Below are positions 1 to 64,000 of a stretch of 64,000 nt of DNA, in pieces. The translations under genes were made by a program, and so were the position numbers. Source of the stretch: Cyclobacteriaceae bacterium (lineage in GTDB: Bacteria > Bacteroidota > Bacteroidia > Cytophagales > Cyclobacteriaceae); contig JABFRS010000001.1 of NCBI GenBank assembly GCA_013141055.1, positions 1,054,001 through 1,118,000 of the forward strand, read 5' to 3'. The notes beneath the pieces are model-generated. The model ran no database searches. It was not told where the DNA came from and saw only the letters and a list, made by a program, of their open reading frames with translations. Position 1 is the stretch's first letter, and each line of letters opens with the position of its first letter.

Positions 1-466
1 TATATGCCATGAAAGTTTTAAAGGAAGTAATACCTTCTTCTTCCACCATCGTTTTGATCTCCGCTTTTGTAGACTCGTTGAAATCCGTAACGGCCATATG
101 AAAACTATAATCTCCAACGGTATTTCCTTTTGCCCTTGAATTCCACTCCGCCAAAGCCTCTTTTAAAGAACTTCCCTGTGTTTGCAAAACAAAATCAATC
201 ACAGTAGTGGTGCCGCCATGCAGTGCGGCTCTTGTACCTGTTTCATGCGAATCACTGGAAAATGTTCCCATAAAAGGCATATCCAGGTGAACGTGCGGAT
301 CAATTCCACCTGGCATTACCAGCAATCCCGATGCATCAATCTCCTTATCAGCTTTCACATTGAGATTCTTTCCAATCGCGGATACAGTTTCTCCTTCAAT
401 AAAAATATCTGCCACATAATCATCCGTGGCTGTAATGATCCTTCCATTCTTAATGAGCAGCGACAT
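1..466 (-). CDS. hydA: Dihydropyrimidinase (hydantoinase), C-terminus cut by the window edge
   Basis: Zn amidohydrolase that opens 5,6-dihydrouracil or dihydrothymine to N-carbamoyl-beta-alanine, the second step of reductive pyrimidine catabolism. I translated the minus strand from the ATG at 466; about 155 codons are present and the frame runs off the left edge. The N-terminus MSLLIKNGRIITATDDYVAD is typical of the family, followed by GGIDPHVHLDMPF, whose HVH supplies two metal ligands, and GTRAALHGGTTTVIDF. The lysine that becomes carboxylated lies outside the window. The start overlaps the 3' end of the permease gene by 17 bp, so the two are co-transcribed. Allantoinase or D-hydantoinase activity cannot be excluded, but the aminotransferase and mmsA neighbours favour pyrimidines. 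Confidence 0.92.
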   Translation of the reverse strand, partial: MSLLIKNGRIITATDDYVADIFIEGETVSAIGKNLNVKADKEIDASGLLVMPGGIDPHVHLDMPFMGTFSSDSHETGTRAALHGGTTTVIDFVLQTQGSSLKEALAEWNSRAKGNTVGDYSFHMAVTDFNESTKAEIKTMVEEEGITSFKTFMAY

Positions 467-1922
467 ACGATGTTTCTTTAGCTTCAGTAATTATTTCTGA
501 TTTCATTAGCATGCGGTAAATAACTCCACTCACCAGAAAGCCAACAAACCAGGCATAGTTATACAAGTTATTAATCCAGAATGGAAAAGTATCAACAGAG
601 ACCAATTTTATCGTTGTTAAAAAACCAGGGATATTTGGAATGATTCCAATTATCAATGCTATTAATGCAGCAGTGTTGAATCCACTCCTGAAACTGTAAA
701 TTCCTTTTGGATTGTAAAGCTCATCAACATTCAATCTTTGCTTCCGGATGAAATAATAATCAACGATCATGATGCCTCCTACCGGACCCAGCAAACTTGA
801 ATAACCTACAAGCCAGGTGAAAATATATCCTGTTGGATCCGCCACAAGTTTCCATGGAAAAATTAAAACTCCGATGATCCCTGTGATGTATCCACCAAGA
901 CGAAAATTGATCTTTGAAGGTGCCAGATTTGCAAAGTCATTGGCAGGACTGACAATATTAGCAGCAATGTTCGTAGCCAGCGTGGAAATGGCAACCGCTA
1001 TCATTGCCAGACTAACGAGAAGTTTACTTTCAAATTTACCAGCCAGCACTAATGGATCCCAGATCGTAGTACCATATATAATGGTTGTCGCGGAAGTCAC
1101 CACTACCCCTATAAACGCAAACAACGTCATCGATGGTGGCAACCCAATGATCTGTCCTTTTATCTGCGCCTTTTGGCTTACAGCATATCGCGTAAAGTCG
1201 GGAATATTTAATGAAAGTGTTGCCCAGAAACCCACCATGCCTGTCAATGCAGGAAAGAAGAATGTAAAGAAATCTGTGGTGTTGGAAAATTTTGAAGGCT
1301 GTTCAAGTATCGGACCTAATCCATTGCCGGCTGAAATTGCCCAGAACAGTAACGCCAATGCTGCTACCGGCAAAAAGAATGCTTTGAATACCAAAAGTTT
1401 TTTGATGCTATCGACACCGAGATAGACTACGTACATATTCAACATCCAAAACAGAATGAATGTGATGGCCGGACCAGTCTGCAATCCAAAAGAATCCGGA
1501 AAGATCTGTGGCAATGTCTCCAAAGATGGAATCCATAATCTCAACAACTGGTATAAAGAGAATCCGCCGATCCAGGTTTGAATGCCAAACCAGCCGCACG
1601 CAACTATCGCACGAAGCATTGCAGGAATATTTGCACCAGTCGTTCCAAAGCTTGCGCGAACAAAAACAGGAAAAGGAATTCCATATTTCGCACCTGCATG
1701 TCCATTTAAGATCATGGGAATAAGAACTACTGTATTTCCCAGGAAAATTGTCAACACAGATTGCCACCAGTTCATGCCACCTTCAATCAGCGAACTAGCA
1801 AGCATGTAGGTCGGAATGCACAAACTCATGCTGATCCATAGCGCAGCGTAGTTCCAGGTATTCCAGGTACGTTTGGTCTCTGGTACTGGTGCCAGATCTT
1901 CGCTATAGAGACTTGAGTTCAA
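450..1922 (-). CDS. NCS1 family nucleobase:cation symporter
   Basis: Inner-membrane secondary transporter of the nucleobase:cation symporter-1 family (Mhp1, PucI, allantoin and uracil permeases). It has 490 residues with about 12 hydrophobic segments. The N-terminal NYAALWISMSLCIPTYMLAS and CGWFGIQTWIGG blocks (roughly residues 27-46 and 108-120) match TM1 and TM3 of the family, which line the substrate site in Mhp1. It sits between the aminotransferase and the dihydropyrimidinase, 42 bp after the former and overlapping the latter. I infer uptake of uracil, thymine, dihydropyrimidines or a hydantoin to feed the operon; the exact substrate cannot be read from sequence alone. Confidence 0.93.
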   Translation of the reverse strand: MNSSLYSEDLAPVPETKRTWNTWNYAALWISMSLCIPTYMLASSLIEGGMNWWQSVLTIFLGNTVVLIPMILNGHAGAKYGIPFPVFVRASFGTTGANIPAMLRAIVACGWFGIQTWIGGFSLYQLLRLWIPSLETLPQIFPDSFGLQTGPAITFILFWMLNMYVVYLGVDSIKKLLVFKAFFLPVAALALLFWAISAGNGLGPILEQPSKFSNTTDFFTFFFPALTGMVGFWATLSLNIPDFTRYAVSQKAQIKGQIIGLPPSMTLFAFIGVVVTSATTIIYGTTIWDPLVLAGKFESKLLVSLAMIAVAISTLATNIAANIVSPANDFANLAPSKINFRLGGYITGIIGVLIFPWKLVADPTGYIFTWLVGYSSLLGPVGGIMIVDYYFIRKQRLNVDELYNPKGIYSFRSGFNTAALIALIIGIIPNIPGFLTTIKLVSVDTFPFWINNLYNYAWFVGFLVSGVIYRMLMKSEIITEAKETSYVAAH

Positions 1923-1964
1923 TTTGAAGATTTGATGATGTGAAGAATACGTTCCGGTTTTATT

Positions 1965-3311
1965 CTACTTAACTACTGCCTCATCCGCTATTTTTAATGC
2001 CTCACTGATAATTGCCAACCCTTCATCAACCTGAGCTTCCGTAACACACAGTGGCGGTGCTATGAAAATAAAACCCCATCGCACGAAAGTGTACATACCA
2101 AGCTCCTTGATCTTAGCGGCAACTTTATTCATTACCACCATTTCATCAGGTCTGGCATTAAAAGGTGCCATTGGCTCTTTTGTCTTTCGGTTCTTCACCA
2201 ACTCAATACACCCTAACAAACCCGTTGTTCTGAAATCCCCGATACTTGGATGATTCTTCTTCATTTCCTCAACACGCTTCGTAATGTATTTACCCATTGC
2301 GGAAGCGTTCTCGATCATGTTTTCATCTTCATAAATCTTAAGGACTTCCAATGCGGCGGCACAACTCACCGGATGTGCAGAATAGGTAAGTCCAAGAGCG
2401 AGCATGGTATCATCATACTTCACAGCAATCTTGTCGGAAACCATCAGACATCCAAAAGGAAGATAGCCCGCAGTGAGTCCTTTTGCCATCGCAACCATGT
2501 CCGGAACAATACCGTGATTCTCAAAGCCAAACCACTTTCCGGTACGACCGAAGCCACTCATCACCTCGTCAATAATTAACAGGATGCCATGCTTATTACA
2601 AAGCTCCCGCACCTTCATCATATAACCCTTTGGATATTGAAGACATCCTGATGTACCTGACTCACCTTCAAATAACATCGCTGCAATGGTACCCGCACCT
2701 TCATAAGCAATAATTCTTTCCAATTGTGCTACCGATTCTGAGAGCAACGCTTCTTCACCATATTCCCATCGGTAAGCATATGGAATATCGATGTGCACAA
2801 AATTGGGAGCCTGTTGTGAATCAGCAGGAATCTTACGGGGATCGCCGCCCGCAGACATAACACCGTATGTTGAGCCGTGATACGATTGATAACGACTTAA
2901 TACTTTATGGCGACCGGTAGCCATACGCGCAAGCTTTATACCGTTCTCAATGCTGGTCGCTCCACATAAAGTAAAGAAGGCTTTGTTCAGGTCGCCGGGA
3001 CAAATCTCCGCGAGTTTTTTTCCAAGATCTCCCCTGGCTTTTGTTACACAACTTGGCGTCACGTAGCTGATCTGCTGCATTTGTTCAACAACCGCATTAG
3101 TGACACGCTGATTGCCATGGCCAATATTCACGTTCATTAGTCCGGAAGAAAAATCGATGTATTTCTTTCCATCGTAATCATACAGGTAAACTCCTTCTCC
3201 GTACTTGACAGCAATGGGAACGATTCCCTTTTGCTTACTCCAGCTGAAGAGCGTGTAATCGAGATTGTCGTTAATGATCTCCTGAGTTTCACTTAGCGTT
3301 TTTGTACTCAT
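1965..3311 (-). CDS. Class III PLP aminotransferase (probable beta-alanine/omega-amino acid:pyruvate type)
   Basis: Fold-type I, class III pyridoxal-phosphate aminotransferase of 448 residues, normal length. The cofactor aspartate is visible at D248 in LLIIDEVMSGFGRTGKW and the Schiff-base lysine at K277 in DMVAMAKGLTAGYLPFG. Related enzymes move the amino group of beta-alanine, 4-aminobutyrate or taurine to pyruvate or 2-oxoglutarate. Between mmsA (46 bp upstream) and the permease, the most economical role is converting beta-alanine or 3-aminoisobutyrate to malonate or methylmalonate semialdehyde. Substrate assignment is inferred from context. Ornithine or GABA transamination is the alternative. 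Confidence 0.93.
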   Translation of the reverse strand: MSTKTLSETQEIINDNLDYTLFSWSKQKGIVPIAVKYGEGVYLYDYDGKKYIDFSSGLMNVNIGHGNQRVTNAVVEQMQQISYVTPSCVTKARGDLGKKLAEICPGDLNKAFFTLCGATSIENGIKLARMATGRHKVLSRYQSYHGSTYGVMSAGGDPRKIPADSQQAPNFVHIDIPYAYRWEYGEEALLSESVAQLERIIAYEGAGTIAAMLFEGESGTSGCLQYPKGYMMKVRELCNKHGILLIIDEVMSGFGRTGKWFGFENHGIVPDMVAMAKGLTAGYLPFGCLMVSDKIAVKYDDTMLALGLTYSAHPVSCAAALEVLKIYEDENMIENASAMGKYITKRVEEMKKNHPSIGDFRTTGLLGCIELVKNRKTKEPMAPFNARPDEMVVMNKVAAKIKELGMYTFVRWGFIFIAPPLCVTEAQVDEGLAIISEALKIADEAVVK

Positions 3312-3357
3312 GATATTGATTGGTTGACCTTTTATAAATTTAATAATCAGCAGTTTA

Positions 3358-4815
3358 TTAACTCATCCAGTTGACACCAGCCTCAGGATTCCATTTTGTT
3401 GTGCTCTTCTTCAGCTTCGTCCAGAATTCAATAGAGCTCTTTCCGGTAATATCTCCTACTCCAAACTTGCTTTCATTCCAGCCTCCGAAAGAGAATGGCT
3501 CCCGCGGCACGGGCACACCGACGTTCACACCGATCATCCCTGCACTTGCATTGTCAATAATGTAACGGGCAACACCACCACTTTGAGTGAAAACCGAAGC
3601 AGCATTTCCGTAAGGGTTGGCATTTTCAATTGCAAGAGCTTCATCTACCGTGTTGGTTCTCATGATGCTGATCACAGGTCCAAAAATTTCTTCGGTAGCA
3701 ACCGACATCGTTGGTGTTACAAAGTCAATGACGGTCGGCCCCACGTATGTTCCCTTCTCTTTGCCGGCAACGACTGTCTTTCTGCCGTCGACTAAGATCT
3801 TAGCGCCTTGTTTTTCAGCCTCTGTAATAAAAGCTTCAATCCTGTCTTTTGAATGCTGATTGATGACCGCTCCCAGATTTTTTCCAGGAACTATTTTTCT
3901 GGCCTCTTCGCATATCTTTTCTATGATGTGATCAACAGCACCCACCGCCACCATCGCTGACGCTGCCATGCATCTTTGGCCGGCACAACCACTCATAGAC
4001 GCTGCTACATTCTGGGCAGTCATGGCAGGAATTGCATCCGGCAAAACCATAAGGTGATTTTTTGCTCCACCTAAAGCAAGACATCTTTTATAGTTATGAG
4101 TTGCCCGTTGATAAACGATCTTGGCAACTTTCGTACTTCCCACAAAAGAAACAGCTTCAATTCCGGGGTGATCACAGATCGCATTGACGATCTCTTCATC
4201 ACCATGAACAATATTAAAGACACCATCCGGCAGCCCTGCCTCTTTCAACAAAGAAGCAAGCCGTCCAACACTTAACGGAACTTTCTCAGATGGCTTGATG
4301 ATCATACAATTTCCCAGAGCAATGGCATTCGGCAATGTCCAGTTGGGCACCATGCTTGGAAAATTAAATGGCACAATGGACGCCACCACACCAAGGGGAA
4401 CATGCTCGGTGCGACATTCTACTCCCTTGCTTACTTCAAGAACTTCTCCCACCACCAGTTGAGGCAAAGAAGTTGCGAATTCACTTAGCTCAATGCTCTT
4501 TTCAATTTCCGCTACAGCTTCTGAATACGTCTTACCGTTTTCTTCCATCACCAGCTCCGCAAGCTCTTTCAGATTTTTCTCAAGAAGGGTTTTATACTTG
4601 AAAAACACCTGAACCCTTTCCTTGATGGGCGTTCTGCTCCATCCCGGAAAAGCAACCTTGGCTGCATTTACCGCCCGCTTCAAATCATCAGAAGTAGACA
4701 TGGGAACGGTAGACAGATGGTTTCCATCAATGGGGGAAATCACATCCATCAAACGTGTGGTCGAAGGCTTTACAAATTGACCATTGATGAAGTTCTCAAC
4801 CGGGGAATATTTCAT
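3358..4815 (-). CDS. mmsA: CoA-acylating methylmalonate-semialdehyde dehydrogenase
   Basis: Aldehyde dehydrogenase superfamily member of 485 residues that oxidises malonate or methylmalonate semialdehyde with NAD+ and CoA to acetyl-CoA or propionyl-CoA plus CO2. Seen: the SIVPFNFPSMVPNWTLPNAIA block, the cofactor motif SFVGSTKVAKIVYQRA, GGAKNHL where ordinary ALDHs carry their general-base Glu, and the nucleophile C282 in GCAGQRCMAASA. The GGAKNH and GQRCMA signatures are specific to the CoA-dependent MmsA/IolA branch. It is the first gene of the minus-strand operon and diverges from the Lrp regulator. It would finish both the uracil and thymine branches, and could also serve valine or inositol breakdown. 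Confidence 0.95.
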   Translation of the reverse strand: MKYSPVENFINGQFVKPSTTRLMDVISPIDGNHLSTVPMSTSDDLKRAVNAAKVAFPGWSRTPIKERVQVFFKYKTLLEKNLKELAELVMEENGKTYSEAVAEIEKSIELSEFATSLPQLVVGEVLEVSKGVECRTEHVPLGVVASIVPFNFPSMVPNWTLPNAIALGNCMIIKPSEKVPLSVGRLASLLKEAGLPDGVFNIVHGDEEIVNAICDHPGIEAVSFVGSTKVAKIVYQRATHNYKRCLALGGAKNHLMVLPDAIPAMTAQNVAASMSGCAGQRCMAASAMVAVGAVDHIIEKICEEARKIVPGKNLGAVINQHSKDRIEAFITEAEKQGAKILVDGRKTVVAGKEKGTYVGPTVIDFVTPTMSVATEEIFGPVISIMRTNTVDEALAIENANPYGNAASVFTQSGGVARYIIDNASAGMIGVNVGVPVPREPFSFGGWNESKFGVGDITGKSSIEFWTKLKKSTTKWNPEAGVNWMS

Positions 4816-4935
4816 AATAGAGACTTAGTTATAATTAAATATAAGACTAAAAATAAAAAAAATGCAAATTCAGGTAGTATAAATAGCAATATTTTCAGTT
4901 TAACAGTTAATATTTGTGCTATTATTACAATTCAA

Positions 4936-5421
4936 ATGGGGAAAGTCACACGCGATACATTGGATGAAATGGATTTTTCAATCCTCAGCTGTCTTCAGCA
5001 GGATGGTCGTATGTCATTTACCGTAATCGCAGAGAAGCTGAATGTATCGGTTGGCACCATACGCTCACGCGTCAACAAGCTCATTGAAGACAAGACGATC
5101 AATATTATCGGAAGAGTAAATCCTGAAAAAGTAGGATTTCAGTCATACGCGCAGATTGCCGTGTATGTCCGGCCCATTACCCTAAAAGAAAAGGCTGCTC
5201 AACGAATCGCCAGGCTGCCCGAAGTTAGTTTTCTGGCCTCCACTTCTGGAGATTATGATTTGGAAGTAGATGTGATGTGCAGAAACAATGATCATCTTCT
5301 CGACTTTGTAAACGAGATATCGAAGATCGAAGGGGTATATCAGACCAAAACGACGTTATATTTCAAAGTCTATAAGTACTCGCAGCCAGAGCTTGGACTT
5401 CTTAAGTCTGTTAAGAATTAG
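4936..5421 (+). CDS. Lrp/AsnC family transcriptional regulator
   Basis: DNA-binding regulator of 161 residues: N-terminal winged HTH (about residues 10-60, DFSILSCLQQDGRMSFTVIA then VSVGTIRSRVNKL) and a C-terminal RAM effector domain (about 68-150, with ASTSGDYDLEVDV). I start it at the ATG at 4936; the frame stays open upstream to 4717 but that part runs into mmsA and is not Lrp-like. It is divergent from mmsA across 120 AT-rich bases that presumably hold both promoters and its binding sites. In other bacteria Lrp-type PydR proteins control pyrimidine reductive operons, so control of the neighbouring operon by beta-alanine or a similar ligand is a reasonable inference. Confidence 0.92.
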   Translation: MGKVTRDTLDEMDFSILSCLQQDGRMSFTVIAEKLNVSVGTIRSRVNKLIEDKTINIIGRVNPEKVGFQSYAQIAVYVRPITLKEKAAQRIARLPEVSFLASTSGDYDLEVDVMCRNNDHLLDFVNEISKIEGVYQTKTTLYFKVYKYSQPELGLLKSVKN

Positions 5422-5431
5422 AATAGACCTC

Positions 5432-5935
5432 TCAGTGGATGTGCCGTCCTTCATTGCGGACCCAAACTTTAACTGTAGATCCTTCACCTTCATGACTCTC
5501 CAGTGATATTTTCCCATCAAGCTTGTGAACACAATGATTGACAGTAAATAATCCAAGTCCATGCCCAGGAATTTTTTCGGTTATCCGTGAAAACATATTT
5601 GTGATGGCATCCTGAATGTGACCACCGATACCCACTCCATTATCAGATACCGTAATCGTGATACCCTCCGCATCTTCCTGAATAACAATCTTCACAAACG
5701 CATCCGCAATATTTTCCTTGCGATAGCGGATGGCATTATGAATAAGATGCTGAACAATTGGCGTGATCAATAACTTATCGCTGTAAAAATTCTCAGATAC
5801 TTTCACGTTGGACTTAAACCGGACATTGCTGAACCCATCCATGAATGCCAGAGAATTAATAGCCTGATGAAGGATCTCATTAAAATCAATCTGCTCATTG
5901 AGAACTGGAGATATAACCGTAGTCTGAGTACTCAT
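5432..5935 (-). CDS. Orphan histidine-kinase-like ATPase domain protein
   Basis: GHKL ATPase (HATPase_c) of 167 residues with little else. The N box is LIHNAIRYRK, the G1 box DNGVGIGG and the G2 box GHGLGLF, all intact, so ATP binding is expected. There is no DHp helix with a phospho-accepting histidine, no sensor and no membrane segment. The region before the N box (MDGFSNVRFKSNVKVSENFYSD) resembles the linker seen in Cytophagales sensor kinases. The frame is open to 6004, but the added 23 residues look non-coding, so I start at ATG 5935. It may be the 3' remnant of a longer kinase or a stand-alone regulator. It converges with the Lrp gene, 10 bp apart. Confidence 0.75.
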   Translation of the reverse strand: MSTQTTVISPVLNEQIDFNEILHQAINSLAFMDGFSNVRFKSNVKVSENFYSDKLLITPIVQHLIHNAIRYRKENIADAFVKIVIQEDAEGITITVSDNGVGIGGHIQDAITNMFSRITEKIPGHGLGLFTVNHCVHKLDGKISLESHEGEGSTVKVWVRNEGRHIH

Positions 5936-6067
5936 AATCTGGAGAATTAGGGTTCTTTTAAAGATACTACCAGCCGAATGGCCCCTCCTCAGTTGCAAAA
6001 GCACTTTTTAGGAAGCTTTGCGAAAAAAGCCTCTTTCCAAAGCTGAATTCGCCTTTTAAGTGATAAT

Positions 6068-6136
6068 TCTCTAAAGGATCCTATAGAAAAACTAAATGAT
6101 TATTTAGAGAGGGTTGCCGCATAATTGTGGCAAACC
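6068..6136. promoter_or_regulatory. Two inverted repeats upstream of the padR gene
   Basis: The non-coding stretch between the ATPase-domain gene and padR holds TCTCTAAA (6068-6075) paired with TTTAGAGA (6103-6110), then a tighter palindrome at 6112-6136 whose core reads TTGCCGCATAATTGTGGCAA. PadR proteins usually bind such dyads in front of their own operon. The second dyad lies about 110 bp before the start codon. Role as an operator is inferred; nothing else was recognised in 5936-6247. Confidence 0.4.
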
Positions 6137-6247
6137 GTGAAATTATTCCCGCTTTCATGCAACCTTCCTTAAGAAAGCGAGTATTTCCTTCTAATCCGTA
6201 GAACAAATAACAGCAACATCCTTTATAGCGCTACAACTTAATACAAT

Positions 6248-6574
6248 ATGAAAGAGACAAACCTTGGAGAATTTGAAGAAGTCATTCTTCTGCTGGTGGG
6301 AATCCTCGGCGAAGAGGCCTATGCATTTAAGATTGCTGAAGAATTTGAATCACAAACAGATCGCGTTGTTTCCATCGGCGCCGCACATTCCACATTAACA
6401 CGCCTGGAGAACAAAGGCTTCGTCAATTCAAAAATGGGAAAGTCAACCGCTGAACGTGGAGGAAGAAGAAAACGCATCTACACGATCACTGCCAGTGGCA
6501 AGAGAGTATTACAGAATGCCAGGGAATTCAGAATGGCGCTATGGAAGCAGTATCCTAAACTTGGACTGAGTTAA
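6248..6574 (+). CDS. PadR family transcriptional regulator
   Basis: A 108-residue winged-helix repressor of the PadR family. Seen: the N-terminal helix NLGEFEEVILLLVGILGEEAYAF, the recognition region AHSTLTRLENKGFV and the wing RGGRRKRIYTITASGKRVL. It is the short PadR form, without a long C-terminal dimerisation region. It lies 22 bp before an FtsX-like permease with an N-terminal prefix domain, a pairing repeated many times in Cytophagales genomes, where the regulator is thought to control the transporter. The palindromes upstream are candidate autoregulatory operators. The inducer is unknown. Confidence 0.93.
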   Translation: MKETNLGEFEEVILLLVGILGEEAYAFKIAEEFESQTDRVVSIGAAHSTLTRLENKGFVNSKMGKSTAERGGRRKRIYTITASGKRVLQNAREFRMALWKQYPKLGLS

Positions 6575-6596
6575 TTAACACAATGAAAAATAAAAA

Positions 6597-9200
6597 ATGA
6601 GTACAAGAGTTCCCAGGATACCACGTTGGCTGCTGAATCATTTCTTAAGAGATGATCTGGCAGAAGAGGTCATGGGTGATCTTGAAGAGAAGTTTTATAA
6701 AACGATAGAAAGTAAATCACTATTACGCGCAAGGCTTAACTACTGGTATCAGGTAATCAATTATATCCGTCCGTTTGCCATTCGAAAGTCAACTGTTCAT
6801 CCAAATCAAATTGATATGTTTCAAAATTATTTAAAAATCGCCTTCCGGAATCTTAGAAAAAATACTGGCTACTCAATCATCAACATTGGAGGTCTTGCCG
6901 TCGGAATGGCCATCGCTATGCTGATCGGCTTATGGGTATACGACGAACTCTCTTTCGATAAGTACTTTACAAATTATGACCGCCTCGCCAAGGTCATGCA
7001 GCATCAGACATTCAATGGGGTTATCAATACCGGAGTATCCATTCCCATGCCTCTTGAAAATGAACTAAGAGAAAAATACGGCAGCGACTTCACACATGTC
7101 GCCATTTCTTCCTGGACAAACGAGCATATTCTCAGCGCCGGGGATTTAAAGATCACAAAAAAAGGAAACTACGTACAGCCGGACTTTCCGGAAATGTTTA
7201 CACTGAAAATGCTAAAAGGAACTCGTGAAGGACTTAAAGATCAGGCCTCCATTATAATCTCTGAATCCACTGCCCGCGCGCTTTTTGGTGATGCTGATCC
7301 AATCAATCAGGCCGTTCAAATTGACAGCAAATTGGATGTAAAGGTTACGGGTGTCTACGAAGACCTTCCAAAAAATACTTTCTTCAATGATCTTGAATTC
7401 ATCTCCTCCTGGCAATTGTATCTCACCTCTGAGCAATGGCTTAAAAGAGCGGCAACACAATGGGGAAATAATTCCTTCCAGCTTTTTGTTCAGATCTCTC
7501 CTGGGGCAGACTTTGATGTGGTTTCACAAAAGATAAAAAACGCCAAGCTTGACAATGCGCCTGATGAAGCTCCCTTCTCACCACAGATGTTCCTGCTTTC
7601 CATGCAAAACTGGCACCTTAAGTCAGATTTCAAAGAGGGAAAAATGACTGGAGGCAAAATTGAAATGGTATGGCTTTTCGGAATCATCGGACTGTTCGTA
7701 CTGCTTCTGGCTTGCATCAACTTTATGAATCTCAGCACTGCCCGTTCTGAAAAACGCGCCAAAGAAGTTGGAATACGGATGACGATCGGATCGGTCCGCG
7801 GCCAGCTCATCAATCAATTCCTCAGCGAATCATTTCTCGTTGTGACGTTATCCTTTATAGTAGCTGGTATTATTGTGGTCGTATCCCTCTCGTCATTTAA
7901 TCAATTAGCTGATAAGAAAACTATTATCGAATGGGCAAATCCATTCATCTGGCTTATCTGCCTGGCCTTTATCATCATTACCAGCTTGCTTGCCGGCTCC
8001 TACCCCGCATTATACCTTTCTTCCTTTCAACCTGTCAAAGTTTTGAAAGGCACATTCAAAATGGGAAGGTTTGCAGCATTGCCAAGAAAAATCCTGGTCG
8101 TTATCCAGTTTACAGTTTCTGTTACCCTGATCATCGGAACCATCATTGTGTACAATCAGATTCAGTATTCCAAAGACAGACCGATCGGGTACAATCGTGA
8201 AGGATTGATCTCCATTCAAATGAAGTCAGATGATTTTACTGGAAAATGCGAGCTATTGAGAAATGAATTGAAAGCTGCAGGCGCGGTTGAAGAAATGTCT
8301 GAATCATCAAGCCCTATCACTGCTGTATGGCAAAACAACGGCGGGTTCAACTGGGAAGGAAAGGATCCCAATTTCCAAACTGACTTTGCTACTATTTACG
8401 TCTCTCATGAATATGGAAAAACAATTAACTGGCAGATCAGAGAAGGAAGAGATTTCTCACACGAGTTTGCTACCGACTCCTCTGGAGTGATCCTTAATGA
8501 AGCCGCTATCAAATTCATGGGAATTACTGATCCTTTAGGAAAGGAAATTACATGGGGTGATGACACGAAGCTTCACATCGTGGGCATCATCAATGACATG
8601 ATCATGCAGTCGCCTTACAATCCGGTAAAGCAAACGATCTATCTGATGAATCGTGACAATGCCAACTGGATCAATATAAGGTTGAACCCCAACAAAAGCG
8701 CAAGTGAGTCCCTTGCCATTATTGAGGCAGCATTCAAGCGGGCGATTCCTTCTGCTCCCTTTGATTTTAAATTCATTGATGCGGAATACTCCCGCAAATT
8801 CAATTCGGAGGAGCGCGTAGGCAAGCTTGCATCCGTGTTTGCTGTTCTCGCTATCATCATCAGTTGCCTTGGCTTATTTGGCCTTGCCTCTTTCGTGGCA
8901 GAGCAACGCACCAAAGAAATCGGTATCCGAAAAGTACTGGGTGCCTCAATAACCGGCTTGTGGAAAATGCTATCAGCAGACTTTGTCGTCCTCGTCATTA
9001 TATCCTGTTTCCTTGCCGCACCTCTAGCCTATTATTTCCTCGATGCATGGCTGGCGAAATACAAGTATCATACTCCTATCTCTCCGTGGATATTCATTAT
9101 GACCGCTTTGGGAGCTCTTACCGTTACACTCGCAACAGTAAGCTTCCAGGCCATAAAGGCTGCATTGATGAGCCCGGTGAAAAGCCTTAAGAGTGAATAA
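6597..9200 (+). CDS. FtsX/MacB-like ABC transporter permease with N-terminal prefix domain
   Basis: Inner-membrane permease of 867 residues. Residues 1-75 (RIPRWLLNHFLRDDLAEEVMGDLEEKF) form the permease prefix domain found with PadR partners. Next comes a MacB-type periplasmic core (first TM near residue 95), an FtsX domain with three TMs near 345-480 (LACINFMNLSTARSEKRAKEVGIR), a second periplasmic core, and a second FtsX domain near 745-867 (GLASFVAEQRTKEIGIRKVLGAS). It therefore carries two fused half-permeases. No ATP-binding subunit is adjacent. Relatives work in MacB-like efflux or lipoprotein handling; the substrate is unknown. Probably expressed with padR. Confidence 0.93.
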   Translation: MSTRVPRIPRWLLNHFLRDDLAEEVMGDLEEKFYKTIESKSLLRARLNYWYQVINYIRPFAIRKSTVHPNQIDMFQNYLKIAFRNLRKNTGYSIINIGGLAVGMAIAMLIGLWVYDELSFDKYFTNYDRLAKVMQHQTFNGVINTGVSIPMPLENELREKYGSDFTHVAISSWTNEHILSAGDLKITKKGNYVQPDFPEMFTLKMLKGTREGLKDQASIIISESTARALFGDADPINQAVQIDSKLDVKVTGVYEDLPKNTFFNDLEFISSWQLYLTSEQWLKRAATQWGNNSFQLFVQISPGADFDVVSQKIKNAKLDNAPDEAPFSPQMFLLSMQNWHLKSDFKEGKMTGGKIEMVWLFGIIGLFVLLLACINFMNLSTARSEKRAKEVGIRMTIGSVRGQLINQFLSESFLVVTLSFIVAGIIVVVSLSSFNQLADKKTIIEWANPFIWLICLAFIIITSLLAGSYPALYLSSFQPVKVLKGTFKMGRFAALPRKILVVIQFTVSVTLIIGTIIVYNQIQYSKDRPIGYNREGLISIQMKSDDFTGKCELLRNELKAAGAVEEMSESSSPITAVWQNNGGFNWEGKDPNFQTDFATIYVSHEYGKTINWQIREGRDFSHEFATDSSGVILNEAAIKFMGITDPLGKEITWGDDTKLHIVGIINDMIMQSPYNPVKQTIYLMNRDNANWINIRLNPNKSASESLAIIEAAFKRAIPSAPFDFKFIDAEYSRKFNSEERVGKLASVFAVLAIIISCLGLFGLASFVAEQRTKEIGIRKVLGASITGLWKMLSADFVVLVIISCFLAAPLAYYFLDAWLAKYKYHTPISPWIFIMTALGALTVTLATVSFQAIKAALMSPVKSLKSE

Positions 9201-9206
9201 TGGAAA

Positions 9207-9701
9207 CTAAACGAGTAAGGGATCTTTGGATGCATTGAGGACCTGCTGAAGTTCATTGGTCAATTCCATGCTCAGCACAGGATGACCATCAAAAGATGCA
9301 GGCGTATTTTGAAACACTGTGATCAGCCAGTTGCTATGATGCTTCATTGCAACCATAGACTGAACTGCATTCTTTGATGAGTCTATATCGGTATGATCCG
9401 GATGCACCATACCAACAACACTTTTGAGAACAGCGACCTCGGGAGAAAGAAAACGCACTTCACGGATCTTCCACACATAACGAGCAGTTAAATGATTCTT
9501 AAAAATTCCTTCCAGAGACTGTTGAATTTCATCCGGGCCATTCATTTGACTTCCGTCGAATCCAATGACCGTACTTTGTTCTATAAATAGAGAAGAAAAT
9601 CCTGCAGCATCACGTTCGTTCCATGATTTTAAAAGATGCTGATATAAATCAGAGATAATTGTCTCATCTTCTGTGGTGTGAATTATTGGCGATGGTATCA
9701 T
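9207..9701 (-). CDS. SgcJ/EcaC-type NTF2-like protein
   Basis: A 164-residue protein with a SnoaL/NTF2-like fold. LYQHLLKSWNERDAAGFSSLF, then DGSQMNGPDEIQQSLEGIF and VWKIREVRFLSPEVAVLKSVVGM follow the SgcJ/EcaC family pattern of a small cone-shaped domain that can hold a hydrophobic ligand. Members are called putative oxidoreductases or hydrolases, without firm biochemistry. There is no signal peptide, so it is probably cytoplasmic. Its stop is 6 bp from the stop of the permease (convergent). No partner gene suggests a pathway. Confidence 0.8.
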   Translation of the reverse strand: MIPSPIIHTTEDETIISDLYQHLLKSWNERDAAGFSSLFIEQSTVIGFDGSQMNGPDEIQQSLEGIFKNHLTARYVWKIREVRFLSPEVAVLKSVVGMVHPDHTDIDSSKNAVQSMVAMKHHSNWLITVFQNTPASFDGHPVLSMELTNELQQVLNASKDPLLV

Positions 9702-9793
9702 GATTCAAATTTTGGAAATTGATACAAAGATTGCTTTTGCATTTCTACCAACGACCAGATGAGTCGGTCAAATGATTGAGAGGAAATTTAAAA

Positions 9794-9828
9794 GTAAACC
9801 CCCGCGATCAACGCGAGGGTTTGTTTAC
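9794..9828. terminator. GC-rich hairpin terminator-like element
   Basis: AACCCCCGCG pairs with CGCGAGGGTT around a short loop, and the flanking GTAAAC / GTTTAC extend the stem. No long U tract follows on either strand, so it may be a terminator or a stable structural hairpin. It sits 93 bp upstream of the SgcJ-like start and just beyond the tail of a possible relic reading frame at 9829-9906. Confidence 0.45.
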
Positions 9829-10159
9829 GACTCCGTTTTCCCTTCACCGGATTTCTCCGTTTCTGGTAATGCAGGTTTGAATTTCCAGATCTCTCTTCCT
9901 TCAGTTCATCCCTAAACAGATAGTCTTACACCATTCCTTCTAACTAAAAACGTGCCACTGTGTCATCCATGATCCTTGAAAGATTTCTATCACAAGAATC
10001 TTTAATAGTATGTGAAAAACAATTCTCATCAAATGATAAGATGTGTAGAATAAATTCCTCATGGTTGTTGAAACTAAAACAGTTTTGATACATGCATGAA
10101 GTCATTCTATGGCACAGAATTGACATATACATCACTGATTAACATTTAAAAGAATCTTC
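9829..10159. other. Intergenic region with a possible relic gene tail
   Basis: Together with 9702-9793 this is the longest gene-free gap of the first 20 kb. On the minus strand, about 9829-9906 reads TEGREIWKFKPALPETEKSG, then EGKTES and a stop placed directly before the hairpin at 9794-9828. That resembles the tail of a lost gene, but stops interrupt the frame just upstream. A 63-codon minus-strand frame at 9944-10135 has no protein-like composition. I see no RNA gene. Confidence 0.25.
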
Positions 10160-10600
10160 ATGCAAAACATCACAGCAAAATCCAGCATCGATATCAATGC
10201 TCCTGCAACTGCCGTTTGGGAGGCCTTAACAACTCCGGAACCTATCAAGAAGTATTTCATGGGTGCAGATGTAAAGACCGACTGGCAAGTGGGCAGTCCG
10301 ATAGAATTTAATGGCACCTGGGAAGGCAAGTCCTTTCAGGAAAAAGGGACCATTCTTGAGGTGATCCCGAACCGATCCTTTCGATATACCAATTGGAGTT
10401 CGATGTCTGGGATTGAAGATAAGCCTGAAAACTATGTCGCTATCACCTATACGCTCAACGAATCAAAGGACAGCACAACCTTAACAATTACCCAGGAGAA
10501 TATTTCAGATGAAACAAAGAAGGCTCAATCAGAAGAGACCTGGAGCCTGGTTCTTAAAGAAATAAAAGCGATCGTCGAACAGCAAACCGTCAGTGCATGA
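10160..10600 (+). CDS. SRPBCC / AHSA1-like domain protein
   Basis: A 146-residue START/Bet v1-type protein of the activator of Hsp90 ATPase homologue 1 (AHSA1-like) group. Seen: the opening strand KSSIDINAPATAVWEALTTP, the helix region EPIKKYFMGADVKTDWQVGSP, and the long C-terminal helix EETWSLVLKEIKAIVEQQ. These domains bind hydrophobic ligands in a cavity; many bacterial members have no assigned role. Its stop overlaps the ATG of the downstream alpha/beta hydrolase (ATGA), so the two are translationally coupled. Confidence 0.9.
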   Translation: MQNITAKSSIDINAPATAVWEALTTPEPIKKYFMGADVKTDWQVGSPIEFNGTWEGKSFQEKGTILEVIPNRSFRYTNWSSMSGIEDKPENYVAITYTLNESKDSTTLTITQENISDETKKAQSEETWSLVLKEIKAIVEQQTVSA

Positions 10601-11490
10601 GGAAAATCATTATAACCTTCTCTGGCCTTCTATTCTTTTTTATCCTTATCAGCTGCAAGAGAACCAATCAAAATAATATTCAAAGTGACATCCTCATGAA
10701 AACCATTGACTACAAAGATTCAAAGATCTCCTACTTCGATTCCGGAAAAAAAAATATAACGCTGCTATTTGTTCATGGTTCGTTCAGCAATAAAGAATAC
10801 TGGACTGATCAGGTCAAGTTCTTCTCACCCGATTACCGGGTAGTTACCCTCGACCTTCCAGGAAATGGAAAATCTCCAAAAGGCAATGATGCCATGACTG
10901 CGAAAAATTACGGAGATGCATTGACGTTCTTCATTAAAGAACTTAATCTTAAGAATGTAATTCTCATCGGTCATTCAGCAGGTGCCGATGCCATTCTGGA
11001 AGAGGCTATTCAAAACCCCGAACCTGTTATTGGATTCGTAGCGGTGGATTATTTTAAGAATGTGGGAGTTCCCCTTCCCCAAGAGATCATCGATCAAACC
11101 ACTCAGGGATTGAAAAAGGATTTTCCGGCTACGGTAGAAATGTATGTCAGAAAGGGACTTGTCAGCCAGGCAACTGATTCCGCCATCACCAAGAAAATTG
11201 TTAATGCCTACAGAAATACCGAACCGGAAGCAGGCACAGAAGCAATCATCGATGGATTGACATATACGGATCGTGAAAAAGACCTGATCGGCAAACTGGG
11301 ATTCAAAATTTATATGATCAATGTGGATTATAAACCAACTAATGAAGATGCCCTGAAAGGCATTGCCACAAAAGGTTATGAACTGATCACCATACAGGGA
11401 ACCAGTCATTATCCCATGATAGAAAATCCAATTGCCTTCAACCACGCACTGGAAAAAGCAATTGCTGAAATTGAACCCAACCAGCAATAA
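10597..11490 (+). CDS. Alpha/beta hydrolase lipoprotein
   Basis: A 297-residue alpha/beta hydrolase carrying an N-terminal SPII signal (LLFFFILISCKRTN, lipid-modified cysteine near residue 20), so it is probably anchored in the envelope facing the periplasm. The oxyanion strand is LLFVHGSFSNKEYW, the nucleophile serine is in LIGHSAGADAIL, and the likely catalytic histidine is in GTSHYPMIENP near the C-terminus. Length and motifs fit esterases, lipases or haloperoxidase-like hydrolases; the substrate is unknown. It overlaps the SRPBCC gene by 4 bp and is followed directly by a strong terminator. Confidence 0.9.
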   Translation: MRKIIITFSGLLFFFILISCKRTNQNNIQSDILMKTIDYKDSKISYFDSGKKNITLLFVHGSFSNKEYWTDQVKFFSPDYRVVTLDLPGNGKSPKGNDAMTAKNYGDALTFFIKELNLKNVILIGHSAGADAILEEAIQNPEPVIGFVAVDYFKNVGVPLPQEIIDQTTQGLKKDFPATVEMYVRKGLVSQATDSAITKKIVNAYRNTEPEAGTEAIIDGLTYTDREKDLIGKLGFKIYMINVDYKPTNEDALKGIATKGYELITIQGTSHYPMIENPIAFNHALEKAIAEIEPNQQ

Positions 11491-11516
11491 AAAAGGGGCA
11501 TTGAGCCCCTTTTTTC
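11489..11516. terminator. Bidirectional rho-independent terminator
   Basis: AAAAGGGGC, loop ATTGA, GCCCCTTTT followed by further T residues. The A-rich left flank gives a U tract on the minus strand too, so it can stop both the hydrolase gene and the convergent DUF4136 gene, which ends at 11530. Confidence 0.88.
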
Positions 11517-11529
11517 CGTTCTATCAGAA

Positions 11530-12195
11530 TTAATTCATGGAATACTTATCTCCCCTGAATTCATATTTCTTAAAGATCAAATTGATGGCTTCCTTAACTT
11601 TAGCCTGATCGCTGATGATGTCATTGTTGCTGGATATACCTGATGCAAATCCTTCCCAGATAACGCTGCTGGTTTTTGCGTCAAGCAGGGAAATAAAGAC
11701 AGTACCAGGTTTCAACGCATAGGAAATAGTGTCCTTTGCCATCCTCACTTCAGACGAACCTACTTTAACGGGTTCAGCAGCAGTTCCTTTGATCTTGGTC
11801 GACTGATCGAAGATCTTGTATGCCACATACATATCAGGAGCAGCCTGATTCTTTCTATAACCTCTTCCATCAAGCTCAGATTCTACCGATGTCGTCAATG
11901 TGCTATTGATGATCTCATCCGATGAAGGAAGAATAAAGGCGTATGAATAGATGATCACATTCTTACCTTTCTTCACATCTCCCTTGCGTCCTTTGTTTGC
12001 AGAACTTTTCACTGGCACTTCCTCATAGGTATACGCTACAAGCTGATCCGATAGATCATTGGTAAGCCATCCATAGGTTTTATACTTTTTAAAATCGGTA
12101 TTCAACTTTTTATCTCCCTGAACAGTGATCTCCTGTCCGTATGCAAACCCTGCAGAAAGCAGCATCAGCATCGCCATGTTTCTTATTGTTTTCAT
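11530..12195 (-). CDS. DUF4136 domain protein, exported
   Basis: A 221-residue exported protein. I start it at ATG 12195, giving a clean signal peptide (MAMLMLLSAGFAYGQ, cleavage near residue 20); 14 extra in-frame codons upstream lack signal character. The body starts KKLNTDFKKYKTYGWLTND, a DUF4136 hallmark, and ends with a strand-rich block TSSVIWEGFASG followed by a helix of AINLIFKKYEF type. DUF4136 proteins are small outer-membrane or periplasmic proteins common in Bacteroidota, with no known activity. There is no lipobox cysteine, unlike many relatives. A second, more distant DUF4136-like lipoprotein lies at 33994-34668. Confidence 0.87.
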   Translation of the reverse strand: MKTIRNMAMLMLLSAGFAYGQEITVQGDKKLNTDFKKYKTYGWLTNDLSDQLVAYTYEEVPVKSSANKGRKGDVKKGKNVIIYSYAFILPSSDEIINSTLTTSVESELDGRGYRKNQAAPDMYVAYKIFDQSTKIKGTAAEPVKVGSSEVRMAKDTISYALKPGTVFISLLDAKTSSVIWEGFASGISSNNDIISDQAKVKEAINLIFKKYEFRGDKYSMN

Positions 12196-12336
12196 AATTG
12201 ATTTATTTGATTTTATAATTCCGTATTTCGGATTCATTGAAAAATCAAAAAAATCATACCATAAGCGAACGAAGCGGCATTCCCAGATATATATGAAAAA
12301 TGAATATGATTTTGTGGAAAAGTCTCCCTACAATGC

Positions 12337-13458
12337 TTAACGGATAATGTTGCCAAGCCTTCTCCATCTTACTTTATGGAAAAGATCCGCCTCTTCATCC
12401 AGTGACATCCACACAAATAGTGCCTTGCCCACTATATGATCATGAGGAACAAAGCCCCAATATCTTGAATCGAGGGAATTGTGACGGTTATCTCCCATCA
12501 TGAAATAGTAATCCTGATGGAAAGTATATTCCTGCTGCTCCCCGCCATCGATGAATAGTTTCCCATTCTTAATCTCCACATTCTTGTTCAGATCATACAA
12601 CCGGATCGTCTCGCCATAGAAGTTCAGAGTGGAATCATTCACCGCTATCTTCATTCCTTTTTTTGGAACCACGATCGGACCATAGTGATCGCCATTCCAG
12701 GAATCAACCTTCGACAATGGAAATATTTTATCCGATGAGGTGGACTCGTTCCTGAAATCCTCCACGGACCAGACATAAGGAGCTTCTTTAATGGCAGCCA
12801 ATTGATCCTTCGTCAGGAACATAATATATCCAACCTGATTCTCAGAGAATCTTCCCTGGTAATAGTAATCCTCTTTGTCGATCTCAAGGTTCTGAAGATT
12901 TCTCTTATGAATCTCATCATGGGCAATGACGACATAACTGAACTTCATATTTTCAGGATTATTCAATGCAATTCCATTGGCATAAACCTGACTATTCCTG
13001 ATCTCCAATACGTCGCCCGGAATTCCAACACAACGCTTCACATAGTTGTTCTTAAGATCAGTAGGATAGTCAATGCCCTCATTAAGCTTAACAGGAGGAA
13101 CATAAAATACAACGACGTCTTCCCTCTTTATTTCACTGATACCCGGAAACCGGTACGTTGGCAATTCAATCCAGTCGAGATAAGAAGGAATATTGGTACC
13201 CCATATCTTTTGATGCGTCAGCGGAACCTGAAGCGGGGTCTTGGGAGTTTGTGGACCATAATGAATTTTGCTTACGAAAAGAAAATCACCGACCAGTAAT
13301 GAATTCTCCATGGAAGGTGTCGGGATGACAAACGCCTGAACAGCCGACCATCTTATGAAAGTAGAAACTACTACCGCAAAAATGATCGCGTCAGACCATT
13401 CCTGAAAAAAAGTCTTGGGTTTTTTAACTGCCGGTTTCTTCCAGAATTTGAGGTTCAT
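12337..13458 (-). CDS. lepB: Signal peptidase I
   Basis: Membrane serine protease that removes Sec/Tat signal peptides. It has 373 residues: an N-terminal TM segment (about 23-44), box B with the nucleophile S49 in VIPTPSMENSLLVGDFLF, box D with the general base K141 in NNYVKRCVGIPGDVLEIR, and box E MGDNRHNSLDSRYWGFVP near 325. The region between boxes D and E is long (about 180 residues), as often in Bacteroidota LepB. It has no operon partner; about 140 bp separate it from the DUF4136 gene. The sequence leaves little doubt. Confidence 0.97.
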   Translation of the reverse strand: MNLKFWKKPAVKKPKTFFQEWSDAIIFAVVVSTFIRWSAVQAFVIPTPSMENSLLVGDFLFVSKIHYGPQTPKTPLQVPLTHQKIWGTNIPSYLDWIELPTYRFPGISEIKREDVVVFYVPPVKLNEGIDYPTDLKNNYVKRCVGIPGDVLEIRNSQVYANGIALNNPENMKFSYVVIAHDEIHKRNLQNLEIDKEDYYYQGRFSENQVGYIMFLTKDQLAAIKEAPYVWSVEDFRNESTSSDKIFPLSKVDSWNGDHYGPIVVPKKGMKIAVNDSTLNFYGETIRLYDLNKNVEIKNGKLFIDGGEQQEYTFHQDYYFMMGDNRHNSLDSRYWGFVPHDHIVGKALFVWMSLDEEADLFHKVRWRRLGNIIR

Positions 13459-13533
13459 AAAATATTTGGTTGGGTGATCTGACCAACATCTACGGGAAAT
13501 CCGGAAGGAGGTTGGAGGAATTTGATGTAAGGC

Positions 13534-15195
13534 TTATAAACCGGGTTTGGGTGGCTTAACCGGTTGCACCTGACTCAATACACCTTTTACGGAAGTCTTT
13601 CTCATGAATAATCGACCATTACTCACCACATAAACAGTTGAGAAATCTGATCCTCCAAATTTTACATCGGTCAAAGATTCAAGTGGCGACGCAATAATGT
13701 AATTGATGCGTCCCAATTGATCCGAGATCTGGATGCCCATTCCGGTCGCCGTATAGATTCGATTCTGATTATCAACCGACATTCCTGCAGAACCCGGTGA
13801 AATTTTCCCGTAAGGGATATGGTAATGGATATACTCCTGAAGTAAATCAGGACCTCCATCCTCTCCGATCTTCAGAGAATAGCCAAATACACTATTCTCA
13901 GTTCCAACATTTAAGAAAGTCTGATCCGCAGAAATAGCAAGACCTGTTGGATGAAATGGAACAGACGTGTAAACTAAATTTCTCTTTGCAAAAGAATAGA
14001 AGCCGATGTGATCTTTTATTGTCTCTGTGAAATAAATTCCCTTTGCAGATACAGCGATGAAATCTGCTTTAACATTTTTCACCATGCTTCTTACCGTCTT
14101 TCCAATAACGTCTATGCTATGGGCTGACCTATTGCTTACGTAAAGCTCATTGTTGATTCCAAAGCTGATTCCTGAAATCTCCCCCGTCATCTTCTTATAC
14201 AACTTAACCTTCTCACCATTCAACCGGTAAACAGATTGCCTGTCTGCAAAGAACAATTGACCCGAGTCATTAACAGTGAGCTTCTCTGCTTTCAGATTTC
14301 CGATGGAGATCTCTTTCCACAATTCATTTTCAAGTATGGGATCGAAGTTTCGCAACGGACTCTTATAGGTTTGAACAGGTTTTGGATAATCACCCCAAAG
14401 CCACTTCAATGCCATCGGCATGATCGCAGCGGCATGCTTGCCATTATGACCACCATCTCCCCAGGCATGATTAACTTCATATCCTGCCCACGTGAGTGCC
14501 GAAAGCATATCCTGATTTGCCATCCACCAGTCACCCGCATAGATGTTCAAATCATGATCGCCATCCTGAAGGAATACTCTCAAAGGTTTAGGTTCTGTTT
14601 TTCTTACCAGTGTTGCAAACTCACCACCTCCACGAAGCCCTACATATGTGCCAATGGTGCTTAACACTCTACTGAATTCGTTCGGCCGTTCCCATGCTGC
14701 GTTGAAGGCTGCTATGGCACCCGAACTTGCGCCTGCAATCAATCGGTCATCAGCTTTATTGCTAAGGTTATACGACTTTCCCACCTCGGGAATAATTTCT
14801 TCCAATAGAAACCTTGCATACCTGTCCCCCAACGCATCATACTCAAAGCTTCTGTTAAATCGTGGATAATTATCGGAACCGGACGACTTCACTTTTCCAT
14901 GATCGATAAAGATTCCAATGATAACCGGAATCCCTTTTAGGGCAATCAATGAATCCAGTGTTGATGGCAGCCTCCAGTCTTTTGCTCTTGACAATCCATC
15001 CTGAACGATCATCGTGCAGGCAGGTTTGGAAGCATCATATTGCTTCGGGACATAAACCCAATACTCACGTTCTGTTCCCGGATAGATCTTACTCTTCCAT
15101 TCAAAGGGACCGAGTATCTGACCGGCCGGAATCTGTGATTGAGCAGATCCGAATTGAATTACCAAAACCAATGAAAAAAGAAGGACTTTATTCAT
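13534..15195 (-). CDS. Esterase / SMP-30-like beta-propeller fusion, exported
   Basis: A 553-residue exported protein with two parts. After a signal peptide (MNKVLLFSLVLVIQFGSAQS), residues 25-290 are an esterase-D/enterochelin-esterase-like alpha/beta hydrolase with YPGTEREYWVYVPKQYD, the nucleophile region RLIAGASSGAIAAFNAAW and a histidine in WGDGGHNGKHAAAIMP. Residues about 300-540 are a six-bladed propeller resembling SMP-30/gluconolactonase (ISFGINNELYVSNRSAHSID, FGGSDFSTVYVVSNGRLFMR). Relatives are often listed as gluconolactonases. It probably hydrolyses an ester or lactone of sugar origin in the periplasm. Activity and substrate are inferred only. Confidence 0.85.
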   Translation of the reverse strand: MNKVLLFSLVLVIQFGSAQSQIPAGQILGPFEWKSKIYPGTEREYWVYVPKQYDASKPACTMIVQDGLSRAKDWRLPSTLDSLIALKGIPVIIGIFIDHGKVKSSGSDNYPRFNRSFEYDALGDRYARFLLEEIIPEVGKSYNLSNKADDRLIAGASSGAIAAFNAAWERPNEFSRVLSTIGTYVGLRGGGEFATLVRKTEPKPLRVFLQDGDHDLNIYAGDWWMANQDMLSALTWAGYEVNHAWGDGGHNGKHAAAIMPMALKWLWGDYPKPVQTYKSPLRNFDPILENELWKEISIGNLKAEKLTVNDSGQLFFADRQSVYRLNGEKVKLYKKMTGEISGISFGINNELYVSNRSAHSIDVIGKTVRSMVKNVKADFIAVSAKGIYFTETIKDHIGFYSFAKRNLVYTSVPFHPTGLAISADQTFLNVGTENSVFGYSLKIGEDGGPDLLQEYIHYHIPYGKISPGSAGMSVDNQNRIYTATGMGIQISDQLGRINYIIASPLESLTDVKFGGSDFSTVYVVSNGRLFMRKTSVKGVLSQVQPVKPPKPGL

Positions 15196-15229
15196 GAGTG
15201 AATTTACTTTGACGGCGAGTTCTTAAGAT

Positions 15230-16006
15230 TTATTTCAATCGGATCGCGAACAAGGCTGGCCAGTTCTTTCCGGTCACCAGCAACAACTTGCTTTTACTTT
15301 CATACGCAATGCCATTCAAGACATCAATATTCGGATTTACCGCCAATGCTTTTTCATATAAGGGAGTAAGATCCATTCGACCCACAACATTCCCTGTAGC
15401 CGGATCAATTTTTAACAGGTAATTGGTTTTCCACTGATTGGCGTAGACATGTCCATCAATAAATTCCAGTTCGTTGAGATCTCCCTGTTCAATTTCGTTC
15501 TCTTTTACGGAAACAGATTTTACAATAGTGAGATTTGCTGTATCCAGAAAATATAATTTGCTTGTCCCATCACTCATGATCAGATTGGAGCCATTATGCG
15601 TAATGCCCCATCCCTCATGTTCGTTTTTAAAGTCAGCAATCTTCCCGAAAGTCTTAAAATCATAGACAAACCCAACATGATTCTGCCAGGTAAGCTGATA
15701 AATTTTATTGTTAATGATTGTGATCCCTTCTCCAAAATACTGCTTGTCAAGCGTCACTTTTTTACTTTGAATTCCTGTTGCAATATCTACTTCAGCAATC
15801 CATGAATTATCCTGGCCGGTGCTTTCAAAAAGCCGGCCCTGATAAACGGTTAGCCCTTGCGTAAACGCTTTTGTATCATGAGGAAAAACCTGCACCACTG
15901 TGTATGGAATCAGATTCTCCTGAGGAACTTCCGTTTTCTTCTTAGGAGTGCAAGATGCGAGGAAAATAAAAAACAGGAAGAAAAGTCTATTTCGAAGAGT
16001 ATTCAT
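15230..16006 (-). CDS. Glutaminyl-peptide cyclotransferase lipoprotein (plant/bacterial type)
   Basis: A 258-residue five-bladed propeller enzyme that cyclises N-terminal glutamine to pyroglutamate. The lipobox FLASCTPKKK gives an anchored form. Diagnostic stretches are VVQVFPHDTKAFTQGLTVYQGRLFESTGQ, FGEGITIINNKIYQLTWQN, NEHEGWGITHNGSNLIMSDGTSKL and DVLNGIAYESKS, all family signatures. T9SS substrates commonly begin with pyroglutamate in Bacteroidota, so modification of exported proteins such as the large neighbour at 16044-19181 is plausible. It lies 34 bp downstream of that gene's end. Confidence 0.93.
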   Translation of the reverse strand: MNTLRNRLFFLFFIFLASCTPKKKTEVPQENLIPYTVVQVFPHDTKAFTQGLTVYQGRLFESTGQDNSWIAEVDIATGIQSKKVTLDKQYFGEGITIINNKIYQLTWQNHVGFVYDFKTFGKIADFKNEHEGWGITHNGSNLIMSDGTSKLYFLDTANLTIVKSVSVKENEIEQGDLNELEFIDGHVYANQWKTNYLLKIDPATGNVVGRMDLTPLYEKALAVNPNIDVLNGIAYESKSKLLLVTGKNWPALFAIRLK

Positions 16007-16043
16007 TAACGATCTGATTTATAGAATAACAGAGGAACAGAAA

Positions 16044-19000
16044 TTATTCCACCGCCAGTCTTACCGATTTTTGATAGCCATTTTTTCCTGTCACCCTCAC
16101 AAGATAAATGCCTTTCGGTAGAGAATTCATTTCAATACTTACTTCTCCGTTGCTCTTAACAGAACTAATAGAATTCAATTTTAATCCAAGAGAAGTAAAC
16201 AATTCAACCCGCTCAACCTCAACCGTGGAAGGAATCACCAATGTTGCATCTCCTTTTGTAGGGTTAGGATAAATCACAAGTTGCTGATCACCCAAATTAA
16301 TTTCCACTTTGACGATCTTCGAATAGCTTGAAACTCCATCAAAGTCTGTTTGCTTGAGGCGATAGAAAGATATGCCGTTGAACGGTCTGTTGTCAGTCGC
16401 TGCATAATCCTTCTTTGCATTACTGTTACCAGCACCCTGCACTGTTACTACAGGCTCCCACTTTAAATCAGAAGCGGCTCTTTCAATGGTGAATAGATTA
16501 TTTCTGGTTTCAGTTTCGGTACTCCAAGCCAATTGAACAGCACTTTTCTCAGGAGTTGCTGTAAAGCTCAGCAGCTGAACCGGCAAAGGAGCTCCGGCAA
16601 TATTTACAGAACCCAGTGTAAAGAAATATCCCGTGCCCATTACAAAGTCGTGAGTGAACTCAACGATCTTCGCTGTGTTATCATAGAATGACGGGTTGAT
16701 GAGAGTGGCTCCTGTTGCAAATGTTCCATCATCATCCACCAATAATCTTACATACTGGAGATCATTGGTACCTGGAATAACAGTTGTTTCAAAACGAATA
16801 CGCACCGTCCCGGGAGGTGATGTTCCTGTCTCCACCACTTTCCATGCACGTTGTAATCTCCTTAATATCGTTGCAGGAAGATCCACACCACCATTGGAAG
16901 AAATGGATCCATTATTATTTCCCCATACTAAAAAGCTTTTGTCTCCACCGAAGGTACCTGTGTTCAGTGCATTGGTTGCAGTCAATGCCGGTCCCGCTCC
17001 TATTGTGATGATATCATCCGAGTTATAGCTCTTCGATTGCTTCTGGAGCAAATCGGAATTATCGTCACGTCCGATAGCCGTTACATCATTATGGTAGGTA
17101 CTGTTGGTGGTTGCATCCCAGATGACAGATCCATCCGAAGCCAGATAATTTCCTGGTTTATGCATCCCATACTTAATGCTCAGATAAGAATGAATTTGCG
17201 CAAGCTCCGTTAAAGAAGGAATATTGGTTGAAACAAAGAACTCTGATACTTCACCGATATAATAATTTGCAAAACCAGCAGAGCCAAGGGTAAAGGGTGA
17301 ATTAGCTCCTGTTCCCGTGTCAATGTTGTTGTTCGCTGCCGTCAGCGTATTATTTCTATAGATAAATCTTCTGGTACCTGATGGAGTTGCAGTGGATGTG
17401 CTGGATCCCATGGTCCAGTAATTAAATTCATTTACTGTTGCACCCCAGTTTCCATTGACCCGTCCTTCTATACAGCAGGTTCCAAAATCATAGTATACAT
17501 TACTGTCACTCCACGGAAGATGAGCACTGAACCGATCGTTGGCACTTCCTGCAAGCTGCTCGTAAAAGAAATTTCTGTCTGCAATAGTGTTGGTGCTGGC
17601 TACCGCATAGGTGAACGCACTGTTATAAGTGGATGCACCAAACAATCCGGAAGTAACTTCCACAAAGTTGCTTGTTCCGTTAAACTGAAGTGATGGATTA
17701 AAGTTAATTCTTGGATCAACGAAGGTCGGTCCATTGGAAGCCACCGCATCACGATTGCGGATACTTTGATCTCCCCAACCCGTTACAGGCGACACACCAG
17801 TGACTTCACGATCTGAACGGAACCAGATAAGATAATTACCAGCAACACCGCCCGGGTATGGTCTCGGCGCAATGTTAGCTGCAAGTGTTAGAAAGCTTGA
17901 CCCTACCGGAAACGTAACTCCGCTAAACGTAAGGGTATCTCCGCTAAGTGTTGCCGTGGTATATAGAGTCGCCCCTGTTCCAAAATTAGAATCGTTGTCA
18001 ACTGCCAAAGCATAGTTGGTTGGATCACCTGAGTTGATGATACCTCCATTCAAAAGAAATCGTACCGATATGGATCCTAATGTTCCCAAAGCGTCTGTTT
18101 TCCAGATGCGGGCAGAGCGGCTTAAATAACCGGGAGGCAGATTCACTGAAGTTGAACTAAGGGTATTTCCATCATTTCCCCAAACCACAAAACTGTTATT
18201 GTTGGCAAAGCTGCTTCCGAAAGGAATTCCGTTGCTCATGATCAACGCATCATTACCGGTAGAGCTCATGGACCTGCGTTGATCCAGCTGAGATGCATCA
18301 TCACGACCGATGCCGGCGATGTCATTATTATATCCAGCGACAGAAGAAGATCCATCCGCATCATAAATTGTTGCGTTGGAAGAGGAGATATAATCGGTAG
18401 GAACCGTTTGGTCCATCATCAGACCATACTTAATAGCGAGATACGATTGTATCTTCTGGAATTCAGTATTGGAAGGCACTCCTGTGTAAACAATAAGCTC
18501 TGCTATAGATCCAAAATAGAATTCGCCTCCGTTATTACCACCGATGTCGAATGGATTATTGTTTCCCACCACTCCATCCTGACTGTTGCTTGAGGCGATG
18601 AGCAGTCCATCACGATAAATAGATTTTCTTAAGCCAGAAGGTGTTGCTGTTCCTGTGGAAGATCCCAACGCCCATGAATAATATTTGTTGGATGTCGCTC
18701 CCCATCCTGTTAAAGTATTTACACGACCTGTTCCACAACATGCACCAAAATCCCAATAAACTTCATCTGCCCAGGGAATATGCGCTTGAAATCTTTCTCC
18801 GCTTACATTCTCTCCAAAGATTGTTCTTCCGGCAGTGGATACCTGGGCATTGCTGACGATATAAACAAAAACATCATCAACGGTTGATGTTCCCAACAGT
18901 CCGGTTGGAACACGCATGATATCATTGTTTCCGTCAAATGACAGGGCACTGTTATAATTTATGCTTTTATATAAAAGAGTAGGACCGTTTACAGCAAGGG

Positions 19001-19181
19001 CATCAATGCCTATCGTTGGACTCTGATTGTTCCAGAGAACTACCGGCGCAGTACCACTGGTGCCTACATTGCCTTTGTACCAGGCTTTGAGGTTAGCAGA
19101 CACTCCCCCTGGCCCCTGAGCGAAAGAGGGAGATATTGCAATGACAATCAGAAGAAAAGAGGCAAGTAAAGGGTGTTTCAA
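16044..19181 (-). CDS. T9SS-exported surface protein with duplicated LamG-like modules
   Basis: A 1045-residue exported protein. Signal peptide MKHPLLASFLLIVIAISPSFAQ; two copies of a roughly 400-residue module (starting near residues 30 and 450), each a LamG-like sandwich (SALSFDGNNDIMRVPTGLLG; SLQFNGTSNFVEVTSGLFG) followed by a conserved tail (AIKYGLMMDQ..IGRDDASQLDQ), which I believe is the domain named DUF8202. A fibronectin-like linker (VQLLSFTATPEKSAVQLAWS) follows. The C-terminus from about 968 is a T9SS type A sorting domain: IYPNPTKGDATL .. LPKGIYLVRVTGKNGYQKSV. It is probably cell-surface or secreted; ligand unknown. The ACCG[TE]GRVN motif recurs in both modules. Confidence 0.93.
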   Translation of the reverse strand: MKHPLLASFLLIVIAISPSFAQGPGGVSANLKAWYKGNVGTSGTAPVVLWNNQSPTIGIDALAVNGPTLLYKSINYNSALSFDGNNDIMRVPTGLLGTSTVDDVFVYIVSNAQVSTAGRTIFGENVSGERFQAHIPWADEVYWDFGACCGTGRVNTLTGWGATSNKYYSWALGSSTGTATPSGLRKSIYRDGLLIASSNSQDGVVGNNNPFDIGGNNGGEFYFGSIAELIVYTGVPSNTEFQKIQSYLAIKYGLMMDQTVPTDYISSSNATIYDADGSSSVAGYNNDIAGIGRDDASQLDQRRSMSSTGNDALIMSNGIPFGSSFANNNSFVVWGNDGNTLSSTSVNLPPGYLSRSARIWKTDALGTLGSISVRFLLNGGIINSGDPTNYALAVDNDSNFGTGATLYTTATLSGDTLTFSGVTFPVGSSFLTLAANIAPRPYPGGVAGNYLIWFRSDREVTGVSPVTGWGDQSIRNRDAVASNGPTFVDPRINFNPSLQFNGTSNFVEVTSGLFGASTYNSAFTYAVASTNTIADRNFFYEQLAGSANDRFSAHLPWSDSNVYYDFGTCCIEGRVNGNWGATVNEFNYWTMGSSTSTATPSGTRRFIYRNNTLTAANNNIDTGTGANSPFTLGSAGFANYYIGEVSEFFVSTNIPSLTELAQIHSYLSIKYGMHKPGNYLASDGSVIWDATTNSTYHNDVTAIGRDDNSDLLQKQSKSYNSDDIITIGAGPALTATNALNTGTFGGDKSFLVWGNNNGSISSNGGVDLPATILRRLQRAWKVVETGTSPPGTVRIRFETTVIPGTNDLQYVRLLVDDDGTFATGATLINPSFYDNTAKIVEFTHDFVMGTGYFFTLGSVNIAGAPLPVQLLSFTATPEKSAVQLAWSTETETRNNLFTIERAASDLKWEPVVTVQGAGNSNAKKDYAATDNRPFNGISFYRLKQTDFDGVSSYSKIVKVEINLGDQQLVIYPNPTKGDATLVIPSTVEVERVELFTSLGLKLNSISSVKSNGEVSIEMNSLPKGIYLVRVTGKNGYQKSVRLAVE

Positions 19182-19331
19182 TGCTCTTTCGTTTATATAA
19201 CAACCAAAAATACAAAAAGGAATTAAAAGTCATTTTCACTTAAAATGGCTGATTTCTGTGGATTTCCGAACGCAAAGCATGAATCCATTCGAATATTCTT
19301 AATTTAACTCATCTATTATAAAGAAATCTTC

Positions 19332-20666
19332 ATGCAACGTTCTTCTAATGCATTCCGGAATTCCATAGTCGCTGCTCTTGGAGGTTTTCTCTTTGGCTTT
19401 GATACCGCTGTTATTTCCGGAGTGGAAAAATCAATTCAGCAGCTCTGGTCACTGAGTGACTTTGCACATGGATTCACAGTGGCCTCTGCCCTCATTGGTA
19501 CAGTCATCGGATCTTTGATAGCAGGCGCCCCTGCAGAACGCTTTGGAAGAAAGAAAGTCCTTCAGGCTATTGGCTTGCTGTATGTTGTCACCTCGTTGGT
19601 TACAGCTTTTACTCCATCATGGGAACCGTTTGTTCTATTCAGATTCCTGGGAGGGATTGGTGTAGGAGCTTCATCGGTGGTAGGACCTATGTACATCTCT
19701 GAAATTTCTCCTGCGCATTCACGCGGCCGACTGGTTGGAATGTTTCAATTCAATGTAGTGTTGGGTATTCTTATAGCATTTGTTTCTAATTATTTACTCA
19801 ACGGCATCAGTGAGGAATCATGGCGATGGATGTTGGGTGTTCAGGCAGTTCCTTCTCTTATATTCTTCATACTGGTTTTCGTTATTCCTGAAAGCCCACG
19901 TTGGCTGATGAATCATCAACGTGAGGCGGAAGCAAAAATAGTTTTGGAAGAAATCGGAGAGAAAGACACGACGCTGGCGATGAACCAGATCCGCGAATCA
20001 TTGCATCATGAAAAAGGAAAAGAGAAGGAGAAATTATTCTCCGGCAATTATAACAAGCCCATCTTCTACGCAATGGTCCTTGCCACATTTAATCAGTTTT
20101 CCGGCATCAATGCGATCATGTATTATGCACCCCGCATTTTCGAAATGACAGGACTTGCAAAAGACACTGCACTGCTGCAGGCAATCTCTATTGGAGTTAC
20201 GAATCTGGTCTTTACATTATTAGGCGTTTCTCTCATTGATAAATTTGGAAGGAAGACACTCCTTATTGTTGGGTCATTTGGAATGGTATTCTTTTTAGGA
20301 ATGGTGGCATACGCATTCTTTACAGGAGACTTCGGCGGATATCTTGTGATGATCTATCTCGTAGGATTCATTGCCTTCTTTGCTTTCTCTCAGGGAGCCG
20401 TCATCTGGGTTTTCATTTCTGAGATCTTCCCGAATAAAGTAAGGTCACAAGGCCAGACCCTTGGAAGCTTTACACATTGGATCATGGCAGCTGCGATCTC
20501 CTGGACCTTCCCGATCTTTGCAGAGTCATCACCTCTTGGCGGAGCATATGCTTTTACATTCTTCAGTGTGATGATGTTCCTTCATTTATTCTTTGCCTGG
20601 AAAGTATTACCTGAAACAAAGGGACAGTCGCTTGAAGGGATACAGCAGTCGCTGGGAATACACTAG
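19332..20666 (+). CDS. Sugar:H+ symporter, MFS sugar porter family
   Basis: Twelve-TM major facilitator of 444 residues in the XylE/GalP/GLUT sugar porter family. Seen: GGFLFGFDTAVISGV in TM1, the A-motif-like PAERFGRKKVLQ, RFLGGIGVGASSVVGPMYISE, the PESPRWLM signature after TM6, QFSGINAIMYYAPRIF in TM7 (sugar-binding QQ/N positions), and the C-terminal PETKGQSLE. It imports a monosaccharide such as glucose, galactose or xylose; which one cannot be told. It is a single gene, divergent from the T9SS gene, with 150 bp of AT-rich upstream DNA. Confidence 0.95.
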   Translation: MQRSSNAFRNSIVAALGGFLFGFDTAVISGVEKSIQQLWSLSDFAHGFTVASALIGTVIGSLIAGAPAERFGRKKVLQAIGLLYVVTSLVTAFTPSWEPFVLFRFLGGIGVGASSVVGPMYISEISPAHSRGRLVGMFQFNVVLGILIAFVSNYLLNGISEESWRWMLGVQAVPSLIFFILVFVIPESPRWLMNHQREAEAKIVLEEIGEKDTTLAMNQIRESLHHEKGKEKEKLFSGNYNKPIFYAMVLATFNQFSGINAIMYYAPRIFEMTGLAKDTALLQAISIGVTNLVFTLLGVSLIDKFGRKTLLIVGSFGMVFFLGMVAYAFFTGDFGGYLVMIYLVGFIAFFAFSQGAVIWVFISEIFPNKVRSQGQTLGSFTHWIMAAAISWTFPIFAESSPLGGAYAFTFFSVMMFLHLFFAWKVLPETKGQSLEGIQQSLGIH

Positions 20667-20746
20667 CTATCAAGAGGCAGGGATTGGGATGGAGACTGAA
20701 CAGAGACTGGTCAGGAACCTAATAGACACTGAATTGAGACCGCTGA

Positions 20747-20933
20747 AGCTTCAGCGTAAGGGGCGAGATTATGGTTTGATAATTCACCATGAAACACTCA
20801 TCATCATAAGCGTCGATTCCAATTGGTAATACGCAACTAACAATTGCGCCCCTTCAGGGCTTAAGTGCACGTTTACATCGTAACCCTGGCCTTCAGCCAG
20901 GGCTAATAAATCTCGACCCGTTGGGCCTTAAGT
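20747..20933. repeat. REP-like intergenic repeats (two parts)
   Basis: The gap 20667-21051 holds no gene. At 20843-20933 there is a palindromic unit with hairpin CCCTGGC-CTTCA-GCCAGGG flanked by CTAATAAATCTCG and ACGTTTACAT. Its reverse complement matches the element at 56751-56861 along most of its length. At about 20757-20792 a second piece (GGGCGAGATTATGGTTTG and the following bases) matches the right end of that same element. These are dispersed, structured, non-coding repeats of the REP type, possibly spread by a RAYT-like transposase not present here. Confidence 0.75.
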
Positions 20934-21051
20934 TCAGAGCCATCGATTTTATCTGTGTGTGTCCGTGATCCGCATTTCTTTCTATATCAAACGCTATTGG
21001 TTATGTGCAGCTTGCTACATCAGCGTTCCTGTATTCCGGCATTTATCCCCT

Positions 21052-21462
21052 TCACTTTCGCTCCTTAACCGGTATCACAAGCTTCAAACCCGACCAGACA
21101 TCATTCACCGCACAGACCTTGATATCCACTAATCCATTCTTCAATGCGAAATTCCGTATCACATCCTCCGTTATATCCGTTTCTACCTTGGAAGATTTCT
21201 TAGGCCACGAAACCCAGATCATTCCATTCTGAGAGAGGAACTTTTTATTCTTCAACAGTTCCTTTTCAAAAACCTTTTTCTCCCTGACAAATAGATGGAT
21301 AAAATCAATCGGGTCTTTTCCTGGTTTCTTTTTCACCACAACATCTTCAGGCAAAGGACTGACCTCATCCCAGTACGTTGAAGGTTCGGCAAGCACCATG
21401 ATAAGGTGTTGTGGTTTTATTCCAAGCTTTTGAACGAGAGGTGTGTTTGAGTAGCCTGCCAT
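21052..21462 (-). CDS. DUF3052 family protein
   Basis: A 136-residue soluble protein. The opening MAGYSNTPLVQKLGIKPQHL and the middle IDFIHLFVREKKVFEKELLK and GMIWVSWPKKSSKVETDITE are characteristic of DUF3052, a family with no assigned activity; the tail VCAVNDVWSGLKLVIPVKER is also conserved. There is no signal peptide. The gene stands alone, between a terminator on its 5' side (21501-21532) and the REP-like element on its 3' side. Family assignment is from memory of the sequence pattern. Confidence 0.85.
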   Translation of the reverse strand: MAGYSNTPLVQKLGIKPQHLIMVLAEPSTYWDEVSPLPEDVVVKKKPGKDPIDFIHLFVREKKVFEKELLKNKKFLSQNGMIWVSWPKKSSKVETDITEDVIRNFALKNGLVDIKVCAVNDVWSGLKLVIPVKERK

Positions 21463-21500
21463 GTTCTATCGTGTTGAAACTTTATTACTATTAAAACAAA

Positions 21501-21532
21501 AAAAACGCCCCAGATAAATTGGAGCGTTTTTT
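21501..21532. terminator. Rho-independent terminator
   Basis: AAAAACGCCCC, loop AGATAAATT, GGAGCGTTTTT: a stem of about 11 bp with one mismatch and T tracts readable from either strand. It ends transcription of the lipoprotein gene that finishes at 21550. Confidence 0.82.
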
Positions 21533-21549
21533 CCTAAAGGCGAAACTGA

Positions 21550-22119
21550 TTAGTTTCCCTGTCTCTTCTTATCCATTTCGGCGTTGAAGGTATCCTTGAA
21601 TTTTTCGTAATCGTAATCGATCTTCAATTGATCGTCCTTTGAAAGACGCTCATTGTATTGCTTTACAAGTTCATCAGCAGAAAGCTCGATAGCTACGTAA
21701 GTCTTGTAGTTTCCTTCTTTAGTCTGAACCAGCTTTTCGCAGATAGTACGAACACCCTGAAGTGTCTGTTCTACAACTTCGCGATTCAACTGCTCGAAGC
21801 GTTGCTCCAATGCTTCTTTCTTATCCATTGAACGTGAGTTAGTGTAGTTATCAGTAACAGTCTTCACCGTTGTCTGAATAGATTGTGCAAGCTCGTTACG
21901 TGCGTTGGTCAATGCCTTCTTCTTTGAAGTCACCTGATCCATGCTTTCTCCGATAGAGTTAGCTCTGAACACTTTGCTGTTAGTAAAGTAATCAGGACCT
22001 GAGCAAGGAACAGATACTTCTGTTTCACCTGTAGGCATTGACTGCTTTGACTTACAACCGGCAGCTACTACCGCAGCTACGATCACTACTACATACGAGA
22101 GACGGATTAGATTTTTCAT
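21550..22119 (-). CDS. LPP20-type lipoprotein, short form
   Basis: A 189-residue probable lipoprotein. I start it at ATG 22119, which gives the signal MKNLIRLSYVVVIVAAVVAAGCKSK with the lipidated Cys near residue 22; ten more codons upstream are open but have no support. The mature part is helical and charged (VTSKKKALTNARNELAQSIQTTVKTVTDNY, then EGNYKTYVAIELSADELVKQYNERLS), the pattern of LPP20 or peptidoglycan-synthesis-associated lipoproteins. It forms a pair with the larger LPP20-like lipoprotein just upstream (22305-23687); 185 bp separate them. Function unknown. Confidence 0.78.
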   Translation of the reverse strand: MKNLIRLSYVVVIVAAVVAAGCKSKQSMPTGETEVSVPCSGPDYFTNSKVFRANSIGESMDQVTSKKKALTNARNELAQSIQTTVKTVTDNYTNSRSMDKKEALEQRFEQLNREVVEQTLQGVRTICEKLVQTKEGNYKTYVAIELSADELVKQYNERLSKDDQLKIDYDYEKFKDTFNAEMDKKRQGN

Positions 22120-22304
22120 TTGTTTGTAATTTGATTTTAAGGGGTCCAATTATCAGCCTCGCACAACACCGTTCACCGAACGCTTTTGATAGGCCATTTT
22201 TTATTTTAGTTCAAAAATTAGTCATGCAAGTTAACCAATGCAATTTAAAGGCCAGAGTCTTTTCGAAATGATTTTTCATCAAAAACCATCATAATTGCCA
22301 TTTT

Positions 22305-23687
22305 TTACTGCAAAATTGCGTTTAAAAGTTCAGGGAGCTTTTCCTTATCCAGCGTGTCCAGCGACTTATTATAAGCCTCCTGACTTGCCCTGTCATAATC
22401 CAGGCTATATCCTTTTATCCGCTCCAGCGTGGTAGCATAAATTTCTTTATTCTCCTTACCAGTGCTGACACGAATCACACTCGTCACATAAGTAATATAG
22501 ATGCTGCCGGACACCGCTCCCTTTTCAGAATCCGTTGAAATGTCTACCAGCAACTCAGCCTTCTTCTTTTCATCGGTTAATTCAAATCCCTGACTGGTAA
22601 GGAAATTCTTGATCTTGTTTGTTACCTGCTGATTGGATTTTGTTACACCAAAATTCTTTTCAACGGATGAAATATAAACCAATGGTCTCTGTACTGACAA
22701 CAGAACGCTTGCCTTCGGCACCGTCATCTTAGATGAGATCAATGCGAAGATGGGTGATGGATTTTCACCTGCAAAAGCAAGCAGATCAACACTCACTCCA
22801 ACTGTCTGTTCCAGATCACGCGATCCGATCTTCGTCAATAATATTTTTGCCTGGCCCGAAGCATCTGTCTTATAGGTTGGGAATACATCACCGGATCCTT
22901 TATCAAAAGCGGCTTTCAGAGGAAGATCTCCCAGCGGCAATTTTGTCTTCCTGTCAATAGCTTTCGCCATCACTGAAATATTGCTTTGTGCAACTCTGCG
23001 ATTCAGTGAAAGCTGTGAAGGTGTAGTCGTTACCTGGTAATTATCCAACAGACCCTGCATGCTTGCATAGATCTCATTGGTAAGGATGATGCTCTTGCCT
23101 TCAAACGTCAGCGTGATAGGTTCTGCAAGATATTTCTCTACAGAACGGAAACCCTGATAGTAAAAACCCAATGCCTGAATGGAATTACCTCCACGCTCTG
23201 ATTCTTTTGCTTTTGTAAAAAAATCAAGAGCAAGGGTCACCGCATCTCTCTTCTGCTGCTCCTTGATCTCATGATAGCGCTGCTTTGACAGGCGATAGTA
23301 TACCCAATAGTTAACCGGGTCTTCCCAGGAATCAACGGATTCAAATTCTTCAATCTCATCTGCGGCAGTAGTCTGGATCATCTGCTCATACTTATCCCGG
23401 AACTCTTTATTCTGATCGATCGAGGTAAGCACTGAGGTAGAGGAAATATTAACTTTTATCTCTGAAACAAGATCTTCCAGTGCACTCTTCTTTGCTTCCT
23501 GAACGTAGTTGCTGGTTCCATCCTTTGTGCCATGCCCGATTCCGACATAATACTGGTCGGTCATAGGCTTTGCATTCAGCCATGCTGGCTTAGGGTTCTC
23601 CTGCTTGCCCTTCTTTTTTGATTTGTTCTGGGTAGCTGCAGGTCCGCAACTCGCAACAATAAGAGCGATAACAATTAGTTTTTTCAA
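22305..23687 (-). CDS. LPP20 family lipoprotein, long form
   Basis: A 460-residue lipoprotein (lipobox LIVASCGPA, Cys near residue 14). Residues about 35-150 form an LPP20 domain: PAWLNAKPMTDQYYVGIGHG, then KKSALEDLVSEIKVNISSTS and VNYWVYYRLSKQRYHEIK. A helical segment (155-200, tetratricopeptide-like character), an immunoglobulin-like stretch (240-310, FPTYKTDASGQAKILL) and a C-terminal domain (340-450) follow. It sits with the short LPP20-like gene in one minus-strand unit. Both are probably envelope proteins; no activity is known. Confidence 0.8.
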   Translation of the reverse strand: MKKLIVIALIVASCGPAATQNKSKKKGKQENPKPAWLNAKPMTDQYYVGIGHGTKDGTSNYVQEAKKSALEDLVSEIKVNISSTSVLTSIDQNKEFRDKYEQMIQTTAADEIEEFESVDSWEDPVNYWVYYRLSKQRYHEIKEQQKRDAVTLALDFFTKAKESERGGNSIQALGFYYQGFRSVEKYLAEPITLTFEGKSIILTNEIYASMQGLLDNYQVTTTPSQLSLNRRVAQSNISVMAKAIDRKTKLPLGDLPLKAAFDKGSGDVFPTYKTDASGQAKILLTKIGSRDLEQTVGVSVDLLAFAGENPSPIFALISSKMTVPKASVLLSVQRPLVYISSVEKNFGVTKSNQQVTNKIKNFLTSQGFELTDEKKKAELLVDISTDSEKGAVSGSIYITYVTSVIRVSTGKENKEIYATTLERIKGYSLDYDRASQEAYNKSLDTLDKEKLPELLNAILQ

Positions 23688-23944
23688 GGGATCAAAAATT
23701 ACGATTAGGGATGGGTTCGTACTGCAAAACTAAAAAAACGTCCAATTTTTATGCTTTTACGAGTAATACTTACTACCGGTTTTATACACTTAAAAAGGGC
23801 GAAATTCGTTTTATCAGCAGCTATTCGAATTATAAATAAACCACATTCATGCCAGAATCCGGGGTATTTGTCAAACATTCGCAAAATCACGTCAGGAACA
23901 TGAAAATTCAATGCAGTATTTTTTCTAGTTTTAATTAAAATTTG

Positions 23945-24460
23945 ATGGGTATGAAACAGTTGATGGGTTTTCTGATTTTGGCGGGGCTGGCGATCAGTTG
24001 CCAAAAGAATGAGATTGTGACGTCCGAACTTACCGGCAATCAAACTACGTATGCATTACAGCAGAGCTCACAATACTCTGTAAGCGGAACGGTAGTTTTC
24101 AATGAAAGAAAAGATGGAAAGATCAATGCAGTTATTAAGCTGGAGGGTCTTCATGAAGATTTAAAATTGCCAGTCCACCTTCACCTTGGAAATATCGGCA
24201 CCACCGGAGCTGATGTTGCCCTGCTTTTAAATCCTGTAGATGGAATCACTGGTAAGAGTGAAACAAATTTTAATCAGCTGGCAGATGAGTCGGCGATCGA
24301 TTACAAGCGTTTGATCAATCTGGAGGCTTGTGTTAAGATCCATTTGGGAGATACAGGTGCTGATCGCGATGTCGTACTGGCAGCAGGTAATATTGGTTCC
24401 TCCGTTTCAGTTTCAACCCCGGGAGGACGAGTAGGAATTGCAGTTTGCAAAAGCGAGTGA
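23945..24460 (+). CDS. CHRD-like domain lipoprotein
   Basis: A lipoprotein of about 171 residues. Starts at 23945 (ATG) or 23951 (second ATG) are possible; an upstream in-frame TTG is less likely. The signal MKQLMGFLILAGLAISCQKN contains a lipobox. The mature domain SGTVVFNERKDGKINAVIKLEGL .. PVHLHLGNIGTTGADVALLL resembles CHRD and Cu/Zn-SOD-like beta sandwiches (HLHxG strand), though the metal histidines of SOD are not all present. It is convergent with sdhB and separated by two back-to-back terminators. Function unknown. Confidence 0.78.
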   Translation: MGMKQLMGFLILAGLAISCQKNEIVTSELTGNQTTYALQQSSQYSVSGTVVFNERKDGKINAVIKLEGLHEDLKLPVHLHLGNIGTTGADVALLLNPVDGITGKSETNFNQLADESAIDYKRLINLEACVKIHLGDTGADRDVVLAAGNIGSSVSVSTPGGRVGIAVCKSE

Positions 24461-24483
24461 TGCTGAATGCTTCATAAATATTG

Positions 24484-24508
24484 AAAGCCCTCAACGGGCT
24501 TTTTTTAT
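24484..24508 (+). terminator. Terminator of the CHRD-like gene
   Basis: AAAGCCC, loop TCAAC, GGGCTTT followed by four more T residues, 24 bp after the stop codon at 24460. A typical plus-strand intrinsic terminator. Confidence 0.88.
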
Positions 24509-24526
24509 GCCCGATTTATCGATCAT

Positions 24527-24548
24527 AAAAAAGCCCCAACCGGGGCTT
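24527..24548 (-). terminator. Terminator of the sdhCAB operon
   Basis: AAGCCCC, loop AACC, GGGGCTT. Read on the minus strand it is followed by a run of T residues (AAAAAA on plus). It lies 26 bp beyond the sdhB stop codon and faces the CHRD gene terminator. Confidence 0.87.
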
Positions 24549-24573
24549 CTGATTTTCTGTTCTTCGATCTTCC

Positions 24574-25344
24574 TTAATCTCCTCCTCCACTATTCTCTAT
24601 CTCATACGAAGTCAGGGACGCCACAAGGAATTCTCTGTTCATTCTTGCGATGTTCGTCACCTTAATACCTTTTGGACATTCAGCTTCACATGCATAGGTA
24701 TTGGTACAAGATCCAAATCCTTCTGCATCCATCTGCGCTACCATCTTCTCAGCGCGCTCCTTACGTTCAGGCTGGCCCTGAGGTAACAATGCGAATTGAG
24801 AGATCTTGGCACTGACAAACAACATAGCAGAAGCATTCTTGCAAGCCGCTACACATGCACCACAACCAATACATGTTGCCGCATCCATTGCTTCGTCAGC
24901 GATTTTTTTAGGGATCGGAATCACATTGCCATCCGGAACTCCACCGGTATTTACAGACACGTATCCACCGGCCTGTTGTATCCTGTCAAAAGAAGTGCGG
25001 TCTACCACCAGATCTTTTATCACCGGAAAGGCCTGCGCTCTCCATGGCTCTACTGTAATGGTATCACCATCTTTGAAAGTACGCATGTGCAACTGGCATG
25101 TTGTTGTTTGCTGCGGACCATGAGGATGTCCATTGATATACATGCTGCACATTCCACAAATGCCTTCACGGCAATCATGATCAAATGCTACAGGCTCTTC
25201 ATTCTTCTTGATCAGGTCTGTATTCAGGATGTCAAACATTTCCAGGAAAGACATATCAGGTGATACGTGATCCAGTTTGTAAGTCTTGAATTCACCTTTG
25301 GTGTTTTGACCTTTTTGACGCCAGACTTTGAGAGAAATTTTCAT
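24574..25344 (-). CDS. sdhB: Succinate dehydrogenase/fumarate reductase iron-sulfur subunit
   Basis: The 256-residue electron-transfer subunit of complex II. The 2Fe-2S ligands are in [20 protein letters not shown] with a later Cys in QTTTCQLH. The 4Fe-4S set is [15 protein letters not shown], and the 3Fe-4S set comes from [15 protein letters not shown]. All clusters look intact. It is the last gene of sdhCAB, 58 bp after sdhA, in the type B order. It passes electrons from FAD in SdhA to the b hemes and menaquinone in SdhC. Direction in vivo (succinate oxidation or fumarate reduction) cannot be read from sequence. Confidence 0.97.
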
Positions 25345-25402
25345 AATGCTAAAAGATTAAACTATACTTTCATTCGCTTATGCGGACATGAACGAGTGTA
25401 CT

Positions 25403-27325
25403 CTATTTATATGAACGTTGTGTCAACTTCACATTCTCAAAAATCAATTCCTCCTTGTGAAGTTCTTCCTGTACATTCTCGCCTTTATACTCCCATGCCG
25501 CTACGTATGCAAACTGATCGTCTTTACGCATAGCCTCTCCATCAGGAGTAGAGGATTCTTCACGGAAGTGACCGCCGCATGATTCTGAACGGCTTTGAGC
25601 GTCGTCTACCATCAGTTCACCCAATTCAATAAAGTCTGCCACACGACCTGCCTTCTCAAGCTCCTGATTTAATTCTCCAGCAGAGCCAAGTACATTCACA
25701 TTCGACCAGAATTCTTTTTTAAGTTCCTGGATCTTTCCTTTCGCGATCTTCAATCCTGCTTCATTGCGCGACATTCCGCAATACTCCCACATGATGTGGC
25801 CAAGCTCACGGTGAAACTCATCGACAGTCTTCTTTCCTTTTATGGAAAGCAACTTGTTGACGCGCTCGTTCACAGCGTCTATCGCCTGTTTGAACTCCGG
25901 ACGATCTGTTCCGATTTTATCCCAGGTCATGCCGGCGAGATAATCACCAATCGTGTAAGGGATTACAAAATATCCGTCTGCTAATCCCTGCATCAAGGCA
26001 CTTGCACCCAGGCGATTGGCACCGTGATCAGAAAAATTAGCCTCTCCCATCGCATATAGTCCTGGAACAGTAGTCATGAGATTATAGTCTACCCAAAGTC
26101 CACCCATCGTATAGTGAACAGCAGGGAAGATCATCATCGGCATTTCATAAGGATTATCTCCGGTGATCTGCTGATACATGTCAAAAAGATTACCATACTT
26201 TGCTTCGATCACTTTTCTTCCATCACGCTTGATAGCATCGGCGAAGTCAAGGAATACGGCGAGACCTGTTGGCCCTACTCCACGACCTTCATCACATACC
26301 ATCTTGGCGTTGCGGGAAGCAACATCGCGTGGAACAAGATTACCAAAGGAAGGATAGCGTCTTTCAAGAAAATAATCACGATCGCCTTCAGCAATCTTGG
26401 CAGCATCCTTCGCCTTCAGTCCTTTGATTGCAACTTTTGGTGCCCACACGCGTCCGTCATTTCTCAATGATTCAGACATCAATGTCAGTTTGGACTGATG
26501 ATCACCTGATACAGGAATACACGTTGGGTGAATTTGTGTAAAGCAAGGATTGCCGAACAAAGCACCCTTCTTGTGAGCTCTCCATGCAGCGGTTACATTT
26601 GAACCCTTTGCATTTGTAGAGAGATAAAATACGTTTCCATATCCGCCGGTGGCAAGGATAACAGCATGTGCTGCATGAGATTCTACTTTTCCGGTAATAA
26701 GATCGCGTGTGATAATTCCACGTGCTTTTCCGTCGACCATGACAAGGTCAAGCATTTCAGAACGAGTGTGCATCTTTACTTTGCCATTCGCAATCTGACG
26801 ATTCAGGGCAGAGTAAGCTCCTAATAATAATTGTTGTCCGGTCTGACCGCGTGCATAGAATGTACGGGATACCTGGGATCCACCGAAGGAACGGTTAGCA
26901 AGCGTACCACCGTATTCACGGGCAAAGGGAACACCTTGGGCAACACACTGATCAATAATATTTACACTGACTTCGGCGAGACGATGAACATTGCCTTCGC
27001 GTGCACGATAGTCACCACCCTTTATAGTATCATAAAACAAACGATAGACACTGTCGCCGTCATTCTGATAATTTTTTGCGGCATTGATACCACCCTGAGC
27101 AGCAATGGAGTGAGCTCTGCGGGGGCTATCCTGAAAGCAAAATGCCTGAACGTTGTATCCAAGTTCTCCAAGAGAGGCGGCAGCTGACGCACCCGCCAAG
27201 CCTGTACCCACTACTATGATATCATACTTGCGCTTATTGGCAGGGTTGACAAGTTTGTTACTGAATTTATGCTTGGACCATTTTTCGGCTAAGGGTCCGG
27301 CAGGAATTTTTGATTCTAACTTCAT
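25403..27325 (-). CDS. sdhA: Succinate dehydrogenase/fumarate reductase flavoprotein subunit
   Basis: Catalytic FAD subunit, 640 residues. The Rossmann dinucleotide motif is [21 protein letters not shown]; the flavinylation region is [20 protein letters not shown], with the histidine that usually carries covalent FAD. Substrate-site blocks are [19 protein letters not shown], the catalytic arginine region [10 protein letters not shown], and [34 protein letters not shown]. It is full length. It sits 8 bp after sdhC and before sdhB. It oxidises succinate to fumarate at the cytoplasmic face of the inner membrane. Confidence 0.98.
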
Positions 27326-27333
27326 ACAAAATC

Positions 27334-28005
27334 TTAGTTAAAGAACATATAAACAGGAATCAATGCGAACAGCGCAGGAACAATCAACGCATAAGCGTAT
27401 CCTACGAATTTTATAATCGGATTGTATTTTAAATGATTCAGGCCCAGCGTCTGAAATGCGCTCTGAAAACCATGAACCAGGTGAAACGCTACGGCAGCCA
27501 TAGAGAATACATACACCGTTACATACCATGGAACATGAAACCAGTGGTTCACAAGGGTATAAATGTCTTTAACTTCTTTTCCGTCATAGTTGACTACAGG
27601 CATCTGGCCAAAGTGCATCTGCGCCCAGAAGTGCTGAAGGTGAATCACCAGGAAAACAAGGATAATGGTTCCGAGGATTCCCATATTTCTTGAAGACCAC
27701 GCGGAAGATTTTCCCGGCACATCATATCCCTTGCCACGGGCCTTGCGGTTTTTGATGGTCAGCATCAGAGACCAGAAAATGTGAATGAGGATGAAGGCAA
27801 AATTACCCTTTGCGATGGTCTGAATGATTGGGTTGTGACCCATAAAATCTGCGTACACATTAAAAGCGTGACCGCCATCGTCTTTCAAAAGCTGAAGGTT
27901 TCCGATAAGGTGAACCACTAAAAAAGAAATTAGAAAAAGGCCAGTGAGAGCCATCACAACTTTTCTCCCCAGCGTGCTGGAGAACAGGGCAAGAAACCAC
28001 TTCAT
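27334..28005 (-). CDS. sdhC: Succinate dehydrogenase cytochrome b subunit (type B)
   Basis: A 223-residue membrane anchor with about five TM helices. This single large subunit, with several histidines placed in helices ([53 protein letters not shown]), is the di-heme type B anchor of Bacillus, Wolinella and Bacteroidota, rather than separate SdhC and SdhD. It is the first gene of the operon. A Bacteroidota-type promoter lies 29-56 bp before the start, and dnaE diverges from the same intergenic region. Confidence 0.95.
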
Positions 28006-28033
28006 AATGAGGTTAGGGTTTTTACAAACGAAC

Positions 28034-28061
28034 CAAAATTACTTCCGGAAGGTTTACCAAA
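28034..28061 (-). promoter_or_regulatory. Putative sdhCAB promoter
   Basis: On the minus strand, TTTG (28061-28058), 16 bases, then TAATTTTG (28041-28034), a perfect match to the Bacteroidota -7 consensus TAnnTTTG with a slightly short spacer. The predicted start is near 28027, about 20 bases before the sdhC ATG. Confidence 0.55.
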
Positions 28062-28122
28062 CAATTGAAGATCTTTAATTATACGCTGTCCAAATAAGCC
28101 TGAAAGCAATCTGGATTTCGTG

Positions 28123-28154
28123 TTTGTGACCTGACTTCAACTGCGCTATTTTTA
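28123..28154 (+). promoter_or_regulatory. Putative dnaE promoter
   Basis: TTTG (28123-28126), 20 bases, TATTTTTA (28147-28154), which matches TAnnTTTG except for the last base. The start codon of dnaE follows at 28179, so the leader would be short. Together with the sdhC promoter it fills the 173-bp divergent region. Confidence 0.5.
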
Positions 28155-28178
28155 CCGTTAACCACTACTTTTCTTTTC

Positions 28179-31100
28179 ATGTATTTAATCTTTGATACGG
28201 AAACTACCGGTGTTCCGCACAATAAGACCGCGCCTCTCACTGATCTCGACAATTGGCCGCGCGTTGTGCAGATTGCCTGGGAGTTGCACGACAATAAAGG
28301 CGGACTTCTTTCTCAGCATAATTATATAATCAAGCCTGTAGGATTCGACATTCCTTATAAGGCAGAGCAGATCCACGGCATCTCCACCAAGCGGGCGATG
28401 GAAGAAGGACACAATCTTGATGGCATCCTCGCTTTGTTTACAGAAGACATGGCGAAAGCCTCCGTACTGGTAGGTCATAATATTGAGTTTGATATCAATA
28501 TCCTTGGCGCTGAGCTGATCCGTCAAAAACTATCTACAGATAAATTACTGGAGGCCACCAAAATTGATACTGGAATTGTTTCCATTGAGTTTTGCCAGCT
28601 GACGGGCGGTCCGGGTGGCAGAATGAAGATGCCTCGCCTTACCGAATTGCACATTAAGCTTTTCGGTAAAGATTTTGGCGATGCTCACGATGCGTCGTAT
28701 GATGTGGCCGCTACAGCGAGATCCTTTTTCGGACTGATCAAACAAAAGGTTGTTAAGCCCTTCGACTCCACTCCTGTTGATGAGATAGAATATGAAGAGC
28801 CAAATCTGGAGGCCGGCAACAACAGCAAGCGAATTAAAAAGAAGAAGACTGACTATGGTGATGAGGGAAAAGGCGCAAAACTTACCGACAAGCCATTTTT
28901 CCATCTTCATTTACACTCACAATATTCTGTTCTTCAGGCTACGGCCAATGTAAAAGACATTATCGCGAAAGCGAAAGAGCAAGGCATGTCCGCCATAGCA
29001 ATGACGGATATTGGTAATCTGTTTGGCGCATTTAAGTTTGTGCACGAAGCTCTGAGCAATAACATCAAACCTATTGTAGGGTGTGAACTGTTTCTTGCAG
29101 ACGAGCGGAAGAAAACGAAATTCACAAAAGATAATCCTGACAAGCGCTACAGTCAGGTGCTGATCGCAAAAAATAAGGACGGTTATCATAACCTTTCAAA
29201 ACTCAGTTCATTGGGTTTCATGGAAGGCCTTTATGGAATTCATCCACGTATTGACAAGGCGCTGGTGGAAGAATATAAAATGGGACTGATTGCCACTACC
29301 GGAGGCCTCACAAGCGAAGTGTCGCATTTAATTCTTCATGTCGGAGAAAGACAGGCTGAAGAAGCATTTGCCTGGTGGCACAAAACCTTTGGAGAAGATT
29401 TCTACGTAGAGCTGAACCGTCATGGTATCCCGGAGGAAGATCACGTAAACCAAACACTGCTCCGCTTTTGCAAAAAGTATAAAGTAAAATATTTCGCAGC
29501 CAACGAAGTCTTTTACATGGAGAAAGAAGAGGCGAATGCGCACGATGTTCTTCTCTGTATTAAGGAAGGAGAATTTCAATCAACTCCAATTGGTGAAGGA
29601 CGCGGTAAGCGTTACGGACTCCCCAACAATGAGTATTACTTCAAGTCCCAGGAGGAGATGAAGAAGCTTTTCAGCGATATGCCTGAAGCCATTGATGTGC
29701 TTAGTGAAATTGCTGACAAGATTGAAAGCTATAAGCTGGAGCGTAAGGTGGCTCTTCCAAAATTTGATATACCGAAAGGATTTAAAACGGAAGATGATTA
29801 CTTAAAGCACCTTACCTATGAAGGTGCGAAAAAAAGATATCCAACATTAACAGACGAGACAAAGGAGCGAATCGAATTTGAACTTGAGACAATCAAGAAG
29901 ACTGGTTATCCCGGATACTTTCTTATCGTTCAGGATTTCACTTCAAAGGCGAGAGAGATGGGTGTCTCTGTCGGACCGGGCCGTGGATCGGCAGCCGGGT
30001 CAGTAGTTGCGTTCTGTACCGGAATCACCAACGTTGATCCAATTGCATACGATCTTCTGTTTGAACGTTTCCTGAATCCGGATCGTGTATCACTTCCCGA
30101 TATTGATATTGACTTTGATGACGAAGGACGCGATCGCGTATTGAATTATGTGATCGAAAAGTACGGACATCGTCAGGTTGCGCAGATCATTACATATGGT
30201 ACGATGGCAGCAAAGTCATCCATCCGTGATGCTGCCCGCGTGATGGAGCTTCCTTTAGCAGACGCCAATAACATGGCAAAGCTGATTCCTGAACGTCCAG
30301 GCACCACACTTTCAAAAGCTTTTGAGGAAGTTCATGAGCTGGAAGCGCTCCGCAAGGGAAGTGACAAGCGTGCAGAGGTATTAAAGCAGGCGATCATTAT
30401 TGAAGGTTCTCTACGCAATACCGGAACACATGCCTGCGGGGTGATCATTACGCCGGATGACATGACGAAGCTGATCCCTGTTTCGACAGCGAAAGATTCT
30501 TCCATGCTGGTCACCCAATTCGACAACAGCGTGGTAGAGAATGCAGGGATGCTGAAGATGGACTTTCTGGGTCTCACAACGCTGACCATTATCAAGACGG
30601 CGATCAAGAACATCAAGAAGAAAAGAAACATTGATGTTGACCTTGAGAATGTTCCTTTGACAGATCTCAAGACCTATCAGTTATATCAGCGTGGTGAAAC
30701 GATCGGAACCTTCCAGTTTGAAAGCGAAGGAATGCTCAATTATCTGCGCGCGCTGAAGCCAGATAAGTTTGAGGATCTCATTGCCATGAATGCATTGTAC
30801 CGCCCGGGTCCGATGGAATACATTCCCAACTTCATTGCGCGTAAGCATGGCCGTGAAGCGATCCGCTATGACTTGCCTGAGATGGAGGAGTATCTTAAGG
30901 ACACATACGGAATTACCGTCTACCAGGAGCAGGTGATGTTGCTGTCACAAAAGCTTGCCAATTTCTCAAAAGGCGACGCAGACGTTTTGCGTAAGGCGAT
31001 GGGAAAGAAGCAGAAGGACGTGCTGGATAAAATGAAGGACAAGTTCATCGAAGGTTGTAAAAAGAACAATCACGATGAACGCATTGCCGATAAGATCTGG

Positions 31101-32369
31101 AAAGACTGGGAAGCGTTCGCGCAATATGCCTTTAACAAATCTCACTCAACATGCTATTCACTGGTGGCGTATCATACAGCTTACCTGAAAGCAAACTATC
31201 CTGCCGAGTACATGGCGGCGGTATTAACACATTCACAAAGCAATCTTGAGAATGTCACATTCTTTATTGAAGAGTGCCGCAAGATGGGAATAGAAGTGCT
31301 GGGACCACATGTAAACGAATCAGGAGTATTCTTTGAGGTGAACAAGCAGGGAGCAATCCGTTTTGGATTGGGGGCGATCAAAGGTGCGGGTGATGCGGCA
31401 GTAGAATCGATCATTACAGAGCGCGATGCTCAGGGCACCTATAAAGACATTTTTGATTTTGCGAAACGGTTGAGTCAGCGATCTGTTAACAAAAAGACTT
31501 TTGAAAGCCTGGCCTTGTCGGGTGCGTTTGATTGCTTCCCGGAGCATCATCGACGCCAGTATGTTTTTGCAAAGGATGGCGATATCAATCTTACTGAAAA
31601 AGCTACCCGTTATTCAGCGAAGCTTCAACAGGAAACAATGAGCTCGCAGGTGAGCATGTTCGGTGGTTCTTCCGGCACGGAAGTTCCAAGACCTAAAGTA
31701 GATGCTGTAGAGCCATTCAGTGAAATTGAAAAACTTCACTTTGAAAAGGAAGTCGTAGGGGTTTATATCTCAGGACACCCGCTTGATAATTTCAAGTTTG
31801 AAATGGATACGTTCTGTTCAGCACAGGTCACGATGCTCAACAACATTGAAGGTTCGGAAGGAAAAGAATTTAAGCTTGGTGGTATTGTGTCAACGGTAGA
31901 GCACAAGATGACAAAGACAGGCAGGCCTTTCGGGAAGCTTGCGATGGAAGACTATTCCGGTAAATATGAATTCGTGCTCTGGAGCGATGACTATCTTAAA
32001 TTCAAATCATTCCTGATGCCAGGACTGTTCCTTTTTGTTGAGGGTAATGTGTTGAGAAAAAGCTGGGGCGAGCAAAATCTTGAATTCAAAATAAGGAATA
32101 TTGAATTGCTGAATGAGATTGGAGTAAAGCGTGCGAAAGGACTTCAACTGAAGATCAGCACCAGCGCATTAAATCCTGAACTGGTAAAGCAGATCGAAAC
32201 AGTCTGCCAGGAGTATAATGGAAACACACCATTTTATCTCAAGCTGAGGGATGAAAAAGAGAACATCAGTCTGGAGCTTTTATCCAGGAAGTTCAGAGTA
32301 CGGGCGGTGAATGACATGGTGAAGAAGATGAAGAAAATTCCCGAGGTTGAGGTAGAGGTGGTCTATTGA
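28179..32369 (+). CDS. dnaE: DNA polymerase III alpha subunit with fused N-terminal DEDDh exonuclease
   Basis: Replicative polymerase of 1396 residues, about 200 longer than ordinary DnaE. Residues 1-190 are an epsilon-like proofreading exonuclease with D6 and E8 (FDTETTG), D105 (HNIEFD), H170 and D175 (AHDASYD). A Lys-rich linker (215-235) leads to a PHP domain (HLHLHSQYS at 242-250), then the polymerase core with GPGRGSAAGS near 599 and the metal-binding PDIDIDFDDEGRD (D641, D643), the HhH region, and an OB domain near 1220-1310. The PHP motif normally reading TDHGN is AMTDIGN here (I278), which suggests a weakened PHP metal site. Divergent from sdhC; trxA follows. Confidence 0.97.
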   Translation: MYLIFDTETTGVPHNKTAPLTDLDNWPRVVQIAWELHDNKGGLLSQHNYIIKPVGFDIPYKAEQIHGISTKRAMEEGHNLDGILALFTEDMAKASVLVGHNIEFDINILGAELIRQKLSTDKLLEATKIDTGIVSIEFCQLTGGPGGRMKMPRLTELHIKLFGKDFGDAHDASYDVAATARSFFGLIKQKVVKPFDSTPVDEIEYEEPNLEAGNNSKRIKKKKTDYGDEGKGAKLTDKPFFHLHLHSQYSVLQATANVKDIIAKAKEQGMSAIAMTDIGNLFGAFKFVHEALSNNIKPIVGCELFLADERKKTKFTKDNPDKRYSQVLIAKNKDGYHNLSKLSSLGFMEGLYGIHPRIDKALVEEYKMGLIATTGGLTSEVSHLILHVGERQAEEAFAWWHKTFGEDFYVELNRHGIPEEDHVNQTLLRFCKKYKVKYFAANEVFYMEKEEANAHDVLLCIKEGEFQSTPIGEGRGKRYGLPNNEYYFKSQEEMKKLFSDMPEAIDVLSEIADKIESYKLERKVALPKFDIPKGFKTEDDYLKHLTYEGAKKRYPTLTDETKERIEFELETIKKTGYPGYFLIVQDFTSKAREMGVSVGPGRGSAAGSVVAFCTGITNVDPIAYDLLFERFLNPDRVSLPDIDIDFDDEGRDRVLNYVIEKYGHRQVAQIITYGTMAAKSSIRDAARVMELPLADANNMAKLIPERPGTTLSKAFEEVHELEALRKGSDKRAEVLKQAIIIEGSLRNTGTHACGVIITPDDMTKLIPVSTAKDSSMLVTQFDNSVVENAGMLKMDFLGLTTLTIIKTAIKNIKKKRNIDVDLENVPLTDLKTYQLYQRGETIGTFQFESEGMLNYLRALKPDKFEDLIAMNALYRPGPMEYIPNFIARKHGREAIRYDLPEMEEYLKDTYGITVYQEQVMLLSQKLANFSKGDADVLRKAMGKKQKDVLDKMKDKFIEGCKKNNHDERIADKIWKDWEAFAQYAFNKSHSTCYSLVAYHTAYLKANYPAEYMAAVLTHSQSNLENVTFFIEECRKMGIEVLGPHVNESGVFFEVNKQGAIRFGLGAIKGAGDAAVESIITERDAQGTYKDIFDFAKRLSQRSVNKKTFESLALSGAFDCFPEHHRRQYVFAKDGDINLTEKATRYSAKLQQETMSSQVSMFGGSSGTEVPRPKVDAVEPFSEIEKLHFEKEVVGVYISGHPLDNFKFEMDTFCSAQVTMLNNIEGSEGKEFKLGGIVSTVEHKMTKTGRPFGKLAMEDYSGKYEFVLWSDDYLKFKSFLMPGLFLFVEGNVLRKSWGEQNLEFKIRNIELLNEIGVKRAKGLQLKISTSALNPELVKQIETVCQEYNGNTPFYLKLRDEKENISLELLSRKFRVRAVNDMVKKMKKIPEVEVEVVY

Positions 32370-32452
32370 TTTGAAACTGACCATTGAAAAGTAAGCTGTA
32401 CGACAAAACCCGACACAATAAACTCTGGATCCAAAAGCGATTAATAATTGTC

Positions 32453-32482
32453 TTGCACCCTGAACTTAGGTGTTTATCTTCG
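32453..32482 (+). promoter_or_regulatory. Putative trxA promoter
   Basis: TTG (32453-32455), 19 bases, TATCTTCG (32475-32482), one mismatch from TAnnTTTG. The predicted start is near 32489, 40 bases before the ATG. The leader ends in an A-rich stretch of the kind Bacteroidota use instead of a strong Shine-Dalgarno. Confidence 0.5.
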
Positions 32483-32528
32483 TGTTAAATATCCAGAAGC
32501 AAATAAAACGTCAAAAAACATAAATAAA

Positions 32529-32849
32529 ATGGGAAAAGCACTTGTATTAACGGATGCCACATTTGATGAGGCAATCAAGGGAGACAAACCTGTATTAGTC
32601 GATTTCTGGGCAGAATGGTGTGGACCTTGTAAAATGATCGGACCTGCGGTAGAAGAACTTGCAGGTGATTATGAAGGCAAGGCTATTATCGGAAAGCTCA
32701 ATGTTGATGAAAATCCGGAAGTCACGGCACGCTTTGGTGTTCGTTCCATCCCAACGTTGCTCGTTTTCAAAAACGGTCAGATCGTTGATAAACAAGTTGG
32801 CGCTGTGCCTAAGTCAGTATTAGCATCAAAGATTGCAGCTCAGGTCTAA
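32529..32849 (+). CDS. trxA: Thioredoxin
   Basis: Classic thioredoxin of 106 residues ([18 protein letters not shown] start). The frame is open 27 codons upstream, but that part overlaps the promoter, so I use ATG 32529. The redox motif is [11 protein letters not shown], the cis-proline region is [14 protein letters not shown], and the fold is complete. It is a cytoplasmic dithiol reductant for ribonucleotide reductase, peroxidases and other partners. It lies 159 bp after dnaE with its own promoter and a strong terminator. Confidence 0.97.
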
Positions 32850-32867
32850 GGACTCTTTATATAAATT

Positions 32868-32903
32868 AAAGCCTTCCCGATTCACATCAGGAAGGCTTTT
32901 TTT
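32868..32903 (+). terminator. Terminator of trxA
   Basis: AAAGCCTTCC, a 12-base loop, GGAAGGCTTT and a T run. It follows the trxA stop by 18 bp. The A-rich left flank could also serve the minus-strand gene ending at 32914. Confidence 0.9.
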
Positions 32904-32913
32904 ATTAAGCTGA

Positions 32914-33399
32914 TTACAGTTCAATCTTTTTCATTCGCTCTACCATCTCAAACACAGCAGGACATACCATTGTGTTTTTACTGGTGAGCTCCATGATCTG
33001 CACCACCTTCTTGCGATCTGTATGCGGATACTCGCGGCAGGCTTTGGGGCGATCTTCATAAACCGAACAATAATTATCTGATCCCAGAAATGGGCAGGGA
33101 GATGAGATCAATACGTAATCCTTATCCTGATCAATCTTAAGATATTTTTCCACAAAGTCACCGGGCTTCATTCTCAACCCCTTTGCCAGGCGCTCAATAT
33201 CTGTCTGATAGAAGATAGGGCTTGTAGTCTTGCAGCAATTAGCACAGGTGAGGCAATCCATTTCTTCAAATACCTCCTCATGCTGCTGATGGAAAGCGTC
33301 GTCCACTTTGCGTGGATCCTTTTTTTTAAGGTTCAGCAGGAACTTCTTGTTCTCAGAGAATTTCTTCCGGGAAAGTTCAGGGAACCGATTCATGTCCAT
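32914..33399 (-). CDS. YkgJ family cysteine-cluster protein
   Basis: A 161-residue member of the YkgJ/FliB-like zinc- or iron-chelating family (CxxCxxCC type). Cysteines cluster in EMDCLTCANCCKTTSPIF and PCPFLGSDNYCSVYEDRPKACREYP, enough to hold one or two metal ions or an Fe-S cluster. No catalytic role is established for the family. An N-terminal basic stretch (SRKKFSENKKFLLNLKKKDPRK) precedes the cluster. Transcribed toward trxA; the two share the terminator region. Confidence 0.9.
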   Translation of the reverse strand: MDMNRFPELSRKKFSENKKFLLNLKKKDPRKVDDAFHQQHEEVFEEMDCLTCANCCKTTSPIFYQTDIERLAKGLRMKPGDFVEKYLKIDQDKDYVLISSPCPFLGSDNYCSVYEDRPKACREYPHTDRKKVVQIMELTSKNTMVCPAVFEMVERMKKIEL

Positions 33400-33417
33400 T
33401 CCGCAAAGGTAGAAAAT

Positions 33418-33450
33418 AAAAAAGCCGGACGATTAAGTCCGGCCTTTTTT
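33418..33450. terminator. Rho-independent terminator
   Basis: GCCGGAC, loop GATTAA, GTCCGGC flanked by A and T tracts on the two sides, so it works in both directions. It closes the minus-strand gene ending at 33467. Confidence 0.85.
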
Positions 33451-33466
33451 GAAAAGAGTTCTAAGG

Positions 33467-33970
33467 TTATCTGCCCGATACTATAAAATCCCTTTTTCTT
33501 GTCTTCATTGTTGTACTCCCTGAATTATCTAACCTTGCAAAGAAGGCTTCATTCAAAGCATGTACAATTTGTGTAATGTATTCCTTTCGTTCGCTGACGA
33601 TCACATTTTTTTCACCTTCGGCGGTAGTAATGCTGACAGCATATCTCTCTTTGGTTAACATGAGCCATACAGCCCCTATCAGAAGTAGGAATATACCAAT
33701 GCCCACTGCTACCTGATTTGCTGTTACCCAACGATCCATGATATACATGTTCGAAACCATATCGGATTGGATCAATCTTGCAGCTCCTGCAATTTCAAAG
33801 AGTACACCCAGCACGATCAGAGAGTAGCACACTACTCTGTCAGGAGGTAAAATAGAAAAGTTATGTTTCGTTATTCCGCTCAACGCATACCATTTCTTTT
33901 TTACCTGAAGCATGGAGCTGGTGACAGTTACGTCATGACCATCGGTATATAAAACATTTTCCGTTTTCAT
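33467..33970 (-). CDS. DUF6232-like membrane protein
   Basis: A 167-residue protein. The N-terminal part (VLYTDGHDVTVTSSMLQVKKKWYALSGITKH) is a short beta region, followed by two TM segments (about 46-66 and 87-108, VVCYSLIVLGVLFEIAGAA and VAVGIGIFLLLIGAVWLML) and a C-terminal strand-rich region with YAVSITTAEGEKNVIVSERK. This layout matches the DUF6232 family, which has no known role. The downstream hairpin at 33418-33450 ends its transcript. It lies 23 bp after the DUF4136-like lipoprotein gene, so the two probably form an operon. Confidence 0.75.
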   Translation of the reverse strand: MKTENVLYTDGHDVTVTSSMLQVKKKWYALSGITKHNFSILPPDRVVCYSLIVLGVLFEIAGAARLIQSDMVSNMYIMDRWVTANQVAVGIGIFLLLIGAVWLMLTKERYAVSITTAEGEKNVIVSERKEYITQIVHALNEAFFARLDNSGSTTMKTRKRDFIVSGR

Positions 33971-33993
33971 AGTGTATACGTTTAGTTGTTGTA

Positions 33994-34668
33994 TTACTTA
34001 TTATTAACCTTTGATACCGTCTTATTACCTGGCTTTACAATTTGCTTGCCAATAAGGCCATCATTCTCAAGCTTGTTGGCAATAATATTGGCTAATGTTT
34101 GAGAAAACCCACTGAGATTATCAGGGTTATACGTTTCTGATTCAGCAGACCATACGAGTTCTTCAGTGTCTGCATCATACAGGTTCGTTTCCATGTAATA
34201 GATCTTTTCTTCTGTATAGTAGTTTGGGCTATACATGGTAGGATACATGTAGTTATAATAACCCCAGAACCTGTTGTACATAGGAATGGGTGTATAACCG
34301 TACGTTCCCGGAACATACCTTGATTCAGTTTGTTTGTCTACCAATGAAACAGTGAGAATTGCATCTGCACCTTTCTTTCGGATGCTGTTGAGCATATCCT
34401 CTTTTGTGATGTCCTTTCCAAAGTTTGGAGGAAACACTTCAATACTTTTTGTTGCGGCAACGCCCTTGGAAGACAGAGCGGTACTCATCGAATTTTCAAT
34501 AGTCCTTTTCGCATCAATGCTCTGTGTCAGACCGGCTACCATAATCTTATTGTAAGACTTTGTAACACTTGGTGCTTTCCACGAACCCGTGATCTTGGAG
34601 CTTGGTGAGCAAGCACCCAGAATGACCAGGATTAAGATTGCGATAATACTATTGGTTATAGTTTTCAT
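33994..34668 (-). CDS. DUF4136-like lipoprotein
   Basis: A 224-residue lipoprotein. ATG 34668 gives the signal MKTITNSIIAILILVILGACSPSS with a lipobox Cys near residue 20. The mature protein begins ITGSWKAPSVTKSYNKIMVAGL, then DAKRTIENSMSTALSSKGVAA and a DAILTVSLVDKQTESRYVPG block, as in small Bacteroidota lipoproteins related to DUF4136. An unusual Tyr- and Pro-rich insert (YGYTPIPMYNRFWGYYNYMY) sits near residues 125-150. Probably outer-membrane anchored; function unknown. First gene of a two-gene unit with the DUF6232-like gene. Confidence 0.75.
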   Translation of the reverse strand: MKTITNSIIAILILVILGACSPSSKITGSWKAPSVTKSYNKIMVAGLTQSIDAKRTIENSMSTALSSKGVAATKSIEVFPPNFGKDITKEDMLNSIRKKGADAILTVSLVDKQTESRYVPGTYGYTPIPMYNRFWGYYNYMYPTMYSPNYYTEEKIYYMETNLYDADTEELVWSAESETYNPDNLSGFSQTLANIIANKLENDGLIGKQIVKPGNKTVSKVNNK

Positions 34669-34867
34669 GTGATCCACTTTTGGCGGTCACAGTAAGGAGT
34701 GAAAAATTATGCCAGAAATCAGAATGAAAAAGACGGCGACGAAGTATCAGTTTTTGCCGGTAAATGACCTCTCACGATATCATATACATGGAATTGTGGA
34801 GTTTTTTACACGACGAAAAGGACTGCCTGGAAAGTGAGAAAATAAATGGATAATCCAGGTAAAGAAA

Positions 34868-34987
34868 TCAGGAAGCTTTGCCTGAACCTGAGTCGTCCTT
34901 CTTATCGGAAGGAAACATCAACCTGAAAACAAGCCATAGAAACAAGATCACTAAAGACATTCCAAAGATGCCGGCGAAGATTTTCAT
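34868..34987 (-). CDS. Small single-TM protein downstream of addB
   Basis: A 39-residue reading frame I found on the minus strand: MKIFAGIFGMSLVILFLWLV, then FRLMFPSDKKDDSGSGKAS. One hydrophobic helix (about residues 3-22) is followed by a charged tail, so an inner-membrane micropeptide with N-out or N-in topology is plausible. It starts 9 bp after the addB stop codon, so it is in the same transcript. I do not recognise it. Its tight placement and protein-like composition argue that it is real. Confidence 0.55.
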   Translation of the reverse strand: MKIFAGIFGMSLVILFLWLVFRLMFPSDKKDDSGSGKAS

Positions 34988-34996
34988 AGATCAAAT

Positions 34997-37813
34997 TTAA
35001 TTCCTGTAACAGATATTTTTATAAGGACAATATTCACAGGTTGTAATATTTTGTGTCTGATCAAAAGGTTGTTCAGGATCATAAAGCTCTGCCAGTTTCT
35101 GATTGAGCAGAGGCTCAAACAGATTAAAATGGGTTTTGATATCCGGTATCCATCTTTTACCAACCATGTGACCGAAAACAAAATCCTTTGTAAAAAGACT
35201 TGCCCGATTCATTAACCCTGGAATAAGCTTCCCACTGGCTGATACCTTTTCTCTTTCGTAAAGCCAGCTATACAATATCGTTTGAAAGGCGGCTTTATTC
35301 CTTCGCCCTTTACTGCTGTCAAATAAACTTTCAATGCTATCGAAGTCAGGTTTGTCACCCCCTGTTTTATAATCGATCACCCGGACATTTCCTTCCTTCG
35401 AATCCACGCGGTCAATGGTACCGCCTATTTTAATCGTTACGTTACTATTTACAGTGTAGGTGGTTCCTACCGGCTTCTCAAGCAGGTCGATGGCAAAGGG
35501 AGCATAGATCTCATCAAACGATAGGATCTTACTCACGAATTCCCGCACGATCTGCTGGACTACTACCCTTTGACCTTCATAAACAACAGGCTTTGTCGGA
35601 TCCAAATGATAATGCTCAATAAAAGCTCGATCCGTCAATGCATCAATTCTGGAAGTAACATTTGAAAGATCTGCTTTCTCAATTCTACCGTTCTTGCGCT
35701 CATTCAGATCCTCATAGAACCAGAAGATTATTTTATGAAGCAGATTTCCAAAAACTCTTGCATCCAGATCTTCTTCTACCTCATCCGCTTCCTTCAAATG
35801 AGCGAGGTGCTTCAGATAAAATTTCAAACGACAATCCACATAATCATTGAGCGCAGAGGGAGACAATGGCTTCGGCTTTTCGCTATCAGAGCGATAGACA
35901 TCCAATAGAGCCATTACCTCAGGCGTCTTGTGAACCGTTACTGGTTTTGGCGTGCTTACCTGAATCGAATTATGAAGAATGAACTGCTTCATCGGAATTC
36001 CGGATTCATAAATAAGCTGCTGCACATAGCGGCTCATCTCTCCATCACCGAGAATGTCAGGCTCCGTATTATAATAAAGATCGATGTTGTCCGCGCGTTG
36101 CAGCAACCGGTAAAACAGGTATGCATAGATAGCATCCTGATGTTCATAGGTTGGCAAGCTGTACGCACGTCGGATGCTATGAGGGATATAAGATCCTTGC
36201 TTGGCAGAAGCCGGCAGCATTCCTTCATTCAGCGAAAGCACAAAAACATTTTCAAAGTCAAGGTTACGGGTTTCCAGCACACCCATTACCTGAATTCCTT
36301 TTAATGGCTCGCCTGTAAATGGGATCTTCTGGGAGAGCACTACTTGCCGGAACAACTTCTGATAACCTCGCCAGTCGGGATGATTGGTAGAATCATTCAA
36401 TACCTCCTGAAGACGTGCCAGGTGACGATGAAAGTGAAAAGCATACTCGCGATCAAAGCTTTGCTGGTCGGTAAAGGCTGATCCAAAACGTTCTACCGCA
36501 TATAATAGATAAGCAGATGCATCCTTTGACTCTACTACCTTAAAGATATCTGCCAGTATACCTTCTGCCTGAAGTTCGCTGACCGGGATGTACACCCTGT
36601 TCTTGTCAAGAATATCGTTTCGGAGACGGACAGAATTTTTTTCATCCATCGCAACCATATAAGTATGTCTCAAAATCGCGGTAACCTGTCGGTGACTGAA
36701 ATCATCTCCCCTTCTCTGAAGCTGCAGCTCTATGATAAGGTCCAGCAAATTATACAATGGAGTATTCCGTAAAGGATAACCCATCGTCACATTGATATTA
36801 TCGAGTGACGGTGGAAGAGAATGAAGAACAGGAAGCAGCATGGATTCATCCGGCAGAACGATCACAGTCTTTTCAGGATCAAGTCCTTTCAGGAGGCGTT
36901 CATCCAGCACCTGCCCCACGAGTTTTGATTGCCCGATGCGCTGCGGCACACCTGTGAGGTTAATATTCTTTTCCGACTTCAGAAATGAAGAAGCTTTGCC
37001 TTCAAATGTTTTTCCGAGAACAGGATGCTTCTGGTATTGTCTCATAAACTGACCCGCTTCCTGCTGACGATCGTTCAGATAGTAATCATCCAGATCCCAT
37101 TCAACCTGAGCACCGGCTTCAACAAAATGACTGATCATCATTTCTTCAGCCTTTGTCAATGCATTGAAGCCCGCAAATATTAACTGACCATTCTTATCCT
37201 GTTTGGCATTTATCTTTTCTATGCGGTCAATAACATCTCGGTGGATCATGCCCTCATATCCAAGTCCTTCCTTCCTCAACGCCTTGGTATATTTTGAATA
37301 GACATCAGGAAGCTTCTTCCAGACTTTCAGAAACTCCTCTTTGTTTACTGATGGTCTTTCATCAAAGCCTATCCAGAATTTTCTAAGGAACTCCTTTTGT
37401 TCGTCTGTCAGGTAATCAAAAGATTCATCCAGCTCTTTCAGCTGACTGAGGTCCTTGAAAAGCAGGGGCGCATCGATCAGATACTTATCTACCTCATCAA
37501 AATCTCTCAGCAGCATTTCTCCCCAGAAATAAAATCTGTCAAAAGGTTCTTCCCTTTTCATCACCGTTCCATAGATCTTATACAGCCTGAAGATCAATGA
37601 AAGTCTGTCGGGCTCTCTCAATTCAGAAAGGCCAGAAAAGAATTCTTCGATGCTTAATAGTTTCGGCGACCATGCTGGCTTTACGATGCTGTCTGCGAGA
37701 TATTTTCTAAAGAACAAAGCCGCGCGGCGATTTGGGAAAATCACTGTAACATCCTCCAGCTTTTTATGCTGTGCGATGATCTTCTCCGCTAATTCTTTAA
37801 GAAAAGGTTTCAT
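34997..37813 (-). CDS. addB: AddB-like helicase/nuclease subunit
   Basis: A 938-residue partner of AddA in double-strand-break end processing. The N-terminus VTVIFPNRRAALFFRKYLA is the AddB inactivated-helicase start. The C-terminal PD-(D/E)XK nuclease shows RVIDYKTGGDKPDFD and KAAFQTILYSWLYE. Four cysteines for an Fe-S cluster are present: one in DYVDCRLKFYLKHL (about residue 665), and C926, C929 and C935 in CEYCPYKNICYRN at the very C-terminus, a specific AddB mark. It begins right after the addA stop (TAAATG), so translation is coupled. Confidence 0.9.
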   Translation of the reverse strand: MKPFLKELAEKIIAQHKKLEDVTVIFPNRRAALFFRKYLADSIVKPAWSPKLLSIEEFFSGLSELREPDRLSLIFRLYKIYGTVMKREEPFDRFYFWGEMLLRDFDEVDKYLIDAPLLFKDLSQLKELDESFDYLTDEQKEFLRKFWIGFDERPSVNKEEFLKVWKKLPDVYSKYTKALRKEGLGYEGMIHRDVIDRIEKINAKQDKNGQLIFAGFNALTKAEEMMISHFVEAGAQVEWDLDDYYLNDRQQEAGQFMRQYQKHPVLGKTFEGKASSFLKSEKNINLTGVPQRIGQSKLVGQVLDERLLKGLDPEKTVIVLPDESMLLPVLHSLPPSLDNINVTMGYPLRNTPLYNLLDLIIELQLQRRGDDFSHRQVTAILRHTYMVAMDEKNSVRLRNDILDKNRVYIPVSELQAEGILADIFKVVESKDASAYLLYAVERFGSAFTDQQSFDREYAFHFHRHLARLQEVLNDSTNHPDWRGYQKLFRQVVLSQKIPFTGEPLKGIQVMGVLETRNLDFENVFVLSLNEGMLPASAKQGSYIPHSIRRAYSLPTYEHQDAIYAYLFYRLLQRADNIDLYYNTEPDILGDGEMSRYVQQLIYESGIPMKQFILHNSIQVSTPKPVTVHKTPEVMALLDVYRSDSEKPKPLSPSALNDYVDCRLKFYLKHLAHLKEADEVEEDLDARVFGNLLHKIIFWFYEDLNERKNGRIEKADLSNVTSRIDALTDRAFIEHYHLDPTKPVVYEGQRVVVQQIVREFVSKILSFDEIYAPFAIDLLEKPVGTTYTVNSNVTIKIGGTIDRVDSKEGNVRVIDYKTGGDKPDFDSIESLFDSSKGRRNKAAFQTILYSWLYEREKVSASGKLIPGLMNRASLFTKDFVFGHMVGKRWIPDIKTHFNLFEPLLNQKLAELYDPEQPFDQTQNITTCEYCPYKNICYRN

Positions 37814-40800
37814 TTAATTAAGGCCGAGACTCAGATTTGACTTACTCATTACTTCAACAACCTCCATGTTATCCAGGTAGAGAAGGTATGCTTCTACATT
37901 GGCATAGCCCATTTGAGTGAGCACTTGCGCATACTCCTCCACCTGCTTGCGATCCTGCCCTTTCTTTGCTCCCGTTTTATAATCAATGATGATTGTTCTT
38001 TTCGGATGGATCAATATTCTGTCGATGCGACTTTGCCTTCCACCGGGTAATAATATTCCCGCTTCATTTTTTACGTCCCATTCTTTGCTGTACCACTTCC
38101 CGATCACGGGATGCTTCATCATCTTTTCCAGCGCTGTTCTTAAAACTCCCAGTTCATCCAGCGTAAGTTCGTTTTTAATATGCAGTTCCGCGAGAACATC
38201 TTCAACCTCAGAAGCGTACCGGATCTTCGATAGCTTGCTGTGGAGCACGATACCGTAATTGATGCGGGCACGCTTGTTGGATATCTCCTCTTCAAAAAAT
38301 TCTGCTCCCTGTTTTTTGATCACAAGTTTTTGACGCCAGTCATACGATGCATATTTCTTAAGCTCCGTCATCTCAAACTCATCTTCCTTTCGTGCCTCAC
38401 TCAACCGACGGAGCCGGCCTCGTTCAAATTGGAGAGTTTGTGGATTGTATTCATTCTGAAATGAGGGACCTGTGACAATGTCATATAACATGTCGCCGGC
38501 GGTTCCAAGTGTTTTCTCCTTTTCCCGATCCTGCCTTCCTTTGTCACTGGGCTTCTTTGCGGAAACGATCAGGCCTTCTTCTGCGCGCGTGAAAGCAACG
38601 TAAAGAAGATTAATATTATCCAGATGGGCTTTAATACGTTCGGAATTGTAATTCTCTTCAAACAACGATCTTTCAAGACTGCTGCTATACTTAACGGCCA
38701 GATGACCCAATTTATCAAAAGGTTTCTCTTCTGAAGTCGTCCACAACAGAGGTGATTTCATGGGATCATGATCCATTTTCCAACTACAGAAAGGAATGAT
38801 CACATATTTAAACTGCAATCCCTTTGATTTATGAATCGTCAGAATGTTAACGGCATCGACAGAATCAGGAACCTGAATAGACTTCTTAGGGTTGTCTCTG
38901 TTGTTCTCCCACCATTCAAGAAAAGATGCAACATCATTCTTCTCCTGACTGGCAAATTCAAGAATGAGGTCCTGAAATGCCTGCAGATAAGCAAGCTCAT
39001 CGGTATCCTCTCCTAATTTAAAAATGCGGACCAACTCTTCGGTCAATTCAAAAATTGAAAGCTTGTTGAGCCAGTCATGAGATCTCAGGAATTCTTCCGG
39101 AAGAAAGGCTTCCAGATTATTCCTGCCGGCCGCATAGAAAATTGATTCAAGTTCTCTTCCTTTCATTGCTTCAAACACAAGCTCCCCCCGAACCACCGCA
39201 TCCTTAGGATTATTAATGTATCGAAGAGCGCTTAAAAGAAGGTTGACACAGGAAGCAGTATAAAGTCGGAGGGATTCGCTGGACACCACATCGTACTTAA
39301 AATCTTTTTTCGCCTGGGGAGAAGTTTTGTATTGCAGAAGGTAAGATGCGATGTCAGCACCTTCCTTGTTGGTCCGGACGATGATGGCGATATCTTTCAA
39401 CGCAATTTCCTTGCTCTGAAGTTCTTCGAGTATGGAAGGCAGACGCTCCTTTGCTATTTCTTCCCATGTCTTTTCCTCTTCCTTTTCAAGGAAACTCATG
39501 CGTACATATCCATTGCCTGCAAACTTTACTGGTTGCTGTGACACATCTGAAAATACTTCTGCAGGCAATGGCTCCTCCAGCACAGCTGATAACTTCGCTG
39601 CTGCCTGCTCAAAGACATTATTATTAAACGTGACAATATTTTCTGCGCTTCTGAAATTTCTGTTCAGAGGGACGACCATTACCTGCTCCTTGCCGATCTC
39701 TCTTTCCACTCCGCTTTGAAGCAATTGAAGATCGCTTCCCCTCCACCGGTAAACGGATTGCTTCACATCTCCCACTACAAGGTTGGAATGCCCCTGATCA
39801 ATAGAATCTTTTAAAAGAGGGAACAGATTTTTCCACTGATAACCGGAGGTGTCCTGAAATTCATCAATGAGATAATTCCTGAAGAATGATCCTATCTTTT
39901 CATAAATAAAGGGAGTGTCGCTGTTGTTGATAACCCCATTCAGAAACTTGGGAGCATCCGACAGAAGCATCACGTTGTTCTCCTCTTTGTATTGTCCCAG
40001 CTTGCGGGTAATGTCAGTCAGTAATCCAAAGGAGTAAAAGTTCTTCAGTACACTTTTGGCAGAATTGTATTTAGGGAAATTTTCCTGATCATAGGTTATC
40101 ATTTCACGAAGGATCGGGAATAGCTCTCTCTCTACGATCGGCAGAAATAATTTATAATTTACCCTATCCTTTTTAAGCCAGATTTTATAATCCTGAGCAC
40201 TGTCTAAAATTCTGGTCTTAGCTTCCTTATACTCGCCCCGCGCATAGGACTCAAAATAACTCAAGGCAGTTCCACTATTACCATTGCTAAAATCAAGGGT
40301 GGTCATGGAATTGAGATTGATGATTGCCAAGGCAGCTTTTGCACGGGCTGTCATGAATTTCATATAAGGAGGAATCTCCGCTTTCAGCAACGCAATGGCC
40401 TCGCTGTAATATTTACTGTCGGCTTCTCCTGATTTGAGAATTTCTTCTTCTATTACTCTGAAGTCTTCTCTGAATATTTCCTTTGCAAAGGTCTCGAGCT
40501 CTCTGGTGACATTCCATGTTCTGCCTTCGTCGAGACTCTCTTTTGAAAACTCTACCACCCATTCCGTAAGCTGCGTGTTTTTTCCCAGCTCATCCATCAG
40601 TTCAGAAATCACCTCACTCAATACCAGATCGTTATCCACTTCGAGCCTGAAATTTCCAAGCAACCCGGCTTCTCTTGTGAATGACCGTATTACCTTTTGA
40701 AAGAATGAATCGATGGTGCTGATCGCAAACTGCGAGTAATGATGAAGTATTTCAGACTGGATATCCTGACTTTTCTGCTTCAGCTCTTGCTCGCTGATCT

Positions 40801-41035
40801 TTAGCATTTCCATGATTTCGCTGGCAAGATCATTGGATTTTCCATTGGCGAAATCATTGAGGTATCGCATGATCCGCGCCTTCATTTCAAGCGTTGCCTT
40901 GTTGGCGAACGTAACCGCAAGGATATAGCGATAGTGATCAGGCTTACCGCTTAGGGCCAGCGTAATGAATTCTTTGGCCAGCGTTCGGGTCTTTCCCGAA
41001 CCTGCTGAGGAACGATATAGCTTAAAGGTCTTCAC
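37814..41035 (-). CDS. addA: AddA-like UvrD helicase/nuclease subunit
   Basis: A 1073-residue SF1A helicase with a C-terminal nuclease. Walker A is YRSSAGSGKTRTLAKEF (residues 7-23); motif II region YLIDEFQDTSGYQWKNLFPL; motif III VVGDVKQSVYRWRGSD; motif V NILTIHKSKGLQFKYVIIPF; motif VI LLYVAFTRAEEGL. The nuclease motif is QSRIDRILIHPKRTIIIDYKTG near the C-terminus. With AddB it unwinds and degrades broken ends until a Chi-like site and then loads RecA. Some annotators call Bacteroidota members RecB-like. First gene of the addA-addB-micropeptide transcript. Confidence 0.93.
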   Translation of the reverse strand: MKTFKLYRSSAGSGKTRTLAKEFITLALSGKPDHYRYILAVTFANKATLEMKARIMRYLNDFANGKSNDLASEIMEMLKISEQELKQKSQDIQSEILHHYSQFAISTIDSFFQKVIRSFTREAGLLGNFRLEVDNDLVLSEVISELMDELGKNTQLTEWVVEFSKESLDEGRTWNVTRELETFAKEIFREDFRVIEEEILKSGEADSKYYSEAIALLKAEIPPYMKFMTARAKAALAIINLNSMTTLDFSNGNSGTALSYFESYARGEYKEAKTRILDSAQDYKIWLKKDRVNYKLFLPIVERELFPILREMITYDQENFPKYNSAKSVLKNFYSFGLLTDITRKLGQYKEENNVMLLSDAPKFLNGVINNSDTPFIYEKIGSFFRNYLIDEFQDTSGYQWKNLFPLLKDSIDQGHSNLVVGDVKQSVYRWRGSDLQLLQSGVEREIGKEQVMVVPLNRNFRSAENIVTFNNNVFEQAAAKLSAVLEEPLPAEVFSDVSQQPVKFAGNGYVRMSFLEKEEEKTWEEIAKERLPSILEELQSKEIALKDIAIIVRTNKEGADIASYLLQYKTSPQAKKDFKYDVVSSESLRLYTASCVNLLLSALRYINNPKDAVVRGELVFEAMKGRELESIFYAAGRNNLEAFLPEEFLRSHDWLNKLSIFELTEELVRIFKLGEDTDELAYLQAFQDLILEFASQEKNDVASFLEWWENNRDNPKKSIQVPDSVDAVNILTIHKSKGLQFKYVIIPFCSWKMDHDPMKSPLLWTTSEEKPFDKLGHLAVKYSSSLERSLFEENYNSERIKAHLDNINLLYVAFTRAEEGLIVSAKKPSDKGRQDREKEKTLGTAGDMLYDIVTGPSFQNEYNPQTLQFERGRLRRLSEARKEDEFEMTELKKYASYDWRQKLVIKKQGAEFFEEEISNKRARINYGIVLHSKLSKIRYASEVEDVLAELHIKNELTLDELGVLRTALEKMMKHPVIGKWYSKEWDVKNEAGILLPGGRQSRIDRILIHPKRTIIIDYKTGAKKGQDRKQVEEYAQVLTQMGYANVEAYLLYLDNMEVVEVMSKSNLSLGLN

Positions 41036-41147
41036 GAATTATACAAGCCCGATTTACGAATTACATCATCAAAAAACACGCCCCGGAAGGCATTCTTACT
41101 TCGTAATTTGTCAAGGCAATTCCCTATCTTGAAATAATTCTGTGTCT

Positions 41148-43430
41148 ATGGCCCGGCTTGCAAAATTTGCGGACGCTTTCTTCTATTCTTTCCCCGTTCA
41201 ATTACTGTTGAACAATTTCAAACGCAACCAGGTGCTGTTGCTTTGCTGGATCATTCTCTTTGCCATGATCACCGGCAACTTTGGAAAATATCTCGGTATC
41301 CCGTACTTATTTCTTGACCCGGAATATCTCAACAAGGTAAATTTTACAAGCTTCTTTATCATCGGCGTACTGGTATCCGGTTTTACCGCTGCCTATAACA
41401 TCACCTGCTACATCGCCGACGGACACAGGTTTTCATTTATCGCTGCTCTATCCAATCCATTCAATAAATTCAGTCTTAACAACAGTATTCTTCCCGTTAC
41501 TTTTCTGATCACCTACCTATATCAGATGATCCGCTTCCAGGTGAACAATGAATACACCACCGGAGGTCAGCTGCTTTGGAACATTGCGGGATTCTTCTGC
41601 GGCTATATCGCCATGGCAGGAATACTGCAGATCTATTTCAAGTTTACCCAAAAAGATATTTTTAAATATGTCATCTGCAGACTGGATGAAAAGATCAAAC
41701 AGAACGTAAAGGTCACACGGGCGAGCGCGATGAAAAAGCTCGACATCGTTCGCAAGAAGCAGGTAAGGGTTGACAACTACTTCGATCACAGGTTGAAAGT
41801 CAGGAAAGTCAGCGATGAGAATGAGTTCTATGACAAGACCGCCATCCTTCAGGTATTCGATCAGAACCAGTTCAATCTGGTCATTATCGAGCTGCTCATC
41901 TTTGCAGTGGTATTGATCCTCGGCATCTTTAAAGATTACCCTGCATTTCAGTTTCCGGCCGCAGCAAGCTTCATGATATTCCTCACCATCTTCGTCATGC
42001 TGTCAGGAGCATTCTCCTACTGGTTTGGTGGATGGTCGATCACAGTAGCCATGGGAATCTTTCTGGTATTGAATTTTCTCGCTGGTGAAGGATGGCTCAC
42101 CAAGAAGTACCAGGCCTTTGGTCTCAATTATAAAATGGAGCCGGTGGAATACACCATTGATGGACTGAAAAGTCTCAACAATGATTCTACCATTCAATTT
42201 GCCAGGAGAAACACCTTAAGCATTCTTGAAAACTGGAAAAAGAAATTTGAAGGCAAGCCTGTGCCCAAGATGGTGTTCATCTGTTCAAGTGGTGGTGGTA
42301 AACGCGCGGCACTATGGACTTTAGCAGCTCTTCAACAGGCAGACAGTCTAAGCGGTGGCAAGCTGATGGATCAAAGCATGCTGATCACAGGTGCCTCCGG
42401 AGGATTGATCGGCGCCAGCTATTATCGTGAAGTAGTGCTTCGGAAGAAGATGGGAGAAGATATCAAGCCTTATTCCCCAAGTCATCAGAGAAAGATCGCT
42501 ACTGACAATTTAAATCCATTGATCTTCAGCTTGCTGGCGAATGATCTGTTTGTTGGATTTACAAAATTTGAATATGCAGGCCAGCGCTATTCACGCGATC
42601 GTGGATATACGTTTGAAGAGCAGCTCAATATTGATACAGAATACATGATGGACAAAAAGATCTCGGACTATCAGAAGCCGGAAGCTGATGCCATCATACC
42701 CATGCTGATCCTTTCACCGACGATCATCAATGACGGCCGCAAGCTTTACATCTCACCTCAGCCCATCTCCTACCTCAATTCTGATATCCTGAATTTTCCG
42801 AAGTATGGCAATTCCAAGTTCAGTGGAGTAGACTTTCAGCAGATGTTTGAAAAGCAGGGAGGCTCTAACTTAAGATTTCTGTCAGCGCTGCGGATGAGTG
42901 CAACGTTTCCATACATTACACCGAATACAACACTTCCAACGAATCCACCGATTCAGATCATGGACGCAGGCATCTCAGACAACTTCGGGATTACCGATGC
43001 GGTCCGGTTTATCTATGCTTTCCGCGAATGGATTGCGGCTAATACTTCCGGCGTGATTGTTCTCTCCATTCGTGATTCACCAAAGCTGGCTCAGATCTCC
43101 GAAGAGAAAGGAAATACATTCATCGACGACTTTACACAGCCGATCGCAAGCGTGTATAACAACTTTGAAAACTTTCAGGATATCACCAACGACAATCTTG
43201 TAGGATATGCAAGGTCATGGTTCAAGGATCCGATCGACCGGGTGGATATTCAGTATCTGCCAACGTCTTACACTCCTATCCTTCAAAAGATGGATAGCAT
43301 CCGTCAGCATAGTGCACGTGCCTCCCTCAGCTGGCGTCTGACCACCCGTGAGAAACAGGGTGTAGTTGAGACACTGAACACTCCTATTAACAAGGAGGCG
43401 ATTGAGAAGCTGGTGAAGTTGTTGAATTAG
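41148..43430 (+). CDS. Membrane-anchored patatin-like phospholipase
   Basis: A 760-residue protein from ATG 41148 (an in-frame GTG lies 6 bp earlier). Residues about 30-310 contain several TM segments, with a charged cytoplasmic segment between them. The C-terminal patatin domain has the oxyanion motif SSGGGKRAALW, the nucleophile S417 in ITGASGGLIGA and the catalytic aspartate D606 in MDAGISDNFG, so the Ser-Asp dyad is complete. It is likely a membrane lipase or acyl hydrolase facing the cytoplasm; the substrate is unknown. Divergent from addA, 112 bp apart. Confidence 0.88.
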   Translation: MARLAKFADAFFYSFPVQLLLNNFKRNQVLLLCWIILFAMITGNFGKYLGIPYLFLDPEYLNKVNFTSFFIIGVLVSGFTAAYNITCYIADGHRFSFIAALSNPFNKFSLNNSILPVTFLITYLYQMIRFQVNNEYTTGGQLLWNIAGFFCGYIAMAGILQIYFKFTQKDIFKYVICRLDEKIKQNVKVTRASAMKKLDIVRKKQVRVDNYFDHRLKVRKVSDENEFYDKTAILQVFDQNQFNLVIIELLIFAVVLILGIFKDYPAFQFPAAASFMIFLTIFVMLSGAFSYWFGGWSITVAMGIFLVLNFLAGEGWLTKKYQAFGLNYKMEPVEYTIDGLKSLNNDSTIQFARRNTLSILENWKKKFEGKPVPKMVFICSSGGGKRAALWTLAALQQADSLSGGKLMDQSMLITGASGGLIGASYYREVVLRKKMGEDIKPYSPSHQRKIATDNLNPLIFSLLANDLFVGFTKFEYAGQRYSRDRGYTFEEQLNIDTEYMMDKKISDYQKPEADAIIPMLILSPTIINDGRKLYISPQPISYLNSDILNFPKYGNSKFSGVDFQQMFEKQGGSNLRFLSALRMSATFPYITPNTTLPTNPPIQIMDAGISDNFGITDAVRFIYAFREWIAANTSGVIVLSIRDSPKLAQISEEKGNTFIDDFTQPIASVYNNFENFQDITNDNLVGYARSWFKDPIDRVDIQYLPTSYTPILQKMDSIRQHSARASLSWRLTTREKQGVVETLNTPINKEAIEKLVKLLN

Positions 43431-43463
43431 AAATTTCATCCCGGTTTCCGAACCAACCTTTAG

Positions 43464-43491
43464 AATTAACGAACCAACGAATTCGTTAATT
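43464..43491. promoter_or_regulatory. Perfect 10-bp inverted repeat before xseA
   Basis: AATTAACGAA (43464-43473), an 8-base spacer, TTCGTTAATT (43482-43491): a perfect dyad ending 10 bp before the xseA start codon. It could be an operator, an mRNA hairpin covering the translation start, or a weak terminator of the phospholipase gene. No T tract favours the first two. Confidence 0.5.
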
Positions 43492-43501
43492 TGCGCGCAC
43501 G

Positions 43502-44656
43502 ATGCCAGGTAAAATAAAACTCTCAGAACTTGTTGATGTCATCCAGGAGACGATCCAGGATCAGTTTGAGGGCGAAGCTTACTGGATCACCACGCAGATC
43601 GTGGATGTCAGGAAGCAGGAATCGTTAAGAAGATGCTATCTCAAATTCATTGAGAAAGAAGGCAATACCATCACAACAGAGCTTCGTGGGGTTTTCTGGT
43701 CCAATTACTACAACTGGATAGAAGACTTCGAAAAATTCACCAAACAAAAATTTGAGGACGGAATTGAGATCACGTGCCTGGTAAGGGTAAAGTTCCATGC
43801 CAAATTCGGCCTGAGCCTGGAGGCCTTGCAGATTGATTTTGCTTACACACTCGGTACACTTGAACTCGAACGCCAGCAAACTCTTGAAAGACTGGTGAAA
43901 GAAAATCCAACGTACATCTCTGTGCTCGATGGAATCTACAGAACATTCAATCATTCCCTTCAGTTTCCAAAGGTGATCCAACGCATTGCATTGATCACAG
44001 CTCCCAACTCAGATGGTCAGCGTGATTTCCGCCAGGAGACAGAGAAGAACAAACACGGTTATCACTTCATAATAAAGGAGTTCCTCACTCCGATACAGGG
44101 TGACGCAGCACACCTTTCCATTCTGCAACAACTGGTGCTGGTGGCTGAGGGAAAAGAGGATTTTGACATCGTAGCCATTGTCCGTGGTGGCGGATCGCAA
44201 ACCGACTTCAAGCCATTTGATAATTATGAGCTATGTCGTTTCATCGCAGCCTTTCCAATTCCGATTATTACGGGCATTGGACATGATCGCAATACGAGCA
44301 TCGCCGATATGATGGCGCGGCAACAAAAAACTCCAACGAAAGTTGCCTCTCTCATCGTCGATCATAATCTTGATTTTGAAAACAGTCTCCAGCTTTTGAA
44401 AGAACGATTCTTCAATACGGTGGATGATCTGCTGGAAAGTGCTAAGAATGATCTGAAGGAGATGAAGAGGCTTGTGAAATTCTCAAGCCCGGAAACCATA
44501 TTAAACAGAGGATTCGCCATCATCCGTCAGGATAATAAGATTGTAACAGATCCTGATAAGATCAAAGTAAATTCACAAATACAGACCTTGCTGAAGAATG
44601 AGACGATTGAGAGCACGGTGATTCAAAAGACAAAAAATGAAGACATTGAATTATAA
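43502..44656 (+). CDS. xseA: Exodeoxyribonuclease VII large subunit
   Basis: A 384-residue catalytic subunit of exonuclease VII, which degrades single-stranded DNA from both ends. The N-terminal OB-fold (to about residue 100) is divergent, with VFWSNYYNWIEDFEKFTK. The catalytic core is typical: IALITAPNSDGQRDF, IVAIVRGGGSQTDFKPFDNYELC, PIPIITGIGHDRNTSIADMMARQQKTPTKVA. A coiled-coil region (300-340) binds XseB copies. It is shorter than the E. coli protein (about 456), mostly in the C-terminal helices. It overlaps xseB by 20 bp. Confidence 0.95.
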   Translation: MPGKIKLSELVDVIQETIQDQFEGEAYWITTQIVDVRKQESLRRCYLKFIEKEGNTITTELRGVFWSNYYNWIEDFEKFTKQKFEDGIEITCLVRVKFHAKFGLSLEALQIDFAYTLGTLELERQQTLERLVKENPTYISVLDGIYRTFNHSLQFPKVIQRIALITAPNSDGQRDFRQETEKNKHGYHFIIKEFLTPIQGDAAHLSILQQLVLVAEGKEDFDIVAIVRGGGSQTDFKPFDNYELCRFIAAFPIPIITGIGHDRNTSIADMMARQQKTPTKVASLIVDHNLDFENSLQLLKERFFNTVDDLLESAKNDLKEMKRLVKFSSPETILNRGFAIIRQDNKIVTDPDKIKVNSQIQTLLKNETIESTVIQKTKNEDIEL

Positions 44657-44822
44657 TGAGGCCTATGCGGCACTTGAAAAGCTCGTCCATGAACTGGAAG
44701 ATGACAGCATTCAACTCGATACACTTGCCGAAAAGGTAAAGAAGGCTAACGAACTGATAGCAGTATGTGAAGGAAAGCTCAGAAATATTGAGAATGATGT
44801 GAAGAAGGAACTAAAAGACTAA
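44637..44822 (+). CDS. xseB: Exodeoxyribonuclease VII small subunit
   Basis: A 61-residue helical subunit. MKTLNYNEAYAALEKLVHEL, then EDDSIQLDTLAEKVKKANELIAVCEGKLR, is the XseB signature; two helices pack on the XseA coiled coil. It overlaps the 3' end of xseA by 20 bp, which links translation of the two subunits. It is a normal length for the family. Confidence 0.95.
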   Translation: MKTLNYNEAYAALEKLVHELEDDSIQLDTLAEKVKKANELIAVCEGKLRNIENDVKKELKD

Positions 44823-44830
44823 TCTCCGTC

Positions 44831-45175
44831 ATGAGGAAAGAGCTGGCAAAGAGTGATGGAGAGCGCAAGAAATTCAGCGGAGTGTTCAGCAGGATCGGCA
44901 GCAAGAAAAATTACAAAGGATATTCCGAGCCCACCGTATTATTAACTTCCATTAAGGACCTCGAAACAAACACCCAGGTGGCGGATCATGTATGGTTCAG
45001 TCTCACGAAAGGCTTTGAGGATGCCGGATTGAAAGAAGGCAAGGAGGGTGCGGTGGTAGTATTTGAAGCACGGATCAAAGAATACAAAAAGGGTTATGTG
45101 AACAAGGCATACAAGATCAACCAGCAGAAGATTGATTACAAGCTGAGTCACCCAACGAAGATAAAGCTGATGTAA
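44831..45175 (+). CDS. Small OB-fold-like protein, unknown
   Basis: A 114-residue basic protein. RKKFSGVFSRIGSKKNYKGYSEPTVLLTSI, then ADHVWFSLTKGFEDAGLKEGKEGAVVVFEARIKEY and YKLSHPTKIKLM suggest a five-stranded OB-like barrel with the ending seen in small nucleic-acid-binding proteins of phages and plasmids. It begins 8 bp after xseB on the same strand, so a role with single-stranded DNA would fit, but that is inference. I do not recognise a named family. Confidence 0.7.
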   Translation: MRKELAKSDGERKKFSGVFSRIGSKKNYKGYSEPTVLLTSIKDLETNTQVADHVWFSLTKGFEDAGLKEGKEGAVVVFEARIKEYKKGYVNKAYKINQQKIDYKLSHPTKIKLM

Positions 45176-45244
45176 TGCAGCTAATCCATTCATGGAAAAC
45201 CACTATCATCGTTATTTCAAAATCTATATCTTAGGAATCTGGAT

Positions 45245-45643
45245 ATGGAAAAGGAGCCCGCGAGTGATTTTGTGTTTGAAATTGAGAAGAGGCCATCCTA
45301 TATCTTTATCAAGGCAAAAGGAGTAAGAAAAAATCTCATCTCCATTTCAGAAAGCACCCATCAGGTATTGCAGCTGATGGAGGAATTTCATTGTGACTAT
45401 ATTCTTGGAGATTACCGTGAGACCTCCACTCCTATCTCTACCACCGATGCCTTCAACCTGTCTAGACTTTATGAAGTTGACGATGCTACTTTCCGCAGGC
45501 TCAACATTGCGATGGTAGTAAGCTCCAAGGAAGAACCTCTCTACCACTCATGGGAAGAGTTTTGCATCAGGAGGGGATTCAATTACAGGATCTTTCTGGA
45601 TATAAAGGAAGCAGAGAAGTGGCTGCTGGGATTGATGAAGTAG
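45245..45643 (+). CDS. SpoIIAA/STAS-like small protein, unknown
   Basis: A 132-residue protein with alternating strands and helices: FEIEKRPSYIFIKAKGVRKNL, HCDYILGDYRETSTPISTTD, LNIAMVVSSKEEPLYHSWEE, RIFLDIKEAEKWLLGLMK. The layout, and an ending in which a helix carries an EAxxWL motif, resemble SpoIIAA-like or STAS-fold proteins found widely in Bacteroidota. There is no signal peptide. It lies 69 bp after the OB-fold-like gene and converges with ridA at 6 bp. Confidence 0.7.
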   Translation: MEKEPASDFVFEIEKRPSYIFIKAKGVRKNLISISESTHQVLQLMEEFHCDYILGDYRETSTPISTTDAFNLSRLYEVDDATFRRLNIAMVVSSKEEPLYHSWEEFCIRRGFNYRIFLDIKEAEKWLLGLMK

Positions 45644-45649
45644 TCGCTA

Positions 45650-46033
45650 CTACTCCTTGATCTTTTCAGCAACACATTCAATCTCCACCAACGCATCGAG
45701 CGGCAACCTGCTCACCTCTACGGTCGTTCTTGCCGGCTTATGATCTCCGAAGAAAGCTTCATACGCTTTGTTCATCAACTGAAAGTCAGCAAAGTTTTTC
45801 AGGAACACAGATGTCTTCAGAACATGTGTACGATCTGCCCCCACTGTTTTCAAAACACCTTCAAGGTTGCTTAGTACCAAAGTCGTTTGCTCTGAAACGG
45901 TGGCGCCTTCAATCTTTCCTGTTGCAGGGTTAATAGGTGTCTGCCCGGAACAGAAAATCAAATTGCCTGTCATGGTACCATGAGAATATGGGCCAATAGC
46001 CGCAGGTGCACGGTCGGTGATAATTTTTTTCAT
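45650..46033 (-). CDS. ridA: RidA family reactive intermediate deaminase
   Basis: A 127-residue RidA/YjgF/UK114 protein that hydrolyses reactive enamine or imine intermediates from PLP enzymes such as threonine dehydratase. Seen: APAAIGPYSHGTMTGNLIFCSGQTPINPATG, VLKTSVFLKNFADFQLMNKAYEAFFG and the substrate-binding arginine in ARTTVEVSRLPLDALVEIECVA. It forms a cytoplasmic trimer. It is the full length for the family. Upstream lies the DUF1648 gene (31 bp). Confidence 0.95.
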   Translation of the reverse strand: MKKIITDRAPAAIGPYSHGTMTGNLIFCSGQTPINPATGKIEGATVSEQTTLVLSNLEGVLKTVGADRTHVLKTSVFLKNFADFQLMNKAYEAFFGDHKPARTTVEVSRLPLDALVEIECVAEKIKE

Positions 46034-46064
46034 ACGCTAAATCTATAACTATTCTGATCCCGGC

Positions 46065-46562
46065 TTACTTGATCCTGGTGGATTTAATAATAAAGTACGC
46101 AGCTGGTATCAGGATGAGCCCCAGCACGAAAGGTAAAAACCAGACTCCCAGGCCATCAGATTGAGCATTGGCATTCTGAATGATCTTGAATACGATCAGT
46201 CCGAAAACTATAACAAGCGTCATCTTCAGAAATCTGATCATCCTTGTCGCGTGGGTATACTGCGCAGGTGCGTTCTCCTTTGTCAGACTTGCGGGATAAT
46301 TGAAAACATGAGGAAATTTATTCAGGATAGTCAATCCAATAAAAATCATAGTTGCAACAAAGGACAGGATCAGAATATTTCCTTTTCCTCCAAAACTGTC
46401 GGATTCGCCTGCTGCATTAAAATGAATAGGGATCACGTCCGGCAAACTGGAATAATTTACAACAGCCAATACCCAGACTCCCGCCAATGCGGCCCAACCC
46501 GTAAATTCGAACATTGTATCTGTGGGCGATAAGGCCAGTTTAATTCTTGGTCTTGCTTCCAT
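46065..46562 (-). CDS. DUF1648 domain membrane protein
   Basis: A 165-residue protein with four hydrophobic segments (about 20-36, 62-80, 111-128, 140-158). The stretch YSSLPDVIPIHFNAAGESDSFGGKGNI is the DUF1648 signature (LPxxIPxHFxxxGxxD). The family lies in the inner membrane and its best-studied relatives are SdpI-type immunity proteins, though many members are orphan. No toxin gene is adjacent here. It lies 31 bp upstream of ridA on the same strand and probably shares its transcript. Confidence 0.85.
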   Translation of the reverse strand: MEARPRIKLALSPTDTMFEFTGWAALAGVWVLAVVNYSSLPDVIPIHFNAAGESDSFGGKGNILILSFVATMIFIGLTILNKFPHVFNYPASLTKENAPAQYTHATRMIRFLKMTLVIVFGLIVFKIIQNANAQSDGLGVWFLPFVLGLILIPAAYFIIKSTRIK

Positions 46563-46635
46563 AACAGTGAATTTATTGTTTCTTCAATATAGTGAAAACG
46601 TAAAAAAGACGCAAAACGTTGCTGTCAATCTTGAT

Positions 46636-46992
46636 CTAATCACAGTCGGTTCTGTGACCGAATCGAAGGATATGTCCATCAGGATCTCTTACCAGCATCT
46701 CTCTTATATTAAACTCCATCGTTTCAGGTGGTGAGATGATCTCCGCACCTTTATCTTTGATCGCAGCATAGTAGGCATCTACGTCGTCCATGATAATGGC
46801 TATCCAGGTTCCGGGATGACCTTGGTTGTTCAGGCAGAAAAATATTTCAACTCCGTCTTTTGAGATACCACCAAAGTCAACAGGATTTCCCCATTCCCAT
46901 GAATCTTCAAAGCCAAGTATCTCCGTATAGAATCTGATGCTTCTTTTAACATCAGTGGAGTAAAGAATGGGGTTTGACTTCTCGAATTTCAT
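46636..46992 (-). CDS. VOC family protein (glyoxalase/bleomycin-resistance fold)
   Basis: A 118-residue single-module vicinal-oxygen-chelate protein. Two beta-alpha-beta-beta-beta units are visible: SNPILYSTDVKRSIRFYTEILGF and AIIMDDVDAYYAAIKDKGAEIIS, closing with REMLVRDPDGHILRFGHR. The usual final glutamate metal ligand position reads HILRFG, so metal binding may be altered. Likely a small ligand-binding or resistance protein; substrate unknown. 12 bp downstream of the lipoprotein gene at 47005. Confidence 0.88.
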   Translation of the reverse strand: MKFEKSNPILYSTDVKRSIRFYTEILGFEDSWEWGNPVDFGGISKDGVEIFFCLNNQGHPGTWIAIIMDDVDAYYAAIKDKGAEIISPPETMEFNIREMLVRDPDGHILRFGHRTDCD

Positions 46993-47004
46993 ACAATAGC
47001 AAAA

Positions 47005-47442
47005 CTATAATTTATCCGGCCTTAAGGTAGCATCCATCTCGTCCAGAAATTCAGTCTCATATCTGAAGTTCTGAATTCTCCATCCATTTCCCGGATTATA
47101 GAATGTAAAGTTAAATCTCAACGGCTGCCTGGAATACTTGACAATGTAAACAAGATAGACAATGCCATCTCCATAGGATTTCTCACCTATCTTTTCATAT
47201 CCCTGAAAATCATCGAGCTCGGCCGCAAGTCGTTGAAGCTTTATCGCAACGCTGTCGGATACCGGACCGTAGATGTACTTGTTTGTCGGTAGAAGTGACC
47301 TGACTGCTTCAGCCGGTCCTTTGTTATACGTCTGAAAGAACTTCTCTACAATCTTTGCCGGCTCTGAAGTATCAGCCTTCTTCGCCTGAGTACATGAACT
47401 CAATGCACCGATTGTCAACATTAATAGTACGATGTATTTCAT
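47005..47442 (-). CDS. Lipoprotein with SnoaL-like region, unknown
   Basis: A 145-residue probable lipoprotein (MKYIVLLMLTIGALSSCTQA, Cys near 17). The mature part KIVEKFFQTYNKGPAEAVRSLLPTNKYIYG and FTFYNPGNGWRIQNFRYETE has the helix-then-strands layout of NTF2/SnoaL-like domains. Function unknown. It is followed at 12 bp by the VOC gene on the same strand. Confidence 0.7.
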   Translation of the reverse strand: MKYIVLLMLTIGALSSCTQAKKADTSEPAKIVEKFFQTYNKGPAEAVRSLLPTNKYIYGPVSDSVAIKLQRLAAELDDFQGYEKIGEKSYGDGIVYLVYIVKYSRQPLRFNFTFYNPGNGWRIQNFRYETEFLDEMDATLRPDKL

Positions 47443-47514
47443 TTGATCTCTTGCTCTGATTATGCTTCAAGTTAATCCGGCAGATTACAGAATGCAAGAG
47501 TCATGAGGGGGCCA

Positions 47515-48405
47515 TCAGATTTCAATTACCCTGAAAAAGTCCCTGTCGAATATTCCAAAATACACGGATGCAGGATACCAGTGATAATACGGCCATATCT
47601 GGCGAAGGGAATTTTGCTCTGTGGTGTATGCCTGCATGCATTCTTTTTTCAAAGCTGCATTCGCTGTTATATTAAACTGAACGTCAGGAAACGGCATGCC
47701 ATCCCTCTGATATACTTTCTTCGCCGCAGCATAAACCGGCATGTTACGCATCACTCTTTCTGATAGTGTTGGAGTAAAAACCGCCTGATAAATTTTCTTT
47801 ACACTGAATCCTGAATCACTCTTATGTGCCTGGCAATACTCCAGCACTATTTTAGAAACAAGAACATGATCAGGGTGTCCATATCCACCCATTTCACTAT
47901 CCAATGTGAAAATGACGGTAGGCTTATTCTTTTCGATATAAGCGGCAATGATCTTCGTTAGTGAATCAATTTTAAAATTCTCCGCAAACTTGTCATACGG
48001 CATCGGCATGTACGACTCTTCTGAACGTGTATTATTTCTGAAGGTAAAGTCGACCGGATCGACTCCCGACAATCCCTGGATGTCGGCAACCCGTTGAAGA
48101 TCTTTCTTTCGAATAGGATTCTTCATGCTGTCTTTCTTTGCATAGAGACCTCCGTTCTGATAGAAGCACATCTCCCGGATATCCCATCCGTTTTTACAAA
48201 GTGTGGCAATCGTGCCGCTGCTTCCGATCATATCATCATCATGCGCCACGATGATCAACGCATTCTTGTTTTCCACGTGCGCCAGATACGTATCTTCCGG
48301 ATAGGTTTCTTTTGCTGCAAGAGTTGTGAGGTAATACAAATGCGCGCCAATCGCCAGGACCAATACCAATGCGACATACGCCAGGATCTTAAACAGTTTC
48401 TTCAT
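47515..48405 (-). CDS. PIG-L family deacetylase, membrane anchored
   Basis: A 296-residue zinc deacetylase of the LmbE/PIG-L type, which removes acetyl groups from N-acetyl sugars. I choose ATG 48405, which yields one N-terminal TM anchor (LFKILAYVALVLVLAIGAHLYYLTT). The metal motif is IIVAHDDDMIGSSGTIATL, where the canonical HPDDE reads HDDDM; the third ligand is in GYGHPDHVLVSKIV. The active domain is probably periplasmic. The Pro to Asp and Glu to Met changes in the first motif leave His and Asp in place, so activity is still plausible. Confidence 0.88.
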   Translation of the reverse strand: MKKLFKILAYVALVLVLAIGAHLYYLTTLAAKETYPEDTYLAHVENKNALIIVAHDDDMIGSSGTIATLCKNGWDIREMCFYQNGGLYAKKDSMKNPIRKKDLQRVADIQGLSGVDPVDFTFRNNTRSEESYMPMPYDKFAENFKIDSLTKIIAAYIEKNKPTVIFTLDSEMGGYGHPDHVLVSKIVLEYCQAHKSDSGFSVKKIYQAVFTPTLSERVMRNMPVYAAAKKVYQRDGMPFPDVQFNITANAALKKECMQAYTTEQNSLRQIWPYYHWYPASVYFGIFDRDFFRVIEI

Positions 48406-48490
48406 GGGTGGATAGGGGTTCTTAAAAGACAAACCTATCAACGGGCAGGCCCGCGATTGGTTGCAGTCAAATCTTATCTGAATGGCCTTG

Positions 48491-49879
48491 TTATCCTTTC
48501 AGCGTATCGGCAAATGCACGCAGGTAGAGCTTCGAAGGTTGCTTGAGCACGCTCTGCCGGATGTCATCATCACTGAAACTTTTGGAGAAGATGAGTCGTA
48601 ATGAGCGAACATCTTCCGGTGCCTCAGGTAAAAGAGCGATGTTATCTGCGTATTCAATGCGAAGTTTCTTTAACTTCTTCAACTGTCCCAGTCCCGGAGG
48701 CAGACGCTCAGGCTGCTGAACATACATGCCATTCAGGTATAGCGAGTTGAGGGGAAGATTGGCAAGAGGTGCCAGCGATGTCAGCGAACGCGCCAATGGT
48801 ATCCAGAGATCTTTGAGCTTCGGCAAGCTGGCAATCACCGCCAGTGCATTATCAACATCCAGATTTTCACATTCCGTTACGATAAGCTGTGTAAGATTCT
48901 TTGCACCGGCAAGTGCATCCGGCAACACCTTTATGGGAAGACCGCGTAAAGACAGCGACTGCAGATTTTTCAGGTTGGCAATTCCTTCCGGTAATGTCTT
49001 CAGGGGATTGAAGCTTAGATTCAGTTCCGTCAGTTGAGTGGCTCGCCATAGTGACTCGGGCAGTGTCTCAAGTTTATTGACAGCAACGTCGAGATCTCTG
49101 AGATCCGGTAAGTGTTCAAAGAACTCCGGCAGCGATGTGAGTTTCTCACCAACCATGCGCACATTCGCTTTATAAAGATATGGAATCATTTCCGCAGATG
49201 GCTTCGGTGCTTCCTTATCAACAGGTTGCTGAACCATCCTGAGATGCTTCTTCGTTGCGCCTGCAAACAGTGTTTCCTTTGCTTTGATGTCCTCCACTAC
49301 CAGCACGTCACCAGTAGCGTCACTGAAGAAGCGACGATCCTTACCACTTGCTTTGGCAATCAGCTTGAGAGAAAAACGTTTGGCCAATGCTTCACCTTGT
49401 AATCCTGAAAGATCCATCGATGTATCATCGCGGGAAAACAATGCATCCTGAAGTATAATCCTACACACGAGCGACGTGCCGTCATCAGCATAAAAGAATG
49501 GAGCAGTGTCCTCAATAGTATCCTGAGCATAACCACGCCCCTTCTCATCGAGGAAGTAAATGATATCGTTTGGTGAGTTCACAACGGGCACAAGCTTGCG
49601 TGCTTTACCACCTGCACGGGGAGTTTCGTGACCACCTTTCGTAAGACAAGCATGTGTTCCAAAAAGCCAGCATGGCTCATCCTTCTTCATCCTCGGTCCA
49701 TCGGGAATCACCAGGCCGCCAAATGCTGCTTCGAAGGCAACGACTGGTGCATGAGATGCATAGCCATACTCTTTACATGTTTTTACTAACTGTACCTTCG
49801 ACGCACGAAGACTGGCATCCATGATACCGCCACGCTTCTTAAGCAGGGTAAGGACAACGGGTGGCAGTTTAAGTTTCAT
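48491..49879 (-). CDS. Leucine-rich repeat protein with SUKH/SMI1-like N-terminus
   Basis: A 462-residue cytoplasmic protein. Residues about 20-160 (VVAFEAAFGGLVIPDG, VPVVNSPNDIIYFLDEKGRG, YAQDTIEDTAPFFYADDG) resemble a SUKH/SMI1-KNR4 domain, common in toxin-immunity and interaction proteins. A linker leads to about nine leucine-rich repeats (residues 235-440) such as LPDLRDLDVAVNKLETLPESL and LTELNLSFNPLKTLPEGIAN. There is no signal peptide. Such proteins bind other proteins; immunity is possible but no toxin gene is recognised nearby. It is the last gene of a minus-strand cluster from 51160. Confidence 0.82.
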   Translation of the reverse strand: MKLKLPPVVLTLLKKRGGIMDASLRASKVQLVKTCKEYGYASHAPVVAFEAAFGGLVIPDGPRMKKDEPCWLFGTHACLTKGGHETPRAGGKARKLVPVVNSPNDIIYFLDEKGRGYAQDTIEDTAPFFYADDGTSLVCRIILQDALFSRDDTSMDLSGLQGEALAKRFSLKLIAKASGKDRRFFSDATGDVLVVEDIKAKETLFAGATKKHLRMVQQPVDKEAPKPSAEMIPYLYKANVRMVGEKLTSLPEFFEHLPDLRDLDVAVNKLETLPESLWRATQLTELNLSFNPLKTLPEGIANLKNLQSLSLRGLPIKVLPDALAGAKNLTQLIVTECENLDVDNALAVIASLPKLKDLWIPLARSLTSLAPLANLPLNSLYLNGMYVQQPERLPPGLGQLKKLKKLRIEYADNIALLPEAPEDVRSLRLIFSKSFSDDDIRQSVLKQPSKLYLRAFADTLKG

Positions 49880-49891
49880 AGCTTAATATTA

Positions 49892-50545
49892 TCACTTCCA
49901 GTAATAATGCCATTTACCTTCACAGCCGTGGTCAAAATACTCTTTGCTGTCAAAGCGATACGGGTATGCTGAAGTATAGTCATACCTTTTTTCTAATTGA
50001 TCCATCGCCTCAATGATCTTTGCTGAGACGCCGTTCTCCAGATTTTCTTTTATCTGTGCGTCCGTATAGTAAAAGATAACATTCATGGATACGGTCCACA
50101 CATTTCCAAACGTATCCAGGATAGCGCGCCTTTCCTCTTCCATCATTTCTTTAAAGATCTTGTTGTCCACATCTTTAAAAGGCCGGAAGGTGATGATGAC
50201 CTTCGGGAAGGGATTGGTATCTGCAGGAAAAACGTCTGCCTTTGTGGGGTCTGTGTTAAGTGATTTTGCTGTTGTGAAATATTTCAGAAATCGTTCAGTG
50301 ATCAACACTGTATTCGCTCGATCAGCGTTTATCTTTTTAATATCTTCTCCTGATTCTAGGATGAGGTGAACAACCTGTTGCGAACCTTTTGGCGTCTCTC
50401 TCTTCTCGCAATAGAAATCCAGAGCACTCACGCCGAATTGTTTTGAAATCCACTGCATTATTTCCAGAGATTCGGGCGGTAGTGTGTGCTTGCCAAGCTT
50501 AATCGCCCAGGCCTGGAATTGAGATTTGTCGGGTATGGTGATCAT
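49892..50545 (-). CDS. Hypothetical protein, unknown family
   Basis: A 217-residue soluble protein I do not recognise. It has an N-terminal helical region (SLEIMQWISKQFGVSALDFYCEKR), a strand region (QQVVHLILESGEDIKKI, FPKVIITFRPFKD) and an acidic/aromatic ending (SAYPYRFDSKEYFDHGCEGKWHYYWK). No signal peptide or TM. It ends 12 bp before the LRR protein start, so the two are likely co-transcribed and could work together, for example as partner or effector of the SUKH-like module. Confidence 0.75.
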   Translation of the reverse strand: MITIPDKSQFQAWAIKLGKHTLPPESLEIMQWISKQFGVSALDFYCEKRETPKGSQQVVHLILESGEDIKKINADRANTVLITERFLKYFTTAKSLNTDPTKADVFPADTNPFPKVIITFRPFKDVDNKIFKEMMEEERRAILDTFGNVWTVSMNVIFYYTDAQIKENLENGVSAKIIEAMDQLEKRYDYTSAYPYRFDSKEYFDHGCEGKWHYYWK

Positions 50546-50564
50546 CCTTACTTATATAAATCAC

Positions 50565-50750
50565 TTATTTCTGAGCGTGATTTTCCGCTTTCGCCAACAG
50601 CCGGAGATATCGGGCATATACTACTTCTGGCATTTGCTGCACCACCTCTTTTGGTATTTTTTTAATCTCTTCATACAAACGACTGATGGCTGCGTGATCA
50701 TTCGATCTCTTCAATTTTAACAATTCCATTTCAATCGTTTCGAACTCCAT
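50565..50750 (-). CDS. Small helical protein, unknown
   Basis: A 61-residue all-helical, charged protein (MEFETIEMELLKLKRSNDHA, AISRLYEEIKKIPKEVVQQM). It lies 2 bp after the EthD-like gene and 19 bp before the 217-residue gene on the same strand. Placement and composition suggest it is real; a frame on the opposite strand (50526-50720) looks non-coding. Role unknown. Confidence 0.6.
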   Translation of the reverse strand: MEFETIEMELLKLKRSNDHAAISRLYEEIKKIPKEVVQQMPEVVYARYLRLLAKAENHAQK

Positions 50751-50752
50751 TA

Positions 50753-51160
50753 CTATTGCAGCACCTCGCTGATCAGAACCACTGGCTGAATGTTTGTATA
50801 GTTCTTGACATCGCCCCTGATCTTTTCAGCGTGCGGACCGAAAGAGTTCTTAAAAGCAGAAACGGATTCAAAGTATAAATACCCGATCGCCAGATAAGGA
50901 ACCGGTGTATCAGGCGCGCCGGCTGCGATGCCTTTGTCGATCTTGATAAGCTTCAAAGAATCTCCCAGGAGAGTTCCTATCATAGGCATGTGCTTGGTGG
51001 AATAGTAGTCCATATCGAAAGTTTTACCTTCTGAGTTGGGATAGAGGATGGTGACCTTTACCATTCCCTTCTTTACTGCGGGACCTTCGACGGAATTGTT
51101 TTGCTGGCAAGCGGAGAAGAGGACGATCAGGAGGAAGAGGAGACTGAGTTTTGATTTCAT
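50753..51160 (-). CDS. EthD-domain lipoprotein
   Basis: A 135-residue lipoprotein (LLFLLIVLFSACQQNN, Cys near residue 18) with an EthD-type ferredoxin-like fold: VKVTILYPNSEGKTFDMDYYSTKHMPMIGTLLG and PYLAIGYLYFESVSAFKNSFG. EthD was found with ETBE degradation genes and members are small stress-related or ligand-binding dimers; export as a lipoprotein is common in Bacteroidota. First gene of the minus-strand cluster running to 48491. Confidence 0.88.
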   Translation of the reverse strand: MKSKLSLLFLLIVLFSACQQNNSVEGPAVKKGMVKVTILYPNSEGKTFDMDYYSTKHMPMIGTLLGDSLKLIKIDKGIAAGAPDTPVPYLAIGYLYFESVSAFKNSFGPHAEKIRGDVKNYTNIQPVVLISEVLQ

Positions 51161-51470
51161 GGTTAGAGTTTTAGTAGATCAAATTGGGAATGTGATGTGA
51201 AAAACATAATGAAGATACAGGATTGCGGCTAAATGACCATAAGAAACTGAAGGGCGTAGCATAATCTTTTATTAGAAAAATGAACACGGACCCCCACAGA
51301 TAATTAATTAAAAACAGCTTTTGCTTTAGAAAATAGATTGACACGGATGCACCAGGTTTTGAGAGTACTCATCAGCAAAGCTGATGCTGAAGACTGTCTT
51401 AAATTTCTTTTTGTTGCCCCTCTGAATAGTCTAGAACTTTGACACCTAATAAGCCGGATAATTGCATTCT
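51161..51470. repeat. Intergenic region with dispersed repeat
   Basis: No gene recognised. At about 51319-51351 it carries TTTTGCTTTAGAAAATAG followed by ATTGACACGGATGCA, which recurs three times between 56584 and 56720. A shorter related piece (AGAAAAATGAACACGGA) is at 51274-51290. A small inverted repeat, CATCAGCAAAGCTGATG, sits at 51370-51386. A minus-strand frame covering 51304-51561 is built from these repeats and is not protein-like. Confidence 0.6.
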
Positions 51471-51683
51471 TTACTGTGCACTTCGTTTTAACGTAATTAC
51501 CAGGGAAGTTACTACCAGAATAAATATGAATACCCATCCATAGATCAACATCATCAACCACGCTCCTACTTCATGAATGCCGGGTAGTAGCCACGCAATA
51601 ATTGTTTCGGAAGTGAAAAAGTAAATAAGGGATAGCGTCAGCCAGATCACTACATGCAATATGATGAGACTGCTTCTTTTCAC
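51471..51683 (-). CDS. Small two-TM membrane protein
   Basis: A 70-residue hydrophobic protein (MKRSSLIILHVVIWLTLSLI start) with two TM helices, about residues 5-24 and 40-63 (AWLMMLIYGWVFIFILVVTS), and a basic C-terminus. It starts 4 bp after the stop of the 170-residue gene, so the two are in one transcript. I do not recognise the family. Confidence 0.68.
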   Translation of the reverse strand: MKRSSLIILHVVIWLTLSLIYFFTSETIIAWLLPGIHEVGAWLMMLIYGWVFIFILVVTSLVITLKRSAQ

Positions 51684-51687
51684 TTTG

Positions 51688-52200
51688 CTAGTGCTTATTA
51701 CTTGAATTGATTAACGAATTCCAGTATCTGCCCGTTTGACCCCTCTTTGCCATCTCACTTCTGTCAATTGTATCAGGCAACTCATCTCCTTTCTTGTTTG
51801 CGATCCATTCCTGAAGTTCTTTGAAATCCATGAATCTCTCAAATACATAGTCCCAGGTTGAGTAGTGCTTAAGCATCCATCTGAGTTCGTAGTCCATACT
51901 ATCAGAGGCAATGAGTTTGTTGACCTGATTTATGATCTTTCGTTCTGCTTCCAAAGCAAGTTCATTAATTCCGGTAAAGCATGGTGGTTCGCTCAGAGCA
52001 TACCATTGGATAAAGAGACCCCGCTTCAGGGATTCCAATTCATTCTCAGATTGATCAGCATACCATTTATGTATTTGTTTGTACTTATCATAAACGCCTT
52101 TGCTGCGGAGTTGAATTGCTTTATCCTCCATTGTCCCATGAGCCTGGAGTACTATTGCGTACAGTTCATTTTCTGCAGTGGCTAATTCTGTTAGATTCAT
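51688..52200 (-). CDS. Hypothetical helical protein
   Basis: A 170-residue mostly helical soluble protein: LTELATAENELYAIVLQAHG, ESLKRGLFIQWYALSEPPCFTGI, ALEAERKIINQVNKLIASDSMDYELRWMLKHYSTWDYVFERF. No signal peptide. I do not recognise it. It is followed at 4 bp by the two-TM protein gene and preceded at 34 bp by the DUF1801 gene. Confidence 0.7.
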   Translation of the reverse strand: MNLTELATAENELYAIVLQAHGTMEDKAIQLRSKGVYDKYKQIHKWYADQSENELESLKRGLFIQWYALSEPPCFTGINELALEAERKIINQVNKLIASDSMDYELRWMLKHYSTWDYVFERFMDFKELQEWIANKKGDELPDTIDRSEMAKRGQTGRYWNSLINSSNKH

Positions 52201-52234
52201 AAGCTTTGGTGAAGTGAGGGATAGGGACGCTTCC

Positions 52235-52660
52235 CTACTTCACTTCATAATTCGCTTTCATATACTTGATAGTCTCCTTAATAAGTTTTTTTAATTCCTT
52301 TTGATCGAGGTCGGATAACTTTTTAAAGTAAATGCAGGCCTTCCCGACTTTAATCTTGCCAAGATTGTCCAGGAGATATTCGTGTTCTCTCAAACCCGTA
52401 TATGCATACAGCGAGAACTCTGCCTTGCGTGGCGAAAATCCCATCAATGGTGAATCTCCCTCGTGGCCACTTTCATACTTGTAGTGATAGGAACCAAAAC
52501 CGATGATGGAAGGTCCCCACATTTTTGGCTTATGTCCGGTGATCTCCTGCATGATCTTCACAAGCTCGAAACTGTCCTGTCGCTTCTCCTCTGTGGTTGC
52601 AAAAGAGTTGATGAATTCTTCTACGTTGACTTTTGTTTCGGCGGTCTTGGTCTTTGCCAT
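52235..52660 (-). CDS. DUF1801 (YdhG-like) domain protein
   Basis: A 141-residue cytoplasmic protein. VNVEEFINSFATTEEKRQDSFELVKIMQEITGHKPKMWGPSIIGFGSYHYKY, then EFSLYAYTG and CIYFKKLSDLDQKELKKLI, follow the DUF1801 family, which shares a fold with YdhG and frataxin-like proteins and may bind iron or small ligands. Function not established. In a minus-strand series of small accessory genes. Confidence 0.9.
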   Translation of the reverse strand: MAKTKTAETKVNVEEFINSFATTEEKRQDSFELVKIMQEITGHKPKMWGPSIIGFGSYHYKYESGHEGDSPLMGFSPRKAEFSLYAYTGLREHEYLLDNLGKIKVGKACIYFKKLSDLDQKELKKLIKETIKYMKANYEVK

Positions 52661-52741
52661 GGGGGGATGTTGTTTACATTCAAATAAAAATAATCAAAAA
52701 GAAGTGAAGATAACTCACAGCAGGTTGGTGAAAACACCAAC

Positions 52742-53218
52742 CTAAGACAAGTTCAGCAATTTAATGGTCACCCCTATTTGTCCCAGATGATACAGATCGT
52801 GCTGAAGGATCCCTTCAATTAGATAGTGAAAATTATACTCAGTATTTTGAAATCTGGTTTCCAGGTAAGTGTCGTCACGACCTTCAAACAGGTCAATCAG
52901 TTCTGTGCGACTCTTGTACAGGTCATTCTTTAAATTGGTCCAGCCGAACTTGCGTAGCTGATCGTTGTCTTTCCAGTCGTCCGGACTATTCATTAACTCG
53001 ATCTTACCACCCTGATATCTGAGAATACATTCCTTTCTCCACTCCAGCATATGTGAGATGTGCTCTGCTACACTATGAACTTCAGGTATAGGTCTTGTGA
53101 ACGCTTCGTCTTCAGACAAACCATCAATCTTGTCTTTAAAACATTGATCAAACCATAAGGAGCCTTCCTGAATTTCATTCAATTGCCTTATGATGTTATC
53201 TATTAAAACGCGTGGCAT
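52742..53218 (-). CDS. DinB family protein
   Basis: A 158-residue four-helix-bundle protein of the DinB/YfiT group. Likely metal ligands are the histidines in VAEHISHMLEWRKE and EGILQHDLYHLGQIG. Members include thiol-S-transferases for bacillithiol-like thiols and DNA-damage-inducible proteins; bacillithiol occurs in some Bacteroidota. Substrate unknown. 65 bp downstream of a membrane protein gene. Confidence 0.88.
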   Translation of the reverse strand: MPRVLIDNIIRQLNEIQEGSLWFDQCFKDKIDGLSEDEAFTRPIPEVHSVAEHISHMLEWRKECILRYQGGKIELMNSPDDWKDNDQLRKFGWTNLKNDLYKSRTELIDLFEGRDDTYLETRFQNTEYNFHYLIEGILQHDLYHLGQIGVTIKLLNLS

Positions 53219-53283
53219 GATGTGTCTGAATACTTAAGTCAGGCCAATGTAATAATTTATCATCAACCCGGTGTAACAGTGGA

Positions 53284-53676
53284 CTAAAACCACTTCGTCA
53301 TTATCCATTTCACCACCATCACCAAAAGCAAGGCGAAGGGCTGATAGATTAATATCAAAAAAGCCATGGCACTCTCTTCCGACTTCGGAGCTTCAGGACG
53401 TAAGGCTTTGAGCAGAACAGGCATCATGATCGCGATGAGGAGCAAGTAACCTATTGCGAAACCAATGGAATAAAAGAAGTAGCGCCAGGGACTATCACTG
53501 AACCACAGGAGTCCTGCATTGACGATCAGGAATACAATGAATACATAGGCTGCGATCTGCCAGGCTTTGTCAGCAGTCCTGGGTTGAGTTACAAGAATGA
53601 CGATGGGAGTCAGCAGTAAAAAAAGGAGTGCCTGATAAGCGGGCTTTTGTATGAGCAACGGCAAACTCCAATCCAT
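53284..53676 (-). CDS. Four-TM membrane protein, unknown
   Basis: A 130-residue hydrophobic protein with about four TM helices (13-28, 40-56, 68-88, 104-125) and short loops (TQPRTADKAW, ALRPEAPKSEE). I do not recognise it. It starts 5 bp after the end of the VOC gene at 53682, so it is probably co-transcribed with it. Confidence 0.72.
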   Translation of the reverse strand: MDWSLPLLIQKPAYQALLFLLLTPIVILVTQPRTADKAWQIAAYVFIVFLIVNAGLLWFSDSPWRYFFYSIGFAIGYLLLIAIMMPVLLKALRPEAPKSEESAMAFLILIYQPFALLLVMVVKWIMTKWF

Positions 53677-53681
53677 TCTGT

Positions 53682-54110
53682 TTATTTAAGTATTTCAGAA
53701 CCAGCTTTAGAACTGAGTCTTTGTTCTATCTGGAACATATTTCCTTCCGGATCTTCTCCGTCGCAGAATAATGATTTAACACCTTCAAATGATTTAATTT
53801 CTTTCATCGCTACACCTTTATCGATAAGCTGCTGACGAAAGTCCTCCAGGTTGTCGTTGATATAAAAAACCAGTTTTGTATTACTCTCAACTCTGAATTG
53901 TTCTCCGTTCTTTGGTTCATATCCGGAGCCTATTTTATGGATGGCTATTTCAACGTTTCCAGCATTTAAAACGATCCATTGGTCTTTGGTTTCTTCTGTT
54001 ACAGAGAAACCAAAATTCTCAACGTAGAAGGATTTCAGTTTATCAACACGATGTCCGAAGATGATGATTCTTCCTAAAGTGAATTTCTGCTGCTGTTTCA
54101 TAGGATGCAA
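53682..54110 (-). CDS. VOC family protein
   Basis: A 142-residue glyoxalase-fold protein. GRIIIFGHRVDKLKSFYVENFGF and KLVFYINDNLEDFRQQLIDKGVA are the two half-units, ending with FCDGEDPEGNMFQIEQRL, where the glutamate is in the family metal-ligand position. Either of two nearby ATGs (54110 or 54101) may be the start. Probable resistance or ring-cleavage-like protein; substrate unknown. Operon with the four-TM gene. Confidence 0.88.
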   Translation of the reverse strand: MHPMKQQQKFTLGRIIIFGHRVDKLKSFYVENFGFSVTEETKDQWIVLNAGNVEIAIHKIGSGYEPKNGEQFRVESNTKLVFYINDNLEDFRQQLIDKGVAMKEIKSFEGVKSLFCDGEDPEGNMFQIEQRLSSKAGSEILK

Positions 54111-54172
54111 TTGTTGTTAGACAAAGATAATCGATTGTGGATCAACTAAAACATTCTTTAACGAGTGCATTC

Positions 54173-54682
54173 TCATTTCTCATAAATTATTTGATGTTCT
54201 TCACAGAAATCAACTAAGTCCTCTTTCGCAATTTCGGAATGAAGCACGAAATTAAATTCCGTTTCCATATTTTGATATGTAAACTTAAGGGTATTCTCAG
54301 TACCTGCATAGGTTTGATAGAACGCTGTTCTCTGTCCAATTGCCTCGCCCCTGTATGAATGTATGAAAATCTTAATGTCCTTGGTTACATCCAGGTTTAT
54401 TTTTTCCGTCCCAATCAGTATTCCATCTTTCATAATTGTGAACCTGTAGGGCTTGTGACCTATCACGGGTAAACGGCCCGACATTACAATTCGGCCAACA
54501 GTCAATACAATAATTCCAAGTATTCCCAGGTAGGTTGAGAACTCTTCGAGATCGAGTAAATAGAAAACAATTGATACAAGAAATATAATAATACCAATGT
54601 AGTAGACCTTCTCTTTAGAAAATCTGACGTCTCTCGTTTTTTGTTTATTCTCCTTAAAAATCTGAGAAGAGAATTCTTCCAT
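54173..54682 (-). CDS. Membrane protein with two TM helices, unknown
   Basis: A 169-residue protein: charged N-terminus (FKENKQKTRDVRFSKEKV), two adjacent TM helices (about 29-45 and 50-66), then a soluble region of strands (YRFTIMKDGILIGTEKINLD, LKFTYQNMETEFNFVLHSEI) and a final helix. The layout of a TM hairpin plus a PH-like C-terminal domain suggests a bacterial PH or DUF304-like protein, but I do not recognise a family. Confidence 0.68.
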   Translation of the reverse strand: MEEFSSQIFKENKQKTRDVRFSKEKVYYIGIIIFLVSIVFYLLDLEEFSTYLGILGIIVLTVGRIVMSGRLPVIGHKPYRFTIMKDGILIGTEKINLDVTKDIKIFIHSYRGEAIGQRTAFYQTYAGTENTLKFTYQNMETEFNFVLHSEIAKEDLVDFCEEHQIIYEK

Positions 54683-54742
54683 ACAAACTACTTGTTTGAG
54701 AACAAGAAATTAAAATCCTATTAAATTAATAAATTTCTCGTT

Positions 54743-54928
54743 TCAGTTACTTCGAAAGTTGTTTCCATGGTTGTAATTGCTCCTGTTAATGATTCCAACC
54801 CGGTAATACTGAGCAAAGCTGCGGATAGTCAATGCTCCAGTAATGTCATGATAGGTTGTATCATTTTGTTGTGAATAGGCATTCACAAAAAATGCAAGAC
54901 AGATGGTCGTCAGTATAATTCTGCTCAT
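54743..54928 (-). CDS. Small secreted peptide or gene remnant
   Basis: A 61-residue frame with a convincing signal peptide (MSRIILTTICLAFFVNAYSQ) and a short polar mature part ending RSNYNHGNNFRSN. It may be a true small exported protein or the start of a truncated gene. The AT-rich repeat copy at 54952-54970 lies 24 bp upstream. Confidence is limited by length. Confidence 0.45.
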   Translation of the reverse strand: MSRIILTTICLAFFVNAYSQQNDTTYHDITGALTIRSFAQYYRVGIINRSNYNHGNNFRSN

Positions 54929-54929
54929 T

Positions 54930-54970
54930 GATCACAAGCAATTGGCCTCTGAAATAAAAATAAACATTAA
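54930..54970 (-). repeat. Copy of the AT-rich loop repeat with a box-like end
   Basis: AAATAAAAATAAACATTAA at 54952-54970 is identical to the copies at 60707-60725 and 62195-62213, and 18 of its 19 bases recur at 59668-59685. On its left, GATCACAAG (54930-54938) matches 7 of 9 positions of the cassette-end consensus RYNCACAAC. The opposite arm is not recognisable, so this may be a decayed attC-like site or a solo insertion. Confidence 0.5.
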
Positions 54971-55075
54971 AAGGCAAAATCATAATTCGGTCTTAGCCTG
55001 GTCCGACGATCAAGCACAATTGCAGGAAACAAAGAAATCAGCTTTGCTCGTCTCTTTCAAAATAAGAAGGAAATA

Positions 55076-56464
55076 CTAATCAACTTCCTTACGAACAATA
55101 CCCCGATACCGGCCAGCAACTGAATCGATATCTGACGACTTGCCATTCAAAGCATTATCAAAGAAGGTATTTAGAATATCTACCGTCGCATGATGAGTCT
55201 CCCTTGGAATATTACCAAAATTTAAAAACCGTCCAGCAAGCAAACGAGTCGGCAATGCCAGCAGTAGCGGTGCATCCGTAAAACTATAATGGTCCGCTTC
55301 CACTATCTCGTATCTGTATCCACCCTCAAACTGTCTGAAGAACTTTTGATTTCCATTCTCATATCTCAGGAAACGATCACTTTGATCTTTCCTGCTTTCC
55401 AGCAACAGGAAAGGGCGTGGACCTGTTGGTTCTGGTAATTCACCATAGAGTGTTCCATCAATATTAACCGCAGCTTTGATCCGTGAATCAGAGGCCATGG
55501 CAAGACCAGCCGAAGCGCCACCCAATGAATGACCCGCTATACCAATTCGGTTTTGATCCAATGATGCTAATAAATTACTCGTTGAGTCTGTCGTATTGCC
55601 TAAGTGATTTATTACAAAACGTATATCTGCATTTCGCAGGTCGAGACGACGAATCATAAATTTATAGAGGTCAGGTTCATCCTTTGAGAAAACTTCGGTG
55701 GTCGTTACAATCCTGCCATCTGCAAGTTGCGCCACCGTAGCCTCATAGGGATGGTCGATAGCTAAAACAACATAGCCGTGACTGGCAAGGCCAGTTGCAA
55801 GACTTGTATAAAAGGCACGTGCTGCAACATTTCCTGTCAGGAAAATAATAACAGGCCATTGACGCTGTACTTTGGATATGGGTGCATTCAGCACTCCATG
55901 TGTTTCGATTTCATCATAGTGATAAAATATAAACTTTGGAATCCCACCAATTCTTTCAGGGAGATTATCCAATCCATCCAGATAAATTGAATGGACACCT
56001 TTTGCATTTTGATCGGTTGGATACCATGCCTGAACCACCACGTTTCTTCTGTCATCCGGATCTGAAGTGATTTGCTCTGGTCTGTCAAGATCGATCCAAC
56101 GAAAAATTCTGGTTCCCACTGAATAAGAACCTTTGGGTTCAGTCATTTCCGGAATGGGAAGAACAATCGCCCAGGGAGCTATTGATATCAGAATCAAAAA
56201 GACCAGGCTCATCTGAAGGAGCCTTCGTTGTATTTTACTGTCAGATCTCCTTAATAAAAAGGCTATTGGCAGCAAAAGCAGTATTAGTAAATACGTCGGG
56301 AGATATTGCCAGTAAAAGCCTTCGAGTACAAACTGCACAATGGCCAGTACTATGATCACAGCAACAAGAGATCGTATAATACCGGTAATGCGTTTTGGAG
56401 CAACTATCAAACCTGATGCTATGATTATGGTTGCTAAAAAGAATACCAGGTTTATAATTTTCAT
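55076..56464 (-). CDS. PAF-acetylhydrolase-like alpha/beta hydrolase with N-terminal TM helices
   Basis: A 462-residue membrane-anchored hydrolase. Residues 1-105 contain about four TM segments (SLVAVIIVLAIVQFVLEGFY, LLILLLLPIAFLL, LVFLILISIAPWAIV). The catalytic domain has VVVQAWYPTDQ, IIFLTGNVAARAFY, GYVVLAIDHPYEATVAQ, the nucleophile in IGIAGHSLGGASAGLAM, a probable acid in VNIDGTLYG and the histidine in VEADHYSFTDAP. This matches PAF-acetylhydrolase-II/dienelactone-like enzymes. Probably acts on phospholipid or ester substrates in the periplasm; substrate unknown. Confidence 0.88.
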   Translation of the reverse strand: MKIINLVFFLATIIIASGLIVAPKRITGIIRSLVAVIIVLAIVQFVLEGFYWQYLPTYLLILLLLPIAFLLRRSDSKIQRRLLQMSLVFLILISIAPWAIVLPIPEMTEPKGSYSVGTRIFRWIDLDRPEQITSDPDDRRNVVVQAWYPTDQNAKGVHSIYLDGLDNLPERIGGIPKFIFYHYDEIETHGVLNAPISKVQRQWPVIIFLTGNVAARAFYTSLATGLASHGYVVLAIDHPYEATVAQLADGRIVTTTEVFSKDEPDLYKFMIRRLDLRNADIRFVINHLGNTTDSTSNLLASLDQNRIGIAGHSLGGASAGLAMASDSRIKAAVNIDGTLYGELPEPTGPRPFLLLESRKDQSDRFLRYENGNQKFFRQFEGGYRYEIVEADHYSFTDAPLLLALPTRLLAGRFLNFGNIPRETHHATVDILNTFFDNALNGKSSDIDSVAGRYRGIVRKEVD

Positions 56465-56583
56465 ATCGATAAAGGCACTTTATACGGGAGAGGACGACTG
56501 GGGAGGCGAAATGTTACTGAGGGGAGGTGAATTAATTTATCTCTTGATCATTATTGAAAAGATACAGGATCACCATATAGTAC

Positions 56584-56720
56584 GTTTGCTTTAGAGGAAA
56601 TACACATCACGGATGCACGGATAAGAATTAATACACTTTTGCTTCAGAAAAATGGATTAACACGGATGCAGCTAAAGCTGCGGAAGCATAACTGACAGTG
56701 TTTGCTTTAGATAAAGAGGC
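56584..56720. repeat. Tandem copies of a dispersed repeat
   Basis: Two copies of a roughly 34-bp sequence, at 56584-56617 and 56637-56670, of the form TTTGCTTYAG, then a short A-rich stretch, then ATTAACACGGATGCA, plus a partial third copy at 56700-56720 (GTTTGCTTTAG). They match the copy at 51319-51351. The second copy is followed by the imperfect hairpin GCAGCTAAAGCTGC. No gene lies in 56465-56872. Confidence 0.65.
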
Positions 56721-56750
56721 TGAAAGTTGAGTTTCAATTACAAAGTATTA

Positions 56751-56861
56751 TAGCCCCAACGGGGGCGAGATTTATTAGCCCTGGCCACAGGCCAGGGTTT
56801 TCAAAGCAAACGTGCATTTAAGCCCCAAGGCGGGCGAGATTATGGTTTATAATTCGCCCAT
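56751..56861. repeat. REP-like palindromic repeat
   Basis: Central hairpin CCCTGGCC-ACA-GGCCAGGG, preceded by GCGAGATTTATTAGC and followed by AAACGTGCATTTAAGCCCC and GGGCGAGATTATGGTTT. It is the same element as at 20747-20933, in opposite orientation. The hairpin is kept while its loop and inner bases differ (CTTCA against ACA), which argues for selection or copying of structure. Confidence 0.78.
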
Positions 56862-56872
56862 GAAAACAAGCA

Positions 56873-57418
56873 TTACCTCACCTCAACATACATCTGAACA
56901 ATATCAAGATACTCCCCCGTCACCTGCTTGATAGCCTTCACATGCCTCCCCTCTTCCACAAAGCCCAGATCTTTATAAAGTTTTATCGCATGCTCATTTG
57001 TAGCAAACACATTCAGATATACTTTCTCAATACTCTCATTGCCCTTCGCCCAATCCAGTAGTGCCTGGATCAACGCGCGACCGATTCCAATTCCCTGAAA
57101 GTCGGGGTGAACGCTGACACCAAACTCTCCCGTATGCGCATTCTTTATTTTCGTATTGGGCATAAAGAAAAGCAATCCAACAATCTGGTTGTCGAGCTCC
57201 GCCACCAATACATGTGACCTTGGGTTATCATTTAACGTCTTGATCCAGATCTTTTCATTCTCAATGGTGATCGTGTATTCTTCCACCGTTGTCAGTACCT
57301 GGTCGGTTGACTTAAACAATACCTTAGAATAGCTGATAATGCCGGCAGCATCCTGCTCAATGGGTTTTCTTACTATAAAAGTCCTGTTGTCTTTTGACTG
57401 GTGGGTGATTGCTTTCAT
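56873..57418 (-). CDS. GNAT family N-acetyltransferase
   Basis: A 181-residue acyl-CoA-dependent acetyltransferase. Motif A is GEFGVSVHPDFQGIGIGRALIQALLDWA (the QGIGIG loop holds the CoA pyrophosphate) and motif B is KVYLNVFATNEHAIKLYKDLGFVEEGRH. VLVAELDNQIVGLLFF is the preceding strand pair. It looks like RimJ/PhinothricinAT-type relatives; the acceptor is unknown. It stands alone, 36 bp before the M61 peptidase stop. Confidence 0.92.
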   Translation of the reverse strand: MKAITHQSKDNRTFIVRKPIEQDAAGIISYSKVLFKSTDQVLTTVEEYTITIENEKIWIKTLNDNPRSHVLVAELDNQIVGLLFFMPNTKIKNAHTGEFGVSVHPDFQGIGIGRALIQALLDWAKGNESIEKVYLNVFATNEHAIKLYKDLGFVEEGRHVKAIKQVTGEYLDIVQMYVEVR

Positions 57419-57454
57419 TTCCTGTCGTCCTTAAATAATTACCAATATAAAAAA

Positions 57455-59011
57455 TCACTTCTCACCCTGCCATGATCTAAGAATAGACATCTGCAGCGCA
57501 TCCGGGTTTTCGATACGACCAAGCGTGAATTTTTTGCCCTGCTTCTTATCATCACCAACAGTTGGCACTTGCTCCAGCTTCAATCCTGCATAGCCCAAAT
57601 ATATACTATAATCAAGCTCACGAGTGGTGTACACATATTCAAATAGCCTTGCCAACGAGGATCCTGCAACTTCCTCACAGGTTTGTTCAAACTCAGCATC
57701 GGTAAATCCCCGCCCCTTCTCTTTGTAATATTTCCAATACAATACTTTCATCACATCGTCCATTGACTTTTTATTTTGTGTGGCATGACGAATAGCAAAA
57801 TCCAAAAGCATTCCCACAACCGGACCTTTGTCGTAATAGGAAATAGATTTACCCGGCTCATCACCCTGCGTTCCAAACGGGCCGTCTTTCCATGTGTTGT
57901 AACTGGCCTGGGTCAGGGATTGATAGAAGCGTCCCGGATTATTCTCGTATGCATTGATGTTCTTTTCCAGATTATCAAGTAATTCACGCTCATCCATAAG
58001 TCCGGCTCTCCTTACAATTAAATATTCATAGTAAACAGACAATCCTTCGCTTACCCAAAGGAGATTTGTCTTACTTCCCTTTTCATAATCAAAAGGTCCG
58101 AGTTCAAATGGCCGGATGCGTTTTACATTGTAATGATGAAAATACTCGTGAGCCAGAAAATTCATCATCCTGTTGATGGTCGCAGCATTGCTGAGACTGG
58201 TTCCATCAAAGCTGACAGTGGTGTTGTTCAGATGTTCGATACCTCCCCTGCCCGGACCAATAGCAATGTAAGTGTATTGTTTAAATGGAATATCTCCGAT
58301 GACAGCCACAGCGGCTTCTGTCGTTCGTTTCAACTTCTCCATAAAATCAACCTTATCAAAGGTTCCGAGCTTGTAGCCCATAAACCGATGTTCAATTCCA
58401 TTTATTTTAAAGGAGGGCAGTACTTCAAGATTTCCAATCAGGATCGGACAATCGTAGAGGATATCAAAATTATCGACTGTGAAGTGATTGGCTTTATTGG
58501 TTGGTTCCAATCCTGTGGCAATAGTACTCCAGGGTGTGGTTGCAATTTCTACTTGCACAGGCAAGTGAAGAAACTCCTCTACATAGAAAAAAGAATTGGC
58601 AGGTATTAAATAAGCATGCTCACTGTCGACATAACTATTTGCCACAAATTGTTTGGTCGTCATCACATCATAACTCAGGATCATTGTTTTGCTTCTGATT
58701 CCTGAAATGCGTAATGTGTTATCACTTACCCGCTGAAAAGAGAAGTCTTTTCCCTTTTCATCTTTTATGAGAATATTTTCAACCGACTTTGCATAATCCA
58801 TGATCTGATAATAACCCGGCATCCATTTGGGCATTTTCAAAACAAGGGTATCCTTATTCCAGCCTTGCGTGCGGAGTTCTACATGATACTTATGGGTAGC
58901 AGGCTGCGGCACCGAAACAGTGTAATTGATCAGAGGCATCTGCTGTGCCGGCGATTGGTTGGCCAGACACATGAGCCACGTTGTTATCAACAGAGAAATA
59001 ATTTTCGTCAT
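57455..59011 (-). CDS. M61 family metallopeptidase lacking the PDZ domain
   Basis: A 518-residue exported metallopeptidase of the glycyl aminopeptidase family. Signal peptide MTKIISLLITTWLMCLANQSPAQ; N-terminal beta domain (VELRTQGWNKDTLVLKMPKWMPGYYQIMDYAK); catalytic thermolysin-like domain with H288-E289-x-x-H292 (LAHEYFHHYNVKRIRPFELGPFDY) and the downstream LLWVSEGLSVYYE (E322). Most M61 enzymes are about 600 residues with a C-terminal PDZ; here the protein ends after GYAGLKLEQVPTVGDDKK plus 30 residues, so the PDZ is missing or only its first strand remains. It probably trims periplasmic peptides. Confidence 0.92.
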   Translation of the reverse strand: MTKIISLLITTWLMCLANQSPAQQMPLINYTVSVPQPATHKYHVELRTQGWNKDTLVLKMPKWMPGYYQIMDYAKSVENILIKDEKGKDFSFQRVSDNTLRISGIRSKTMILSYDVMTTKQFVANSYVDSEHAYLIPANSFFYVEEFLHLPVQVEIATTPWSTIATGLEPTNKANHFTVDNFDILYDCPILIGNLEVLPSFKINGIEHRFMGYKLGTFDKVDFMEKLKRTTEAAVAVIGDIPFKQYTYIAIGPGRGGIEHLNNTTVSFDGTSLSNAATINRMMNFLAHEYFHHYNVKRIRPFELGPFDYEKGSKTNLLWVSEGLSVYYEYLIVRRAGLMDERELLDNLEKNINAYENNPGRFYQSLTQASYNTWKDGPFGTQGDEPGKSISYYDKGPVVGMLLDFAIRHATQNKKSMDDVMKVLYWKYYKEKGRGFTDAEFEQTCEEVAGSSLARLFEYVYTTRELDYSIYLGYAGLKLEQVPTVGDDKKQGKKFTLGRIENPDALQMSILRSWQGEK

Positions 59012-59028
59012 AAATGCTCAGCACTGAT

Positions 59029-59664
59029 TTATAAAGCTTGTTTCTTTTTAACAGCCGGCAGCCACGTCATTATTATTTCTGCTATGATAAGAGGCACGAA
59101 TGAAAAGAAATATTCATTCACTGTTCTTCTGAAGATCGGGTCTTCAATATTGCTGAATAAAAAGTCGAGGGGAACGATCCCGTCAATTCTCACGGTCACA
59201 AATGCAAGCGCACAAATGTAGCTCCTGATCACAAACTGTTTGTGAGCTTTTATGTTATGTTGTTTGATCGTGATCCAGGCGAACGCACTCGACACAATCA
59301 TTAACACTGCCAGTAAGAATAAGGAGACGCGACAAGGCAGACAAGTGCTGATCAGTGAAATTCCCAATGCGGAGAAGCCGGCGAGACCAGCACCTATCAG
59401 GTATATCTTTCCCAGCAACCGGTGAATGTGAGTGAATTTATTTCTAAACCAGTTCCAGAATTGAACAGGTCCTAATAAAAGGATGAGCGTCCCGCCTGCC
59501 ATGTGCAACGAAACCCAAAGTTGATTATGGAAAAAAGAGTCTCCGAATAGTGTGCTTCTGTAGCCAAGGAAATAAACAATGACGTTGTAATAAAAAAAAT
59601 AGACTGACAGGCTGATGATCAGAAACCAGAAAACCCAGGTCAGTATTTTGATTGGTACGTCCAT
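59029..59664 (-). CDS. DUF2306 domain membrane protein
   Basis: A 211-residue protein with about six TM helices. I use ATG 59664; the frame is open 13 codons further, across the palindromic site B. HNQLWVSLHMAGGTLILLLGPVQFW and KFTHIHRLLGKIYLIGAGLAGF are the DUF2306 hallmarks, with histidines in TM helices that suggest a heme- or quinone-linked membrane role related to cytochrome b561-like proteins. Activity unknown. Its start codon lies in the left box of site B. Confidence 0.87.
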   Translation of the reverse strand: MDVPIKILTWVFWFLIISLSVYFFYYNVIVYFLGYRSTLFGDSFFHNQLWVSLHMAGGTLILLLGPVQFWNWFRNKFTHIHRLLGKIYLIGAGLAGFSALGISLISTCLPCRVSLFLLAVLMIVSSAFAWITIKQHNIKAHKQFVIRSYICALAFVTVRIDGIVPLDFLFSNIEDPIFRRTVNEYFFSFVPLIIAEIIMTWLPAVKKKQAL

Positions 59665-59722
59665 GTCAATAAAAATAAACATTAATAGACAAACTTGTCG
59701 CAACTAATGCTTTGTTGACAGC
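59662..59722 (-). repeat. attC-like site B (short, partly decayed)
   Basis: Outer arms TGTCAA (59664-59669) and TTGACA (59715-59720) are perfectly complementary. The right box GTTGACAGC (59714-59722) resembles the cassette-end box GTTGGCAGT at 61202. The loop begins with 18 of 19 bases of the AT-rich repeat (59668-59685). The box lies 10 bp after the stop codon of the 59733 gene, the same spacing as in the intact cassettes to the right. It probably marks the distal end of the array. Confidence 0.5.
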
Positions 59723-59732
59723 GATGAATATA

Positions 59733-60215
59733 TCAATCAACTATTTCCCTTTTCTCCACTTTACTCACTTGCTCATGATCAAACTTTACTAGTAAGGAAT
59801 TGAATTGCCAGCCGAATCCAGCTCCGGAAGTCCCTAAATCATACTCCCATACATTTGTTGTGTCCGTCCTGAAGTCTGGTGAGCCCAGGAGATTCAATAC
59901 TTCTGCTTTGTTTTTATTCTTCAGGAAATCACTTTCCACGATGTCATCTCTCATCTCATACCTTTTTTGTTTTTCTGAGAACCACCTTTCCTTACTGAAG
60001 TCCCTGGTTGGTTCGTAGAACATCCAACTGAAGATTAAAAAGATAATCCCTATGTAAATTATAGGTGTGAGAATAATAGTCCCTATCCAGGTCAACGAAA
60101 TTCTTAGAGTCTTGTTAGTCTTAATAATTCTTTTGAGTACCAATCTTAAGATGAAAAAGGTCAGCACTCCAATGGCCAGATTTATCAGATAAGCATCAAG
60201 ACCTATTTTCATCAA
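59733..60215 (-). CDS. Membrane protein with BamE/SmpA-like C-terminus, unknown
   Basis: A 160-residue protein: TM helices at about 9-25 and 42-66 (AIGVLTFFILRLVLKRII, IGTIILTPIIYIGIIFLIFS), then a soluble domain with DFLKNKNKAEVLNLLGSPDFRTDTTNVWEYDLG, which follows the SmpA/OmlA (BamE-like) helix-turn pattern of a GxPdf loop. No lipobox. It probably sits in the inner membrane. The stop is 10 bp from the box of site B, consistent with cassette organisation, but no matching start box was found. Confidence 0.75.
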   Translation of the reverse strand: MMKIGLDAYLINLAIGVLTFFILRLVLKRIIKTNKTLRISLTWIGTIILTPIIYIGIIFLIFSWMFYEPTRDFSKERWFSEKQKRYEMRDDIVESDFLKNKNKAEVLNLLGSPDFRTDTTNVWEYDLGTSGAGFGWQFNSLLVKFDHEQVSKVEKREIVD

Positions 60216-60290
60216 AATTTGCTTTCGTGATTCTTAAAGTATGTCAGTTTAAAAGGCGCGAATCTACCACATACAGGTTTGCCCCCGGTT

Positions 60291-60668
60291 TCACAGAAGA
60301 TTTTCCAGACAAACAAATAGTTCGTTGCCATCGGGGTCTTCGATTTGAAGTACATCATATCCCCATCTGACTTTCTTCGTTGGAACGGAATGCTCTGCAA
60401 CTTCTTTAAGCAGTTGGTCCACTCCATCGCGGGACAATTCAAGGAAAACACGAGATCGCCTGTTGTGAGTAGTGTCCTCACATAAAATGATCTCGCAACC
60501 CCCACGGTCGACCTGACACACTGTGCCCTTGCCATCTGCCTCATGCCATTTCTTTGTGAACCCAAGCTTGTCAACATAGAATGCTATTGCACTTTGTATG
60601 TCCGAGACAAAAAAGACCGGGCGCATGTACCACACGTGTTCAACAACCTCCTGGTTAGATTTTTCCAT
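60291..60668 (-). CDS. VOC family protein
   Basis: A glyoxalase-fold protein of about 125 residues. ATG 60668 (MEKSNQEVVEHVWYMRPVFF) is my choice; another in-frame ATG is at 60680. Half-units are VFFVSDIQSAIAFYVDKLGF and VFLELSRDGVDQLLKEVAEH, with the ending VLQIEDPDGNELFVCLENLL carrying the conserved DPDGNEL and the metal-ligand glutamate. EIILCEDTTHNRRSRVFLEL fits bleomycin-resistance-type members. The AT-rich repeat copy C lies 39 bp upstream. Substrate unknown. Confidence 0.87.
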   Translation of the reverse strand: MEKSNQEVVEHVWYMRPVFFVSDIQSAIAFYVDKLGFTKKWHEADGKGTVCQVDRGGCEIILCEDTTHNRRSRVFLELSRDGVDQLLKEVAEHSVPTKKVRWGYDVLQIEDPDGNELFVCLENLL

Positions 60669-60689
60669 GTCCGTTTGCATAAACCTTTT

Positions 60690-60743
60690 ACGTTGGATCC
60701 TTACCTAAATAAAAATAAACATTAAAAGGCAAATGAATGATGG
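60690..60743 (-). repeat. attC-like remnant C
   Basis: The loop repeat AAATAAAAATAAACATTAA (60707-60725) is flanked on the left by CGTTGGATCCTTACC, which resembles the left arm of the intact site E (GCGTTGGCCTTACC at 62725-62738), and on the right by AAAGGCAAATGAATGATGG, similar to that site's right arm. The outer boxes are not recognisable, so it looks like a decayed member of the same family. Confidence 0.4.
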
Positions 60744-61201
60744 CCTTTGCGACCGAAGCTCAAAGGTCTTTACAAGGTGCATGCACCGATACTACAGTGC
60801 TGAGACAAGGACAAGACAAAGGCAAACATCCGAGCGGAATAAGGGGGACATCGGTAGAACATCCGGGAGTTACAGGTAAAAAGTCTCGTTAAGGTCTCCA
60901 TAAGGTCTCGATAAGGTCTCCTTAAGGTCTCCATAAGGGTAGGGAGCTTCAGACCTGGAAAAAGGTGAATTGCTCATTATTGACGCTTTCCAGAGTGGTG
61001 TCTTAATTACGATGATGACTACGTCTATGTTTTACTTTTTCTCTAATAGTTTTTCAATATCTTATTCAATATCCTCAACTCTATCAGTATTGAATCCCGA
61101 GTTGTCTTTCAGGGTCCAGAAGTTCTCCCACCAGATTAGTTATTATTCATGTTCCTTTGTTATCGTGAGTGTATTTTCAAGTATGCTTGCTGCTAACTTT
61201 T
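60744..61201. other. Low-coding region inside the array
   Basis: No intact gene. 60780-60880 is purine-rich on plus, with repeated ACAAGG, ACAAAGG and three ACATC pieces; 60881-60939 is an 11-bp tandem repeat; 61040-61210 holds a decayed minus-strand reading frame. An 81-codon plus-strand frame (60970-61215) is open but reads as the antisense of that remnant. No RNA gene was recognised. Confidence 0.5.
60881..60939. repeat. 11-bp tandem repeat
   Basis: Four units of AAGGTCTCNNT at 60891-60901, 60902-60912, 60913-60923 and 60924-60934, preceded by a degenerate unit AAGTCTCGTT and followed by AAGGG. Variable positions 9-10 are CA, GA, CT, CA. On the minus strand it reads as repeated GAGACCTTA. 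Function unknown; strand slippage would readily change copy number. Confidence 0.85.
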
Positions 61202-61213
61202 GTTGGCAGTCGT
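61040..61213 (-). pseudogene. Decayed reading frame downstream of the cassette lipoprotein
   Basis: One minus-strand frame reads QQKLAASILENTLTITKEHE, two stops, LIWWENFWTLKDNSGFNTDR, VEDIE, a stop, DIEKLLEKK, a stop. The composition (helical, charged, WWENFW) looks protein-like, so this may be the C-terminal part of a broken gene. It has no start and I do not recognise the family. Chance cannot be ruled out. Confidence 0.3.
61202..61210 (-). repeat. 3' box of cassette 4 (R''-like)
   Basis: GTTGGCAGT on plus, 9 bp after the stop of the 61220-62134 gene. It pairs with GCTGCCAAT (62158-62166) at the unit's other end in 7 of 9 positions (both differences are G-A or C-T at the ends), and the following bases TAACT also match. 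The hairpin arm that should lie to the left is not recognisable, so the site is probably disrupted. Confidence 0.5.
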
Positions 61214-61219
61214 AACTTA

Positions 61220-62134
61220 TTACTTCACTACTCGAACATTGCTTACAATTCTCACGTCAACTGTGTCGGTCTTGAAATTGACATTCGATTCGATCTTCTC
61301 CAACCAACTTGTCCTTTGGTTATAAGAATACTTTGTCACGTTTCTCATATTGTTGAGATCAATTTTCTTTGTAGGATTGATCTTCAAAGTATCAGACTGA
61401 ATACTGCTTAACGGTTGGCCAAGTTTTACTGTCAGCTCAATTTCCTGGATGTCCCCATCGACTGACGTTGTGTGATATGTCAGAGTGGCAGGAGTTGGTT
61501 CTCCTGTCTTTGGATATGGCATACTCACCTCCTCAGAGAAATCCTGATTGATCGAATTTACTTTACTGTAGAGAGCAAAGTAGTCGTCAATGCCGTTCCA
61601 TAGATTTTCTCGGAACCTCTCCTTTGTTGAAGAATCACTTTTCGTAATCTGCAATAACGTTTGCCTATCCTTTTCTTCAATTTTCAAAGTGTCCGCAACT
61701 TTGAACAGCTCATTCAAACATCGTACATAGTAGTTTTCGAAATCCACAACTTCTGTAAATTCTCCCAAAGAACTAATGCGCAATTGATATGGCAAGCTAT
61801 GCTTCGTCAAGTCCTTCAAAATATCGAGCGCGCTGTTGTATTTGGTTTCCAATGAGTCCTCTGAAGATCTTATCGCTAGTTCTTTGAGAGGCAGTATTTC
61901 AACCTGTAAAATGTAACCCATTTGATTCTTGTCAAACACAGTAATCTTTATTGACTTCTCATAGGACACATTGGCTATGGTGTCATCATTAACCTTGGCA
62001 AAGTAGTATCCTTTTTCTGTAAATAGCCTGTAGTCTCCAATGTCCCACTTAGGTTTAATTATTTCATCTCCACTTTCTTTGTTCGTGCAACCAATAACTG
62101 TTATTAGCAGGAGGAACTGTATTGCTCTTATCAT
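61220..62134 (-). CDS. Cassette-borne lipoprotein, unknown
   Basis: A 304-residue probable lipoprotein. ATG 62134 gives the signal MIRAIQFLLLITVIGCTNKE with a lipobox Cys near 16; an in-frame ATG at 62149 would add five residues. The mature part is mixed alpha/beta with DIGDYRLFTEKGYYFAKVND, MGYILQVEILPLKELAIRSS and late strands IQEIELTVKLGQPL. I do not recognise a domain. It fills one cassette-like unit with 9 bp after the stop and 23 bp before the start. Confidence 0.78.
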   Translation of the reverse strand: MIRAIQFLLLITVIGCTNKESGDEIIKPKWDIGDYRLFTEKGYYFAKVNDDTIANVSYEKSIKITVFDKNQMGYILQVEILPLKELAIRSSEDSLETKYNSALDILKDLTKHSLPYQLRISSLGEFTEVVDFENYYVRCLNELFKVADTLKIEEKDRQTLLQITKSDSSTKERFRENLWNGIDDYFALYSKVNSINQDFSEEVSMPYPKTGEPTPATLTYHTTSVDGDIQEIELTVKLGQPLSSIQSDTLKINPTKKIDLNNMRNVTKYSYNQRTSWLEKIESNVNFKTDTVDVRIVSNVRVVK

Positions 62135-62156
62135 GAACTCAATGGTCAATAGTTAT

Positions 62157-62245
62157 AGCTGCCAATGTCTAGCTATAAGGTGTTTGCTTTGTCCAAATAA
62201 AAATAAACATTAAAAAGCAAATGACTTATAGCCCATGTTGTGTGC
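62157..62245 (-). repeat. attC-like site D
   Basis: Right box GTTGTGTGC (62237-62245). Arms GCTATAAG (62172-62179) with CTTATAGC (62225-62232), and TTTGCTTT (62183-62190) with AAAGCAAA (62214-62221), enclose a loop holding the AT-rich repeat (62195-62213). The left box, GCTGCCAAT at 62158-62166, departs from the consensus CACAAC but matches the 3' box of the next unit. So the site joins two units with different boxes, as in integrons. Confidence 0.72.
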
Positions 62246-62260
62246 AGTGCCGGGTCACAC

Positions 62261-62680
62261 TCAACGCTTTTTTATGAATTGACCCTCGCCAGAAGTAGTG
62301 TGAGGTCCGGCATAACCTGTCAGCCTAAACTTTAGTCTCCTTCCGCGAGTAGTTTGAAATTCAAAATACGGCTTCGAGGACTTGGAAAGCACCCTTTGCA
62401 CGGCATTGCTAGTCGTATCACTCGTTATCATATAGTTCAAACGCAATGTGCAATTCTCGTTGCCATCGATTTTGCCTTTAATTTCTCGACCGTCTTTGAG
62501 CTCAGTGAAGTAATCACCTTCTAGTGAGAGAACATAAGAAGCGCTGCCGAACTCTTTATTAAACTTTACCCTGTACTTACCGTCCTCAAGCTTCTCACAA
62601 TCTTGTCCATGAGCTAATTTGCCCAGCAGGAGCAGGGCAGTAGTTGTAGCTGATATCGACAAACTAATCTTTCGTCTCAA
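62261..62680 (-). CDS. Cassette-borne exported protein, unknown
   Basis: A 139-residue exported protein. Signal peptide MRRKISLSISATTTALLLLG then KLAHGQ, cleavage near residue 25. The mature part is strand-rich: DGKYRVKFNKEFGSASYVLSL, GDYFTELKDGREIKGKI, CTLRLNYMITSD, PYFEFQTTRGRRLKFRL. Two cysteines (in QDCEKLE and ENCTLRL) could form a disulfide. I do not recognise the family. Start 22 bp from the 5' box and stop 15 bp from the 3' box of its unit; there is no room for a promoter of its own. Confidence 0.78.
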   Translation of the reverse strand: MRRKISLSISATTTALLLLGKLAHGQDCEKLEDGKYRVKFNKEFGSASYVLSLEGDYFTELKDGREIKGKIDGNENCTLRLNYMITSDTTSNAVQRVLSKSSKPYFEFQTTRGRRLKFRLTGYAGPHTTSGEGQFIKKR

Positions 62681-62702
62681 GGTCTTTATTGGCTAAGGCA
62701 TT

Positions 62703-62791
62703 GCACACAACGTTTTGCCATGAGGCGTTGGCCTTACCTTAATTTAAAAATAGAGAAAAAAGGCCAATGCATTATAGCTTGTGTTGTGGGC
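62703..62791 (-). repeat. attC-like site E
   Basis: Left box GCACACAAC (62703-62711), right box GTTGTGGGC (62783-62791). Inner arms GCGTTGGCC (62725-62733) and GGCCAATGC (62762-62770) pair with one wobble; the outer parts of the arms pair imperfectly. The loop is A-rich. Overall 89 bp, similar in size to classical attC sites. Confidence 0.78.
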
Positions 62792-62799
62792 AGTTACAG

Positions 62800-63207
62800 T
62801 CACTTCACGATCACGGTCCAATTGTTTTTATTTAAATCCGACAGTTTATAATCTAATCGTTTATATCTTCCATTCGCCCTTAAAGTGTCCCAGTCAGTCT
62901 TAAGAACTTGCTCATAATCAAATATGAAGATACTTAAGGTGCTATCTTTACCATGACTAACGTCCCACACCCATTGATCCTTATTGTTCACTTTTTCAAC
63001 ACGAGTCGAGTCCCCGGGGTCTAGTCTTTCTCTGATAAAGAACTCCTTTTTATTAATTGAGGGCACATGCAGAACTGTATCCACTTCATAGTCAAAACAA
63101 ATCACTTTACCTGAACGGTTAATAATTAATAATCGATCATCAGGCGTTGGTTCCAGAACGCAAGAAACCAACAGTAAAAAAAATATAGCTATTAATATCT
63201 TATTCAT
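62800..63207 (-). CDS. Cassette-borne lipoprotein, unknown
   Basis: A 135-residue probable lipoprotein. ATG 63207 gives MNKILIAIFFLLLVSCVLEP with the lipobox Cys at 16; the frame is open 10 codons further but those codons lie in the attC-like site F. The mature part begins TPDDRLLIINRSGKVICFDYE and continues with strands (FIRERLDPGDSTRVEKVNNK, LSIFIFDYEQVLK). Unknown family. The stop is 8 bp from the 3' box. Confidence 0.78.
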   Translation of the reverse strand: MNKILIAIFFLLLVSCVLEPTPDDRLLIINRSGKVICFDYEVDTVLHVPSINKKEFFIRERLDPGDSTRVEKVNNKDQWVWDVSHGKDSTLSIFIFDYEQVLKTDWDTLRANGRYKRLDYKLSDLNKNNWTVIVK

Positions 63208-63229
63208 TTTCCACTCTTTCAATGTAATT

Positions 63230-63362
63230 GCCCACAACGCTCGGCTATAAAACGTATGCGTTTAAATACCTACATCTTTGTCCCACGTTACTGCCGAAAT
63301 TTAACAGCACACACTTTAAGAACCTACGATATAGCATATGTTTTATAGCCATTGTTGTGCAC
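63230..63362 (-). repeat. attC-like site F
   Basis: Left box GCCCACAAC (63230-63238), right box GTTGTGCAC (63354-63362). Arms GGCTATAAAACGTATGC (63243-63259) and GCATATGTTTTATAGCC (63334-63350) pair over 17 bp with a single mismatch, the best hairpin of the array. The loop is about 74 bases. At 133 bp it is the long type of site. Confidence 0.82.
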
Positions 63363-63365
63363 CGT

Positions 63366-63857
63366 TTAGACATTAGTCCCACGCCAGATAACTGGGAAAA
63401 TCGTCTGCTTTATTGTCGGGTGTAGTCCAGCCGGGATGAAATACTCGCTCGTCATCATGTTTGTCACAATACAATACGTCCCGTCCGTGAATGTGTACTT
63501 GGCAAAGTCAAAGTCGAATCCAAGTAGTCCGATCTGTTTTTGTTCTTCAATGTCAACCGACCTAACGTCATTGAGTTTCCAAATTTGTCTCCGTCCGTCT
63601 CTGGTGATTTCAAATATTCCATTGTCCTGGTCAATGCGCACCTGGAGGTAGAGACTTCTTCTCAAATAATGAGCCGTCAAGCAAATTGGTATCAGTCCAA
63701 CTATTGCCAGAAACGAAGCAACTACAATCAATGTATTGTCCACCGGGAATCGTATCAAAAGAAACATTGAGCTCCCCAACAGTCCAAATCCTATTAAGAG
63801 ATTGAAAAACTGTCCGAATCCAAACTTGTACTCGTAATGATGGTTTACTTTGTCCAT
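63366..63857 (-). CDS. Cassette-borne two-TM membrane protein, unknown
   Basis: A 163-residue protein from ATG 63857 (MDKVNHHYEYKFGFGQFFNL); the frame is open 24 codons more but through site G. Two TM helices at about 17-36 and 45-66 (LLIGFGLLGSSMFLLI, TLIVVASFLAIVGLIPICLT) precede a soluble strand-rich part (YLQVRIDQDNGIFEITRDGR, FAKYTFTDGTYCIVTNMM) like a bacterial PH-type domain. Not assigned to a family. The stop codon is 3 bp from the 3' box, the start 9 bp from the 5' box. Confidence 0.78.
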   Translation of the reverse strand: MDKVNHHYEYKFGFGQFFNLLIGFGLLGSSMFLLIRFPVDNTLIVVASFLAIVGLIPICLTAHYLRRSLYLQVRIDQDNGIFEITRDGRRQIWKLNDVRSVDIEEQKQIGLLGFDFDFAKYTFTDGTYCIVTNMMTSEYFIPAGLHPTIKQTIFPVIWRGTNV

Positions 63858-63866
63858 GGCTAAATG

Positions 63867-64000
63867 GTGCACAACGTTTGTGCATGAGCAGTGGCGGGTG
63901 TAAGTTGTGCCACACTGTCCCCGTTGCAAAAACGTATTTTGAAAGATAACACTTTTACCTTAAACCAAACCAGCCATTGCTTATGCATTGTGTTGTGGGT
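63867..64000 (-). repeat. attC-like site G at the window edge
   Basis: Left box GTGCACAAC (63867-63875), right box GTTGTGGGT (63992-64000), which ends on the last base of the window. Arms TGCATGAGCAGTGGCGGGT (63881-63899) and AACCAGCCATTGCTTATGCA (about 63968-63987) pair over about 17 of 19 positions. A further unit must lie to the right. Confidence 0.78.

Follow-up and report, generated by a model that had tools for sequence, protein, structure and literature searches.

Integron-like gene-cassette arrays in Bacteroidia associated with a tyrosine recombinase family that lacks the IntI-specific insertion

The window analysed here is a stretch of 64,000 nucleotides from a Cyclobacteriaceae bacterium (assembly GCA_013141055.1, contig JABFRS010000001.1, positions 1,054,001 to 1,118,000). 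At its end, four single-gene units on the minus strand alternate with four imperfect palindromes, just as an earlier note on this DNA had described (Table 1). Sites B to E were modelled on the plus strand, which is opposite to the cassette genes. Beyond the window the array extends for another 0.6 kb, comprising one further cassette and a short head site starting some 50 nt after the menA stop codon, and ends beside menA. An Rfam scan of the window returned no family. The pattern CACAACG-N(60-90)-(T)GTTGTG was too strict to be useful, with one match in the window and three in the genome against two in the backward control. Pfam searches of cassette cargo gave mixed assignments (hydrolase, amidohydrolase, CrcB, TfoX-N and one weak sugar hydrolase) or no family, and PADLOC found no match in 10 cassette proteins. 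As judged from their sequence, the units at 61.2-64.0 kb are integron-type gene cassettes.

Table 1. Putative cassette-array features at the end of the window (positions are those of the window; R1 is the covariance model described in the text)
Feature	Position	Strand	Details
attC-like hairpin site B	63868..63999	+	R1 101.7 bits, E 6.7e-23; one of the 14 R1 seeds; folded
Cassette gene, 163 aa, no Pfam family	63366..63857	-	ORF, Pfam search
Complete cassette body	63354..63875		20-nt ends 63354-63373 and 63856-63875, 90% complementary across the gene; inverted repeat I3
attC-like hairpin site C	63231..63361	+	R1 100.7 bits, seed; arm pair I5 94%
Cassette gene, ~135 aa, lipoprotein-like start (read from sequence), no Pfam family	62800..63207	-
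Cassette body	62783..63238		ends 62783-62798 and 63223-63238, 94% complementary across the gene; inverted repeat I7
attC-like hairpin site D	62704..62790	+	R1 71.6 bits, seed
Cassette gene, 139 aa, listed start TTG, no Pfam family	62261..62680	-
attC-like hairpin site E	62159..62244	+	R1 68.2 bits, seed; left core degenerate, CCAATG for CACAAC
Cassette gene, ~304 aa, no Pfam family	61220..62134	-
Remaining box of the last cassette, GTTGGCAG	61202..61209	+	partner CTGCCAAT at 62159-62166; hairpin beyond degenerate, folds poorly
Possible worn-out older cassettes	59667..60745		site-E-type hairpin arm again at 60707-60745 (90% vs 62195-62233) and 59667-59705 (67%); direct repeat family D1; no R1 match at E ≤ 1

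The palindromes were compared in an alignment of 14 sites from this genome, four from the window and 10 from a second array. Pairing was found in 94.3% of cells, and 12 of 20 pairs had changed on both sides. The covariation score was reached by none of 500 shuffles, and when the alignment was slid as a control, at most 49.5% of cells paired. The palindromes of these own-genome sites are far beyond chance. The same 14 sites were the seeds of R1, a covariance model that was then applied to this and other genomes.

Arms of the sites showed a strong strand bias. On the strand opposite to the genes we counted 293 G.T against 15 A.C pairs (232 of 251 sites used), these sites having been chosen by a model that prefers G.U to A.C; in the 14 seeds, which came from visual inspection and a strand-neutral scan, the same tally gave 39 against 4. 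A conserved imperfect palindrome and a foldable strand opposite to the genes are what attC requires, and the covariation and the strand bias provide both. The rows used comprised 71 of the 95 R1 matches of the first locus set (those dropped were lower-scoring other-strand matches of the same palindromes, partial or weak), all 80 matches of 20 fetched stretches, and 100 of 106 matches of another set (five were on the other strand and one was cut off). When the arms were aligned without gaps over 14 positions, 2773 of 3248 cells were Watson-Crick pairs and no constant extrahelical base was seen in the L arms, a gapless count that could hide bulges. The G.T pairs were conserved, and the 5' side had the longer spacer in at least 222 of 232 sites. 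The longest ORF lay on the gene strand in 91 of 97 units.

The boundaries of the units were examined in 143 sites, namely those among 150 usable (151 entered) in which a script that required GTT found both AAC and GTT cores. The earlier note had described a common GTTGTG/CACAAC core. This held locally, in seven of the eight boxes of the four window sites (the exception being the left box of the 62.2-kb site), but not as a general mark: the base after GTT was G in 105 sites and A in 38, and the second base was T in 71, G in 56, C in 15 and A in one, so that the shared core is a local coincidence. Similarly, the extra TG of the boxes (GTTGTGNNN), which had been proposed as the mark of the class, belongs to each cassette and pairs with that cassette's own other end. 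The R' core of canonical attC sites is GTTRRRY, where strands are exchanged between G and TT; in the 143 sites with GTT found, GTTR holds and RRY does not, and the cut base is not readable from the sequence. Outside GTT, the two ends of a unit agreed at 7.55 of 10 nt (88 units), forming an inverted repeat of about 15 bp. In the same comparison the two flanks of one site agreed at 3.92 of 10 nt, and shuffled units gave 3.80 (sd 0.16, maximum 4.19 in 200). We regard this pairing of a unit's own ends as the signature of a cassette with a circular form.

Duplicated units offered a further view of the boundaries. In both of the recent duplicates found within genomes (99.7% and 96.6% identical), identity started at GTT, the 5' hairpins differed and the 3' hairpin was common to the copies (1.00 and 0.90), as expected of a cassette made of a gene and its 3' attC; in the 99.7% pair, identity also stopped at the next GTT. 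In six of eight shared-cassette pairs, all of them older, between genomes and representing four distinct cassettes, neither hairpin was clearly common, a pattern that is not predicted by a simple gene-plus-3'-hairpin cassette.

The earlier note had suggested a search of this and related genomes with a covariance model built from the sites, and its proposal of an integron-like array with a distinct attC class came through that search. In the genome itself, R1 gave 24 matches at E ≤ 1 (22 at E ≤ 0.0011; 14 are the seeds of the model), all in four clusters. Sites were found in 38 of the 58 genomes of a relatives set (E ≤ 0.01) and in 148 of 396 genomes (37%) and 94 of 198 genera of the class, which we take to be Bacteroidia in the GTDB usage (E ≤ 0.001, best eight candidates or fewer scored per genome, contigs possibly broken at arrays); both counts include the genome under study. 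In 20 fetched stretches, 19 of them with sites, all 80 sites (E ≤ 0.01) lay on one strand per array. One cassette was found again, 84% identical over the whole unit, in another array belonging to a Cyclobacteriaceae MAG, and a third copy lies in Algoriphagus sp. A40, the neighbours being different.

Arrays in relatives were linked to one family of tyrosine recombinases, for which a family model, A4, matched 221 of the 396 class genomes (56%). Pairs of sites and recombinases were compared using 142 site rows and 150 recombinase rows from longer lists, with rows of the own genome left out. Among the matches listed, the site was downstream of and co-oriented with the recombinase in all 19 pairs lying within 16 kb (15 recombinases). 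Presence of the two was associated across the 396 genomes (106 with both, 42 with sites only, 115 with the recombinase only and 133 with neither; Fisher p 8.5e-7), but the link is imperfect: of the 148 genomes with sites, 42 had no recombinase at E ≤ 1e-60, and of the 221 with a recombinase, 115 had no site among the best eight or fewer candidates scored. At the level of loci, a downstream site (E ≤ 0.01) was present at 11 of 18 recombinase loci and at seven there was none; one locus, L179, had no site within 20 kb. Short palindromes ending in GTTR were noted by eye, unscored, behind the recombinase stop codon at roughly a dozen of 17 loci, and four weak R1 matches (E 0.1-0.3) fell at such attI-like positions. 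On Acinetobacter plasmids, a recombinase of the same clade is encoded immediately upstream of tet(X3), which suggests a possible origin of that gene unit; R1 found no site at E ≤ 1 in that stretch.

In the genome under study, no integron integrase or family recombinase was found among the candidates scored (five of 16 in the A4 search and seven of seven in the 58-genome search with TIGR02249), so its arrays may be dead. TIGR02249 gave nothing over the cut-off there, and at E ≤ 1e-5 it also matched in all 14 control genomes. The four clusters without a detected integrase would correspond to CALINs if the R1 sites were counted as attC.

The family recombinases differ from IntI in a defining feature. 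The GKG-to-LRHSF distance between these two motifs was 67 residues in 43, 68 in one and 72 in one of 45 family recombinases and 109-110 residues in 21 of 21 IntI; the IntI-specific insertion of about 42 residues is absent from all 45 and present in all 21. Aligned to the Vibrio integrase of 2a3v, the family has 14 residues where 2a3v has 57. All eight recombinases scored fell below the TIGR02249 cut-off of 265 (182-231 bits), and the same number scored 206-219 bits against NCBIfam NF040815 (XerA_Arch, 'site-specific tyrosine recombinase/integron integrase'; cut-off 220). In a tree that was unrooted, with five outgroup sequences, and that does not fix the sister relation, 47 array-family recombinases were monophyletic (96.6/98), as were 21 IntI (99.9/100), and the family was not nested among IntI. 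Foldseek ranked 2a3v first for the whole recombinase, a result that does not bear on the N-terminal domain. This domain differs from that of IntI and, searched alone, gave only weak matches.

We considered whether the locus could be an ordinary operon of the chromosome in which palindromic terminators or attenuators separate the genes, as the co-directional and closely packed genes would allow. A conserved operon, which the earlier note had named as the case that would speak against cassettes, was not seen: R1 found no site at E ≤ 1 at 29 other menA loci of relatives (flanks up to 1.5 kb), so the array is not a conserved operon. Nor would an operon account for units whose two ends are complementary to one another rather than to those of the neighbouring unit, for a unit duplicated from GTT to GTT, or for a unit whose neighbours differ between the three genomes that carry it, and we hold this explanation to be highly improbable. 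We give equally little credence to the idea that the hairpins are a REP- or BIME-like repeat family inserted between unrelated genes. Hairpin families do recur beside unrelated genes, but complementarity between the two far ends of every gene is not something that a passive repeat would produce, and the sites stood in one orientation behind the recombinase in 15 of 15 compared cases (among the matches listed).

A canonical integron with normal attC sites, its IntI merely unsampled in the genus, would share the cassette logic, and IntI was found over the cut-off in 105 of 395 genomes of the phylum. TIGR02249, however, exceeded its cut-off in none of the 58 relatives-set genomes, and one (G188) of the 107 phylum genomes matching at E ≤ 1e-60 belongs to the class, the 395 being a phylum-wide draw with no stated class share. 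Moreover, 11 array-linked recombinases belong to a separate clade that lacks the IntI insertion, as do six of the 15 paired recombinases (the remaining nine were matched by A4 only), and R1 found no site at E ≤ 1 beside any of 22 canonical IntI loci (about 1.5 kb on each side). We therefore regard this reading as very unlikely. Our own scan for canonical attC, intended as a yardstick, covered one Vibrio locus and four phylum loci with IntI; it returned none and then too few for comparison. Somewhat more credible, though still unlikely, is that the units are Dif-type modules or another double-stranded Xer substrate, in which the inverted ends would be recombinase arms and the hairpins passive spacers or terminators. 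Like XerA/XerC, the recombinase has no IntI insertion, a unit's own ends do form an inverted repeat of about 15 bp, and older pairs do not keep their hairpins with their genes. Yet the end sequences vary from cassette to cassette and hence offer no fixed recognition sequence, and a double-stranded site has no need of compensatory change in the arms or of a 20 to 1 strand bias.

The explanation we consider very probable is that the window holds part of an integrase-less, CALIN-like cassette array of a Bacteroidia type of integron, whose cassettes are moved in relatives by the linked recombinase. It builds on what can be read in the DNA: the array, the structure and strand bias of its sites, the unit boundaries, the linkage to the recombinase and the absence of the array from the same locus in relatives. 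Each cassette would consist of one gene followed by its 3' hairpin, with GTT as the limit at either end. Because circularisation would join the two ends of a cassette, the hairpin stem would lengthen by about 15 bp in the excised circle, a pairing that is conserved in the individual cassettes. Foldability is retained on the strand opposite to the genes. In relatives, cassettes would be inserted and removed by a recombinase whose gene precedes the array and has the same orientation; exchange would take place at the array hairpins and at a short attI-like hairpin that follows the recombinase stop codon. The recombinase presumably acts on a folded single strand, its extra N-terminal domain may read the hairpin, and the four arrays of the present genome may go back to an integrase that has since disappeared or to the off-target action of one.

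The array system thus appears to work like an integron, yet its integrase fails the test that defines IntI. It is a widespread integron variant and perhaps an independent route to the recombination of folded single-stranded DNA. A bolder version, which we judge possible but somewhat short of even, is that Bacteroidia hold a second, independently evolved integron machine, in which an Xer-like recombinase without the I2 insertion acts on folded single-stranded hairpins, with a HARP/XPB-DRD-like N-terminal domain and G.T wobbles replacing I2 and the extrahelical bases; without the brake of I2, exchange might also occur at the other hairpin arm, so that genes and hairpins reassort. Such systems are common (sites in 37% and a family recombinase in 56% of 396 class genomes) and would be passed over by a survey built on the IntI insertion. 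If active, they would form an extensive, so far unseen network of gene exchange and would offer a natural experiment in the evolution of folded-DNA recombination. We found no published account of such a Bacteroidia system in a search of open-licence PMC papers, with subscription journals and preprints outside its scope.

Comparison with known systems places the arrays close to sedentary chromosomal integrons and CALINs. These share the tandem one-gene cassettes in one orientation with the site on the gene's 3' side, GTT bounds of the unit, a foldable strand opposite to the genes and an integrase at the head of the array, and clusters without an integrase are known as CALINs (PMC8618304); a CALIN is defined in PMC9668308 as two or more attC sites less than 4 kb apart with no integrase in the cluster. 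Previous researchers described the extra domain as what distinguishes IntI from other integrases (PMC9024848) and the insertion as what allowed integrases to move to folded single strands (PMC7790495). In contrast to IntI systems, the Bacteroidia recombinase is without this insertion and is co-oriented with its array, an integrase with the insertion being what defines a canonical integron. The outer stem of the free cassette would be about 15 bp long and free in sequence beyond GTTR, instead of a GTTRRRY box, and the strand marks that differ from those of attC are conserved G.T wobbles and an uneven spacer. HARP and XPB damage-recognition domains are also among the closest known systems. XerA, XerC and XerD likewise have a catalytic domain without the insertion, whereas the array family is a clade of its own with an extra N-terminal domain and is linked to cassette arrays. 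Its recombinases may be among the 'Integron-like' subgroup of simple tyrosine recombinases of Smyshlyaev et al. 2021 (PMC8138268), of which they are candidate members; the passages available from that paper call the insertion essential for integron function and tie no arrays or sites to members without it. Finally, CTX-type phage integration, as described in PMC4792948, offers a parallel in its use of a folded stem without an I2-like domain and without extrahelical bases, but it relies on the XerCD of the host, whereas the Bacteroidia arrays have a dedicated recombinase at their head.

Four minus-strand one-gene units with imperfect palindromes between them occupy 61.2-64.0 kb of the window (C1 1054001-1118000 of the 4.65-Mb, two-contig source genome). 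Beyond the window end lie one further cassette, a short head site and then menA. None of the five cassette proteins of the array (four in the window and one beyond) matched a Pfam family above the cut-off. A strand-neutral palindrome scan of the source genome revealed a second array of the same site kind on contig C2, and the covariance model R1 was built from 14 sites of the two arrays. The genome search proposed in the earlier note was performed with R1 and returned 24 matches at E<=1 (14 of them model seeds) and 22 at E<=0.0011, all confined to four clusters of 5, 4, 4 and 11. Besides the window array and the C2 array, these clusters include L128 8800-11376 (5 R1 matches) and L129 8820-13677 (4), with no recombinase found. 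At window 60880-60938, four tandem copies of a AAGGTCTCNNT-like motif at 11-bp spacing sit between the array and possible worn cassettes.

Palindromes of the cassette array in the window
Feature	Window position	Context	Basis
Imperfect palindrome	62159-62244	between minus-strand one-gene units	R1 + sequence
Imperfect palindrome	62704-62790	between minus-strand one-gene units	R1 + sequence
Imperfect palindrome	63231-63361	between minus-strand one-gene units	R1 + sequence
Imperfect palindrome	63868-63999	between minus-strand one-gene units	R1 + sequence

The attC-like sites are real structures. The alignment of 14 sites, part of them added by eye, contained 20 base pairs, 12 changed on both sides, with 94.3% of cells paired; the covariation score was reached in 0 of 500 shuffles, and slid controls paired at no more than 49.5%. 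The strand opposite to the genes is favoured. On that strand, hairpin arms (232 of 251 sites) comprised 2773 Watson-Crick, 293 G.T, 15 A.C and 167 other cells, a G.T:A.C ratio that could be inflated by R1, which favours G.U and picked the sites; the seed sites alone gave 39 to 4. This excess speaks against a double-stranded site, where no such bias is expected. Integron attC sites use the same strand, as described in the available text of PMC8946536.

The box reported in the earlier note, GTTGTGNNN, does not mark the class: in the 143 sites that carry GTT, the next base was always a purine and the bases beyond varied. Within a unit, the sequence that follows GTT at one end is instead the reverse complement of that preceding AAC at the other. 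Own ends agreed at 7.55 of 10 nt (88 units); the value was 3.92 when the two sides of one site were compared and 3.80 in shuffled units (sd 0.16, maximum 4.19 in 200). At the eighth base, own ends nearly never agree (0.01); the units displayed mostly have G facing A there, which pairs as G.T on the strand opposite to the genes. Once circular, a cassette would bring its own ends together around the hairpin, with an outer stem of ~15 bp. As such pairing would be needed by a cassette living as a circle and superfluous in a linear array, it points to a circular cassette.

Sequence comparisons indicate that the cassette unit moves. Adjacent copies in one genome (G024) were 99.7% identical with identical hairpins, matching between one GTT and the next but not beyond; separated copies in another (G023) were 96.6% identical and had the 3' hairpin in common (0.90), not the 5' hairpin. 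A unit of the source genome recurred at 84% identity in a MAG of the same family as that genome, Cyclobacteriaceae bacterium ACE_BAC7 (G247, JAHBUD010000001.1), with a further copy in Algoriphagus sp. A40, and its neighbours differed among the genomes. The earlier note had named a conserved operon as a refuting case. It was not seen: 29 other menA loci carried no sites within the flanks fetched which, with the unit recurring among other neighbours, argues that there is no conserved operon.

Profile searches found no array-family recombinase or IntI in the source genome (for A4, the model of array-linked recombinases, the best 5 of 16 candidates were scored). In relatives, arrays begin behind a co-oriented tyrosine recombinase gene. 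A downstream site at E<=0.01 was present at 11 of 18 recombinase loci, several chosen because their contigs also carried sites, and absent at 7, three of which extend no more than 200 nt past the stop codon. Among matches listed and compared, all 19 site-recombinase pairs within 16 kb (15 recombinases) were downstream and co-oriented; across 20 stretches around recombinase genes, 19 with sites, all 80 sites (E<=0.01) lay on one strand per array. Thirty sites over ~72 kb follow one recombinase in G247 (C1 3.22-3.30 Mb, stretches L160-L163), with gaps up to 16 kb lacking an R1 match. A site at E<=0.001 was found at 9 of 28 A4 loci, partly overlapping the former set, and none at E<=1 at 22 canonical IntI loci. 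A4, from an alignment of 18, matched 221 of 396 genomes and 124 of 198 genera of the class. Both elements occurred in 106 of the 396 genomes, sites only in 42, recombinase only in 115 and neither in 133; they are associated, not tightly. Many listed A4 matches contain an internal stop codon, and recombinase decay therefore looks frequent. Among matches listed, 25 of 80 minus-strand recombinase rows compared begin <700 nt from the contig start, which would follow from assemblies breaking at arrays. Inspection by eye at 17 loci revealed, behind the recombinase stop codon of roughly a dozen, a short palindrome with GTTR at its end, a likely attI candidate.

Six cross-genome cassette pairs (67-87% identical; four distinct cassettes) had neither hairpin clearly in common: hairpin identity was 0.46-0.65 for the 3' hairpin and 0.39-0.73 for the 5' hairpin, where the background had its median at 0.55 and its 95% point at 0.70. 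As the unit ends stay conserved in these pairs, genes and hairpins seem to part company over time, as if their histories were partly separate. Hairpin sequence families, few in number, recur by unrelated genes (L004 7231-7361, equal to window 63231-63361, and L007 12809-12939). For IntI, the available text of PMC4792948 ties avoidance of a second cleavage to contact between attC and the IntI-specific insertion (I2) and reports L-box recombination as very rare. Lacking I2, an array recombinase might be less constrained than IntI, and could conceivably exchange at the other hairpin arm.

The Chryseobacterium sp. SNU WT5 plasmid (L181 5986-11615) carries an array of its own, a recombinase followed by small, mostly co-oriented genes. 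The recombinase is 38.6% identical to the protein P0001, and three weak R1 matches (E 0.002-0.01) were present; the cassette system may thus travel on plasmids. On an Acinetobacter indicus plasmid (NZ_CP041297.1, L180 4043-6064), 'xerD' lies immediately upstream of tet(X3) in the same direction, within a unit published as ISCR2-xerD-tet(X3)-res-ISCR2 (PMC8635130, available text). This 'xerD' shares 54% identity with an array recombinase across 238 residues and nests within the array-recombinase clade (92.8/99 with a G391 protein). A short palindrome ending in GTTA was seen by eye between the two genes, and no R1 site was found in the stretch at E<=1. The pair looks like a recombinase and first cassette taken from a Bacteroidia integron.

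By sequence, the array recombinase is not a canonical IntI. Its closest solved structure is the Vibrio integron integrase 2a3v, which has 57 residues where the array recombinase has 14 aligned; the insertion-bearing stretch spans 109-110 residues in 21 IntI and 67-72 in 45 family recombinases. Family recombinases grouped in one clade of 47 together with the proteins from the Chryseobacterium plasmid and next to tet(X3) (96.6/98), separate from IntI (99.9/100). As the tree is unrooted, both loss of the IntI insertion and an independent origin are possible. An extra N-terminal domain of ~80 residues has a structure prediction of fair confidence (pLDDT 81 on average) and weakly resembles the XPB damage-recognition domain and the SMARCAL1 HARP domain, making a hairpin-reading role attractive but unproven. 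Canonical IntI is common in the phylum, exceeding the cut-off in 105 of 395 genomes drawn from it; at E<=1e-60, 107 genomes of the phylum matched, one (G188) in this class. Bacteroidota integrons have been reported (PMC8618304, PMC9024848, PMC2426708, available text), the insertion is incompletely conserved in an integron-like subgroup of a tyrosine recombinase survey (PMC8138268, available text), and NCBI labels at least one family member 'site-specific tyrosine recombinase/integron integrase'. No report of such recombinases heading cassette arrays with a site class of their own across Bacteroidia was found in open-licence PMC papers.
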